From Lachnospiraceae bacterium (GTDB lineage: Bacteria > Bacillota > Clostridia > Lachnospirales > Lachnospiraceae): a stretch of DNA of 45,483 nucleotides. The DNA lies in assembly GCA_017416465.1 (NCBI GenBank), contig JAFQCK010000029.1, positions 1-45,483 on the forward strand, given 5' to 3'. Shown piece after piece: positions 1 through 45,483 of the stretch. The notes beneath the pieces were generated by a model. It was not told the origin of the DNA, ran no database searches, and saw only the letters and a list, made by a program, of their open reading frames with translations. How positions within the stretch are numbered: position 1 is the stretch's first letter; each line of letters starts with the position of its first letter. The position numbers and the translations under genes are program-made.

Positions 1-147
1 GGGGTTATCTTTATTGGAATTGGTCTTTTGGTAACTGCTATAATAATCGGTATAACAGATTCAGCATTAAGTTTTATCGCTTTTGCATTGGGATTTATTA
101 TGGGATTGGCGTTACTGATTTATGCAGGAGCAAAATATAACTGCTGA
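1..147 (+). CDS. C-terminal end of a small membrane protein (cut by window start)
   Basis: Frame 1 is open from the first base to a TGA at 145-147, giving 48 residues. They are almost entirely hydrophobic and Gly/Ala/Ile-rich, consistent with one or two membrane helices ending in a short YNC tail. The start lies outside the window, so family and length are unknown. The DNA directly after it looks like decayed coding sequence, so this could also be part of a degraded locus. No function is assigned. Confidence 0.5.
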   Translation, partial: GVIFIGIGLLVTAIIIGITDSALSFIAFALGFIMGLALLIYAGAKYNC

Positions 148-409
148 TAGAGAAGAAAATTCAGTCTTACGAAGAAATTGGAAGCATACGTTTATTTGAA
201 TTCTATAGTGAGGAATATATGCAAGATTTGTATTTTGTAAAAGTAAAATTTTACTCAAATGGTATGAGGAAAGAGCCCCCTTGTATTGATAGGGGAGATA
301 TTCTCCACACTTAGTTGTGGATGATGATGTAGAAATATTTGGGAGTTACTTTTGTAGATGGGAATATTAGTGTATTTGACACTGAAATTGATGCGATAGT
401 AGTAGTGTG
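141..409 (+). pseudogene. Decayed coding remnant
   Basis: A frame beginning CTGCTGATAGAGAAGAAA reads as protein-like sequence (IEKKIQSYEEIGSIRLFEF and so on) up to a TAG at 311-313, with no obvious start codon or ribosome site. Another short stretch (DDDVEIFGSYF) follows, and in a shifted frame VDGNISVFDTEIDAIVVV ends at a TGA near 407. Amino-acid-like composition spread over different frames with stops between them is what a degraded gene looks like. The original product is not recognised. Genuine non-coding DNA is the alternative. Confidence 0.35.
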
Positions 410-611
410 AGGTGTATTAAATGAATAGTAATGAATGTAGGATAATCAAGATAGAAAAGGATGTTCCCAAGCATCGGATGTTAAAATAACCTGAACGTAA
501 TAAAAGAATGATGGATTTAATTATAAAAAATATATTTAAGTAAATAGGAGAAGAAAATTCAAGAATACGTGATAGGTATATAATAAAAACAAATAATTAA
601 CATGTTAAAGG
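410..611. other. Gene-poor stretch with short coding debris
   Basis: No convincing gene is present. A 22-codon open frame (ATG 421 to TAA 489) lacks a good SD. At 548-561 a 14-base string identical to 150-163 (GAGAAGAAAATTCA) recurs. It reads EKKIQEY in one frame, parallel to EKKIQSY in the remnant upstream. This suggests two decayed copies of the same gene start. Confidence 0.3.
548..561 (+). repeat. 14-bp direct repeat, second copy (first at 150-163)
   Basis: The string GAGAAGAAAATTCA occurs at both positions. The downstream bases also partly agree, with TACG a few bases later in each. Translation in the shared frame gives EKKIQ followed by S or E and then Y. It probably reflects duplicated, now decayed, coding sequence. 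Confidence 0.4.
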
Positions 612-640
612 TTACAATGATAATTATCAAGTGATATAAT
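612..640 (+). promoter_or_regulatory. Probable sigma-A promoter for the RhuM-Fic gene
   Basis: A perfect -10 TATAAT at 635-640 is preceded directly by TGA (extended -10, TGn). A weak -35 (TTACAA, 612-617) lies 17 bases upstream. It sits about 40 bases before the likely start codon and directly after decayed DNA, so the downstream gene probably has its own transcription. Confidence 0.5.
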
Positions 641-678
641 ATGTGTAATTGAAATATGAATTGGAGGTTATGAAAGTT

Positions 679-1605
679 ATGAGAAATAATAATGAAATTG
701 TCTTATTTGAGACGAAGGATAAAAGTATAGTTTTGCCTGTTGCAGTAGAGAATGAAACTGTGTGGTTAAGTGCTAACCAAATGGCTGTACTATTTGATAG
801 AGATGAAAAGACTATAAGAAAACATATTAACAATGTTTTTTTAGAAGAAGAGGTTGGAAAAGATAACAACACGCAAAAAATGCGTGTTGAAGGTGTTAAG
901 CAAAGAGTACCGTTTTATACATTGGATGTAATAATTTCTGTTGGTTATCGTGTAAAATCTAAACGTGGTGTAGAATTTAGAAAATGGGCAAATTCGGTAC
1001 TAAAACAATACATTATTAATGGATATGCTGTAAATAATAATCGTATTAATCAATTAGGTGAGGTAATACGAATTATGAAAAGGACTAGTAATTCATTAGA
1101 TAGCAAGCAGGTGTTGGATGTTATAGAAAGATATAATACAGCACTTGAGTTGTTAGATGATTATGATCATCAACGAATAATGCGACCTGAAGGAAATGAA
1201 AGCACATATATTCTTACATATGAAGAATGTAAAGAAGTTATTGCGACAATGCGATTTGGTGCTGAATCTGATTTATTTGGAAGAGAAAAAGATGATTCGT
1301 TTAAAGGAAGTATTGGTAATATTTATCAATCATATGCAGGAGAGGAACTTTATAAAAGTTTAGAAGAAAAAGCTGCTAATTTATTGTATTTCGTAACAAA
1401 AAATCATAGTTTTTTTGATGGAAATAAAAGAATTGCTGCCACAATGTTTCTGTATTTTTTAGATAAAAATGGAGTGCTATTTATTGATGGTGAAAAATTG
1501 ATTGATGACCATACTTTGGTTGCATTGACAATAATGATTGCTGAGTCAAGACCTGATGAAAAAGAAATGATGATAAGTGTTGTTATGAATTGTATTAAGG
1601 GTTAG
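679..1605 (+). CDS. RhuM-Fic/Doc fusion protein (putative toxin-type nucleotidyl/phosphotransferase)
   Basis: The 308-residue protein has two parts. The N-terminal third resembles the RhuM virulence-protein family: a helix-turn-helix-like segment (LSANQMAVLFDRDEKTIRKH) and then the FYTLDVIISVGYRVKSKRG region. The C-terminal half carries a Fic/Doc active-site loop, H243-SFFDGNKR, matching the HxFxDxNKR pattern of Doc-type proteins. In the Fic/Doc superfamily this histidine is catalytic, and members AMPylate or phosphorylate targets such as EF-Tu. The substrate here is unknown. I chose ATG 679 because GGAGG at 663-667 lies 11 bases upstream; ATG 670 is too close to it and ATG 649 has no SD. No separate antitoxin gene is adjacent. 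Family assignment is strong; the toxin role is inferred. Confidence 0.85.
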   Translation: MRNNNEIVLFETKDKSIVLPVAVENETVWLSANQMAVLFDRDEKTIRKHINNVFLEEEVGKDNNTQKMRVEGVKQRVPFYTLDVIISVGYRVKSKRGVEFRKWANSVLKQYIINGYAVNNNRINQLGEVIRIMKRTSNSLDSKQVLDVIERYNTALELLDDYDHQRIMRPEGNESTYILTYEECKEVIATMRFGAESDLFGREKDDSFKGSIGNIYQSYAGEELYKSLEEKAANLLYFVTKNHSFFDGNKRIAATMFLYFLDKNGVLFIDGEKLIDDHTLVALTIMIAESRPDEKEMMISVVMNCIKG

Positions 1606-1635
1606 TTAAAATCGTTTGTAAGGTAACTTAACAGT

Positions 1636-1674
1636 GTGGCTATGCTTAATAAGTGTAGCCACATTTATTGTTTT
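1636..1674 (+). terminator. Rho-independent terminator after the RhuM-Fic gene
   Basis: GTGGCTA (1636-1642) pairs with TAGCCAC (1656-1662), and CTT/AAG can extend the pairing inside the loop. A T-rich tail, ATTTATTGTTTT, follows. The hairpin lies about 30 bases past the stop codon. Confidence 0.65.
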
Positions 1675-1755
1675 GAGATATAATAAAGAATAATATAGAT
1701 TTCAGTTGTCGCAAAATTTGCGATAGCTCAAATATTGAGATAGGAGAGAAGGAAT

Positions 1756-1926
1756 ATGAAAAAGATTAATCATAAATTTGTAGGAATAGTATTTTTGTGT
1801 GGAGCTTTAGCAGAAATTATCTTAGGGATATGTGATAAATCAATATCAACAATTATTTTTGGAGTATTATTTGGATTTATGGGAGTTTTGTATTATACTG
1901 ATAATTATACCAATAATAAGAAATAA
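1756..1926 (+). CDS. Small two-helix membrane protein
   Basis: A 56-residue open frame starts at ATG 1756, six bases after a good SD (GGAGAGAAGG), and ends at TAA 1926. It has a short basic N-terminus (MKKINHK), two hydrophobic segments (about residues 8-25 and 31-47) and a polar tail rich in Asn and Lys, so it is probably an inner-membrane protein with both ends cytoplasmic. It lies 24 bases before the next gene and may be co-transcribed with it. No family is recognised. The SD, start and hydrophobic pattern support a real gene. Confidence 0.6.
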   Translation: MKKINHKFVGIVFLCGALAEIILGICDKSISTIIFGVLFGFMGVLYYTDNYTNNKK

Positions 1927-1950
1927 TTTGATAATAGAAGGAGAAGCAGA

Positions 1951-2697
1951 ATGAGTACATACCATAAAGATTTACCAAGTAGTTGGATAGAAATAATTGA
2001 AAAAGATGAAGTTTTAAAAGAGCTTTTTACAGAATATCATTCTGAATATGAAGCAGTTCCGGAGTTTTTGTTTCAGATGTTAAGAGGGAATATAGAAAAA
2101 CTTAAACCGATATTTGCGTTATACGGAGAGTGTGGTTTAGAAATGTATGAAAAACTTGCAGAAATAGAAGAATTGACTAAGGATACTATGCAAATAGTTG
2201 ATGATGATGGAAATATTGCTTGTGCAGGATATTTTTATATGAAATCTAATTGCGATGAAGAACTGGCAAGGAAATATGTTTTAGAATATATTAAAGCAAT
2301 TAATACTATATATGTAGAAGAATTTGAAGAAGATGCATTAATGTCAGAAGATTTTACTATTGAATTTATTGAAAACAAAGATGCGGGCGAAATAAAGGAA
2401 AAATTACATGAAGCGTGGGTTAATGGAGAACCATACTTACCTGAAATTGATATGTATGAGGGTATAGGAGATTGGTTTATTTACTTGGAGTCTAAAGAGG
2501 GGGGCGAAGAATTGGACTCATTATTTGATGAAGCATTATATCACATTAGTAATGACTATTATTTATCGCATTATATTTCATGGTCAGTGAAAGATATGCC
2601 TAACATGAACAATCCATTTTTGCCATATTATAAATTATGGTGTATGGGACTTGAAGTGAGTTTTGTAGAAAAAGACAAGGTTTTAGTTTTTAAATAA
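1951..2697 (+). CDS. Hypothetical acidic cytoplasmic protein
   Basis: This 248-residue protein has no signal peptide or membrane segment. It is strongly acidic, with many Glu/Asp including runs such as EEFEEDALMSED, and rich in aromatics, with a C-terminal half containing GDWFIYLESK and a Tyr/Trp-rich stretch near the end. The start ATG follows AAGGAGAAGCAG, a good ribosome site. No catalytic motif or known fold is recognised. Acidic orphan proteins in accessory regions are often immunity or anti-toxin factors, but nothing here proves that. The gene is intact and shares orientation with both neighbours. Confidence 0.7.
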   Translation: MSTYHKDLPSSWIEIIEKDEVLKELFTEYHSEYEAVPEFLFQMLRGNIEKLKPIFALYGECGLEMYEKLAEIEELTKDTMQIVDDDGNIACAGYFYMKSNCDEELARKYVLEYIKAINTIYVEEFEEDALMSEDFTIEFIENKDAGEIKEKLHEAWVNGEPYLPEIDMYEGIGDWFIYLESKEGGEELDSLFDEALYHISNDYYLSHYISWSVKDMPNMNNPFLPYYKLWCMGLEVSFVEKDKVLVFK

Positions 2698-2743
2698 TAA
2701 TACTATAGAAATGTAAAAAATCTCAAAAGATATTGGAGAATAT

Positions 2744-3529
2744 ATGAATAACGTTAATAAAACTTTATACATACCTTTATATGGAAAAGCTTATGTTAGT
2801 CATAAAGGTATTATTCTGGAAGATAAAAAGGCAGAAGAAATATGGGAGAAGGAAGGATTTAAGTTAAAAGGTAAATCAAAATCAAAGTGGCTTGCATATT
2901 ATATGGGAATGCGTTCAAAAGTATTTGATAACTGGTTGATAGAACAAATGAACAAAGACAAAGATGCAATTATTATTCATATTGGTTGTGGAATGGATAG
3001 CAGAATTAATAGAGTAGGAACTAATAATCATGATTGGTATGATGTCGATTTTCCTAGCGTTATTGATGAAAGAAAGAAGTATTATAAAGAAACTGATAAA
3101 TATCATATGATTAAATCAGATGTACGAGAAAATGATTTAGCTAAAAAGCTTCCTAAAAACAAGAACGCAATTATTGTAATGGAAGGCGTGAGTATGTATT
3201 TTAGGCTCACTGAGCTTAAGAAATTATTGAAAGAATTAGAAACACATTTTAATAAAATAAATATATTAATGGATTGTTATACTGAGTTTGCTGCTAAGGC
3301 TTCAAAGTATAAAAATCCAATTAATGATGTTGGAGTTACCAGCGTATATGGAATTGATAATCCTAAAGTATTAGAAGAGAATACCAATATTATATACATA
3401 AAAGAATATGAAATGACACCTGATAGTTTGGTGAATGAATTAAAAGGTATGGAAAAAATTATTTTTAAGAATGTGTTTGGTGGTGGATTTTCCAAGAAAA
3501 TGTATAGATTGTATGAATTTTGTAATTAA
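2744..3529 (+). CDS. LCMT/PpmA-family class I SAM-dependent methyltransferase
   Basis: The 261-residue protein matches the leucine carboxyl methyltransferase-like family (Ppm1/TcmP type) found in bacterial accessory and secondary-metabolism loci. Near residue 80 is the SAM-binding glycine loop HIGCGMDSR, followed by the acidic ribose-binding strand WYDVDFPSVIDERKKYY, where the DVDxP pattern is diagnostic. Later come a DVRENDL segment and the IIVMEGVSMYFR motif typical of this family. It probably transfers a methyl group to a carboxyl or hydroxyl of a small molecule; the substrate cannot be read from the sequence. SD sequence is weak (TATTGGAGAATAT). The gene appears complete. Confidence 0.8.
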   Translation: MNNVNKTLYIPLYGKAYVSHKGIILEDKKAEEIWEKEGFKLKGKSKSKWLAYYMGMRSKVFDNWLIEQMNKDKDAIIIHIGCGMDSRINRVGTNNHDWYDVDFPSVIDERKKYYKETDKYHMIKSDVRENDLAKKLPKNKNAIIVMEGVSMYFRLTELKKLLKELETHFNKINILMDCYTEFAAKASKYKNPINDVGVTSVYGIDNPKVLEENTNIIYIKEYEMTPDSLVNELKGMEKIIFKNVFGGGFSKKMYRLYEFCN

Positions 3530-3559
3530 TTAAGTATAAAACAGATAAATAAGAAATAA

Positions 3560-3627
3560 TAGGATGGTAACAAATAATAGGTATCCAACTAAAATAAGAT
3601 AATGAATAAGTAGTAGGATGGTAACAA
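3560..3627 (+). repeat. Pair of 14-bp direct repeats upstream of metF
   Basis: TAGGATGGTAACAA occurs at 3560-3573 and again at 3614-3627, 54 bases apart, in the 154-base gap before metF. Flanking AATAA/AGTA-type bases are also similar. It may be a local duplication or a pair of regulator-binding sites. No SAM riboswitch or T-box features are visible in the gap. Confidence 0.5.
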
Positions 3628-3683
3628 GGAACAAATTCGCAATGTATAGCAAATATTGAAAAAAGAAAAGAGAGGTAAAGATT

Positions 3684-4532
3684 TTGACACATACATCACA
3701 TTATAAACAAACATTATCATTAGAGGTATTTCCGCCTAAAAAGGAAGATGAATTTGAAGCTGTGTATGAGCTATTAAATAAGTTCAGCGTTTTAAAACCC
3801 GAATTTATTAGTGTTACTTATGGAGCCGGTGGAAGTAATTCAAAAAAAACAGTAGACATTGCGTCTTATATTCAGAATACATTACATATACCTGCGCTTG
3901 CACATATGACATGTGTAGGAAATAAAAAGGAAGATATTTTAAGTGTATATGAGGAATTAAAGAAAGCTAATGTATCAAAAGTATTAGCACTTCGTGGCGA
4001 CAGACCAAAATATATGAGTGACGAGCAATTTGAAAGTAGGGATTTTGCACACGCAAGTGATATGATTGGCTTTTTAAAAGAAAATACTGATTTAGAGATT
4101 GCAGCAGCATGTTATCCTGAAAAACATCCTGAATCTTTTAGCTTGGAAGCAGATTTACAATTTCTTAAATTAAAACAGGAAGCCGGTGCAGATTCTCTTA
4201 TAACACAAATGTTTTTTGATAATGATGATTTTTATAATTTTAGAGATAAAGCAATTAGAAGAGGTATAACTTTGCCAATTCATGCGGGCATTATGCCTAT
4301 TACAAGTGCAAAGCAAATTGGAACCACAATTTCATTATCAGGCTCAAGTGTTCCGAAAGCACTTGCAGATATTATAGCAAAATATGGAGATAATCCTGAT
4401 GATATGAGAAAAGCAGGTATTGATTATTGTATAAGACAGATTATTGATTTAAAACAAGTGGGCGTAGATGGTATCCATATTTATTCTATGAATAAACCAA
4501 AGACTACAGCTGAAATTGTGGAAGCAATTTAA
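3684..4532 (+). CDS. metF: Methylenetetrahydrofolate reductase (MetF)
   Basis: A 282-residue flavoprotein-type enzyme of full length for bacterial MetF. It reduces 5,10-methylene-THF to 5-methyl-THF, the methyl donor for methionine synthesis. Family features are visible in order: SLEVFPPKKEDE near the N-terminus, FISVTYGAGGSN (pterin/FAD region), AHMTCVG, LALRGDRPK, AACYPEKHPES, and the C-terminal QMFFDNDDFYNF and HAGIMPI motifs. It starts at TTG 3684, eight bases after AGAGAGG; no ATG fits. A second MTHFR domain is encoded at 11187-12998, so the organism appears to carry two. The gene is flanked by accessory genes, without other methionine genes adjacent. Confidence 0.93.
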   Translation: MTHTSHYKQTLSLEVFPPKKEDEFEAVYELLNKFSVLKPEFISVTYGAGGSNSKKTVDIASYIQNTLHIPALAHMTCVGNKKEDILSVYEELKKANVSKVLALRGDRPKYMSDEQFESRDFAHASDMIGFLKENTDLEIAAACYPEKHPESFSLEADLQFLKLKQEAGADSLITQMFFDNDDFYNFRDKAIRRGITLPIHAGIMPITSAKQIGTTISLSGSSVPKALADIIAKYGDNPDDMRKAGIDYCIRQIIDLKQVGVDGIHIYSMNKPKTTAEIVEAI

Positions 4533-4565
4533 AATTTTAATATATATATACGAGGTTACAAAGAT

Positions 4566-4961
4566 ATGATGGATAATAAAGAAATTGTAATAAAATTTTT
4601 TGATGAAGGTTACACAAATAAAAATTATGATTATATAATGGGATGTGTTTCTGAAAATTACTATGACCATAGTCCTGCCAATGCAAGGAGTAATGCAGAT
4701 ACTGTTGGAATCTTAAAATTGGTGGCTGAACAATTTTCGGAATTAAAAGCAGAGGTTATAGATGTATTTGGTGAAAATAATATGGTAGCAGTAAGGGTAC
4801 GATTTGAGGGGATTCATACAGGAATATGTATGGGAATACCGGCAACGGGCAAGAAAATCTCTTTTGAGGCTTTGGAATATTTCAAAGTTAATGATAAGAA
4901 AATTGTGGAATCTTGGGGATACTGGCCAGATAAAGAAATAGAATATAAGCTTCTTAACTAA
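4566..4961 (+). CDS. SnoaL-like (NTF2-fold) protein
   Basis: 131 residues, the usual size for a SnoaL-like/ester cyclase domain. Typical features are the N-terminal helix IVIKFFDEGYTNKNYDYI, the YYDHSP strand, and a second half with VRFEGIHTG, GIPATGKKISFEALEYFKV and IVESWGYWPD, a standard pattern in this cone-shaped fold. Family members include polyketide cyclases and many uncharacterised stress or detoxification proteins, so no substrate can be assigned. It lies 33 bases after metF with an SD-like GAGGTTACAAAG before the ATG, and the truncated DUF1349 gene begins 3 bases after its stop. Confidence 0.8.
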   Translation: MMDNKEIVIKFFDEGYTNKNYDYIMGCVSENYYDHSPANARSNADTVGILKLVAEQFSELKAEVIDVFGENNMVAVRVRFEGIHTGICMGIPATGKKISFEALEYFKVNDKKIVESWGYWPDKEIEYKLLN

Positions 4962-4964
4962 AAA

Positions 4965-5378
4965 ATGATTTTTATAAATCAAAAGAGTGGTGTGGTTATG
5001 TATCTTGACAGTGAAAATTGGTTGAAAGGTTCAATAGAATATGAAAATGAAACCTTTCAACATTTAGGAAGTGTTGTTACAAATAATGGTTATTCTGATT
5101 GGGCAACTACAGAGATTGATGCTTCAATAAAAACAATGTGGTACGGATTTAGTCGTAGAGTTGACGATTATTGCCTTGAATGTTCAGAAGATGGAATAAC
5201 TTATAAACAAATGCGTATTTGTCATATGTGGAATGGCGGTGGTACGGTTCAATTTGGAATTTATGCGTGTAGTCCTGAGAATTCATCATTTAAAGCTACA
5301 TTTACAAATATGGAAGTAACAGAATGTAAATGGTTGGCACACGATGGCCAACAGCCTGATGAGGATTTGAAATTATAA
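4965..5378 (+). CDS. DUF1349-family protein, N-terminally truncated
   Basis: The 137 residues match the C-terminal two thirds of the DUF1349 (concanavalin-like, often YesU-related) family: YLDSENWLKGSIEYEN, SVVTNNGYSDWAT, MWYGFSRRVDDYCLECSEDG, FGIYACSPENSSFKATF. Full-length members are about 190-200 residues, so some 50-60 N-terminal residues (the first strands of the sandwich) are missing. The reading begins mid-domain, 3 bases after the SnoaL-like gene. A start at ATG 4998, following GTGGTGTGG, is equally possible. The start of the gene was probably lost by deletion, and whether the remainder folds is doubtful. It could be a pseudogene. Confidence 0.75.
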   Translation: MIFINQKSGVVMYLDSENWLKGSIEYENETFQHLGSVVTNNGYSDWATTEIDASIKTMWYGFSRRVDDYCLECSEDGITYKQMRICHMWNGGGTVQFGIYACSPENSSFKATFTNMEVTECKWLAHDGQQPDEDLKL

Positions 5379-5421
5379 ATTGATGAGTATATAAATATTT
5401 GAACTAAAAAAGGAATAAGAA

Positions 5422-5859
5422 ATGAATACTACAATAAGAAAGATGAATATAGAAGATAAATATACTGTTATTGAAATGATGAAGGTATTTTATACTTCAC
5501 CGGCAGTGTTAAGTAATGGTTCAGAAGAAATTTTTGAAAATGATGTAGAGAATTGCATAAATGATAGTCCGTATTTAGAAGGATATGTTTTTGAAAATTT
5601 CGAAGAAATACAAGGGTATGCAATGATTGCAAAAAGCTTTTCGACAGAATTTGGTAAACCATGTATTTGGATAGAAGATTTGTATATAAAAGAAGAATAT
5701 AGGAGTATGGGGATTGGAAGCGAGTTTTTTGAGTATATACAAGAGAAATATTTAAATTGTATATTTAGGTTAGAGGTAGAAGAGGAGAATGAAAAAGCTA
5801 TAAGAGTATATAAAAAATGTGGATTTGAAGTATTGCCTTATATGGAAATGAAAAAGTAA
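5422..5859 (+). CDS. GNAT-family N-acetyltransferase
   Basis: A 145-residue GCN5-related acetyltransferase using acetyl-CoA. The family's core is visible: IRKMNIEDKYTVIEMM at the N-terminus, strand 4 IWIEDLYIKEEYR, the pyrophosphate-binding motif A (RSMGIG, about residues 94-99), and the C-terminal NEKAIRVYKKCGFE motif B. Length is normal for a stand-alone GNAT. The acceptor substrate cannot be predicted. An SD, AAAGGAATAAGA, precedes the ATG. It lies 18 bases before the broken phosphatase gene. Confidence 0.88.
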   Translation: MNTTIRKMNIEDKYTVIEMMKVFYTSPAVLSNGSEEIFENDVENCINDSPYLEGYVFENFEEIQGYAMIAKSFSTEFGKPCIWIEDLYIKEEYRSMGIGSEFFEYIQEKYLNCIFRLEVEEENEKAIRVYKKCGFEVLPYMEMKK

Positions 5860-5877
5860 AAGGAGAAGTTTGTATTA

Positions 5878-6451
5878 ATGACAAGTATATATTTCGTTAG
5901 ACATGCAAAACCAAATCACGCCCATGAAGATGATAGAACAAGACCTTTAACAGAAGAAGGTATTAATGATGCAAAGCAAGTTGCAGAGGTACTTTCTGAT
6001 GTAAATTTAAATTATGCCGTATCAAGTCCATATAAAAGAAGTATTGATACAATTAAGGAATGTGTAAAATTACATAATCTTATAGTTGATACTGATGAAA
6101 GGTTTAGAGAGCGTGAAAAAGGTGTTAATGGAAATAATATAGAGATGTTTAATAAGCGTTGGAATGATTTTAATTACCATGAAGAAGGTGGGGAATCACT
6201 AAGAATGGTTCAGGATAGAAATATAGAGGCTTTATTTGAACTTTTAGATAAGCATAAAGACGAGAATATTATTGTAGGAACTCATGGGACAGCGCTTAGT
6301 ACAATTTTTAAATTATTTTGATAATGATTTTTTATGTGAGGAATTTCTTAGAATTATTGATTATATGCCTTATATAATAAGATTAGATTTTGAAGGTAGA
6401 GAATGTGTAGCTAAGGAAGAAATATTAATTGTTGAAAAAGAATATAAATAG
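5878..6451 (+). pseudogene. Histidine phosphatase (phosphoglycerate mutase-like), frameshifted
   Basis: The N-terminus carries the RHG-type catalytic motif FVRHAKPNH, then SSPYKRSIDTI and the second catalytic histidine region IIVGTHGTALS. The frame then stops at TGA 6319. Skipping one T in the run 6305-6309 restores TILNYFDNDFLCEEFLRI, and the reading continues with family-like sequence to TAG 6449-6451. The repaired protein would be 190 residues, a normal length. A single T inserted in a homopolymer therefore removes the last 43 or so residues. The cause could be a real mutation, phase variation or a sequencing error. Both catalytic histidines lie before the break. Confidence 0.85.
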
Positions 6452-6468
6452 GAAACTGAAGTAGGTGA

Positions 6469-6906
6469 ATGTTTATGGAATGGTTAAATATATTTGGATT
6501 AATTTTTATCATTATTATAATGGTTCCAAACATTATATATGCCATAAAATGTAAAGAGGGTTTTGAGAATAAATGTAATAATAAGAAGGTTGAAATGATA
6601 GAACAAATTGGAAGATTTGGTTGTTTTGGCTTTATGATTTTTAATATTCCGGGAACTTGGTTTGGATGGTGGTCTGATGAGGCGTTTGCAATATATTTGA
6701 TTGTAAATGTGATTCTTATAATGGCTTATTGTATAATATGGGTAGTTTGTTTTAAGAAAAATAGTGTTTTTAGAGCACTGGCGTTATCTGTTATTCCATC
6801 ATGTATTTTTTTGTTTAGTGGAATAATGATGAGATCGGTATTGTTGATTATAATGTCAGTTCTTTTTGGACCTAGTCATATTATGATATCTTATAAAAAT
6901 GTTTAA
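6469..6906 (+). CDS. Four-helix membrane protein of unknown function
   Basis: 145 residues with four predicted membrane segments: about residues 6-25, a Gly/Phe-rich GRFGCFGFMIFNIPGTW segment, 82-102, and a C-terminal pair around 107-138. A cytoplasmic loop with Lys/Asn (CKEGFENKCNNKKVEMIEQ) lies between the first two. ATG 6469 and ATG 6475 are both possible; the upstream GTAGGTGA is a modest ribosome site. I think this is a family of small membrane proteins common in Clostridia, but no function is known to me. It lies 17 bases after the broken phosphatase. Confidence 0.7.
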   Translation: MFMEWLNIFGLIFIIIIMVPNIIYAIKCKEGFENKCNNKKVEMIEQIGRFGCFGFMIFNIPGTWFGWWSDEAFAIYLIVNVILIMAYCIIWVVCFKKNSVFRALALSVIPSCIFLFSGIMMRSVLLIIMSVLFGPSHIMISYKNV

Positions 6907-6926
6907 GAAAGTTAGATGTATCATCA

Positions 6927-7265
6927 TTGAAACATAAATTAATAAAAATTATAGGTATGGATAAAAGTATGAAGAATTTTGTTATTTTAGATGAGTTGTT
7001 AAACTCAGATTTGGTTATTTTTTTAATATTTGGAACTATTATAACCTTTATAATAGGATTATTGGTGAAAAAAAGTAAGAAAAAAATTATTGCTACAATT
7101 GTACTATTAATTGTTTATTTTGGTTGCGAAATTTTAATTAAAATACAAAATCATTATATGATGGAATTTTTATTATTGTTTTCAGGGATAATTGCACTTG
7201 GGGGTGTAATAGGTTTTGGAATAAGTATGTTATTTGTACGCAAAAGAAAAGATAAAGGAATATAG
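6927..7265 (+). CDS. Small membrane protein, start uncertain
   Basis: The open frame encodes up to 112 residues with three hydrophobic segments (about LVIFLIFGTIITFIIGLLV, IIATIVLLIVYFG and a C-terminal LLLFSGIIALGGVIGFGISML), each followed by Lys/Arg-rich turns as expected for cytoplasmic loops. TTG 6927 gives the longest reading. ATG 6957 (after ATTATAGGT) or ATG 6969 would remove 10 or 14 residues and are reasonable alternatives. Nothing suggests a specific role. It stops 5 bases before the YbaK-type gene, suggesting co-transcription. Confidence 0.55.
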   Translation: MKHKLIKIIGMDKSMKNFVILDELLNSDLVIFLIFGTIITFIIGLLVKKSKKKIIATIVLLIVYFGCEILIKIQNHYMMEFLLLFSGIIALGGVIGFGISMLFVRKRKDKGI

Positions 7266-7270
7266 AAATT

Positions 7271-7750
7271 ATGAAACAGGAAAAAACAAATGTTATGAGA
7301 ATTTTAGACCAAAGGAAAATTTCATATAAAAGTTATACATATGATTCAAGTGAGGCTATTAGTGGAATTGAAGTAGCTGCATTTTTAAATCAGAACCCTA
7401 AGCACGTCTTTAAAACACTTGTTACGATTGGAGCTTCTAAGAAAAATTATGTGTTTGTTGTTCCGGTTGAAGGTGAACTTAACCTAAAGAAAGCTGCAAA
7501 AGCAGTTGATGAAAAGAAGATTGAGATGATAAAGTCAAAAGAGCTTTTACCTTTAACAGGTTATATACATGGAGGGTGCTCGCCGATAGGTATGAAAAAA
7601 TTATTTACAACTGTTATTGATGAATCAGCAAAAGAATGTGAAACTATAATATTTAGTGGAGGGAAAATAGGATATCAGGTTGAAGTTACGTTAGATGACC
7701 TGGCTAAAGTTATTCCGTTTAGTTTGTATGGTATCTGTGATATGGATTGA
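7271..7750 (+). CDS. ybaK: YbaK/EbsC-type aminoacyl-tRNA deacylase
   Basis: A 159-residue protein with the YbaK fold, which hydrolyses mischarged Cys-tRNA(Pro) in the best-studied members (trans-editing in the cytoplasm). Diagnostic segments are the N-terminal TNVMRILDQRKISYK, VFKTLVTIGA, VVPVEGELNLKKAAKA with the conserved Lys, the GYIHGGCSPIGMKK signature loop and the C-terminal IIFSGGKIGYQVEV. Length is standard. The ribosome site is poor (GGAATATAGAA). It is the last gene of the co-directional accessory string; a good promoter for the next gene begins about 60 bases downstream. Confidence 0.9.
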   Translation: MKQEKTNVMRILDQRKISYKSYTYDSSEAISGIEVAAFLNQNPKHVFKTLVTIGASKKNYVFVVPVEGELNLKKAAKAVDEKKIEMIKSKELLPLTGYIHGGCSPIGMKKLFTTVIDESAKECETIIFSGGKIGYQVEVTLDDLAKVIPFSLYGICDMD

Positions 7751-7813
7751 TTTTTGTAATATACAAATGAATGGTTTTAAATGAAATAGAATAAGTATAT
7801 TTAATCTTTGTAC

Positions 7814-7843
7814 TTGCCATATCCCTTTAACCTATTATATAAT
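7814..7843 (+). promoter_or_regulatory. Sigma-A promoter for the EAL-domain gene
   Basis: TTGCCA (7814-7819) and TATAAT (7838-7843) are separated by 18 bases, a near-consensus vegetative promoter. Transcription would start about 40 bases before the ATG at 7890. Confidence 0.65.
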
Positions 7844-7889
7844 CTAAGTATGTTTTGTCGTGAAAATTTATATAATCGGAGGTGTGTTA

Positions 7890-9788
7890 ATGTTTGTATA
7901 CACACAGGCATGTGGAGTAGTTGTTTTAGGTGTTTTATTAGCATTATTTTATTTAAAACGTTCAAAGATATTCCTTAATACGGAGAAAATATTTATCTTA
8001 ACACTGGTTACCTCGTTATTTGCGAATGTAATAGATATTCTGTGTCAGGTTTTATTATATAATTCATCAGTACCACTATGGATTTCGAGGTTTTTTTGTG
8101 AAACATATCAGATACTTATAATAATGGTATTATGTTGTACTATGATTTATATTTGTCGTGATATTTATGAAGATAATAAGATTTTTGTAAAAAAAATATG
8201 GTTATATATTGTAATTTTTATATTATCGGGAATAGCAATATTTGTTTTACCTGAGAATTTAAGTACTGAACCGGGAAAATTGTATGCATATGGAGTAAGT
8301 GTTACATTTTCATATGCAGTTGCACTGTTTTATATAATTGCGGTTCTTATAAGAGTTAATGTACAGAGTGATAAGATGAATTCTGATAGAAGAGTATCAA
8401 TTAATCTGTGGATGGCGTTATGGATTTTTGTGGCAATTTTTGAAAATATATTTCCTAGTATTTTTGTGGCAGGATTTGCGACTAGTATAGGTGTAATGAT
8501 TTTATATGTTAAACTTGAGAATCCCGGAATGAATATTGACAGACAGAGTGGGTTTTATAATCAGAATGCATTTATGGAATATATACAACAACTTTATGGA
8601 AGTCATAAGAAATTTTCAATGATTATGGTAGTTATAAATGATGATGAAGATGGATTTTATAATCATAAGCTTGAATTAAAAAAAATATCAAAAATTCTTG
8701 ATGCGAATGATACTGTAGTATTTAGAAAAACAGAAGATGAGATTGTTCTTGTGTTTAAAAGCGCTAATGAAGCTAAAGAATGGGGAGCTAACTTTGTAGA
8801 AAGTACATATTTAACTGATGACCCTGATATGATTGCACTTAGAAATGGCTTATGGATAAGTATTGAGGATTCAGAATGGTTTAAAAATTCTGAAGAATTA
8901 ATGTATTTTATTAAATATGCTATATCGCACAGACAAAGTAATGTGGATTCTAAGGCTCGTAATTTTATTAAAGTTAGTAAAGAAATGGTTAGTGAAATGA
9001 GCAACGAAAAGAAAGTTGAGAAAATGATTGTTCGTGCGCTTAAAGAAGATAGAATAGAAGTTTTTTATCAACCGATTTATTCAACAGAGAAAAAAATGTT
9101 TACTACAGCTGAAGCTTTGGTAAGAATAAGAGATATAGATGGGAAAATTGTCCCTCCGGGTGTGTTTATTCCTGTAGCAGAAAGAACCGGTAAGATAATT
9201 GATTTAGGTAATGAAGTGTTCAGACAGGTATGTAAGCTTATAAAAGAGGATAACATTACGAAGTATGGAATAGAATATGTAGAAGTGAATTTATCAGTTG
9301 CGCAGTGTGGTGATTATGCTTTGGCTGAAAATTATATAGCCCAGATGGAGGCACATGATGTTAATCCTAATAACATAAATCTTGAGATTACAGAGTCGGC
9401 GTCGCTTAAGAGTAAAGAAGTACTTCTTGATAATATGAATCGTCTTATTGATTATGGAGTTAATTTTTCACTGGATGATTTTGGAACAGGTCAATCTAAT
9501 CTTAATTACATTGTGGATATGCCGGTAGATATTGTTAAGTTTGATAGAGGTATGATTAATTCATATTTTGCAAATCAAAAAGCAAGACATGTAATGGATG
9601 CGGCGATGCATATGATTCATGGGATGGGGCTAAAAATTGTGTCAGAAGGAATTGAAACAGGCGAACAGTTTGGGAAAATGAACGAACTTGGAATTTCTTA
9701 TATTCAGGGATTTTATTTTTCGAAACCACTGGAGAAACAGGATTTTATTAAATTTTTAATTGAGAATAATAACGTTTCTTATAATTAA
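7890..9788 (+). CDS. Membrane-bound EAL-domain cyclic-di-GMP phosphodiesterase
   Basis: 632 residues. An N-terminal module of about 215 residues has six or seven hydrophobic helices (a membrane sensor). A degenerate GGDEF-like segment (about 222-330, no GGDEF motif) is followed by a complete EAL domain from about residue 389. Catalytic landmarks are intact: AEALVR, EVNLS, EITES, LDDFGTGQSN, VKFDRG, SEGIET and QGFYFSKPL. It should hydrolyse cyclic di-GMP to pGpG at the inner face of the membrane. I chose ATG 7890 because GGAGGTG at 7878-7884 lies 5 bases upstream; the in-frame GTG at 7860 has no SD. It is likely monocistronic: a promoter lies upstream and another precedes the next gene. Confidence 0.9.
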   Translation: MFVYTQACGVVVLGVLLALFYLKRSKIFLNTEKIFILTLVTSLFANVIDILCQVLLYNSSVPLWISRFFCETYQILIIMVLCCTMIYICRDIYEDNKIFVKKIWLYIVIFILSGIAIFVLPENLSTEPGKLYAYGVSVTFSYAVALFYIIAVLIRVNVQSDKMNSDRRVSINLWMALWIFVAIFENIFPSIFVAGFATSIGVMILYVKLENPGMNIDRQSGFYNQNAFMEYIQQLYGSHKKFSMIMVVINDDEDGFYNHKLELKKISKILDANDTVVFRKTEDEIVLVFKSANEAKEWGANFVESTYLTDDPDMIALRNGLWISIEDSEWFKNSEELMYFIKYAISHRQSNVDSKARNFIKVSKEMVSEMSNEKKVEKMIVRALKEDRIEVFYQPIYSTEKKMFTTAEALVRIRDIDGKIVPPGVFIPVAERTGKIIDLGNEVFRQVCKLIKEDNITKYGIEYVEVNLSVAQCGDYALAENYIAQMEAHDVNPNNINLEITESASLKSKEVLLDNMNRLIDYGVNFSLDDFGTGQSNLNYIVDMPVDIVKFDRGMINSYFANQKARHVMDAAMHMIHGMGLKIVSEGIETGEQFGKMNELGISYIQGFYFSKPLEKQDFIKFLIENNNVSYN

Positions 9789-9812
9789 TACATTAAAAAA
9801 TATTATTATAAC

Positions 9813-9841
9813 TAGAAAAATTTAATAAAAAAAGGTATAAT
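9813..9841 (+). promoter_or_regulatory. Sigma-A promoter for rubrerythrin
   Basis: TAGAAA (9813-9818) lies 17 bases from a perfect TATAAT (9836-9841). The start of transcription would fall about 30 bases before the rbr start codon. Confidence 0.55.
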
Positions 9842-9876
9842 AAATAAGAAAATTTTTTTATAAGGAGAATTGGAAT

Positions 9877-10416
9877 ATGGAATTAAAAGGTTCAAGAACA
9901 GAAGCAAATTTAATGGCTGCATTTGCAGGAGAATCACAGGCAAGAAATAAGTATACTTATTATGCATCAAAAGCAAAGAAAGATGGTTATGTTCAAATTG
10001 CAAATATATTTGAAGAAACTGCAGCAAATGAAAAAGAACATGCTAAATTATGGTTTAAAATTTTACATGGTGGAAGTATTCCTTCAACTGTTGAGAATTT
10101 AAAAGATGCGGCAGAAGGTGAAAATTATGAGTGGACTGATATGTATGATAAGTTCGCTAAAGAAGCAAAAGAAGAAGGCTTTTTGGAAATAGCTGCTTTA
10201 TTTGAGGGTGTTGCTAAGATTGAAAAGGAACACGAAGAGAGATATAGAAAATTACTTGCAAATATTGAAGGTGACTTAGTATTCTCTAAAGACGGAGATT
10301 GTATTTGGGAATGTTTGAATTGTGGTCATGTAGTAATTGGAAAGAAGGCTCCTGAAGTATGTCCTGTATGTGCTCATCCACAGGCATATTTCCAGCAGAA
10401 ACCACAGAATTACTAA
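9877..10416 (+). CDS. rbr: Rubrerythrin
   Basis: A 179-residue non-heme diiron peroxide reductase typical of anaerobes; it reduces H2O2 using electrons from rubredoxin/NADH. The N-terminal ferritin-like domain shows the repeated iron-ligand helices ([30 protein letters not shown], and [20 protein letters not shown]). The C-terminal rubredoxin-like domain has the Cys4 site C146-xx-C149 and C162-xx-C165 (CLNCG and CPVCA). Length is standard. The SD is strong (AAGGAG). It has its own promoter and terminator, so it is probably a single-gene unit responding to oxidative stress, although no PerR box was identified. Confidence 0.97.
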
Positions 10417-10462
10417 AAGGTAACTATAATCATATTTGTTTTAGTTTAGAAATGATTTATTT

Positions 10463-10508
10463 GCACTATAGATATTGGATATTATCTGATGTTTATAGTG
10501 CATTTTTT
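10463..10508 (+). terminator. Rho-independent terminator of rbr
   Basis: GCACTATA (10463-10470) pairs with TATAGTGC (10494-10501), extended inside by AGATA/TATCT. The stem is followed by a run of six T (10503-10508). Confidence 0.75.
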
Positions 10509-10557
10509 ATCATATGGGATTAGGGTGTTTTGACACCACAATCCTATATGATAAAAA
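10504..10557. repeat. Long inverted repeat downstream of the rbr terminator
   Basis: An 18-base left arm (10504-10521) pairs with 10540-10557 with a single G-T wobble. A second stem, GGTGT/ACACC, forms inside with a TTTG loop. The left arm shares the T run of the rbr terminator, so the two hairpins cannot both be complete in one transcript. The right arm is followed by A and C rather than T, so it is not a conventional + strand terminator. It may be a regulatory or mobile (MITE-like) hairpin. Confidence 0.6.
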
Positions 10558-10676
10558 CCATCCGCTTTGTTCTTAAAAAAGACTTTGAAAATATCTGATT
10601 TAGTTGTAAAATATTATGTAAACATATTTTTGAAGGAATAATAATTTGATTTGCAAAAAAAGGAAATTATTTTTAT

Positions 10677-11129
10677 ATGAATAAACAGAAGATTATTATG
10701 GTAATATTTGCATTGAGTTCAATATTTTTATTATTATATGGGATTTTAATAACTCCAATTTCTGAGGTTAAAATAAATCTTTTTAAAAGAGTTTTTTATA
10801 AAAAGATTTATTTTAAAGATGTAAGTGAAAATGCAATATATATTTTTTTAATTTTATCATTAGTAACAATAGTATTTTTATTTGCAAAATATAAGTTTGT
10901 TGCAGTTATTAGCAGCGTAATTTCATATGTATATATGATTAGGGAAATATATAAGCTTTATGATACATATAGCAATCTTGGAAATTTTAAAGACAATATT
11001 GAAATATGTTTTGGAATGCATTTTGTAGTTGTAGGAAATACAATATTATTAATAATGTCAATATGTAATTATATTATGAATAAGAAAAATAAATGTTTTG
11101 ATAAGGCTGAAATAAATAATATTGAATGA
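10677..11129 (+). CDS. Four-helix membrane protein of unknown function
   Basis: 150 residues with hydrophobic segments at about residues 5-27, 53-70, 75-92 and 111-131. There is a charged loop (INLFKRVFYKKIYFKDVSEN) between the first two and a basic, Asn-rich tail (MNKKNKCFDKAE). It is strongly AT-rich, even for this window. The ribosome site is a distant AAAGGA, so translation may be weak. No family or function is recognised. It precedes the homocysteine methyltransferase gene by about 57 bases and could be co-transcribed. Confidence 0.6.
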   Translation: MNKQKIIMVIFALSSIFLLLYGILITPISEVKINLFKRVFYKKIYFKDVSENAIYIFLILSLVTIVFLFAKYKFVAVISSVISYVYMIREIYKLYDTYSNLGNFKDNIEICFGMHFVVVGNTILLIMSICNYIMNKKNKCFDKAEINNIE

Positions 11130-11186
11130 TTTTTGTTTTCGATGAAAGGAAAAGGTTGAAATAAAGATTTGAAAGAAAAAAATATA

Positions 11187-12998
11187 ATGAATGATATTAA
11201 TATAAAAGAGTTTTTGAAGAATACTAAGATAATAACAGATGGTTCGTTTGGTACATATTATTCAATGCTGTATAATACTGATGAAATGGCTGAAGTTGCA
11301 AATACAAAATATGCTGAAAGAGTAATTCGGATACATGAAGAATATTTAAAAGCGGGTGCAAATCTTATAAGAACAAATACATTTGCTTCAAATACTATAT
11401 TTCTTGATACGAATTTTGAATTGGTTGAAAATAATATTTTGGCTGGAATAAATAATGCTAAAATTGCAGTTGATAGGTCATTAAATAAGTCAGGTAATGA
11501 GTCTGTTTCACAAATGTTTATTGCAGGAGATATTGGACCGATACCATTTGATTTGGATGATGATATACAAAAAATAGAAGAAGAGTATTATAGAATTGTT
11601 AAATTATTCATAGAGAATGGCATAAATATTATTAATTTTGAAACGTTTAATGAATTATCCGGTATATTACCTGTTATAAAAAGGATTAAATCAGAACATG
11701 ATGTATTTATAATGGTTTCATTTTGCGTAAATCAATATGGATATAGTAATGCGGGTGTTAGCGCATATAAATTGATTAATGAGGCTAAGGAAGTCATAGG
11801 AATTGATGCAATTGGGCTTAATTGTGGAATTGGTCCGGGGCATATGAAAAAGATTGTTGATAAGATGAATCTCACAGGAGAAAAGTTTTTTATAGCACTT
11901 CCTAATGCCGGTTATCCTAAAAGAGTAAGAGGTATTGTTAAATTCGATAATAATACTGATTACTTTGCTAAAAAGATATGTGAAATGGTAAATGAAAATA
12001 ATATAGATATTGTAGGAGGGTGTTGTGGAACAAATCCGGATTTCATATATCAATTAAAAAAAGAGTTAGATGTTAAACAAAAAGAAAGAAGCATAATAAC
12101 AGTTCAAAGTTTCGACGAGTCAAGAATTGTTGAAAAAACATCTTTTTTTAGAGATTATAAAGGTTGTATAAAAAATAAGAAGTTAATAGCAGTTGAATTA
12201 GCGCCTCCTGCAAATGATAATGATGTGAAAGTCTTAGAGGCAGCTAAATTACTAAAAAATATGGAAATTGATGTTGTAACATTTCCGGATTCGCCTTCGG
12301 GAAGAACAAGAATTGATTCTGTTTTGATGGCTGATAAAGTAAAAAAAGAAACAGGATTAAATGTTATGCCACATATTTGTTGTCGTGATAAAAATGCTAT
12401 TGCCATGCGTTCATTGTTTATGGGAGCTATGATTAATGATATATCTAATTTTTTATTAATAACAGGAGACCCTGTTCCGTCCATGGCAAGACAAACTGTG
12501 AAACAGGTTTTCAATTTTGACTCTGTTGGACTTATGAATATAGCTAAAGATATGAATATGGAATTGTTTACAAAAAATCAACTGACGTATGGTGGTGCAA
12601 TTAATCAGGGAAGAAAAAATCTTGATGTTGAGATTAACAGGGTGTTGAAGAAAATGGATTCCGGTGCGGAATTTTTCTTTACCCAACCGGTATTTGGAGA
12701 AGATGATGCATTAAGAATAAAAAAAATTAAGGATAAGACAGGTGCTAGAATTTTATGTGGAATAATGCCACTTATAAGTAGAAAAAATGCATTATTTATG
12801 AAAAATGAAATATCAGGAATTAATGTAAGTGATGAAATAATAAACAGATATCCGGAAAATGCCGAAAAAGAGGAAAATGAAAAAATAGCAATAGATATTG
12901 CAAAAGAAATGATGGGTATAACAAAAGAGTTTACAGATGGGTATTATTTTTCTTTTCCTTTTAACAGAGTGAGTATTTTGCAGGAAATTTTAGAGTGA
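11187..12998 (+). CDS. Bifunctional homocysteine S-methyltransferase / methylenetetrahydrofolate reductase (YitJ-like)
   Basis: A 603-residue fusion. Residues about 1-290 are a zinc-dependent homocysteine methyltransferase domain (ITDGSFGTYYSML, LIRTNTFASNT, GLNCGIGPGHM and the zinc ligand pair in VGGCCGTNPDFI). Residues about 315-603 are a MetF-type domain (KKLIAVELAPPAND, MPHICCRDKN, LLITGDPVP, FFFTQPVF). Together they make 5-methyl-THF and methylate homocysteine to methionine, as proposed for B. subtilis YitJ. ATG 11187 gives the family's usual N-terminus (NDINIKEFLKN); TTG 11169 would add six residues. No SAM riboswitch or T-box is visible upstream. It is the second MTHFR domain in the window besides metF at 3684. 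Confidence 0.92.
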   Translation: MNDINIKEFLKNTKIITDGSFGTYYSMLYNTDEMAEVANTKYAERVIRIHEEYLKAGANLIRTNTFASNTIFLDTNFELVENNILAGINNAKIAVDRSLNKSGNESVSQMFIAGDIGPIPFDLDDDIQKIEEEYYRIVKLFIENGINIINFETFNELSGILPVIKRIKSEHDVFIMVSFCVNQYGYSNAGVSAYKLINEAKEVIGIDAIGLNCGIGPGHMKKIVDKMNLTGEKFFIALPNAGYPKRVRGIVKFDNNTDYFAKKICEMVNENNIDIVGGCCGTNPDFIYQLKKELDVKQKERSIITVQSFDESRIVEKTSFFRDYKGCIKNKKLIAVELAPPANDNDVKVLEAAKLLKNMEIDVVTFPDSPSGRTRIDSVLMADKVKKETGLNVMPHICCRDKNAIAMRSLFMGAMINDISNFLLITGDPVPSMARQTVKQVFNFDSVGLMNIAKDMNMELFTKNQLTYGGAINQGRKNLDVEINRVLKKMDSGAEFFFTQPVFGEDDALRIKKIKDKTGARILCGIMPLISRKNALFMKNEISGINVSDEIINRYPENAEKEENEKIAIDIAKEMMGITKEFTDGYYFSFPFNRVSILQEILE

Positions 12999-13025
12999 TT
13001 TGTTCACATAAATTACATAAATTTG

Positions 13026-13054
13026 TTTATTTTTTTAGAAAAGTATGGTACAAT
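13026..13054 (+). promoter_or_regulatory. Probable extended -10 promoter for the GGDEF-EAL gene
   Basis: TACAAT at 13049-13054 is preceded directly by TGG (extended -10), with an AT-rich weak -35 (TTTATT) 17 bases upstream. It lies between the upstream stop and the SD of the next gene, so that gene need not be read from the methionine gene. Confidence 0.45.
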
Positions 13055-13132
13055 AATATAAGTTATTGTGAAAAATTGATAAAAAATATATTTGCTAAAA
13101 AAGTTAGAAATAAAGTGGAGGAAAATATACAT

Positions 13133-16100
13133 ATGAACGAAGATTTTGGAGAAGGATATATAACCACTAATTATGTAAAAAAACTTCATAATAGAAATGA
13201 CTTTTTTGAAGTGGCTGATAAAATTATTAAGGAAATTGAGAATGACAGATATTGCCTTATTGCTATCGATATAGAACACTTTAAGTTGTTTAATAAATGG
13301 TATGGACGTAAAAAGGGTGATGAATTCCTTAATCAGTTTGCGGAGATTTTATATTATTTAGAAGAAGAAAAACAAGGTGTCTGTGGCTATTTTGGAGGAG
13401 ATAACTTTGTTATTTTAATGAAATATGGTTCTGTTGAATTTATAAGAGTTCAGGAGGACCTTAATCAGTGTGCATTGGATATTGGTAAGAGAATTGGCTT
13501 TTTACCTGCATATGGAATATATAAGATAAAAGATAAAGAGGGTTCTTCAATCACCATGTATGATATGGCTTTGCTTGCCTTATCTCAGGTTAAAGGTAAT
13601 TTTGATAACAGATGTTGTGAATTTAACGAGTCAATGACAAGTACTGTTGAGGAAGAATTGAATGTTATTTCAGAAGTTAGGGGTGCTCTTGGGAGAGAAG
13701 AGTTTATTTTCTATGCACAACCAAAGTGTAATATTTCAAATGGTAAGATAATTGGTGCTGAAGCCTTAGTTAGATGGGAACACCCAACACAGGGATTGAT
13801 TTCTCCGGGAAGATTTATTCCAATACTTGAAAAAAATGGTTTTATAAGTGATTTGGACAGATATGTGTGGGAAATGGTATGTAAATGGATACGAAAGATT
13901 ATAGATATGGGATATAAACCTATACCTATTTCTATTAATGTATCCAGATTAGATGTTGTTTCAATGGACGTACCTGAAGTTTTGGTTGATATTACCGAAA
14001 AGTATCAAATTGATCATTCGCTGTTAAGAGTTGAGATTACAGAGAGTGCCTGTATAGAGACTACTGATACAAAGATTCAGGGAACTGTTAAGAGAATACA
14101 GAGTGCAGGTTTTACTGTTCTTATGGATGATTTTGGAAGTGGATATTCGTCTCTTAATATGCTTAAGAGTGTTATGATTGATGTTATCAAGATTGATATG
14201 AAGTTTCTTGATATATCTAATGATGAGACGCAAAAAGGTATTGGTATTTTAGAATCTGTTGTTAATATGTCAAATTCTATGGGTATACCTATTATTGTAG
14301 AAGGTGTAGAAACTAAGAAGCAGGAAGAATTCCTTCTTGGAATGGGTTGTCATTTTGCACAAGGATATTATTATTACAAACCAATGCCTATTAGCGAATT
14401 TGAAAAGCTTCTTTCTGATAAAGATAATATTGATTACAGAGGTATATATGTTAATCAATCTGAACAGGTACATATAAATGAATTAATTAATGTGAATGAT
14501 TTTAGCGAATCGCAGTTTAATAATATATTAGGTGCTGTGTCGTTCTTTGATATGTACAAAGGAAAAATTTCAATAACTAAGGTTAATGACCAGTATTATA
14601 ATCTTTTGGGAACTGATGTTGATTATGATATTACAAAAGCAAGACAACTTTGGGAAAATATTTTCTTGAAGAATAAAGAATATATTATGGAGTTGTTTAG
14701 AGAAGCAGAAGATAATCAGATTAAAGGTTCTGCTGGTAAGCTAAGGTTTACTAAATATGATGGAACTTCTGTATGGTTGAATATTAAGCTTTTTATGCTT
14801 AAAGCTGAAAAGGAACGTATTCAGTTTATTGGTTTGTATTCGGAAGTAGAGGAGAATATAACGCAACAAAATGTAGATAATTTGAAAATATCAAAGATAA
14901 ATTCAATAGCAATAGAAGATAAGATAAAGATTGAAAGTTTATACGGAAATCTGCCTTGTGGATTTACTATTGCAAATATTATTCTTGATGATAAGAAAAT
15001 GGTTAAGGATTTTGGCGTTATTTATTCAAATAAAGAATCTGAAAAGCTGTTTAATTGTGAGTTTGTGAAACTCAAGAGACTATTTAAGAGAATTTTTGGT
15101 AGCAAGGATGAAGAAAAGTTCAAACAGATGTGTAAAGATGTTGCATACGAAGGTAATAGTTTCTCTTTTGAAGTGTTTGTAGAAGAAACCGGCAAGTATT
15201 TAAGAAGTGTTTTCTTCCAATATAGATATGGATTTATGGCGGCTATTACAACAGATACAACAAAGACTCATATTTTTGATACTATTATTAAAACTAAGAT
15301 TAAAGAAAATACAGAATTTTTATACGTTGATTTAGAAAAAGATACTTTTAATCTGTTGTATCCAGAGAATTATAGTCTTGTAAAGTATGGAAAATACTCG
15401 GATGTGATTTTAAAACAATTAGAAACAGAAGAGGTTTTGTATATTGATAAAAAACAGTTAATTGATACTTTGTCGGTAAATGGAATTCGTAATGTGTTGA
15501 AAGATAAAGACAATGTTGAGCTTCTTTTCAAATGTAAGGATGATGATACGTTTAAGTGGTGTAAGATAAATTTAATTGTAGGAGAGCGTAGATGTGGGAC
15601 TCCCGGTAATGTGATATTAATTATTAGTAAAGACAGTAAAGGACCAATTGAGGATATTATTTCTATTGATAAAAAAGATACAGTATTAATTGTTGAGAAA
15701 AGTGATTCGGATAATAGTAAACTTAAGAATATTTTTGAAAAACAATATAAAGTTGTATCGTGTAATGATTTAGATTCGGTAAATAGTATTCTTAATAGAA
15801 AATGTGAACAGATTATTCTCACAATTTTTGAAGCTGATAGTGAGCAAGATGAGATTTATAATATCTTTAAGTATTATAAGAATGAAGGATTCGTTGATAA
15901 AATTCCGGTGATTATATTATGTGAATCATCTAATAGAAATTGTGAGTTTGAAGACAGAGTATTTAATGAAGGCGTTTCTGAGATTATATATAACTCGTTG
16001 CCTGATAATGTAATATCTTCAAGAACTGCTAAAGTTATAGAGATGTTTATGGATAATTTATTAACAAAACAAAGATATCTTGGACTGGTTAATGAATATA

Positions 16101-16903
16101 ACAGTTTGAGTGATAAATTTGACATTGTATCTAAGCTATCTAAGCATAATATATGGGAATATGATTTTAAAAATAAAGAATTATGTATGTATAATAATAA
16201 TTTTAACTCTGAATTACTTAAATTAAGTGATAAGTTTAATGAAGAAAAAGTTATTATTAATAATTTCCCTGATATATTATCCGAGAAGAAGTTTATAGAT
16301 GATGAAAACCAACAGATATTTAATGATTATATTGATAGTTTATGGAATAATCTTAAAGAAAAATATTATGAAATAAAGTTAATAAGTCAAAAAGGTAAAG
16401 ATATTTGGATTGGTTTTTGGTCAAAACCTATTGTTGATACGTCTGGAAAAGTTGATAAATTAATTGGTACATATAAAGTTGTTACAGCAAAGAAACAAGA
16501 AATTCTTGATATGAGAGATAAAATTAAGATAATGGAATTTATGAAAATTGATTCTGTAAAAGAAATGCTTGTTAATTTATCAAGAAATATTATTGTGGAT
16601 TATGATGATAATTCTACAAAACAATGGAAAGAAGTACTTAGAAAAGATAAAGTAAGATTTACTGATATTGTTAAGTATGTAAGTGAATATCAGGTTTCTG
16701 AAGAATATAAAAAGCAGTATTTAAAATTCTTTAATCCAAGTATTTTAATTAATAAATATAAAGGTGAGCCATTAATAGACAGTATGGAATATCAGTTTTA
16801 TAGAAAGGGCAAACTTATAACGTATAAATGTTATTTATGTTTGATGGAGATAGATACATCAGGAGACATATATATATATATTAAGTATACAGATGTAGAA
16901 TAA
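13133..16903 (+). CDS. Large multidomain GGDEF(degenerate)-EAL-PAS signalling protein
   Basis: 1256 residues with no membrane segment. About residues 25-150 form a GGDEF domain whose motif reads GGDNF (near residue 88), so diguanylate cyclase activity is doubtful. About 175-430 is a complete EAL domain: GAEALVRW, SINVSR, EITESA, LMDDFGSGYSS, IKIDMKF, VEGVET, FAQGYYYYKPM. PAS-like modules follow at about 465-575 and 600-710. A receiver-like fold at about 850-975 (TVLIVEKSDSDN, then ILTIFEAD where the phospho-acceptor Asp is expected) looks like a pseudo-receiver. Another PAS-like module occupies about 1000-1115. I chose ATG 13133, 11 bases after GTGGAGG; in-frame GTG 13115 and earlier codons are less likely. 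Probable role: cytosolic cyclic-di-GMP breakdown gated by sensory domains. Confidence 0.88.
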   Translation: MNEDFGEGYITTNYVKKLHNRNDFFEVADKIIKEIENDRYCLIAIDIEHFKLFNKWYGRKKGDEFLNQFAEILYYLEEEKQGVCGYFGGDNFVILMKYGSVEFIRVQEDLNQCALDIGKRIGFLPAYGIYKIKDKEGSSITMYDMALLALSQVKGNFDNRCCEFNESMTSTVEEELNVISEVRGALGREEFIFYAQPKCNISNGKIIGAEALVRWEHPTQGLISPGRFIPILEKNGFISDLDRYVWEMVCKWIRKIIDMGYKPIPISINVSRLDVVSMDVPEVLVDITEKYQIDHSLLRVEITESACIETTDTKIQGTVKRIQSAGFTVLMDDFGSGYSSLNMLKSVMIDVIKIDMKFLDISNDETQKGIGILESVVNMSNSMGIPIIVEGVETKKQEEFLLGMGCHFAQGYYYYKPMPISEFEKLLSDKDNIDYRGIYVNQSEQVHINELINVNDFSESQFNNILGAVSFFDMYKGKISITKVNDQYYNLLGTDVDYDITKARQLWENIFLKNKEYIMELFREAEDNQIKGSAGKLRFTKYDGTSVWLNIKLFMLKAEKERIQFIGLYSEVEENITQQNVDNLKISKINSIAIEDKIKIESLYGNLPCGFTIANIILDDKKMVKDFGVIYSNKESEKLFNCEFVKLKRLFKRIFGSKDEEKFKQMCKDVAYEGNSFSFEVFVEETGKYLRSVFFQYRYGFMAAITTDTTKTHIFDTIIKTKIKENTEFLYVDLEKDTFNLLYPENYSLVKYGKYSDVILKQLETEEVLYIDKKQLIDTLSVNGIRNVLKDKDNVELLFKCKDDDTFKWCKINLIVGERRCGTPGNVILIISKDSKGPIEDIISIDKKDTVLIVEKSDSDNSKLKNIFEKQYKVVSCNDLDSVNSILNRKCEQIILTIFEADSEQDEIYNIFKYYKNEGFVDKIPVIILCESSNRNCEFEDRVFNEGVSEIIYNSLPDNVISSRTAKVIEMFMDNLLTKQRYLGLVNEYNSLSDKFDIVSKLSKHNIWEYDFKNKELCMYNNNFNSELLKLSDKFNEEKVIINNFPDILSEKKFIDDENQQIFNDYIDSLWNNLKEKYYEIKLISQKGKDIWIGFWSKPIVDTSGKVDKLIGTYKVVTAKKQEILDMRDKIKIMEFMKIDSVKEMLVNLSRNIIVDYDDNSTKQWKEVLRKDKVRFTDIVKYVSEYQVSEEYKKQYLKFFNPSILINKYKGEPLIDSMEYQFYRKGKLITYKCYLCLMEIDTSGDIYIYIKYTDVE

Positions 16904-16929
16904 CTTGCAAAATAAAGTTAAATATATTA

Positions 16930-16972
16930 AATTAATAGAGTGAATGCGAGAGTGTTCACTCTATTAATTTTG
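16930..16972 (+). terminator. Strong intrinsic terminator after the GGDEF-EAL gene
   Basis: A perfect 15-base stem (16930-16944 with 16955-16969) encloses a 10-base loop and ends in TTT. It separates the signalling gene from copA. Confidence 0.75.
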
Positions 16973-17030
16973 CTAATGATATATATATTAAAGTAATTTT
17001 ATTGTAAATTATATCAGGATGGAGATAAAC

Positions 17031-19328
17031 ATGAATAATATTAAACACTTTAATGTAACAGGGATGAGTTGCTCAGCATGTAGTGCCAGAGTTGAAAAGG
17101 CAGTTTCAAAACTTGAAGGAGTTGACTCGTGTTCGATTAACTTGCTTACTAATTCATTGATGGTAGAAGGTGAAGTTGAAGATAATGAAATAATAAACGC
17201 TATAAAAAATGCCGGATATGGAGTAAGTATAAAAGATAATGATTCTGCGAAAAAAATAAATAAAAATGGATATGAATCGGAAGAAAAATTGGAAGATACA
17301 GAAATTAATAAGCTTATAAAAAGAGTATTTATTTCTGTAGGTTTTCTTGCGATGCTCATGTATATTTCAATGGGGCATAATATGTGGGGATGGCCTGTTC
17401 CTGAATTCTTTGAGAATAATTATTTGGCAAATGGATTAACGCAGATGCTTTTAACTATAATTATTATGATTATTAATCAAAAATTTTTTATAAGTGGTTT
17501 TAAGAGTCTTATAAAAAAAGCACCTAACATGGATACTCTTGTTGCACTTGGTTCAGGTGCATCATTTATATACAGTACCTTTGTTTTGTATGCTATGACT
17601 TTCGTTTCTTTTGATAATCAACATCAAATGCATAAATATCTTCATGAGTTCTATTTTGAATCTGCAGCAATGATTTTGACATTGATTACAGTTGGAAAGA
17701 TGCTTGAAGCACGTTCAAAGGGGAAAACAACAGATGCGTTAAAAGGACTTATGAATCTTTCACCTAAGAAGGCTTTGGTTATAAGAAATGATAAAGAGAT
17801 AGAAGTAAAAATAGATGAAGTTGTAAAAGGGGACGTGTTCATAGTAAAACCCGGAGAGTCAGTAGCTGTTGATGGTGTTGTCATAGAAGGAAGCAGCGCT
17901 ATTGATGAGTCGGTGCTTACAGGGGAAAGTATACCTGTTGATAAAAATTTGGGAAGTATTGTATCGGCAGGAACTATAAATCAATCAGGATATTTGAAAT
18001 GTGAAGCAACAAAAGTAGGAGAAGATACTACATTGTCTCAGATTATTAAGATGGTTAATGAGGCATCAGCTACTAAAGCTCCAATCGCAAAAATTGCGGA
18101 TAAAGTTTCGGGAGTATTTGTGCCCATCGTAATAGCTATTTCTGTATTAACAACTGTTATTTGGCTGATTTGCGGATATTCAATAGGTTTTGCGCTTGCA
18201 AGAGGGATATCTGTGTTAGTAATTAGTTGTCCATGCGCTCTTGGATTAGCAACTCCTGTTGCGATAATGGTAGGTAATGGGATTGGTGCAAAGAATGGGA
18301 TAATGTTTAAAACAGCAGCTTCGCTTGAAGAAACAGGCAAAGTAACGGTGGTTGTTCTTGATAAGACAGGAACTGTAACAAAAGGTGCACCAACAGTGAC
18401 AGATGTTATAACATATAATGGTTATGATAAAGAAGAGTTGTTGATTAGTGCATATGTATTAGAAAAAAGAAGCGAGCATCCATTAGCCAAAGCGATTATA
18501 GATTATTGTGAGAATAATGAAAAGATTAATAATTGTTGTTTAGAAGCAGAAGAATTTAATTCAATGCCTGGAAATGGCATAGCAGCGAAGATTAACAACG
18601 AGAATTATTATGCAGGAAATTTAAAATTTATTGAGGGTAAGACTGAGATTGCTAAAAGTATTGTTGGTGATATGGAAAATCTTGCAAAAGTAGGAAAAAC
18701 ACCGCTGTTCTTTGTTAAAAATGATAAACTTATGGGGATTGTTGCGGTCGCAGATGTAATTAAAGATGATAGTGCAAATGCAATTAATGAATTGAAAGAT
18801 ATGGGAATGCGTGTTGTAATGCTTACAGGTGATAATGAATATACGGCCAATGCAATAGGAAAAGAGGCAGGTGTTAACGAAGTCATAGCAGGTGTTTTGC
18901 CTGATGGTAAAGAAAGTGTGATTAGTAGTCTTAAGAAAAATGGAAAGGTTGCTATGGTGGGAGATGGAATTAATGATGCTCCTGCACTTACAAGTGCAGA
19001 TGTTGGGATTGCTATTGGGGCAGGAACAGATATAGCAATAGATGCGGCGGATGTTGTTTTGATGAAAAGCAGATTAAGTGATGTTGCAACTGCTATTAAG
19101 CTAAGTAAGGAAACATTAAAAAATATAAAACAAAATTTATTTTGGGCTTTTATTTATAATATAATAGGAATTCCACTTGCGGCAGGAATATGGTATCCTT
19201 TATTAGGGCTAAAACTTAATCCTATGTTCGGTGCGGCAGCAATGAGTTTGTCGAGTTTTTGCGTTGTAAGTAATGCTTTAAGACTTAATTTGATATGTAA
19301 GAAAAAATTGATAAAAAATGAGGAATAG
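17031..19328 (+). CDS. copA: Copper-exporting P1B-type ATPase (CopA)
   Basis: 765 residues with a single N-terminal heavy-metal domain (GMSCSACSAR, the Cu-binding CxxC near residues 14-17), eight predicted membrane helices, the actuator motif LTGES (about 296), the intramembrane CPC (about 400), the phosphorylation motif DKTGT (about 444), the SEHP nucleotide-binding motif and GDGINDAP (about 644). The YN pair in helix 7 and MSLSS in helix 8 match the Cu(I) signature, so it should pump Cu(I) out of the cytoplasm. ATG 17031 is preceded by GGATGGAG; the in-frame ATG 17019 overlaps that site. No CopY or CsoR operator was recognised upstream and no copper chaperone gene lies beside it. The dus gene starts 2 bases after its stop. 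Confidence 0.95.
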   Translation: MNNIKHFNVTGMSCSACSARVEKAVSKLEGVDSCSINLLTNSLMVEGEVEDNEIINAIKNAGYGVSIKDNDSAKKINKNGYESEEKLEDTEINKLIKRVFISVGFLAMLMYISMGHNMWGWPVPEFFENNYLANGLTQMLLTIIIMIINQKFFISGFKSLIKKAPNMDTLVALGSGASFIYSTFVLYAMTFVSFDNQHQMHKYLHEFYFESAAMILTLITVGKMLEARSKGKTTDALKGLMNLSPKKALVIRNDKEIEVKIDEVVKGDVFIVKPGESVAVDGVVIEGSSAIDESVLTGESIPVDKNLGSIVSAGTINQSGYLKCEATKVGEDTTLSQIIKMVNEASATKAPIAKIADKVSGVFVPIVIAISVLTTVIWLICGYSIGFALARGISVLVISCPCALGLATPVAIMVGNGIGAKNGIMFKTAASLEETGKVTVVVLDKTGTVTKGAPTVTDVITYNGYDKEELLISAYVLEKRSEHPLAKAIIDYCENNEKINNCCLEAEEFNSMPGNGIAAKINNENYYAGNLKFIEGKTEIAKSIVGDMENLAKVGKTPLFFVKNDKLMGIVAVADVIKDDSANAINELKDMGMRVVMLTGDNEYTANAIGKEAGVNEVIAGVLPDGKESVISSLKKNGKVAMVGDGINDAPALTSADVGIAIGAGTDIAIDAADVVLMKSRLSDVATAIKLSKETLKNIKQNLFWAFIYNIIGIPLAAGIWYPLLGLKLNPMFGAAAMSLSSFCVVSNALRLNLICKKKLIKNEE

Positions 19329-19329
19329 T

Positions 19330-20268
19330 ATGAAATTTTATTTTGCACCAATGGAAGGTGTTGCCGGATATATCTATAGGAATACTTATAATAAATATTT
19401 TAATAATATAGATAAATTCTTTGCACCCTTCATATCCACAAGTCCTAATGGAATTAAGAAAATGAAAGAATTTAAAGATATTTTGCCTGAGAATAATATG
19501 GGCATTAATATTGTTCCGCAATTATTATCTAATTCGTATGAAGATTTTGTGATTGCAGTAAAAGAGATGAAAAGTTATGGATATAATGAGATTAATTTAA
19601 ATGTTGGTTGCCCATCAGGCACAGTTACATCTAAAAAAAAGGGAGCAGGTATGCTTCTTGATTTAGACTATCTTGATAAATTTTTAGATTTTATTTTTGA
19701 ACATCTTGATATAAAGATTTCTGTAAAAACAAGAATAGGGTATTATGATGATAGTGAAGTAGAAAAACTTATTGAAATATATAATAACTATCCTATTTAT
19801 GAATTGATTGTTCATCCAAGAACCAGAGAAGATTTTTATAAAAATAAAGTTGACTTGAATGCTTTTGAAAAGTTTTATCAAAACTCAAAACATGACATGT
19901 GTTTTAATGGTGATATTTTTAGTTATGATGACTATGAAAATTTAATTAGGAGATTTCCTAAAGTAAATAAAGTTATGCTTGGAAGAGGGATTTTGAGGAA
20001 TCCATCAATTGTGGATAATATAAAAAATAATGAAAAATGTCCGGATTTAAAAAAGATTTTTGAATTTCATGATGATTTATTTGAAAAATATAAGAACTAT
20101 TTATCAGGAGAAATTCATCTTTTGTTTAAAATGAAAGAAGTGTGGCTCTATATGGTTAATTCGTTAGAAGATAGTGAAAAATATGCTAAAAAAATTAAAA
20201 AGATTAAGAAACTGTCAGAATATAGGAGTCTTATTGATGAATTAAAATATATATCAGGTGTTTGGTAA
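19330..20268 (+). CDS. dus: tRNA-dihydrouridine synthase family protein
   Basis: A 312-residue FMN-dependent enzyme that reduces uridines in tRNA D-loops. Visible signatures are FAPMEGVAGYIYR at the N-terminus, NLNVGCPSG with the catalytic Cys, KKGAGMLLD, VKTRIG, IVHPRTRE, FNGDIFS and VMLGRGILRNP. Length is normal. I chose ATG 19330 because GAGGA lies 5 bases upstream; the in-frame ATG 19318 lies inside copA. It is tightly coupled to copA, so it is likely co-transcribed, although the functions are unrelated. Which D position it modifies cannot be told. It ends at a bidirectional hairpin facing the convergent regulator gene. Confidence 0.9.
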   Translation: MKFYFAPMEGVAGYIYRNTYNKYFNNIDKFFAPFISTSPNGIKKMKEFKDILPENNMGINIVPQLLSNSYEDFVIAVKEMKSYGYNEINLNVGCPSGTVTSKKKGAGMLLDLDYLDKFLDFIFEHLDIKISVKTRIGYYDDSEVEKLIEIYNNYPIYELIVHPRTREDFYKNKVDLNAFEKFYQNSKHDMCFNGDIFSYDDYENLIRRFPKVNKVMLGRGILRNPSIVDNIKNNEKCPDLKKIFEFHDDLFEKYKNYLSGEIHLLFKMKEVWLYMVNSLEDSEKYAKKIKKIKKLSEYRSLIDELKYISGVW

Positions 20269-20292
20269 AAGTATTCAATAAGGTAATGATAA

Positions 20293-20324
20293 AAGCCTAA
20301 AGGTTCAAAGAAAACTTTAGGCTT
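20293..20324. terminator. Bidirectional intrinsic terminator between convergent genes
   Basis: AAGCCTAAAG (20293-20302) pairs with CTTTAGGCTT (20315-20324). There are A-rich bases before it and T/A-rich bases after it, so it can end transcripts from the dus side (+) and from the regulator side (-). Confidence 0.65.
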
Positions 20325-20333
20325 AATTATAAT

Positions 20334-20702
20334 TTATTTGTGAGTTGAAACATAGTCTTTAATGGCTTTAAAACTTTCAGGACTTATTACGTGTTCCATT
20401 CTGCAAGCATCTTCGGTTGCAATGTTTTCGTCTACACCTAAAGAAATAAGCCAACGTGAAAGTACATCATGTCTTTCGTAAATGGTTTCAGCTATTTTTA
20501 AACCGGCATCAGTAAGAGTTATAAAACCTGCTTCGTTTACTGAAATATATCCGTTTGTTCTAAGATTTTTCATAGCTACACTTATGCTTGATTTTTTGAA
20601 ATCAAGTTCATGAACTATATCTATAGAACGAACTACAGGAAGTTTTTTGCTAAGCATATATATAGTTTCGAGATAATTTTCAACTGATTCATTTATAACC
20701 AT
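20334..20702 (-). CDS. DtxR/MntR-family metal-dependent transcriptional regulator
   Basis: This is the only clear minus-strand gene in the window. Its 122 residues comprise an N-terminal winged helix (ENYLETIYMLSKK, then VRSIDIVHELDFKKSSISVAMKNLR, with TLTDAGLKIAE as the wing) and the metal-binding dimerisation domain (ERHDVLSRWLISLGVD, then EDACRMEHVISPE). His in ERHD and Glu/Cys/Glu-His in the ACxMEH segment are the usual Mn/Fe ligands. It lacks the C-terminal SH3-like domain, as MntR-type members do. SD GGAGGG precedes the start codon. It probably senses Mn(II) or Fe(II) and represses metal uptake genes; none lie nearby, so the neighbouring copA is not an obvious target. Confidence 0.88.
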   Translation of the reverse strand: MVINESVENYLETIYMLSKKLPVVRSIDIVHELDFKKSSISVAMKNLRTNGYISVNEAGFITLTDAGLKIAETIYERHDVLSRWLISLGVDENIATEDACRMEHVISPESFKAIKDYVSTHK

Positions 20703-20719
20703 AAGAACCCTCCATATAG

Positions 20720-20764
20720 AAAAGTAAAAAATATACTTTTATAAAATCATAATTAATTGTACAA
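20720..20764 (-). promoter_or_regulatory. Promoter and possible operator of the DtxR/MntR-type gene
   Basis: Read on the minus strand, TTGTAC (20764-20759) is a -35 candidate followed at 15 bases by TATAAA (20743-20738), or at 17 bases by TAAAAG. Immediately downstream, an inverted repeat of AAAAGTA (20720-20726) and TACTTTT (20734-20740) with a 7-base centre overlaps the transcription start. That is a typical place for autoregulation. The spacing and the operator reading are inferred. Confidence 0.4.
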
Positions 20765-20842
20765 GTATCAGAATTATATCATAATATTTTTTGGGGGGCA
20801 ATAAATATATAGATTTTTTGTTAATATATAATTAAGAGTTAC

Positions 20843-20871
20843 TTGAAAATAATATATTAAAGTATTATACT
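20843..20871 (+). promoter_or_regulatory. Sigma-A promoter for the GH25 muramidase gene
   Basis: TTGAAA (20843-20848), a 17-base spacer and TATACT (20866-20871) form a near-consensus vegetative promoter about 75 bases upstream of the GTG start. The rest of the 20765-20940 gap is very AT-rich without other features I can support. Confidence 0.65.
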
Positions 20872-20952
20872 AAAAATATATTTTGGATAATGCTAAAAAA
20901 TTTATATATAATATTTTTTGTGAAATTCATTCTGAAAGGATAACTATAGGCA

Positions 20953-22809
20953 GTGAATTATTGGGATAAAATAAAGAGTATTTTTTGTTGCGTAAAAGAG
21001 AAGATTACGGAATGGTTTAATGAGTTATATAATGAGATGAAAAGTATTGAGAATAAAAAAAGATTTGGAATTATAGTTGGTTCATGGATTCTTGTTTTTA
21101 TCTCAATTATTTTTGTGTCTAAAATTAAGGAAGTGCATGATGGTAATGATATAACCATACTTGCTGAAACAGAGTCTATAGAAGAAATGACTGAAGCGGA
21201 TGTACAGGTTGAAACTGTAGTGATAAAAAAAGAGACTATGGCAGAAACCACTACGATTGAAGTTTCTACAGAAGTATCTACAGAAACTCAAAATAACGAT
21301 ATTGATGTAAATAGTTTTGAGAAAGAAACAATTCCTTTTGAAAAGATTGAAGTTGTTAACGAACAATTATATGATGATGCAATTATTACTACTCAAAAAC
21401 CACAGATTATCTATTCTGAGCCGGGCGAAAAGAAGTCATCTAAAGACTATGATAAGGATAGATTTGTTAATTGTATAGATGTATCAAAACATCAGGGAGA
21501 TATAGACTGGAAAGCGGTAAAGGAATCCGGTATAGATTATGCTATAATAAGAGTTGCATATAGAGGATATGAGACAGGGAAAATTGCTAAAGACTCCAAA
21601 TTTGAGAAAAATATAAAAGGAGCATTGGCTAATGATATTGAAGTTGGTGTGTATTTCTTTTCACAGGCAACTAACAAAGTAGAAGCATTGGAAGAGGCTT
21701 CAGTAATCCTTAAATATATTAAAGGATATAATATTACATTACCGGTTGTTATTGATTGGGAGACAGCACCAGGGTATCGTACATATTCAGGAATTAATAA
21801 AGATGAATTAACTGATATTATATCAGTTTTTTGTGATATGGTTAAAAAATATGGTTATGACCCAATGGTGTATATGTGTCAGACTGATTTTACAGGAAGA
21901 GTATATGGTAAAAAATTGTCACAAAAGTATAAGATATGGGTTGCATGGTATTTTGGATGTTATGCAAAATCGGATACAAGTCTGAACCGGTTTAAATATG
22001 GAGAAGATATACCTGATTTAACATATAATTATAATGTATGGCAGTATTCTAAGAATGGCTATGTTAATGGAATATCTACACCTGTAGATATGAATATATA
22101 TATATTGCCTGAAAAAATACCTGAACCTGTACTTACTGTTGATTTTGAAGAAAAAATTATTGATTATAATGATAAAAAGTATGATGTATTATCGGGTGTT
22201 AAACTCATTGATTATCAAGGATTGAACATTACTGATAAAGTTGGATATATGATAAATAATAGTAATTTAAAACCGGTAACAATAGAAGAGATGGTAGTGA
22301 ATCCGGGGAAATATGTAATATCATATTATTATAAAGATAATCCTAAAATCTGTAAGAATATTAATTTATATGTCAGAGATATTCCGGAAGTTTATTTTGA
22401 TGAGAAAAAATGGTGTGATGATGAAATAAAAAATGTAGATTATATCTATGATAAAAAAATAAGTGTTGAAGAAAACTTAGAAATTCTAAAATCGCAAATA
22501 CTTTCGAGGATAGAGGTGAGAAAGTATAATTTGTCTTTTGATAAGGATTATATTGTTATTGATGGTGAGATATATAATCTTCCAGAATTGGGAACAGATG
22601 GATGTATTAGAGAAGGGGAATATGAATTAAGATATAAAAATGAAGGTTTGGAAGGGTTAGTGATTGAAAGAATAGTAAAACTTAATATTATACTACCTTC
22701 TGATGAAGAAAATGAAACTGATGACAATGAGGAAAATGCAGAAACCGATGGTGAGAATAATGAAGAATCAACAGAAAAATCAAGTAAAGAAAATGTTGAA
22801 TTAGAATAG
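20953..22809 (+). CDS. Membrane-anchored GH25 family muramidase (lysozyme-like)
   Basis: 618 residues. A cytoplasmic head of about 37 residues is followed by one membrane helix (about 38-58) and a Thr/Glu-rich linker (about 62-165). The glycoside hydrolase 25 domain follows (about 170-385), with FVNCIDVSKHQGDIDW, IIRVAYRG, VYFFSQA, the acidic catalytic site VVIDWETAPG, YMCQTDF and NVWQYSKNG. After it come an Ig-like or similar beta module (about 395-475), a further module and a highly acidic Glu/Asn tail. It should cut N-acetylmuramyl linkages in peptidoglycan outside the membrane. GTG start with AAAGGA upstream. It has its own promoter and probably forms a transcript with the next two genes. 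Confidence 0.9.
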   Translation: MNYWDKIKSIFCCVKEKITEWFNELYNEMKSIENKKRFGIIVGSWILVFISIIFVSKIKEVHDGNDITILAETESIEEMTEADVQVETVVIKKETMAETTTIEVSTEVSTETQNNDIDVNSFEKETIPFEKIEVVNEQLYDDAIITTQKPQIIYSEPGEKKSSKDYDKDRFVNCIDVSKHQGDIDWKAVKESGIDYAIIRVAYRGYETGKIAKDSKFEKNIKGALANDIEVGVYFFSQATNKVEALEEASVILKYIKGYNITLPVVIDWETAPGYRTYSGINKDELTDIISVFCDMVKKYGYDPMVYMCQTDFTGRVYGKKLSQKYKIWVAWYFGCYAKSDTSLNRFKYGEDIPDLTYNYNVWQYSKNGYVNGISTPVDMNIYILPEKIPEPVLTVDFEEKIIDYNDKKYDVLSGVKLIDYQGLNITDKVGYMINNSNLKPVTIEEMVVNPGKYVISYYYKDNPKICKNINLYVRDIPEVYFDEKKWCDDEIKNVDYIYDKKISVEENLEILKSQILSRIEVRKYNLSFDKDYIVIDGEIYNLPELGTDGCIREGEYELRYKNEGLEGLVIERIVKLNIILPSDEENETDDNEENAETDGENNEESTEKSSKENVELE

Positions 22810-22856
22810 AAAGTATAGTAAAATATAGCATAAGAATAGAGTTTGGGGGAATTGCC

Positions 22857-25800
22857 TTGGAACATACATCATATATACAGAATTTATTTTATTCATTCTT
22901 ACAGAATGTTAATACATTATCAGAGAATTTAATGTTTATCAAACATTATAATACTCTTGATTTATCACTTGAAAAATTAGAAAAGATTGTGTGTGATGAA
23001 TATAAAAATGGTCTTTTGTATCATGGATTTTCGAAAAATGTTATAAAAGAACCGTATGAGCCATTTATGAGTGGTATCAGATACTATTATCAAAAGTTCT
23101 ATTCGAAAGATTTGAGCGTGGAAGAATTTATTGATGAGTGTGATATTTATTCATTACATAAGCAGATTTTTGAAACATATATTAAGACTGGTAAAGCTAC
23201 TCGTTTTGAGATGCTGATAATAGCTGAAAGTAAGTTTGAAAAGGACAGATTTATTGATTCCATAATAAACACATTGGATTATATATCAAGAACTAAGAAG
23301 ATTCTTATAGTACTTAATAATTTCCAGTATTCTTCAATCACAACAATAGATATACTTGAGAGAATGATTAATAATTCTGAATTTTCTAATGTGAAGATAA
23401 TGATTGTTTACAGTGAATTACAACAACCACTTTTGTATATCGAAAATAAATATATGAAGGTCATTGAGTGTGCTGAAGAAAAGAATATTTTATTTGAATG
23501 GGACGAAGAAGAAAAATGTGAAGTGAGTAAATTTCATTTAACATTTGTCCCTAACAAGCGCTTTTTTTCTGATTATTTACGAAAACTTAATAATTTATAT
23601 GAAATGTTTGCGTATGAGGATGCGAAGCATTTTATAGATATAATTCATGAACGTATTTCAGAAGGTCGTTTGATTGTAAGTGATTTAGAAAAGTTTGACT
23701 TTTATTATATATCGTCTTTATGTGAGATGATGTTAAATGATGAGAATAATGCATTATTAATGGCAGATAAATTATTAGAATTGTATGATAGAAATAAAGA
23801 TTTTCTTCAAGATTACAGATATAATTTGTTGTGTGGAAGAATACATATGAAATTATGTCAGGCGGATTTGACTATCAAAAAAGCTGAAAAGGCAAAAGAA
23901 GCGGCAAAGAAACTTGGTGATGATGATTTGTATTTTACAGCAGATATTGTTTCTAAAGGTGCTTATTTTGGTGGATTTAAAGATGTATTTGTTGTGGATT
24001 TTGAGAATATCTGCATAGATGAAGAGTTTATTTCAAAATTAAGAGAATACGGATATCTTAATACTTTGGCTCATTATCTTATTTATGCGAAGGATAATGA
24101 TGTAGAAACGATAGAAAAGTTTATTAAAAATAATTCGTCAGATTCGTTTGAAGAAGCGGTTGCAATTAGTACAAGGTTAAATAATTCGGATTTTTTACAG
24201 ACTGCATATACTAAATATATTGTTAAATTTACTGATAATGGATATCATAAGTATATTGAGGAGTTTTACAAGAAGAAGTTCGAGATACTTGATAGAAGTG
24301 GGGAAAATGTAAGAATTGCTCATTTATATCTTGGAATGGGATATAATGCGATTATCAGTGAAAAGTATGCAAAAGCTAATGAGTATTTTGTAAAAGCAAT
24401 AGAATACTTATTTAAGTTAAAGAGAGTGGAAGAACTTATTGAAGCAGTATATAATTTATCTATTAATTGTATATGTGCTGAAGATTATATGTCATCATGT
24501 GATTATCTTAATGCTTTATTTAAGATGCTTGATAATATGAATTTACAGACGATTCAGATATGTAATGCGTCAAAATTATATGGTTTGTTATCGTTATCAT
24601 TTTTTAAACTTGGCAATGATTACAGAGCATTAAGATGTCTTGATAGTATGGAGAATTTATTATCTCATGTATTATATGCTGAGGAACATAATAATATAGA
24701 TGTGTATAAATGGCAAGAAGACTTGTTTTTATATTATATGTTGGTCGGAATGTTGGCTAAGAAGAATGAAGATTATGAAAAAGCAGGAATATGTTTTTCA
24801 AAAGCGAAAAAGTATTTTGAGGTTTGTTCAAATGTAATGTTTTATTCTGTTGGTGTATTTATTGTAGAATATTATGATTATTTTCTTCTTGTAGGTGATG
24901 AACAGTCGGCTGAAGAGATATTGAAATATGGGGTGGATTTTTGTGAAAAGAATGGATATATTCTTAAATCAAAAACCATTATTAGCCAGATTGAGAAGAA
25001 GACATTTAATACCAGACCGCTTGTAGCAGGATTTGTTAATGTTTCTTTGGGAGATTTAATAAAGATTTCATATAATGCTGGTGTCGAGAATAATCTTGAT
25101 AAACGAAGAAAAGATATAAGGTTTTTGTCCGTATGGCAAGAGATGCTTAATAAAGAATATTCGGATACGGAGTTATTGATAAATAATGCAATGATTACAT
25201 TGCAGAATAATTTTAATTTTAATGGTATTTTAGCTTTAGAGATTAAGGATAATCAAATTAAGGAATTGTATAAGGATATTGAAATCGATAGTAATTATTC
25301 CTATAAGGATATTAAGGATTTCTTCATGGTTATTAAGAGGGATTTCATAACTAGTAGAACTGATAAATCGTATGTTGAGTATGATAAGCTGGTTTCGATT
25401 TTTGGAGAGCGTCTGGTAGTAACTTGTATAGGTGTTCCGGTATATGACGAAGAAGGTCTTATTGGAATATTTGTTGGTATAATTACTATGAGTAAGAATC
25501 TTAGATTTAGTAGAACTCTTATGAATGAAGAAGATCTTGTTATAGTTAAAACAGCTATAAATCAGTTATTTACAAGTATTGAAAGAGTAAGAAATAAGTT
25601 TAATATTATTGAAATTAATAAGAAATTAAATGAACTTGCAGTAACGGATATGCTTACCGGTCTTTATAACAGACAGGGACTAACTAAGATGATAGAGTCA
25701 TATTCTAATAAGAATAGTAATATTATTATCTTGTATGCAGATTTGGATAATTTCAAATATTATAATGATACGTTTGGACATGACTTGGGGGATGTTATTC

Positions 25801-26172
25801 TTAAACGGTTTTCCAAAGTTATCAGTGATATTTGTGAGGGGATTGGTTTTGCTGTAAGATATGGTGGTGACGAGTTCCTACTTATATTGGAAGATGTTGA
25901 CCTTGAAAAAAGCTAAAGATGTTGCCAGATGCATATATGAAAGAATGAGTGATGGTTTCGTGCCATTAGTTAAAAGCTATTTGCAGGAAGATATAGACAT
26001 ACCAAAAGAAAAATATGTCTCATGTTCCATTGGTATAGCACGAGCTACAGGAAGTTCAACTGAATTAATTAATGAGGCTCTTATGAAGGCTGATGAAGCA
26101 TTGTATTACATTAAGAGAACAACTAAACATAACTTTATTGTATGGGAGGATATTAATGAAGAAAGCAAGTAA
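22857..26172 (+). pseudogene. TPR-GAF-GGDEF protein, frameshifted inside the GGDEF domain
   Basis: TTG 22857 (SD GGGGGA) opens a frame that ends at TAA 25914-25916. Removing one A from the run of six at 25906-25911 restores LEKAKDVARCIYERM and joins the frame that ends at 26172, giving 1104 residues. In order: an N-terminal region with strands like KKILIVLNNFQYSS that recalls STAND/NACHT ATPases but has no P-loop; helical TPR-like repeats (about 240-720); a GAF-like domain (about 790-905); and a GGDEF domain with DMLTGLYNRQGL, ADLDNFKYYND and RYGGDEF intact. The break falls after the active-site loop and removes the last 85 or so residues, including SCSIGIA and DEALYYIKR. As written it probably cannot fold. 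It may be a real mutation or a homopolymer error. Confidence 0.87.
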
Positions 26173-27562
26173 TGTTATTGCTGTGCTTTTGATAATACTT
26201 TCAAGTTCTTTGTTGTTGTGGTTTGTTATTTCTAAGACAGGTACAAATAAAAATAATTATAATTTTAATGAAAAAGATTTTTTTGATTCGGATGTTTTAT
26301 CTGAAACAGAAGAAATAGATGAACAGTTGCTTGACAAGCAATTAGTTGTTGATAATAATAAAGAGAAATTTTCTCAGAAGTTTACATCTGTAAGTGAATA
26401 TTTGAAATTTTATAATTCATCATATTCAATAGATGATTTTGCAGAATATATTATTGATAACTATGGTTTGGATATTTTTTTGAATATTTGTAATATTGGT
26501 CAGGAAAATTTAAGTAGGGATTTCTATTTGGAAACAGGGAAATCCCTATTTATTTTGTTGGATGAATTTATAGGTAATACAAATATAAATCATATGGAAT
26601 CTAAAAATTCTGAAAAAATTAATTTTATGTTTGCGGGAGATATTTGTCTTACAGAAGATGGATTTGTAATAGACCATTACGAAACAACGAATGTGCTTAA
26701 AGATTGGATAAGTGAAAGTATTATTGAAAGAACTAATAACGCAGATGTATTTATGTTGAATAATGAATTTTGTTTTAGTGAAAGAGGAACAGCTTTACCT
26801 GGTAAATTATATACTTTCAGAGCAATGCCCGGGCGTATTGATATTTTAAAGGAGTTGGGGACAGATATAGTTTCTCTGGCAAATAACCATGTATATGATT
26901 ATGGAATTGAAGGTTTTAGTGATACGCTAAAAGTTTTAGATGAGGCTCAGATAAAAAGAGTGGGTGCAGGGATGAATTCTTCAGAGGCTGAAAATGTTAT
27001 TTATTATGAAATTAACGGTATGAAGATAGGGATTGTTTCAGCAAGCAGAGCTGAGAAGTATAGGTTTACACCAGGTGCTAAAGATGATAGTGCAGGTATA
27101 TTTTTGATGTATGATATGAAAAGAATTTTAGAGGTTATTGAAAATGCAGATAGCCACTGTGATTTTCTGATTTCGTACATTCATTGGGGAACTGAAGATA
27201 GCAAGTATTATGAAGAATATCAAAGAGAAATTGCAAAGCAGATGATAGATGCGGGAACAGATGCAATTATTGGAGGACATCCTCATGTTTTACAAGGTAT
27301 AGAGTATATAGATGATGTTCCTATTGTTTATAGTCTTGGTGATTTTTGGTTCAATTATGAATCGAAATATACAGCAATGGTGAATTTGAGTTTTGATATA
27401 GATGGAATTAAAGAATTAGAAGTTATACCATGTTTGCAAAGTGATTTTAAAACAACATTAATTACGGATGAAAATTCTAAGAAAGTATATTTTGATTATT
27501 TAAGAGGGTTGTCAAATGGTTGTAATATTGATGATTTAGGAATTGTAACAAAATATAAGTAG
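26156..27562 (+). CDS. CapA-family (PgsA-like) metallophosphatase-fold membrane protein
   Basis: 468 residues with an N-terminal membrane anchor (about 5-24). The CapA domain starts near residue 160: INFMFAGDICLTEDG, MLNNEFCFSERG, LANNHVYDYG, YIHWGTED and IIGGHPHVLQGIE, all conserved metal-site segments of the calcineurin-like CapA/PgsA family. Related proteins act in poly-gamma-glutamate capsule synthesis or other surface-polymer metabolism; without capB/C neighbours the substrate is unknown. I chose ATG 26156 because GGGAGG lies just upstream. It overlaps the end of the repaired GGDEF gene by 17 bases, which suggests translational coupling and that the upstream frame was recently intact. 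It ends at a strong terminator. Confidence 0.87.
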   Translation: MKKASNVIAVLLIILSSSLLLWFVISKTGTNKNNYNFNEKDFFDSDVLSETEEIDEQLLDKQLVVDNNKEKFSQKFTSVSEYLKFYNSSYSIDDFAEYIIDNYGLDIFLNICNIGQENLSRDFYLETGKSLFILLDEFIGNTNINHMESKNSEKINFMFAGDICLTEDGFVIDHYETTNVLKDWISESIIERTNNADVFMLNNEFCFSERGTALPGKLYTFRAMPGRIDILKELGTDIVSLANNHVYDYGIEGFSDTLKVLDEAQIKRVGAGMNSSEAENVIYYEINGMKIGIVSASRAEKYRFTPGAKDDSAGIFLMYDMKRILEVIENADSHCDFLISYIHWGTEDSKYYEEYQREIAKQMIDAGTDAIIGGHPHVLQGIEYIDDVPIVYSLGDFWFNYESKYTAMVNLSFDIDGIKELEVIPCLQSDFKTTLITDENSKKVYFDYLRGLSNGCNIDDLGIVTKYK

Positions 27563-27575
27563 ATGAGCTCAGTGT

Positions 27576-27622
27576 AAAAAATCCCGGAAATGAACTGTAA
27601 AGTTTATTTTCGGGATTTTTTT
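27576..27622 (+). terminator. Strong intrinsic terminator after the CapA-family gene
   Basis: AAAAATCCCG with following AAAT pairs with ATTT and CGGGATTTTT; GAAC/GTTT extends the stem. The right arm runs into a stretch of seven T. It insulates the sporulation operon from upstream transcription. Confidence 0.8.
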
Positions 27623-27623
27623 A

Positions 27624-27652
27624 GAATATTAGAATAAGACAAGTCATATATT
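27624..27652 (+). promoter_or_regulatory. Sigma-E-like mother-cell promoter of the spoIIIA operon
   Basis: GAATATT (27624-27630), a 14-base spacer and CATATATT (27645-27652) fit the sigma-E pattern known from Bacillus (ATATT, N14, CATAnnnT). It lies directly before spoIIIAA, whose operon is sigma-E controlled in B. subtilis. Sequence match and position agree; activity is inferred. Confidence 0.65.
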
Positions 27653-27698
27653 ATGAAGAAGGAAGAAGTGTATATAGAATTAGAGTATAAATAATATA

Positions 27699-28667
27699 TT
27701 GAAGGAAGGGATAGCTATAAAAAAAGTACATAATATTTTTTCATTGGAATTTAGAAGAAGATTTGCAGATGGAAAGATTGACTTGATGGATTTTCAGGAA
27801 ATAAGATTAAGGATTGGACGACCTATTGTATTTGTTAAAGGACTAAAGGAATATTTTATTACTATTGATAATAAAATTACTACAGATGAAAAAAAGGGAA
27901 TAGTTATTAACGAAAATGAATTAAGAGAAACATTGGAGTTTATAAGTAATCATTCAATGTATGCTTTTGAAGAAGAGATTAGAAATGGATTTATAACAAT
28001 ATCCGGTGGTCATAGGGTAGGAATATGTGGCAGGGCAGTAATTGAAGATGAAAAGATTAAAACAATTAAAAATATTTCTTTTGTAAATATTAGAATTGCT
28101 CATGAACGTATTGGATGCTCCAAAATGATTATGAAATATCTGTATGAAACAAATGGAAAAATTTATAATACACTTATTATTTCACCACCGTTATTTGGAA
28201 AAACTACTTTATTAAGAGATATTATAAGGAATATTAGTAATGGATGTATAGGATACAGAGGCCAAAATGTTGGAGTTTCTGATGAAAGAAGTGAAATTGC
28301 TGCTTCCTATCTTGGGGTTCCTCAAAATGATGTAGGGATAAGAACTGATGTTATGGATGGAATGCCTAAATCATATGGAATTATGATGCTTATAAGAACA
28401 ATGTCGCCAAAGGTTATTGCTGTTGATGAAATAGGGACAAGCAAAGATGTAGAGTCTATTTTATATGGTATAAATTCAGGGTGTAGATTTGTGACAACAG
28501 TTCACGCAGAAAATATAGAAGAAATTAAGGAAAAGACATCTATTTTTGAATTGATAGAGAGAAGAGTTTTTGCCAGATATTTAGTTTTGATTAAAGAAGG
28601 TGAATTAAGGAAAGTTGCTATATATGACAGGAATATGAAAAAGATTGGAGATGAAATAATTGAGTGA
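27699..28667 (+). CDS. spoIIIAA: Stage III sporulation protein AA (SpoIIIAA)
   Basis: A mother-cell secretion-type ATPase of the SpoIIIA-SpoIIQ channel. It has an N-terminal EIRLRIGRP segment, GGHRVGICGRAV, a P-loop reading SPPLFGKTTLLRD, DERSEIAA, the Walker B-like VIAVDEIGT and FVTTVHAEN. Up to 322 residues, normal length. The start is odd: the nearest canonical codon is TTG 27699, but the only SD (AAGGAAGGG, 27702-27710) lies after it and points to ATA 27717, which would give IKKVHNIFSLEFRRR, the usual family N-terminus. So translation may start at ATA, or the site has mutated from ATG. First gene of the operon; overlaps spoIIIAB by 8 bases. Confidence 0.93.
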   Translation: MKEGIAIKKVHNIFSLEFRRRFADGKIDLMDFQEIRLRIGRPIVFVKGLKEYFITIDNKITTDEKKGIVINENELRETLEFISNHSMYAFEEEIRNGFITISGGHRVGICGRAVIEDEKIKTIKNISFVNIRIAHERIGCSKMIMKYLYETNGKIYNTLIISPPLFGKTTLLRDIIRNISNGCIGYRGQNVGVSDERSEIAASYLGVPQNDVGIRTDVMDGMPKSYGIMMLIRTMSPKVIAVDEIGTSKDVESILYGINSGCRFVTTVHAENIEEIKEKTSIFELIERRVFARYLVLIKEGELRKVAIYDRNMKKIGDEIIE

Positions 28668-29193
28668 AGAAATTGTTTTTAAAATCATCGGTAGTGTGAT
28701 CGTGATTATATCAAGTACATGCATAGGTATGAAAGTAAGTGATAAGTTGAATGTTCAATTAGAATTACTTAGAAAAATGAAACATCTTGTTATTCTAATC
28801 AGGGGTGAAATAAAATATAACAATTCTTATTTAGGACAGGCATTTTTAAATATTTCTAATCGAATATGTGAGCCGTATAAAGGTCTGATGATTGAAGTGG
28901 CAGAAAAATTAGATGATGAAACAGGCGAAACATTCGCAGATATTTGGAAAAAAGGTGTTGAAGAAAAGCTTTTGAAAACAGAACTTTCAAAAAAGCACAT
29001 ATTAAAATTACAGGAATTAGGAGATACTTTAGGATTTTTAGATAAAGAGATGCAGATGTCTAATTTTGATTTATTTATAGATAGATTGGATTGTGAAATA
29101 GAAGAGAGTGTACAAAAGAATAAGGAAAATTGTAAGTTATATAGAAGTCTTGGCGTGTTGTCCGGAATAGCTATTGTAATATTAACTATATAG
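28660..29193 (+). CDS. spoIIIAB: Stage III sporulation protein AB (SpoIIIAB)
   Basis: 177 residues with an N-terminal membrane helix (IIGSVIVIISSTCIGMKVSD), a long helical domain starting LRKMKHLVILIRGEIKYN, and a C-terminal hydrophobic helix (SLGVLSGIAIVILTI). This is the SpoIIIAB layout, related to type II secretion GspF-like platform domains. TTG start overlapping the spoIIIAA end, so the two are translationally coupled. It acts in the mother-cell part of the channel feeding the engulfed forespore. Confidence 0.92.
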   Translation: MSEEIVFKIIGSVIVIISSTCIGMKVSDKLNVQLELLRKMKHLVILIRGEIKYNNSYLGQAFLNISNRICEPYKGLMIEVAEKLDDETGETFADIWKKGVEEKLLKTELSKKHILKLQELGDTLGFLDKEMQMSNFDLFIDRLDCEIEESVQKNKENCKLYRSLGVLSGIAIVILTI

Positions 29194-29261
29194 ACAGGTA
29201 AAAGTATATTTGGTGTGAGTAATTAAAAGTGAATTGAACTCTTGCACAAGAAAGGGGAAAA

Positions 29262-29456
29262 ATGGACGTAAATATTATTTTTAAGATTGCAGCAGTAGGT
29301 ATTTTGGTATCTGTTATAAGCCAGATTTTGAAACATAGTGGTAGAGAGGAACATGCTTTTTTAACTAGTCTTGCAGGATTAATATTGGTTTTATATTGGA
29401 TTGTTCCATACATATATGAGTTATTTGAAACTATTAAATCATTATTTTCGCTCTAA
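29262..29456 (+). CDS. spoIIIAC: Stage III sporulation protein AC (SpoIIIAC)
   Basis: A 64-residue membrane protein with two hydrophobic helices (about 4-22 and 37-53) separated by LKHSGREEHAFLTSL, the highly conserved SpoIIIAC loop. Length is standard. SD AAAGGGGAAAA lies just before the ATG. It is a membrane component of the SpoIIIA complex. It lies 68 bases after spoIIIAB with no hairpin in the gap and 12 bases before spoIIIAD. Confidence 0.93.
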   Translation: MDVNIIFKIAAVGILVSVISQILKHSGREEHAFLTSLAGLILVLYWIVPYIYELFETIKSLFSL

Positions 29457-29468
29457 GAAAGGATATAT

Positions 29469-29855
29469 ATGACAATTATTCAAATTTCAGTTATAAGTAT
29501 AATTGCTGTATTGTTGGGGATTCAGTTTAAAACTGTAAAAAGTGAGTACACAACACTAATAATAATTTCTGCGTCGCTAATAATTTTAGGTATTGGTATT
29601 TCTAAAATTTCTCAAGTGGTTAATATTATTAATAAAATATGTGGACAATATGGTTTTTCGGCAGAATATATAAGTGTCTTAATTAAAATTGTTGGAATAA
29701 CATATATTTGTGAATTTGCATCAGATATATGTAAAGATAATGGTTTTAACGCTTTAGCATCTCAGGTTCAGATATTTGGTAAGGTTTTTGTTTTGATTTT
29801 AGGTATACCGGTGTTTATGAAATTATTAGATACAATAAATTATTTCATTTTATAG
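29469..29855 (+). CDS. spoIIIAD: Stage III sporulation protein AD (SpoIIIAD)
   Basis: 128 residues with four hydrophobic helices. The conserved centre, YISVLIKIVGITYICEFASDICKDNG, is typical of SpoIIIAD, including the EFASDxCKDxG loop, and the C-terminal helix is VLILGIPVFMKLLDTI. SD GAAAGGA precedes the ATG. It is an integral membrane part of the SpoIIIA channel, homologous to SpoIIIAC with an added pair of helices. Length is standard. Confidence 0.94.
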   Translation: MTIIQISVISIIAVLLGIQFKTVKSEYTTLIIISASLIILGIGISKISQVVNIINKICGQYGFSAEYISVLIKIVGITYICEFASDICKDNGFNALASQVQIFGKVFVLILGIPVFMKLLDTINYFIL

Positions 29856-29889
29856 GAGTGGATGATTTAAGAAGTGGGTGAATTAAGAA

Positions 29890-30996
29890 GTGAAAAAGAT
29901 TGTTTTTATGCTTATATGCTTTTGCATGATATGCTTTACCGATGAAAAAATTTATGCCTTAGAAATGTCAGATGAAATATTTGATTATAAAGAAATACAG
30001 GATTTTATTGACGAAAATGATTTGGATTTTAATATATCTTTTGCAGAATTGGTAAATGATTTTGTTAAGGGTGATGTTGAAAATGGATTTAAAAAAATAA
30101 TAAATATAGTGAAATACAATCTTTTTTCTGAAATAAGATTGAATCTTGAGACAATTAAAATAATTATTTCGATTGTATTAATTACTGTAGTTTTTGTGGA
30201 TTTCTCATGCATAGTTAAAAATGGACAATGTGTGGAAATAGGTTTTTTTATAAGTTATATACTAATTATGTCATACATAATAATTTCTTTTTCTATAGTG
30301 TCCGGTGTAGCTGAAGGTATTATTAGTATATTTGTGGATTTTATGAAGGCTTTGCTTCCTGTTTATCTTGCAACTATAAATATTACAAATGGACAAATAT
30401 ATGCAACTGCATATTGTGAAATGGTTTTAGTTATTATTACAATAATGGAATTTGTATGTCTTAAAATTATAATACCTGCAATAAAATTATATGTTATTGT
30501 TGGCTTGATAAATAATATTACAAAAGAAGATATACTTTCTAAGAGTTGTGAATTTGTTGGAAGTATTATTAATTTTATGATTAAGACAATGTTTACAGTT
30601 ATTATTAGCTTGAATATTTTTCAAAAACTGTCAACACCTGTGAGTGCGAATTTAAATAATACTGCTACAAGAAAAATAATTGGTACTATATCAGGTATGA
30701 CTTCTGTAGGTAATGGTGTTACGGAATTAGTTTTTAATACAGGAAGTGTGATTAGAAATGCAATTGGTGCAGGAGGATTTATTGTTTTGTGCATTATAGT
30801 ATTAGTTCCATTTATAAAAATTGTTGTGTTTAAATTTTCGTACCAATTTTTAAATGCACTTATTCAACCAATATCGGATAAAAGAATTACTGATTGTTTA
30901 AGTTATATATCGGGTGGAACGCAAATGCTATTAAAAACAGTTTTTGGTAATTTTGTGATGTTTATGATAACTATAATGCTTGTATGTATGAATTGA
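29890..30996 (+). CDS. spoIIIAE: Stage III sporulation protein AE (SpoIIIAE)
   Basis: A 368-residue polytopic membrane protein with an N-terminal signal-like segment (KKIVFMLICFCMICFTDEKIYA), a soluble stretch to about residue 80, then at least six membrane helices. SpoIIIAE signatures are MKALLPVYLA, ITTIMEFV-like helices, the region ending in SGMTSVGNGVTE, and QPISDKRITDCLSYISGG near the C-terminus. GTG start with GGGTGAATTAAGAA upstream. It is the membrane core of the channel, next to spoIIIAF 7 bases downstream. Confidence 0.94.
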   Translation: MKKIVFMLICFCMICFTDEKIYALEMSDEIFDYKEIQDFIDENDLDFNISFAELVNDFVKGDVENGFKKIINIVKYNLFSEIRLNLETIKIIISIVLITVVFVDFSCIVKNGQCVEIGFFISYILIMSYIIISFSIVSGVAEGIISIFVDFMKALLPVYLATINITNGQIYATAYCEMVLVIITIMEFVCLKIIIPAIKLYVIVGLINNITKEDILSKSCEFVGSIINFMIKTMFTVIISLNIFQKLSTPVSANLNNTATRKIIGTISGMTSVGNGVTELVFNTGSVIRNAIGAGGFIVLCIIVLVPFIKIVVFKFSYQFLNALIQPISDKRITDCLSYISGGTQMLLKTVFGNFVMFMITIMLVCMN

Positions 30997-31003
30997 GGGT
31001 AAT

Positions 31004-31495
31004 ATGGATTATTTTAAAGGAATTGTCGTATTTGTATTACTTATAAATATAATTTATGAATTTGTTCCTAATGATAGTTATAAGAAATATTTAAAACATA
31101 TTACGGGAGTAATTATAATTTTGGTTGTAATAGAACCGATATGTAAATACTGTGATATAAATCATTTTGAAGATTCAGTTAATAATTATTTTCTTCAAAG
31201 TGATGTAATAGATGTGAATGAATTTATGTCAGATGCAAATGATATTGCACTAAATAAATCGGCAGATATTTATAAGAGTAATATAGAAAATGAAATAAAA
31301 TCATATCTTATGAATTGTAATTTTGATATATCAGATGTAGAAACAGGGATAAGTATTACTAATGAAAATGAAATAAAAATAGATTATGTAAAAATAGATT
31401 TGAAATTTATTAATTATGAAATAGAAGATGAATATATTAAAAACATGATAGAAGAAAAATTCTTTATATCTAAAGAGGTTATTGAGGTTAAATGA
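31004..31495 (+). CDS. spoIIIAF: Stage III sporulation protein AF (SpoIIIAF)
   Basis: 163 residues with two N-terminal membrane helices (about 5-19 and 33-50, flanking VPNDSYKKYLKHITG) and a soluble C-terminal part predicted to adopt the ring-building fold shared by SpoIIIAF/AG/AH. The Tyr-Lys-Lys-Tyr segment after helix 1 is typical of the family. SD TTGAGGGTAAT is close to the ATG. It ends one base into the long SD of spoIIIAG, so the two are tightly coupled. Confidence 0.9.
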   Translation: MDYFKGIVVFVLLINIIYEFVPNDSYKKYLKHITGVIIILVVIEPICKYCDINHFEDSVNNYFLQSDVIDVNEFMSDANDIALNKSADIYKSNIENEIKSYLMNCNFDISDVETGISITNENEIKIDYVKIDLKFINYEIEDEYIKNMIEEKFFISKEVIEVK

Positions 31496-31509
31496 AGGGG
31501 GGAGTTAGA

Positions 31510-32085
31510 GTGGAGAAGAAAATTGATTACAAAGGGATTATTAAGAAAATAGGAATGGAAAAACTGATTATAATATTAATTTGTGGTATTGCATTAATCT
31601 ATTTATCAGTACCGGCTGGTGAAAATGATAAAAAAAACAGAAGTGAATTAAAGATTGTTGATAAAAAAGAAATAGAAATGAGTGGTAATGAATATAGTAA
31701 AGAACTTGAATATAGGTTAAAAGAAATTTTAAACAGAATTGATGGAATATCAGAGGTAAATGTTATGATAACATTAAAAAGTGGAAATGAATCAGTTGTT
31801 TTAACTGAAGATTCCATACAGGAAAATGAAAGGCGGGATACAGATGAAAATGGTGCTGTTAGTGAGCAAAGTGAATATAAAAAGGAAGAGGTTGTGGTAT
31901 ATGAAAAAAATTCTAATGGAGAAACAATACCATATGTTGTGAAAGAAAATGTTCCTAAAGTTGAAGGGGTAGCAATTATTGCAAAAGGAGCTGAAAAGAC
32001 TGAAAATATGATAAAAATTACAAGCGTTGTTAAGGCATTATTTGATGTTGAAGTGCATAAAATATCAGTAGTAGGAATTAGTTGA
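31510..32085 (+). CDS. spoIIIAG: Stage III sporulation protein AG (SpoIIIAG)
   Basis: A 191-residue protein starting at GTG 31510, five bases after an exceptionally strong SD (AAGGGGGGAG, 31495-31504); the in-frame ATG 31492 lies before that site. It has one membrane helix (LIIILICGIALIYLSV), then a linker and a ring-building domain (YRLKEILNRIDGISEVNVMITL, and VVKALFDVEVHKISVVG at the end) like those of type III secretion rings. In B. subtilis SpoIIIAG forms a large ring in the intermembrane space. Length is normal. Confidence 0.93.
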   Translation: MEKKIDYKGIIKKIGMEKLIIILICGIALIYLSVPAGENDKKNRSELKIVDKKEIEMSGNEYSKELEYRLKEILNRIDGISEVNVMITLKSGNESVVLTEDSIQENERRDTDENGAVSEQSEYKKEEVVVYEKNSNGETIPYVVKENVPKVEGVAIIAKGAEKTENMIKITSVVKALFDVEVHKISVVGIS

Positions 32086-32099
32086 TTCAGGAGGGAAAA

Positions 32100-32795
32100 T
32101 TGAAGAAAATAGTTAAGAAAAATCAGGTTATAATTACTTCGCTTGCTATACTTATAGCAATAGCAGGATATTTGAATTATTCAAAGAGCAGTGTGCTTAA
32201 TCAGACATTACAGGATAAAAAAGGAGATATAGTTGTAAATGATGTGATTAAAAATGAAGAGAACGAAAATGATAATTTAGACAATACAGAGGTGGGGACA
32301 GATGATTTACCACAAAATATTGATAGTGAAAACAAAAATGATACACAGGTTGAAAATGAAGATTCAGCAAATGAAAGTGAAACAAATGAAAGTACAATAA
32401 ATGAAAGTACACCGGGAGAAGCTGTACTTACAAATGTAGGTACTTTTTCGGCTAATGCAAAGCTTCAAAGAGAGCAGTTAAGAGCTAAAAATAAAGAAAT
32501 GCTCCTTGATATGATTAATAATCAGAATTTGTCAGAAAGTCAAAAATCTGATGTTACTAATGAAATGCTACATATGACAGAAATTGCTGAACTTGAAAAT
32601 GAAGTAGAAACGCTTTTAGAAGCAAAAGGTTTCACAGGTGCAGTTGTTACTATAGATGATTCATCAGTAGATGTAGTTGTTAGTATGATTGATGTTACAG
32701 ATAAGCAAAGAGCTCAGATAGAAGATGTAGTTAAAAGAAAGACTAATATTCCTGTCTCCAATATAATTATTACACCTATTAGTGTTGAAAATTAG
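32100..32795 (+). CDS. spoIIIAH: Stage III sporulation protein AH (SpoIIIAH)
   Basis: A 231-residue protein starting at TTG 32100, behind CAGGAGGGAAAA; the TTG at 32082 lies inside spoIIIAG without an SD. It has one membrane helix (about 9-22), a long acidic Asn/Glu/Ser-rich linker with NESETNEST-type repeats (about 40-120), then the YscJ/FliF-like domain (QREQLRAKNKEML, ELENEVETLLEAKGFTGAVV, ISVENI-like end). It should bind forespore SpoIIQ across the intermembrane space. It is the last gene of the operon; a vegetative-type promoter overlaps its stop codon. Confidence 0.93.
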   Translation: MKKIVKKNQVIITSLAILIAIAGYLNYSKSSVLNQTLQDKKGDIVVNDVIKNEENENDNLDNTEVGTDDLPQNIDSENKNDTQVENEDSANESETNESTINESTPGEAVLTNVGTFSANAKLQREQLRAKNKEMLLDMINNQNLSESQKSDVTNEMLHMTEIAELENEVETLLEAKGFTGAVVTIDDSSVDVVVSMIDVTDKQRAQIEDVVKRKTNIPVSNIIITPISVEN

Positions 32796-32823
32796 TTGCA
32801 ATTATACATTATTTTGATATAAT
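32796..32823 (+). promoter_or_regulatory. Sigma-A promoter for asp23 and possibly downstream genes
   Basis: TTGCAA (32796-32801), a 16-base spacer and a perfect TATAAT (32818-32823) with an extended TGA just before it. It begins at the stop codon of spoIIIAH, marking the change from sporulation to housekeeping transcription. Confidence 0.65.
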
Positions 32824-32876
32824 AAAGTATAGTATGGACAAAATAACACTATGTTAATATTTTTTGGAGGTAAGTC

Positions 32877-33254
32877 ATGGAAGAAATTAGAAATACACAT
32901 ATAATTCATGAAGATGGTAAGATTGGAGAAGTTCAGATTGCTGATGATGTTGTTGCAATTATAGCAGGTCTTGCTGCTACAGAAGTAGATGGTGTTGCAG
33001 ATATGTATGGCAATATAACAAAAGAGCTTGTTTCAAAGCTTGGCATGAAGAGTCTTTCAAAAGGAGTTAAGGCTTTTGTTACAGAAGAAGGAGTTGTTGT
33101 TGAATTAGCGCTTAATATTAAATTTGGATACAAGATTAAAGAAGTATCTGTTAAGGTTCAGGAAAAGGTAAAGAGTGCTATTGAGACAATGACAGGACTT
33201 GATGTGGTTTGCGTTAATGTTAGAATCGCTAACATAACTATTGAACAGAATTAG
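32877..33254 (+). CDS. Asp23/Gls24-family envelope stress response protein
   Basis: A 125-residue alkaline-shock-type protein. Typical segments are GEVQIADDVVAIIAGLAATEVDGVADM, GMKSLSKGVKAFVTEEGVVVEL, NIKFGYKIKEVSVKVQEKVKSAIETMTGLDVVCVNVRI and IANITIEQ. Family members associate with the membrane through partner proteins and are implicated in cell-envelope homeostasis. SD TTTGGAGGT is ideal. In Clostridia this gene commonly sits between spoIIIAH and nusB, as here. It is bracketed by its own promoter and a terminator. Confidence 0.94.
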   Translation: MEEIRNTHIIHEDGKIGEVQIADDVVAIIAGLAATEVDGVADMYGNITKELVSKLGMKSLSKGVKAFVTEEGVVVELALNIKFGYKIKEVSVKVQEKVKSAIETMTGLDVVCVNVRIANITIEQN

Positions 33255-33262
33255 TATAACTT

Positions 33263-33289
33263 GGGTGTCATTTATGACACCCTTTGTTT
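33263..33289 (+). terminator. Intrinsic terminator after asp23
   Basis: GGGTGTCA (33263-33270) pairs perfectly with TGACACCC (33275-33282) around a four-base loop, followed by TTTGTTT. Read-through or another promoter in 33290-33345 must supply nusB. Confidence 0.75.
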
Positions 33290-33345
33290 GCGATATTGAG
33301 TAGATTGTTGTCTTTGTATATATACTTAGGCGTGAAAGGATTTTT

Positions 33346-33744
33346 ATGACAAGAAGAGAATTAAGAACATATACATTTAAACTTTTATATAGAACTTTTT
33401 TTTATTCAGAGGAAGAAATGAATGAGCAACAGGATTTGTTTTTTGATGATTCTGAATTAGAGATAGATGTTTTTGATACTGAATATGTAAGAAACAGAGT
33501 TAATGCCGTAATGGAAAAAATTGAAGAGATTGATAAAGCTATAGATGAGAAGGCAACAAGTTGGAAGGTTAACAGAATGAATTATGTTGATCTTACAATA
33601 ATAAGACTTGCTTATTATGAAATTAATTATGATGATGATATTCCTATGGCAGTAGCGATTAACGAAGCAGTTGAGTTGGCTAAAATCTATGGTGGAGAAG
33701 AATCATCATCATTTGTAAATGGAGTTTTAGCTAAATTGTTATAA
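33346..33744 (+). CDS. nusB: Transcription antitermination factor NusB
   Basis: 132 residues, all-helical. Conserved NusB features are the N-terminal TRRELRTYTFKLLYRTFF RNA-binding helix, WKVNRMNYVDLTIIRLAYYEI, and the C-terminal DIPMAVAINEAVELAKIYGGEESSSFVNGVLAKL. With NusE it binds boxA RNA and supports rRNA antitermination. SD GTGAAAGGA. It is followed by xseA after 20 bases in the usual clostridial order. Confidence 0.96.
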   Translation: MTRRELRTYTFKLLYRTFFYSEEEMNEQQDLFFDDSELEIDVFDTEYVRNRVNAVMEKIEEIDKAIDEKATSWKVNRMNYVDLTIIRLAYYEINYDDDIPMAVAINEAVELAKIYGGEESSSFVNGVLAKLL

Positions 33745-33764
33745 TTATAATGAAAGGCTTTTGA

Positions 33765-34958
33765 ATGGAAAGTATATATAGTGTAGGTCAGGCGAATTCA
33801 TATATTAAGAATATGTTTTCGCAGGACTTTTTATTAAGATGTATTTCTGTCCGTGGCGAGGTATCGAACTGTAAATATCATTCGTCAGGGCATATTTATT
33901 TTTCTATAAAAGATAATACTGGGGTTTTAACATGTGTTATGTTTGCCGGCAAAAGAAGAGGTCTGAATTTTGAAATGAAAGAAGGACAGAAGATAGTTGT
34001 TACCGGTAGTATTGATGTTTATGAACGTGATGGGAAATATCAATTATACGCAAACAAGATAGAACACGATGGAATAGGCGATTTATATAAAAAATATCTT
34101 GAATTAAAGGACAATCTTCAAGAAATGGGAATGTTTGATGCTTCATATAAAAAATCTATTCCCAAATTTTCAATGAAGATAGGTATAGTAACTGCAAAAA
34201 CGGGTGCAGCTATTCAGGATATAATTAATATTTCTAAAAGAAGAAATCCATATGTTCAATTATATTTATATCCTGCATTAGTTCAGGGAGAGGGTTCTGC
34301 GTTAAGTATAGCTAAAGGCATTGAAACTTTAGATAACTTTGGTGTGGATGTAATTATAGTTGGGCGAGGTGGGGGCTCTATTGAAGATTTGTGGGCATTT
34401 AATGAAGAAATAGTAGCGCGTGCGATATTTGGATGTAATACTCCGGTTATTTCAGCAGTAGGACATGAGACTGATTTTACTATTGCTGATTATGTCTCGG
34501 ATATGCGTGCACCTACCCCTTCGGCTGCAGCTGAGATTGCAGTGTTTGAGTATGATAAATTTATAGCAGAATTAGAAGACAAAAAACAAGGAATGTTAAA
34601 TGCTTTTAGATATAAATTGAATGATAATAAGAGAAGAATTAAAGATATCGAATGGAAATTAAATAAGTTATCTCCTGCGAACATGATTAATAGTAAAAGA
34701 CAAAGAGTTGCGGATTCAGAGATTAGATTAGCAGAGCTTATGAATTCAAAGCTTATGAAAAGAAGGCATAGTTTGAATATATTGGCAGAAAGATTGAATG
34801 GTTTATCACCTCTTAATAAGATTTCGGGTGGATATGCATATGTAAGTGACAGTGAAGGAAAGCCAATACGTTCAGTTGAAGATGTTAAAATTGGAGATGA
34901 TATTGAAATTGTAGTTAAAGACGGAAAAATGATTACTTCCGTAAAGCAGATACGATAA
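33765..34958 (+). CDS. xseA: Exodeoxyribonuclease VII large subunit (XseA)
   Basis: 397 residues, the catalytic subunit of exonuclease VII, which degrades single-stranded DNA in the cytoplasm. An N-terminal OB-fold (SVRGEVSNCKYHSSGHIYFSIKD, VTGSIDVYERDGKYQLY) is followed by the catalytic domain (KIGIVTAKTGAAIQDI, VGRGGGSIEDLWAFNEE, AVGHETDFTIADYVSDMRAPTPSAAAE) and a coiled-coil region with the C-terminal GYAYVSD strand. Length is slightly short but complete. SD GAAAGG. It forms an operon with nusB, xseB and ispA. Confidence 0.96.
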   Translation: MESIYSVGQANSYIKNMFSQDFLLRCISVRGEVSNCKYHSSGHIYFSIKDNTGVLTCVMFAGKRRGLNFEMKEGQKIVVTGSIDVYERDGKYQLYANKIEHDGIGDLYKKYLELKDNLQEMGMFDASYKKSIPKFSMKIGIVTAKTGAAIQDIINISKRRNPYVQLYLYPALVQGEGSALSIAKGIETLDNFGVDVIIVGRGGGSIEDLWAFNEEIVARAIFGCNTPVISAVGHETDFTIADYVSDMRAPTPSAAAEIAVFEYDKFIAELEDKKQGMLNAFRYKLNDNKRRIKDIEWKLNKLSPANMINSKRQRVADSEIRLAELMNSKLMKRRHSLNILAERLNGLSPLNKISGGYAYVSDSEGKPIRSVEDVKIGDDIEIVVKDGKMITSVKQIR

Positions 34959-34992
34959 TTTTCAGATTTCGAAATGGAGGAATGAATAAGTT

Positions 34993-35187
34993 ATGGCACA
35001 GGCTAAGACTTTGGAAGAATCACTTGAACAGTTAAATCAGATAATTGATTCTATGAATAGAGATGATATTTCTTTAGAAGAAACATTTAAACTGTATAAT
35101 CAGGGAATTAAATTATGTAAAACATGTAATGATAAGATAGATAAAATAGAAAAACAACTTGAGATTATAAGTGAAGGTGATGAGTAA
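34993..35187 (+). CDS. xseB: Exodeoxyribonuclease VII small subunit (XseB)
   Basis: A 64-residue helical-hairpin protein: LEESLEQLNQIIDSMNRDDISLEETFKLYNQGIKLCKTCNDKIDKIEKQLEI is the standard XseB sequence pattern. It wraps the XseA coiled coils in the complex. AATGGAGGAATGAATAAGTT supplies a good SD. It ends 5 bases before ispA, suggesting coupled translation. Confidence 0.95.
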   Translation: MAQAKTLEESLEQLNQIIDSMNRDDISLEETFKLYNQGIKLCKTCNDKIDKIEKQLEIISEGDE

Positions 35188-35192
35188 AAATT

Positions 35193-36086
35193 ATGGATTT
35201 TAAATTGGAATTAAACAAAAGGATTGAATATGTAGAAAAAAATATTAATGAGTTTTTACCTAAGGTAATTATTGGATATAAGCAGTCTGAGATATTTGAA
35301 GCAATGGAATATAGTGTTTTAGCAGGGGGAAAGAGGTTAAGACCAATTTTAATGCTTGAAACTTCAAGATTATTTGGCGGGAAAGATGATGATGTTAAAT
35401 ACTTTTTTTCTGCAATTGAGATGATTCACACATATTCATTGGTTCATGATGATTTACCTTCAATGGATAATGATGATTTTAGAAGAGGAAAACCTACAAC
35501 ACATAAAAAATATGGTGAAGCTATGGGTGTGCTTGCAGGAGATGCATTACTTAATTATGCTTTTGAAACAGGCTTGAATGGAGTAATAGCGTTATCAGGT
35601 GATTTAAAAGCTGTTAAAGCACTTAAAATACTTGCTGATAAAGCAGGTGTTTTCGGAATGATTGGTGGACAGGTTGTTGATATAAAAAATGACGGAAAAT
35701 CTATTGATATAGAAACGCTTGATTATATAAATGAACTTAAAACAGGTGCTTTAATTGAAGCCTCTATGATGATTGGAGCAACATTAGCAGGAGCAACAGA
35801 AGATGAAGTTGAATTAATTGAGTCAGTAGCATCTGATATTGGACGTGCATTCCAGATACAGGATGATATTTTAGATGTAACAAGTACAGAAGAAGAACTT
35901 GGTAAACCGGTACTTAGCGATGAAAAAAACAATAAAACAACATACTGTTCATTACTTGGTATTGAAAAAGCCGGTGAAAAAGTAAAAGAATTAACAGATA
36001 GTGCAATACTAAAATTAAAAACTCTTAATAAAGAAAATGAATTCTTATATGAATTATTATACAGTTTAGTATATAGAAATAATTAG
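35193..36086 (+). CDS. ispA: Polyprenyl (farnesyl/geranyl) diphosphate synthase (IspA)
   Basis: 297 residues. The first Asp-rich motif is in LVHDDLPSMDNDDFRRGKPTTH and the second is FQIQDDILDV; GGKRLRP near residue 47 and KTGALIEASM are also conserved. It condenses isopentenyl diphosphate with allylic diphosphates in the cytoplasm to make short-chain prenyl diphosphates. It directly precedes dxs in the same pathway but is separated from it by a 245-base gap holding a structured element. The family (short-chain type) is certain; exact product length is not. Confidence 0.95.
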   Translation: MDFKLELNKRIEYVEKNINEFLPKVIIGYKQSEIFEAMEYSVLAGGKRLRPILMLETSRLFGGKDDDVKYFFSAIEMIHTYSLVHDDLPSMDNDDFRRGKPTTHKKYGEAMGVLAGDALLNYAFETGLNGVIALSGDLKAVKALKILADKAGVFGMIGGQVVDIKNDGKSIDIETLDYINELKTGALIEASMMIGATLAGATEDEVELIESVASDIGRAFQIQDDILDVTSTEEELGKPVLSDEKNNKTTYCSLLGIEKAGEKVKELTDSAILKLKTLNKENEFLYELLYSLVYRNN

Positions 36087-36171
36087 ATTAACGTAATAAA
36101 ATACTATATTTTCTTATAATGTGTAGATTTATTATATATTATTTAAGTTGTATAAATTAACAAAATTAACC

Positions 36172-36275
36172 GCAGGTGCTATGAGGTGGTTGGTACTTAG
36201 GTGCCGTATTTTGGCACCTTATGTACCATTACCAGCCGAATGCAGCGAGAGCGTGCCTGCATGATTTTCTTAATT
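36172..36275 (+). ncRNA. GC-rich structured RNA / attenuator candidate upstream of dxs
   Basis: This island is visibly GC-richer than the AT-rich DNA on either side. A long hairpin forms from 36192-36205 (GGTAC, AGGTGCC) with GGCACCT and GTACC (36213-36226). Downstream, ATGCAG (36240-36245) pairs with CTGCAT (36257-36262) and is followed by ATTTTCTTAATTT, a terminator-like shape. GCAGGTGC (36172-36179) can instead pair with GTGCCTGC (36253-36260), which would break that terminator. A -10-like TATAAT at 36115-36120 lies upstream. It resembles a cis-regulatory leader for dxs, or the end of the ispA transcript. It is not a TPP riboswitch or T-box by motif. Confidence 0.5.
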
Positions 36276-36331
36276 TATCAACTTATCTAAAAATTAATTG
36301 CATTATAAAAATATAGTATGAAAGGAGTTTT

Positions 36332-38209
36332 ATGATTCTTGAGAAGATTAACAATTTAAATGATATAAAAGAAATTTCTAAGGAAGAATGTGTAGTTCTT
36401 GCTCAGGAGATTAGAACTTTTCTTATCGAAAACATTAGTAAAAATGGTGGTCATTTAGCATCTAATCTTGGAGTTGTTGAACTTACAATGGCATTACATC
36501 TTGCACTTGATTTGCCGGAAGATAAGATTATTTTTGATGTAGGACATCAGGCGTATACTCATAAAATATTAACAGGCCGTAAAGAATGTTTTGATACGCT
36601 TAGAAGTTATGGTGGAATGAGTGGATTTCCGAAGAGACGAGAAAATGAATGTGACTGTTTTGATACAGGACATAGTTCGACCTCAATATCTGCTGCACTT
36701 GGAATGGTTGCGGCTAATGAAATTAACGGAAATGAGGGAACTGTTGTAGCAGTAATTGGCGATGGCGCTTTGTCAGGTGGAATGGCATATGAAGGTCTTA
36801 ATAATGTTGCAAGATTAAAAAGAAATTTTATAATAATTTTAAATGATAATAATATGTCAATTTCTGAAAATGTAGGAGGAATGTCCTCTTATTTGAGTAA
36901 TGTAAGAGCAGGTGAATTTTATAATGATGTAAAAAACGGAGTAGTAGAAAGACTTAATAAAATTCCTGTTATTGGTGACAAATTAGTTGAAAAAATCAGA
37001 AAGACAAAGAGTAGTATTAAACAGCTTGTAATTCCCGGTATGCTATTTGAAGATATGGGTATAACTTATTTAGGTCCGGTAGATGGACATAATATATCAC
37101 AGATGGTTAAAATATTTAAAGAAGCCAGAAAACTTGATCATCCGGTTATTATTCATGTTATGACAAAAAAAGGTAAAGGTTATCTTCCTGCTGAAAAACA
37201 TCCTTCAAGATTTCATGGAGTTGATGCATTTGATGTAGAAACGGGACAACCTATTAAAAAGAAAGAAAAACTAACATATACAGATGTGTTTTCAAAAGCG
37301 ATACTTAAGTTGGCTGAAAATAATAATAGAGTTGTTGCAATAACAGCAGCTATGCCTGATGGAACAGGACTAAAAAAATTTAAGAATGAATATCCCGACA
37401 GATTTTTTGATGTAGGCATAGCAGAAGAGCATGCAACTACGTTCGCAGCAGGACTTGCACTTGGTGGAATGAAACCATATTTTGCAGTATATTCATCATT
37501 TTTACAAAGGTCATACGATCAGATACTTCATGATGTGTGTATTCAGGATTTGCCGGTTGTATTCTGTATTGACAGAGCGGGACTTGTTGGTGCAGATGGA
37601 GAGACACATCAGGGAATATTTGATTTGTCGTATTTAAGTAATATTCCTAATATGAATATATTCGCACCTAAAAATAAATATGAACTTTATGATATTGTTA
37701 AGTATTCGGCAGATTTCAATCACCCAATTGCAATAAGGTATCCTAGAGGAGAAGCCTATGATGGACTTAAGGAATATAGAGAACCGATTGTGTATGGTAA
37801 GAGTGAGTTTATATATAAAGAAAAAGATATAGCAATTATAGCAGTTGGTTCAATGGTGAGAACAGCAGTAAATGTAAGAAATCGTCTTAAAGAAGAAGGA
37901 TATAATGTAACACTTGTGAATGCGAGGTTTGTAAAGCCGATTGACGAAAATATGATTATTGAAGTGTTGAATAATCACAAATATATCGTAACAATGGAAG
38001 AAAATGTTATTAATGGTGGATATGGAGAAAGAGTATTAAGGTTTATTAGTGAACTTAATGAGTATGCTGAAGTAATAAATATTGCAATTCCAAATGTTTA
38101 TGTTGAACATGGAAATGTTGATTTGCTAAAAAAAGAAATTGGACTTGATTCGGATTCTATTGTAAACAAAATACTCAGACGGGTTCAGGATGAAGTATAT
38201 TATGGTTAA
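36332..38209 (+). CDS. dxs: 1-deoxy-D-xylulose-5-phosphate synthase (Dxs)
   Basis: A 625-residue thiamine-diphosphate enzyme making DXP from pyruvate and glyceraldehyde-3-phosphate, the first step of the MEP isoprenoid pathway. Seen: GGHLASNLGVVELT, FDVGHQAYTHKILTGR, FDTGHSSTSISAALGM, the ThDP motif GDGALSGGMAYEGLNN and LNDNNMSISENVG, then GIAEEHATTFAAGLA, DRAGLVGADGETHQG and the transketolase C-terminal domain. SD AAAGGAG. Length is standard. Its partner ispA is immediately upstream. Confidence 0.97.
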   Translation: MILEKINNLNDIKEISKEECVVLAQEIRTFLIENISKNGGHLASNLGVVELTMALHLALDLPEDKIIFDVGHQAYTHKILTGRKECFDTLRSYGGMSGFPKRRENECDCFDTGHSSTSISAALGMVAANEINGNEGTVVAVIGDGALSGGMAYEGLNNVARLKRNFIIILNDNNMSISENVGGMSSYLSNVRAGEFYNDVKNGVVERLNKIPVIGDKLVEKIRKTKSSIKQLVIPGMLFEDMGITYLGPVDGHNISQMVKIFKEARKLDHPVIIHVMTKKGKGYLPAEKHPSRFHGVDAFDVETGQPIKKKEKLTYTDVFSKAILKLAENNNRVVAITAAMPDGTGLKKFKNEYPDRFFDVGIAEEHATTFAAGLALGGMKPYFAVYSSFLQRSYDQILHDVCIQDLPVVFCIDRAGLVGADGETHQGIFDLSYLSNIPNMNIFAPKNKYELYDIVKYSADFNHPIAIRYPRGEAYDGLKEYREPIVYGKSEFIYKEKDIAIIAVGSMVRTAVNVRNRLKEEGYNVTLVNARFVKPIDENMIIEVLNNHKYIVTMEENVINGGYGERVLRFISELNEYAEVINIAIPNVYVEHGNVDLLKKEIGLDSDSIVNKILRRVQDEVYYG

Positions 38210-38285
38210 TGTTAGTTGATTTAATATTAATTCTAAATAATAAATATGTTTAGTTTTTTTAAAGAAAAGGCAATTGGAGGCAGTT

Positions 38286-39140
38286 TTGAAAGAAAGATTA
38301 GATGTTTTACTTGTAAAAAAAGGTTTAGCGGAATCAAGAGAAAAAGCCAAGGCAATAATAATGAGTGGAAATGTGTTTGTTAATAATGAAAGAGAAGATA
38401 AAGCAGGTTCAATGTTTGATGAAAAGGCAATTATCGAGGTTAAAGGAAATACATTAAAATATGTTAGCAGAGGCGGATTGAAACTTGAAAAAGCTATGGC
38501 TAATTTTGATGTTACACTTAATGAAAAAGTATGTATGGATGTAGGCGCATCAACAGGTGGTTTTACAGATTGTATGTTACAAAATGGTGCAGTGAAAGTT
38601 TATTCTGTTGATGTAGGACATGGTCAGCTTGCGTGGAAATTACGTCAGGATGAAAGAGTCGTCTGTATGGAAAAAACCAATATTCGATATGTTACACAGG
38701 ATGATATACAGGATAAAATTGAATTTTCATCAATTGATGTTTCGTTTATTTCACTTACGAAAGTTTTATTACCGGTAAAAAATCTATTGACTGATAACGG
38801 GGAAATAGTATGTCTTATAAAACCACAATTTGAAGCAGGCAGAGAAAAGGTGGGTAAAAAAGGTGTAGTTCGTGATAAGTCAGTGCATGAAGAAGTTATT
38901 GAAATGGTAATGAACTATGCAAAGACAATAGGTTTCAAAGTACTTAATTTGGATTTTTCACCAATTAAAGGACCTGAAGGAAATATAGAATATCTTTTAC
39001 ATATAATTAATGAAAAAGAATTTATTGATGTTGAAAACAGTGTTAATAATAATTTTAATGACAAAAATTTAGTTCTTGAAGAAACTGAGCTTGGTAAAAT
39101 AAAAGAAATAGTTAATAATGCACATAGTACTTTGGATTAG
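38286..39140 (+). CDS. tlyA: TlyA-family rRNA (cytidine-2'-O) methyltransferase
   Basis: 284 residues: an S4 RNA-binding domain (KERLDVLLVKKGLAESREKAKAIIMSGNVFVN) and an FtsJ-like Rossmann methyltransferase domain (SRGGLKLEKAM, MDVGASTGGFTDCMLQNGA, VDVGHGQLAWKLRQD, SFISLTKVLLP, CLIKPQFEAGREKVGKKGVVRD). TlyA methylates 16S and/or 23S rRNA in some bacteria. I chose TTG 38286, five bases after GGAGG (38276-38280), giving the usual MKERLDVLL start; the TTG at 38274 overlaps the SD. Between dxs and nadK as in most Clostridia. Confidence 0.94.
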   Translation: MKERLDVLLVKKGLAESREKAKAIIMSGNVFVNNEREDKAGSMFDEKAIIEVKGNTLKYVSRGGLKLEKAMANFDVTLNEKVCMDVGASTGGFTDCMLQNGAVKVYSVDVGHGQLAWKLRQDERVVCMEKTNIRYVTQDDIQDKIEFSSIDVSFISLTKVLLPVKNLLTDNGEIVCLIKPQFEAGREKVGKKGVVRDKSVHEEVIEMVMNYAKTIGFKVLNLDFSPIKGPEGNIEYLLHIINEKEFIDVENSVNNNFNDKNLVLEETELGKIKEIVNNAHSTLD

Positions 39141-39149
39141 AGGAAGTTT

Positions 39150-40004
39150 ATGAAGAAATTTTATGTTATTTCAAATGCAATGAACGATAAAGATTTAAAT
39201 ATTACAAAAAAGGTTAGTGATATTTTGGATAAAAATCATATGGAATATAAGATTAATTCTTTATCGTGTTCAAAGGATGAAGGTTGTTATACAGATAATA
39301 CAGAGATAGATAGTGATACTGAATGTATAATAATAATCGGTGGTGACGGAACACTTATTCAGGCTGCCAGAGACTTAGCAGATATTGATATTCCGATAAT
39401 TGGAATTAATCTCGGGCATTTAGGATATCTTACAGAGATTGAACCGGATTCTATTGAAGATACACTTAGACTTATTTTTGATGATGATTTTAAGATAGAA
39501 TCTAGAATTATGATTGAAGGTTCAGTATATAGAAATGGTAAAAAGATTTATGATGATATTGCTTTAAATGATATTGTTTTAGGCAGATATGGTAATCTTC
39601 AAGTTATTGATTTTAAAATATATGTAAATGATGAATATTTGAATTTATATAGTGCGGATGGTGTTATTATTTCAACACCTACAGGCTCAACTGCTTATAA
39701 TTTATCAGCAGGAGGTCCTATTTTAGAACCTGGAGCAAATATTATTGTTATTACTCCGATATGTTCTCATAGAATTGGTTCAAGAAGTATTGTGTTGTCA
39801 GCAGATTCTGAAATTAAAATTGAGATATGTCCTGACAGACATATGAATGAAAATAATTCTAAAGTGTATTTCGATGGTAATGCCTCGTTTATATTAGAAG
39901 AAGGTGACATAATAGTAGCCAATAAATCAATGCTTGATACAAAATTAATGAAACTTAATAGAATGAGTTTTGTTGAAGTGTTGCACAAAAAAATGGAAAG
40001 TTAA
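39150..40004 (+). CDS. nadK: NAD kinase
   Basis: 284 residues. It phosphorylates NAD to NADP. The ATP/NAD site motif IIIGGDGTLIQAAR is intact, followed by GINLGHLGYLTEIE, the second motif ADGVIISTPTGSTAYNLSAGGPI, and ITPICSHRIGSRSIVLS. SD AGAGGAAG. It starts 9 bases after tlyA and ends 19 bases before argR, so these are probably one transcript. Confidence 0.96.
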   Translation: MKKFYVISNAMNDKDLNITKKVSDILDKNHMEYKINSLSCSKDEGCYTDNTEIDSDTECIIIIGGDGTLIQAARDLADIDIPIIGINLGHLGYLTEIEPDSIEDTLRLIFDDDFKIESRIMIEGSVYRNGKKIYDDIALNDIVLGRYGNLQVIDFKIYVNDEYLNLYSADGVIISTPTGSTAYNLSAGGPILEPGANIIVITPICSHRIGSRSIVLSADSEIKIEICPDRHMNENNSKVYFDGNASFILEEGDIIVANKSMLDTKLMKLNRMSFVEVLHKKMES

Positions 40005-40023
40005 ATGAGGTGATATACACATT

Positions 40024-40473
40024 ATGAAGATTGAAAGACATAAAAAAATTCTCGAACTCATTAATGAGTATGATGTTGAAACTCAGGAAGAACTTGCGGA
40101 TTTGCTTAACAAATCAGGATATAATGTAACACAGGCAACTGTTTCGAGAGATATCAGGCAGATGAAGTTATTTAAACAAAATATAAAAGGAAAACTTAAA
40201 TATGTTGTTTTAAATACTGATATTACTGATATGAATGATAAATTTATAAGAATACTTAAAGACGGTTTTATTTCTATGGCAATGGCGCAAAATATTTTAG
40301 TGATAAAGACTGTACCGGGTATGGCAATGGCTGTTGCTGCATCGTTAGATGCAATGAATTGGAATGAAGTTGTAGGAAGTATAGCAGGAGATGATACAGT
40401 AATGTGTGCAATTGCAAGTGTAGATGAAACATTGATTGTTATGAATAAACTTAGAAAATTACTTGATAAATAG
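40024..40473 (+). CDS. argR: Arginine repressor (ArgR)
   Basis: 149 residues with the N-terminal winged helix (RHKKILELINEYDVETQEELADLL, then VTQATVSRDIRQMKLFK) and the C-terminal hexamerisation and arginine-binding domain (NILVIKTVPGMAMAVAASLD, VVGSIAGDDTVMCAI). It represses arginine biosynthesis genes when arginine is present. SD GAGGTGATATACACATT is acceptable. Its position between nadK and recN is the conserved clostridial one; no arginine genes are present here. Confidence 0.96.
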   Translation: MKIERHKKILELINEYDVETQEELADLLNKSGYNVTQATVSRDIRQMKLFKQNIKGKLKYVVLNTDITDMNDKFIRILKDGFISMAMAQNILVIKTVPGMAMAVAASLDAMNWNEVVGSIAGDDTVMCAIASVDETLIVMNKLRKLLDK

Positions 40474-40489
40474 AATTTAGGAGGAATAA

Positions 40490-42178
40490 ATGTTAGTTAA
40501 CGTAAACGTTAAAAACCTTGCATTAATTAACAAGGTTGATATATTTTTTGATGAGGGACTTAATATATTATCAGGTGAAACAGGAGCCGGTAAATCGATA
40601 ATTATCGGTTCTATTTTAATTGCACTTGGTGGAAAAATACCAAAGGATATTGTTAGAGATAGTGAGAAAGAAGCACTTGTTGAACTGGTTTTTGATGTTC
40701 AAAATGAAGATATTCTTAAAAAAATTGAAGAAGAAGGTATAGATGTAAGTGATGGTAATATTATAATTTCCAGAAAAATTGTTAATGCAAGAAGTACAAT
40801 TAAAATAAACGGAGAAAATATTACATCAACAAAATTAAAGAAAATCACAGAATTATTAATAGATATTCATGGACAGCATGACCATCAGTCACTTCTTAAA
40901 AAAGATAAGCAATTAGAAATACTTGATGATTTTGCTGAAAAAAATCTTTTTGATTTAAAAGAAAAACTTAAAAGTGAATATAATACATATACGTTATTAA
41001 AAAAAGAACTTGATGAGTATAATATTGATGAGGATAAACGATTAAGAGAAATATCCTTTTGCAAATTTGAAATAGAAGAGATTGATAATGCAAATCTTAA
41101 AACCGGAGAATATGATGAATTAAAGTCGATTTATCAGAAAATGGCTTCGTCAAAAAGTATACTTGAAAAAATGAGTGAAGTCTATGATTTGATTGCCGGC
41201 GATGGATATAATTCTGTTTCGGATAAAATCGGTGAAGCGTATAGAATATCCCAGAATGCTTCAAATTTTGATGAAGAAATCAATGGAATTACGGATAGTC
41301 TTGCTGATTTGGAAAGTATTTGTGAAGATACAAAAAGAGCAATAAAGGATTATATTGATTCGATATCGTTTGATGATGAAGAATGCAGACAAAACGAATT
41401 AAGGCTTGATGAATTAAATCGACTTATTAATAAATATGATGTTAATAAGAAAAATGAAGATCCAGTTTTAAATGTTTTAGAATATAGAAATGAGCAAGAA
41501 GAGAAGCTTAATAAATTAGAGAATTATGAAATGAAAAGAAAAGAAATTTTGTCTGATTTAGAGATTTCAGAAGCTAAATTATCAGAGTTGAGTAATAAAT
41601 TAACGGATATTAGAAGAAAATCTTCAGTTGAGTTATCGAAAAATATTGTTAAAGTATTAGAAGGGCTTAATTTTATTGATGTTAAGTTTGATATATTATT
41701 TAAAGAAAAAGAAAATTATACATCAAATGGTGTTGATGAAATTGAATTTATGATATCTACTAATCCGGGAGAAGATGTTAAACCACTTAATAATGTGGCT
41801 TCCGGTGGTGAATTATCAAGAATAATGCTTGGTATTAAGACTATACTTGCTAAAAAGGATGATATTGATACACTTATATTTGATGAGATTGATACAGGAA
41901 TAAGTGGAAGAACTGCGCAAATGGTTGCAGAAAGATTAAAAGAAATAAGTAAATTACATCAGGTTATCTGTATAACACATTTACCACAAATTACATCTAT
42001 GGCAAATAATCATTATCTTATAGAAAAATCTGTTGTGTCGGGTACAACGGAAACTAATATTATAAAATTAGATTATGAACAGTCGGTAGAAGAACTTGCA
42101 AGAATGCTAGGCGGTGTGGAAATTACAGATGCAGTTATAGAAAATGCCAGAGAAATGAAAAAACTTGCTAACAATTAA
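40490..42178 (+). CDS. recN: DNA repair protein RecN
   Basis: A 562-residue SMC-like ATPase acting on double-strand breaks. Walker A is SGETGAGKSIIIG near residue 28; DIHGQHDHQSLL follows; the middle is a long coiled coil (about 160-390); then the ABC signature ASGGELSRIMLGIK, Walker B FDEIDTGISGRTAQM and CITHLPQI. SD TAGGAGGAA. Its last 28 bases (42151-42178), together with the following intergenic bases, are copied again at 43547-43614, after the DUF4143 gene. So this copy keeps a normal C-terminus (REMKKLANN) and the repeat preserves the gene end. Confidence 0.96.
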   Translation: MLVNVNVKNLALINKVDIFFDEGLNILSGETGAGKSIIIGSILIALGGKIPKDIVRDSEKEALVELVFDVQNEDILKKIEEEGIDVSDGNIIISRKIVNARSTIKINGENITSTKLKKITELLIDIHGQHDHQSLLKKDKQLEILDDFAEKNLFDLKEKLKSEYNTYTLLKKELDEYNIDEDKRLREISFCKFEIEEIDNANLKTGEYDELKSIYQKMASSKSILEKMSEVYDLIAGDGYNSVSDKIGEAYRISQNASNFDEEINGITDSLADLESICEDTKRAIKDYIDSISFDDEECRQNELRLDELNRLINKYDVNKKNEDPVLNVLEYRNEQEEKLNKLENYEMKRKEILSDLEISEAKLSELSNKLTDIRRKSSVELSKNIVKVLEGLNFIDVKFDILFKEKENYTSNGVDEIEFMISTNPGEDVKPLNNVASGGELSRIMLGIKTILAKKDDIDTLIFDEIDTGISGRTAQMVAERLKEISKLHQVICITHLPQITSMANNHYLIEKSVVSGTTETNIIKLDYEQSVEELARMLGGVEITDAVIENAREMKKLANN

Positions 42179-42218
42179 CAGTTTTAAAAATCTTCACTAA
42201 CATATAATTAATATAAGA
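42151..42218 (+). repeat. 68-bp direct repeat, left copy (recN end plus intergenic)
   Basis: Starts AGAAATGAAAAAACTTG and ends ATATAAGA. It matches 43547-43614 at 67 of 68 positions (C versus T in GCTAAC/GTTAAC). The left copy contains the genuine last codons and stop of recN. Confidence 0.95.
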
Positions 42219-42240
42219 ATATTATATTTGACGATAAGTA

Positions 42241-42287
42241 ATAAATGTCAATTAAGTTCGTTTGTAACGAACTTAATTGACATTTAT
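42241..42287. repeat. Perfect 22-bp inverted repeat with 3-base loop
   Basis: The arm 42241-42262 is exactly complementary to 42266-42287; the loop is TGT. It lies inside the insert, about 38 bases before the ATPase start. No T run follows the right arm, so it is not a standard terminator. It may be a regulatory hairpin, a protein-binding palindrome or a recombination site. Confidence 0.85.
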
Positions 42288-42324
42288 GTGATTAAGTCTT
42301 ATAATTAAATTGAGGTGAATGGCT

Positions 42325-43527
42325 ATGATAAAGAGAGAAAAATATTTATCAAGAATTAGAGGTTTTTATCATAAAGACTTGATAAAAGTAATTAGCGGAA
42401 TAAGACGTTGCGGAAAATCTATATTATTAACACAAATTATAGATGAACTTAAAGAACAAGGAATAAGTGAAAAACAAATAATATACATTAATTTTGAAGA
42501 CTATGATTATTCATTTATAAAAACAGGTAATGATTTTCATGAATATGTAAAAGATAGAATATTAATAAATGAAAAAAATTATCTTTTTTTTGATGAAATA
42601 CAAGTTATACAGGAATTTGAAAGGGTAATAAATTCTTTAAAAGTAAAATATGATACAAGTATATTTATAACAGGATCTAATGGAAAACTATTATCAGGTG
42701 AATTAGCAACATTTCTAGCCGGCAGGTATGTTTCTTTTTCGTTATATCCTTTTTCATTTTCAGAGCTTTGTGAGTTAAAGAAAATTGATAAATCGAAAGT
42801 TACTGATGAAATCTTATATGAATATATGATTTGGGGTGGTTTGCCACAACGTTTTTCTTTGGAAAGTGAGGAACAGACAAAGACGTTTTTAAGAGATGTT
42901 TATGATGCAATTGTATTGAGGGATATTATACAGAGAGCAGGAGTTAAAGATGTTGAATTATTCGGAAGAATTATAGAATATTTAGTATGTAACCCGTCAC
43001 AGTTATTTTCACCACAATCTATGTCAGATTATTTTTTGAGCATAAACAGAAAAGTTTCAAAAGAGACTATATATAATTATCTTGAACATATAACAACATC
43101 TTTGATTATGTCTAAGGTTTCACGTTATGATATACGTGGAAAAAGAATTTTAACCAAATTGGATAAATATTATTTAACAGATATGGGACTGGGAAGAATT
43201 AGAAATTCCGGATTTAAGCTTGAAATGGGGGCGTTACTTGAAAATGTTGTATATAACGAATTATTAAGTAGAGGATATGATGTTTATGTTGGAAAAACAA
43301 GAAATGGAGAAATAGATTTTGTTACAATTAAAGATAATTTAAAAGAATATTATCAGGTTGCTTATTATCTGTATGATGAAAATGTAATTGAAAGAGAATT
43401 TGGGGCATTTAATAACGTGCCTGATAATTATCCCAAATATGTATTATCATTTGATAAGATGGATTTTTCCAGAGATGGAATTATTCATAAAAATATATTG
43501 GATTTTTTATTGGATAATAAGTATTAA
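42325..43527 (+). CDS. AAA-family ATPase with DUF4143 C-terminal domain
   Basis: 400 residues. N-terminal P-loop ATPase: Walker A SGIRRCGKSILL (Gly25-Ser32), INFEDYDY, Walker B YLFFDEIQ (about 87-94), sensor FITGSNGKLL and RYVSFSLYPFSFSEL. C-terminal DUF4143 part with LENVVYNELLSRGYDVYVG and GEIDFVT before KEYYQVAY, resembling a PD-(D/E)xK nuclease core. These proteins are very common and patchily distributed in bacteria; their cellular role is unsettled, with defence or DNA-related roles suspected. I chose ATG 42325, seven bases after GAGGTG; ATG 42319 is too close. It interrupts the conserved recN-spoIVB pair and is flanked by 68-bp repeats. Confidence 0.9.
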   Translation: MIKREKYLSRIRGFYHKDLIKVISGIRRCGKSILLTQIIDELKEQGISEKQIIYINFEDYDYSFIKTGNDFHEYVKDRILINEKNYLFFDEIQVIQEFERVINSLKVKYDTSIFITGSNGKLLSGELATFLAGRYVSFSLYPFSFSELCELKKIDKSKVTDEILYEYMIWGGLPQRFSLESEEQTKTFLRDVYDAIVLRDIIQRAGVKDVELFGRIIEYLVCNPSQLFSPQSMSDYFLSINRKVSKETIYNYLEHITTSLIMSKVSRYDIRGKRILTKLDKYYLTDMGLGRIRNSGFKLEMGALLENVVYNELLSRGYDVYVGKTRNGEIDFVTIKDNLKEYYQVAYYLYDENVIEREFGAFNNVPDNYPKYVLSFDKMDFSRDGIIHKNILDFLLDNKY

Positions 43528-43546
43528 CGAATAAATATAATTCTAA

Positions 43547-43614
43547 AGAAATGAAAAAACTTGTTAACAATTAACAGTTTTAAAAATCTTCACTAACATA
43601 TAATTAATATAAGA
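43547..43614 (+). repeat. 68-bp direct repeat, right copy
   Basis: The second copy of 42151-42218, placed just before spoIVB. It still encodes EMKKLVNN and the stop of recN out of context, which shows the direction of duplication. Whatever promoter or leader spoIVB used in the intergenic DNA should be retained here. Confidence 0.95.
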
Positions 43615-43643
43615 GATTAATTATGTGAGAGGTGGAGATTTTT

Positions 43644-44867
43644 TTGAGTAGAAAGGGGTATAGAAGACTTCTATTAGCTTTTTTTGTTTTTTCAATAATA
43701 TTTGCAGTATTTTTTGTAAGATATTTGTTTGATAAAGAAATACCGGATGAGGTTAAAGTATTTTATGGTGAAGATGTGGTAATTAAATCTGAACTTCCAA
43801 TATCTTATTCAATTTCACAGAACGAAAAAGAAGTATCTATATTAAATAATACTTCAAAAGAAAACTATTATTATGTTCAGACAAAACTTTTTGGGGTAAT
43901 TCCGGCAAAAAAAGTTAAGGTTCAAGTGCTTGAAAATGTTAAACTTATACCTTGTGGATGTCAGATAGGAATTTATCTTCATACGAAAGGTGTTTTGGTT
44001 ATTGACACTGACGAAGTAAAAGATATTAATGGAAATGTATTAAGTCCGGCAAAAAATATTATTATGCCTGATGATTATATAATAGCCTTAAATGATATTA
44101 CAGTAAGTACTAAGTCACAACTCATTTTCCTGATAAATAAATATGGAAAAGAAGATATAGTTTTAAAAGTTAGAAGAAATAATGAAATTATAAGTGTAAA
44201 GGTTAAACCGGTATCAACCGGAGTAAACGAGTATAAGGCAGGAATTTGGGTAAGAGATGATTCGCAAGGGATTGGTACTCTAACTTACATTGATGAGAAT
44301 GGTAACTTTGGTGGTCTTGGACATGGGATAAATGATATTGATACCGGAAAGTTATTAGATTCAAAAAATGGGATTTTGTATAGTGCCAATATTTGGGGAA
44401 TTAATAAAGGTGAAGAAGGAACTCCCGGAGGACTTCTTGGCTCTATAGAATATGAAAAAGATAATGAGCTTGGAGAAATTACAAGAAATTCTGATTGTGG
44501 AATATTTGGAATTGGCAATAGTACTTTGTTGAAAGAATATAGTGGAAAATATGAATCTATGGAAGTTTGTTTACGTCAGGATATAAAAAGAGGTACTGCA
44601 TATATTAGAACTGCTTTAGATGGTGAAGTTAAGGATTATGAAATTAGAATAATAAATGTAGATTATTCTAATGAAATTAAGAATAAGGGAATGGAAATTC
44701 AGATTACGGATATTGAATTGCTTAAACTTACGAATGGGATAGTTCAAGGGATGTCGGGCTCGCCAATTCTCCAAAATGGGCGAATTGTGGGTGCTGTTAC
44801 ACATGTTTTAGTGAATGACCCAACTAGGGGTTATGGGATTTTTATAGAGAATATGCTGGAGCATTGA
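43644..44867 (+). CDS. spoIVB: SpoIVB, PDZ-containing S55 serine peptidase
   Basis: 407 residues with an N-terminal membrane anchor (about 7-24), a PDZ domain (about 110-190, DDYIIALNDITVSTKSQL and VLKVRRNNEIISVKVKP) and the SpoIVB peptidase domain with His227 in GGLGHGIND and the catalytic Ser373 in GMSGSPIL. Secreted from the forespore, it cleaves SpoIVFA to trigger sigma-K processing in Bacillus. I chose TTG 43644, seven bases after GGTGGAG; GTG 43632 overlaps that SD. Recognition is certain. It normally follows recN directly; here the DUF4143 insert separates them, and spo0A does not follow. Confidence 0.95.
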   Translation: MSRKGYRRLLLAFFVFSIIFAVFFVRYLFDKEIPDEVKVFYGEDVVIKSELPISYSISQNEKEVSILNNTSKENYYYVQTKLFGVIPAKKVKVQVLENVKLIPCGCQIGIYLHTKGVLVIDTDEVKDINGNVLSPAKNIIMPDDYIIALNDITVSTKSQLIFLINKYGKEDIVLKVRRNNEIISVKVKPVSTGVNEYKAGIWVRDDSQGIGTLTYIDENGNFGGLGHGINDIDTGKLLDSKNGILYSANIWGINKGEEGTPGGLLGSIEYEKDNELGEITRNSDCGIFGIGNSTLLKEYSGKYESMEVCLRQDIKRGTAYIRTALDGEVKDYEIRIINVDYSNEIKNKGMEIQITDIELLKLTNGIVQGMSGSPILQNGRIVGAVTHVLVNDPTRGYGIFIENMLEH

Positions 44868-44993
44868 GTCCAAGCAGAAAGCGAAAATAGCAGACAGAGT
44901 GAGCTCGCTCACAGGCTGTTCTGCTATTTTTGATTTCTATTTGGCGAAAGCCAAACACTGAGGAAATGCGAAGCTTTTCGAAGTGGCTTGGAC
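44868..44993 (+). ncRNA. Multibranched structured RNA or MITE-like element after spoIVB
   Basis: GTCCAAGC (44868-44875) pairs exactly with GCTTGGAC (44986-44993) and encloses three hairpins. Hairpin 1 (44884-44930) has AAAATAGCAG/CTGCTATTTT, ACAG/CTGT and GTGAGC/GCTCAC. Hairpin 2 (44940-44955) is TTTGGC-GAAA-GCCAAA with a GNRA-type tetraloop. Hairpin 3 has CACT/AGTG around CGAA-GCTT-TTCG. The stretch is GC-rich for this genome. It begins at the base after the spoIVB stop. A small non-coding RNA, a 3' UTR element or a mobile inverted-repeat element would all fit. Confidence 0.55.
44884..44931 (+). terminator. Probable intrinsic terminator of spoIVB
   Basis: The first hairpin of the structured element. 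Its left arm begins AAAATAGCAG and its right arm ends CTGCTATTTTT, with the T tract inside and after the stem. It lies 17 bases past the spoIVB stop. Confidence 0.6.
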
Positions 44994-45066
44994 AGAAAGA
45001 TTAAGAAAAATAAGGACGAGTTATGTTGGGAGCAACAAAAATTCGCCCATTTTATGGAGGAGAAAA

Positions 45067-45462
45067 ATGAATAAATTTATACCATTATCAAGTTTAAAGG
45101 ATACAACAGGAATTGTTGAATTATGTAAAAAGGCAGGTGAGCCTGTAGTGGTAAACAGAAATGGAGAACTTAAATTAGTTATTATGACAAAGGATATTTT
45201 CAATGAATATTTTCGGATTAGAAAACCAAACGGAGAATTAGATATTGAGAAGGAATATTTTGGAATAAAAAATCAGAATTATGAATTAGAGGCAATCACG
45301 ATTCAAAAACTAAAAAATCCGGCAGAGATTGTAAGAATATGTGAAAGCATTGATATGCCGTTTCCTATCATAAGAAATGGTTATGATGAATTGTATGTAA
45401 TGAGTTATAGGGAGTACATGAGAAGAAAAGCAGTTATAACGTTTGTGAAAAAGACTTTTTGA
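45067..45462 (+). CDS. Phd/YefM-like antitoxin-type protein with two tandem repeats
   Basis: A 131-residue protein from ATG 45067, behind GGAGGAGAAAA; in-frame codons further upstream lie inside the structured element. Residues about 4-48 (IPLSSLKDTTGIVELCKKAGEPVVVNRNGELKLVIM) follow the Phd/YefM pattern: a strand, a short helix, GEPVVVNRNG and another strand. Residues about 78-125 repeat it (IQKLKNPAEIVRICES, FPIIRNGYDELYVMSYREYM). Single Phd domains dimerise on operator DNA and neutralise Doc or RelE-type toxins; here two copies are fused. No toxin gene is visible before the window ends. It may be an orphan regulator. Confidence 0.65.
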   Translation: MNKFIPLSSLKDTTGIVELCKKAGEPVVVNRNGELKLVIMTKDIFNEYFRIRKPNGELDIEKEYFGIKNQNYELEAITIQKLKNPAEIVRICESIDMPFPIIRNGYDELYVMSYREYMRRKAVITFVKKTF

Positions 45463-45483
45463 AACAAAACACAGAAACAAGCA

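Follow-up and report, generated by a model that had tools for sequence, protein, structure and literature searches.

A DUF4143 ATPase gene between recN and spoIVB: a probable one-gene insertion with duplication of 68 bp of host DNA

The AAA_14-DUF4143 ATPase gene that separates recN from spoIVB in a Lachnospiraceae contig is probably an acquired one-gene unit, inserted at this junction with duplication of 68 bp of host DNA. The two copies of the direct repeat, at 42151-42218 and 43547-43614, are identical at 67/68 positions and lie 1396 nt apart in the window sequence; for the two flanks, the chance expectation of the match is E ~4e-33. The first-pass annotation had reported such a repeat, made of the recN tail, its stop codon and intergenic DNA, and had described recN and the spoIVB leader as intact. 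Both observations were reproduced, and both neighbors are whole.

The window (the whole 45,483-nt stretch of DNA that was analyzed) belongs to a draft assembly of 172 contigs with 5% contamination and makes up one of them. All of the following genes are on its forward strand. The upstream neighbor, recN (40490..42178; SMC_N/AAA_23 in Pfam), contributes its last 28 nt to the left copy of the duplication (42151..42218), which includes the stop codon and continues through 40 nt of spacer up to a hairpin loop. The inserted unit between the copies (42219..43546, 1328 nt) consists of a leader, a promoter, one ORF and 19 nt of 3' sequence. The right copy (43547..43614) begins 20 nt past the DUF4143 stop codon and continues into the leader of spoIVB (43632..44867; Peptidase_S55, Pfam E 3e-81). 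The spoIVB ORF is read from a GTG at 43632; a TTG at 43644 is the better fit to the ribosome-binding site.

The recN-spoIVB spacer forms a hairpin (43582..43643, forward strand, 25 pairs, fold z -6.0). The 3' boundary of the repeat falls within its loop, so that the hairpin is complete at the right copy only. The 3' arm of the hairpin overlaps the spoIVB ribosome-binding region. A comparable spacer hairpin is present in the six relatives with an empty site, among them G005 (fold z -6.3). The window hairpin likely terminates the DUF4143 transcripts.

Upstream of the ORF, the unit holds a perfect 22-bp inverted repeat with a 3-nt loop (42241..42287; RNA fold z -9.2), and a promoter-like TTGACA, 17-nt spacer and TATAAT were recognized by eye on the forward strand (42277..42305). 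The -35 box (TTGACA) is part of the palindrome's right arm, and the palindrome may be an autoregulatory operator. With at most one mismatch allowed, the arm CGAACTTANTTGACA occurs at a single place in its own genome (G000); elsewhere in the genus it was found at three places, each with one mismatch. Small non-autonomous copies of the palindrome were considered and rejected, as the arm occurs in G000 at the DUF4143 gene only and the genus copies carry a mismatch. When positions 42140-43640 were searched against the own genome, the gene's own palindrome was the only additional place listed, among the 40 of 201 candidates that were scored; it is a weak test at that coverage, and the second repeat copy was not listed separately.

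The junction was searched in eight relatives, two of which (G002 and G003) gave no spoIVB match. In 6/6 same-genus genomes with a match, recN directly adjoins spoIVB without a DUF4143 gene, which agrees with the earlier claim that a single gene splits a conserved pair; the order argR-recN-spoIVB, read from translations, is the same in the window as in G004-G006. Empty sites with one 68-bp copy, which the first-pass annotation had proposed to look for, were found: the gene is missing in all six, and a single copy of the 68-nt sequence could be aligned in five. This indicates that the repeat is host DNA that was duplicated by insertion of the ~1.3-kb unit. A two-step origin, in which the spacer was first duplicated in tandem and the gene later inserted between the copies by unrelated means, is compatible with the sequence of any single locus; however, the duplication without the gene was absent in all 5 relatives aligned at recN-spoIVB, and the same two steps would have had to recur independently at many loci, which makes this origin very improbable. 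Least probable of all is an assembly artefact. A draft of 172 contigs with 5% contamination leaves some room for one, but the flanks are unique, the copies differ at one position, and at another locus two assemblies from a single project (L094 and L099) have one repeat at the same site.

The gene itself (42319..43527, forward strand, start at 42319 or 42325) encodes a protein with Pfam matches to AAA_14 (PF13173, E 3e-34) and DUF4143 (PF13635, E 3e-17). The PADLOC model PDLC04787 of PDC-S01 matches its residues 2-400 (E 1e-146), which places it in that family by both resources. In passages of PMC12988326, PDC-S01 is given a C-terminal PD-(D/E)XK-type domain and ranked as the fourth commonest defence across prokaryotes, and most PDCs are said to await validation as defence; according to a passage of PMC13356809, no other single locus is as frequent in rumen genomes. 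The passages on PDC-S01 in these two papers describe a defence candidate and do not discuss its manner of insertion. Phage defence is the likely candidate benefit of the protein to its host. In the nuclease-motif region the window protein reads EIDFV...QVAY, with Q-x-A where distant paralogues have E-x-K. Because this type of PDC-S01 is without the E-x-K lysine, cleavage may be lost. Among 203 genes, the motif pattern assigned E-x-K to 9 and Q-x-A to 74, and it missed 86, part of which show E-x-K by eye. The window clade comprises 14 genes (13 relatives at 72-80% identity), spread over 11 different sites. For L159, no match beyond its own genome was better than 52% over residues 66-228.

The same anatomy recurs in bacteria and in viral contigs, around a minority of the DUF4143 genes there. 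Flanking repeats were detected at 29/286 testable DUF4143 genes and at 3/300 other ORFs (p=5e-7); the first-pass annotation had proposed a search for further DUF4143 genes between duplicated host gene ends. The remaining 257 genes (about 90%) had no flanking repeat in the survey test, which weighs against the reading proposed here. By set, the counts were 19/183 vs 1/201 in the first, 4/53 vs 0/24 in the second and 6/50 vs 2/75 in viral contigs. When at least 100 nt of upstream spacer was required, they were 24/243 vs 3/233 (p=3e-5). Fic/hsdS control genes gave 0/45 (p=0.02 for this control alone, a small set).

Genes were left out if they had <600 nt upstream, <400 nt downstream or N runs, or if they had already been counted, which reduced the sets from 203 to 183, from 67 to 53 and from 64 to 50; 9 of the viral genes dropped were duplicates, and the viral genes and the genome sets had no 200-nt stretch in common. 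Loci L009, L039, L047 and L048 (the window itself) were omitted from the counts. Control ORFs came mostly from the same loci as the DUF4143 genes, and the 201-ORF control includes loci fetched for spoIVB, Sir2-like and VanY genes, not for DUF4143. Controls were 250-650 aa long in the 201- and 75-ORF sets and 150-650 aa in the 24-ORF and spacer-matched sets.

Repeat length varies between 21 and 165 nt. The 3' end or the terminator of the upstream gene is often part of the repeat; the duplicated 3' ends include those of recN, a pilin-like gene and terL. In 17/29 cases (10/19, 2/4 and 5/6 by set), the downstream copy begins no more than 20 nt from the DUF4143 stop codon. This rule was spotted in the first set and recorded before the later sets were counted; a binomial null for it is crude, since terminators lie near stop codons anyway. 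Conserved unit ends were not seen by eye across the loci, and terminal inverted repeats, suggested by an AT-rich likeness that was absent in L082, were dropped.

A second case with empty sites in relatives is a phage contig (L426), in which 118 nt of the terL 3' end are repeated directly after the DUF4143 stop codon. Among the best 80 terL relatives listed, the DNA fetched contained no DUF4143 match; a portal match was present in 72, and in 39 of these portal lies within 100 nt of terL. The same terL insertion occurs in L429 with a repeat of only 31 nt at 84%, under the survey threshold. Plasmid records showed repeats at 2/12 loci and none at 10/12; the repeat of one of them (L251) is the same as that of L012. 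A weak Treponema repeat pair, beyond the survey limits, was also observed in these records.

Several loci are less clear. The L012 and L129 repeats hold a palindromic repeat and are weak or ambiguous cases. Ambiguity also attaches to L375, whose repeat resembles dispersed repeat DNA; to L070/L076, which have sequence in common across genomes; to L057, with an mnmA fragment on the wrong side; and to L096, a broken gene. In L023, what resembled a clear-cut duplication within a Sir2-like gene is equally likely to be two Sir2-like ends, judging from a paralogue. The repeat of L003 was suspected of being dispersed, and this was rejected because it occurs at only two places in G000 (17/17 candidates scored).

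An attachment sequence carried by the element should recur wherever the gene sits. Repeat matches joined the flanks of the same gene in 19/183 cases and the flanks of different genes in 38 of 33,306 ordered pairs; these 38 come mostly from related loci, and the window is in none of them. Repeats are therefore specific to their locus, and a single element-borne attachment site is excluded. The earlier proposal of cassette or circle integration is supported as regards the insertion of one gene between conserved neighbors; given the locus-specific repeats, a circle that brings its own copy of the target is not supported.

Integrases that target gene or tRNA 3' ends leave the host 3' end repeated on both sides of the insert and the host gene whole. 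The insert in the window resembles this layout, and the repeats could be attL and attR of such an enzyme, which would be missing if the unit is a satellite or a deletion remnant of a site-specific integrative element. Repeats at gene 3' ends (recN, pilin-like, terL) fit this idea, as does L340, in which the repeat is the last 49 nt of a tRNA-Thr gene 76 nt long, the kind of target that integrases classically use. However, the window insert carries one ORF and no integrase: a Pfam search found no recombinase, transposase or methylase profile on it. The repeats differ in sequence from site to site and in length from 21 to 165 nt. We consequently rejected an integrase-based element as the class of this unit and regard an origin from one as improbable. 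A DDE insertion sequence was likewise rejected: the sole ORF matches no transposase profile and the duplication is 68 nt long, the ends being compared by eye; the reported lack of a transposase stands, none being seen by eye among the window ORFs, four of which were named by profile search. Class C group II introns insert at terminators, and the window unit is likewise placed beside a terminator hairpin. It differs in that its only ORF is an ATPase and its target is duplicated, and since it carries a promoter, it did not arise as an RNA copy of the transcript that it encodes.

The closest precedent is found in restriction-modification genes. Insertion of these genes with long target duplication was reportedly described by Nobusato in 2000 and Furuta in 2010. 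Passages of PMC3031569, PMC1643837 and PMC3154945 treat the duplication as long and variable, and the suggestion of a new kind of mobile unit was therefore too strong; a passage of PMC4978471 also concerns this mode. The insert in the window shares with that mode a defence-type gene, a long duplication (68 nt here, variable between events at 21-165 nt) and an empty single-copy site in related genomes. In contrast, it holds one ATPase gene and no methylase, so it works like the restriction-modification mode, yet is no restriction-modification case. DUF4143 repeats also differ in often starting at the stop codon, in their frequent inclusion of a terminator or the 3' end of a gene, and in their additional occurrence in viral contigs.

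How the insertion came about can be outlined conditionally. The unit probably comprises the operator/promoter and the ORF and ends just past the stop codon. The target may have been opened by a pair of nicks or breaks offset by tens of bp; the unit would have been joined in, and fill-in would have copied the stretch between the breaks. Alternatively, copying may have left the target and re-entered upstream. The breaks would often fall at a terminator hairpin or a gene 3' end, in which case the new copy leaves both neighbors whole and supplies the ORF with a terminator. The DUF4143 protein, an AAA+ ATPase with a putative C-terminal PD-(D/E)XK superfamily domain, is a plausible candidate source of such breaks. 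That PDC-S01 is a self-mobile one-gene element, whose ATPase-nuclease protein makes offset nicks at terminator hairpins or gene 3' ends, inserts a promoter and ORF with the stop codon as their end point and borrows the duplicated host terminator, is a tentative proposal that we consider rather unlikely. Close to an even chance is given to an accident of host repair, in which template-switching illegitimate repair with backward jumps, a process that would insert DNA of many kinds, took in the DUF4143 gene as a passive passenger kept by selection for defence. This agrees with our preferred reading in insertion and duplication and differs in the agent alone. It accounts for the variable repeat length and for unit ends without visible conservation, selection would explain the bias to harmless sites, and the window type is without the E-x-K lysine; against it, repeats are rare at other ORFs (3/300), at spacer-comparable ORFs (3/233) and at Fic/hsdS genes (0/45).

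At the window site the footprint looks fresh (1 difference in 68), and both unit and target are defined. The survey adds the rule that the stop codon lies at or close to the end of the unit and that insertion is often targeted to a terminator or the 3' end of a gene. The site thus bears on how lone defence genes spread without a transposase. If the protein does not make the breaks, single genes are moved by a repair route of a general kind; if it does, one and the same gene links transposition to defence ATPase-nucleases. Were PDC-S01 self-mobile, autonomous movement, beyond defence, would explain its abundance in bacteria, archaea and phages.

At the right end of the window, the ORF order on the forward strand is an argR-like gene, recN (40490–42178), a DUF4143 ORF identified with Pfam (42319–43527), and spoIVB (43632–44867). 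The first-pass annotation had described a repeat with 67 of 68 identical positions around a single gene, and this arrangement was recovered: the copies of the direct repeat are at 42151–42218 and 43547–43614, and only the DUF4143 ORF, a 100-nt leader, and a 19-nt tail lie between them. The repeat takes in the last 28 nt of recN, the gene whose 3' end is duplicated here, and finishes inside the recN–spoIVB spacer. A search of the 3.7-Mb assembly (40 of 201 candidates scored) revealed no further place except the gene's own palindrome.

Comparison of the recN–spoIVB junctions of relatives, proposed in that annotation, revealed the empty site. A spoIVB match was present in six of the eight other genomes of the genus, and in all six (including G001, locus L045, and G007, locus L044) recN was followed directly by spoIVB, without the gene. 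When the left flank, one repeat copy, and the right flank of the window were joined, the sequence aligned over the single copy with five of the six; G007 was outside the alignment and was folded instead. The two copies differ at one position, C in the left and T in the right; the empty site of G005 has T, so the substitution probably arose in the left copy once insertion had taken place.

The spacer contains a long hairpin (43582–43643, RNA fold) followed by T residues, and its 3' arm overlaps the ribosome-binding region of spoIVB. The fold z was −6.0 in the window and −6.3 in G005, and comparable hairpins were folded, without shuffles, in the other five relatives, thus in all seven genomes examined (the window, G001, and G004–G008). 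Possible roles of this hairpin are to terminate recN transcripts and, at the same time, to mask the spoIVB start. The duplicated 68-nt stretch ends in the hairpin loop, so that only the right copy retains the whole hairpin, and DUF4143 transcripts could therefore terminate ahead of spoIVB.

Downstream of spoIVB, 44868–45483 holds an inverted repeat together with an ORF for a Phd/YefM-like antitoxin (45067–45462), after which the contig ends. In G004 and G006 a spo0A-like gene occupies this position; in G005, spoIVB and spo0A are separated by two other genes. On a 5.6-kb contig from the window's assembly (L268; G000:C3, ~5231–5344), two large ORFs of unknown family are followed by a copy of the final 38 spoIVB codons (89% identity). 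This may reflect a different strain, or a further insertion in which the 3' end of a spoIVB gene was duplicated.

The window ORF encodes AAA_14 and DUF4143 domains (Pfam) and belongs to a family whose COG we take to be COG1373; 18 DUF4143 matches, some partial, were present in its genome. PADLOC assigned it to PDC-S01, a candidate single-gene defence (E 1e-146). The ORF is preceded by a perfect inverted repeat of 22 bp (42241–42287), whose right arm contains a −35-like TTGACA, with TATAAT after 17 nt; the simplest reading of this palindrome is a putative autoregulated operator. We compared the gene with 13 relatives (72–80% identity). In this clade of 14, the best upstream dyad beat all 20 shuffles in six (the window gene, L050, L051, L052, L054, and L081) and failed to do so in eight, upstream of some of which a AACTTACTTGACA-like arm is visible by eye. 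With the site defined by the nearest two ORFs on either side, the 14 genes occupied 11 different sites, with neighbours including mnmA, pyruvate kinase, and peptidyl-tRNA hydrolase genes. Three gene pairs had a common site, L052/L054 on the upstream side only and L053/L057 on the downstream side only.

Other DUF4143 genes between duplicated host gene ends, which the first-pass annotation had suggested looking for, were found recurrently. For each gene, the 600 nt preceding it were aligned with the 400 nt following it (same-strand blastn, E < 1e-6). Repeats flanked 15 of 108 DUF4143 genes in the first set versus 1 of the 179 other ORFs taken from these loci, 19/183 versus 1/201 in the enlarged set, 4/53 versus 0/24 in a second set from a class-wide search, and 6/50 versus 2/75 on viral contigs. 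Pooled, this gives 29 of 286 DUF4143 genes versus 3 of 300 ORFs (p = 5e-7), or 25/282 with related loci counted once (p = 6e-6). When an upstream spacer of at least 100 nt was demanded in both groups, the counts were 24/243 versus 3/233 (p = 3e-5), and two of the three control matches were in L097, itself already affected. By the same flank test, no repeats flanked Fic (0/23) or hsdS (0/22) genes, almost none flanked plasmid-borne DUF4143 genes, and 257 of the 286 DUF4143 genes had none; the effect concerns about one tenth of these genes.

These counts include several doubtful loci. The repeats of L012 and L129 hold a palindromic CCTGACAC-type repeat, that of L375 resembles dispersed repeat DNA, that of L057 is an internal mnmA fragment lying on the side opposite to that expected from a simple duplication, and L096 is a broken gene; L451, L453, and L458 form a single related group. 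The L023 repeat may be two Sir2-like paralogue ends, with a Sir2 match below Pfam's cut-off. L172 and L023 carry different DUF4143 genes, each with the 3' end of a Sir2-like gene at most 20 nt after its stop.

The duplicated DNA varied. It was the 3' end of a pilin-like gene, with a D-Ala-D-Ala carboxypeptidase gene next, in the orthologous loci L094 and L099; the 3' end of a gene that resembles dockerin weakly (Pfam match under the cut-off) in L124; the last 49 of the 76 nt of a tRNA-Thr gene plus 17 nt past it in L340; a terminator together with the opening codons of a VanY-family gene in L159; a 31-nt terminator-like hairpin in L376; and, by eye, the end of a gene and a terminator in both L168 and L097. 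In L097 (~5100–8100), three terminator copies separate the upstream gene, small membrane-protein genes, and the DUF4143 gene, as though a single terminator had received several units. Among the 19 repeats from the first sets, nine folded far better than shuffles (z < −2), and seven of these nine end within ~6 nt of the hairpin (distances by eye); the mean fold z was −2.9 over all 19 versus −0.1 for 48 control windows. In 17 of 29 cases no more than 20 nt separate the DUF4143 stop from the start of the downstream copy; in L097, L163, L376, L388, and L426 the copy begins right at the stop.

A second empty site concerns the phage contig L426, where the gene order is a Fic ORF, a short ORF, terL, DUF4143, a second DUF4143, and portal. 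A 118-nt repeat (93%) containing the terL 3' end lies directly 3' of the first DUF4143 stop. L427 is the same; L429 has the insertion with a repeat of just 31 nt (84%) and was counted as a miss. Among the best 80 terL matches, none of the fetched stretches had a DUF4143 match, a few of them ending shortly beyond terL (by 0 nt in L505, 114 nt in L478, and 133 nt in L522). A portal match was present in 72 of the 80, at most 100 nt from terL in 39; because the gap is longer in the other 33, this junction may accept other insertions too. The two DUF4143 genes of L426 adjoin between terL and portal (2977–5978), and another part of the contig bears a third DUF4143 gene (L441), next to a C-5 cytosine methylase gene.

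According to published reports, "insertion with long target duplication" was described from a Helicobacter pylori comparison, often with restriction-modification genes (PMC3031569, PMC1643837, PMC3154945, PMC4978471); PDC-S01, an ATPase fused to a PD-(D/E)XK domain, is the fourth most common defence (PMC12988326) and, in rumen genomes, the single locus that occurs most often (PMC13356809); and COG1373 is among the genes shared between gut genera (PMC10782964). The open-access literature, as far as its text was available, gave no account of target duplication for the DUF4143/AAA_14/COG1373/PDC-S01 family.

Our results show that a promoter-plus-ORF unit was inserted and that target DNA of variable length was duplicated. 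The target would be opened by offset nicks, or copied with template switching, and then filled in. The circle carrying its own target copy, suggested at first, was not borne out: flanks matched for the same gene in 19 of 183 cases versus 38 of 33,306 ordered pairs of different genes, these mostly from related loci (e.g., L070/L074/L076/L078/L087), and the L003 repeat, from the window's own genome, occurs there twice and no more. The repeats are host DNA and not part of the unit. The locus specificity of the repeats excludes an element-borne attachment site, and their length a DDE transposase with a fixed short stagger. Since the unit contains its promoter, it is unlikely to be a copy of its own transcript. 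The nuclease motif of the window protein is EIDFV...QVAY; among 203 DUF4143 genes, 74 had Q-x-A and 9 had E-x-K, and 86 were missed by the pattern. The DUF4143 protein may itself make the breaks: the absence of the lysine in the window type disfavours simple cleavage, and the bias towards this family favours some role for the protein.
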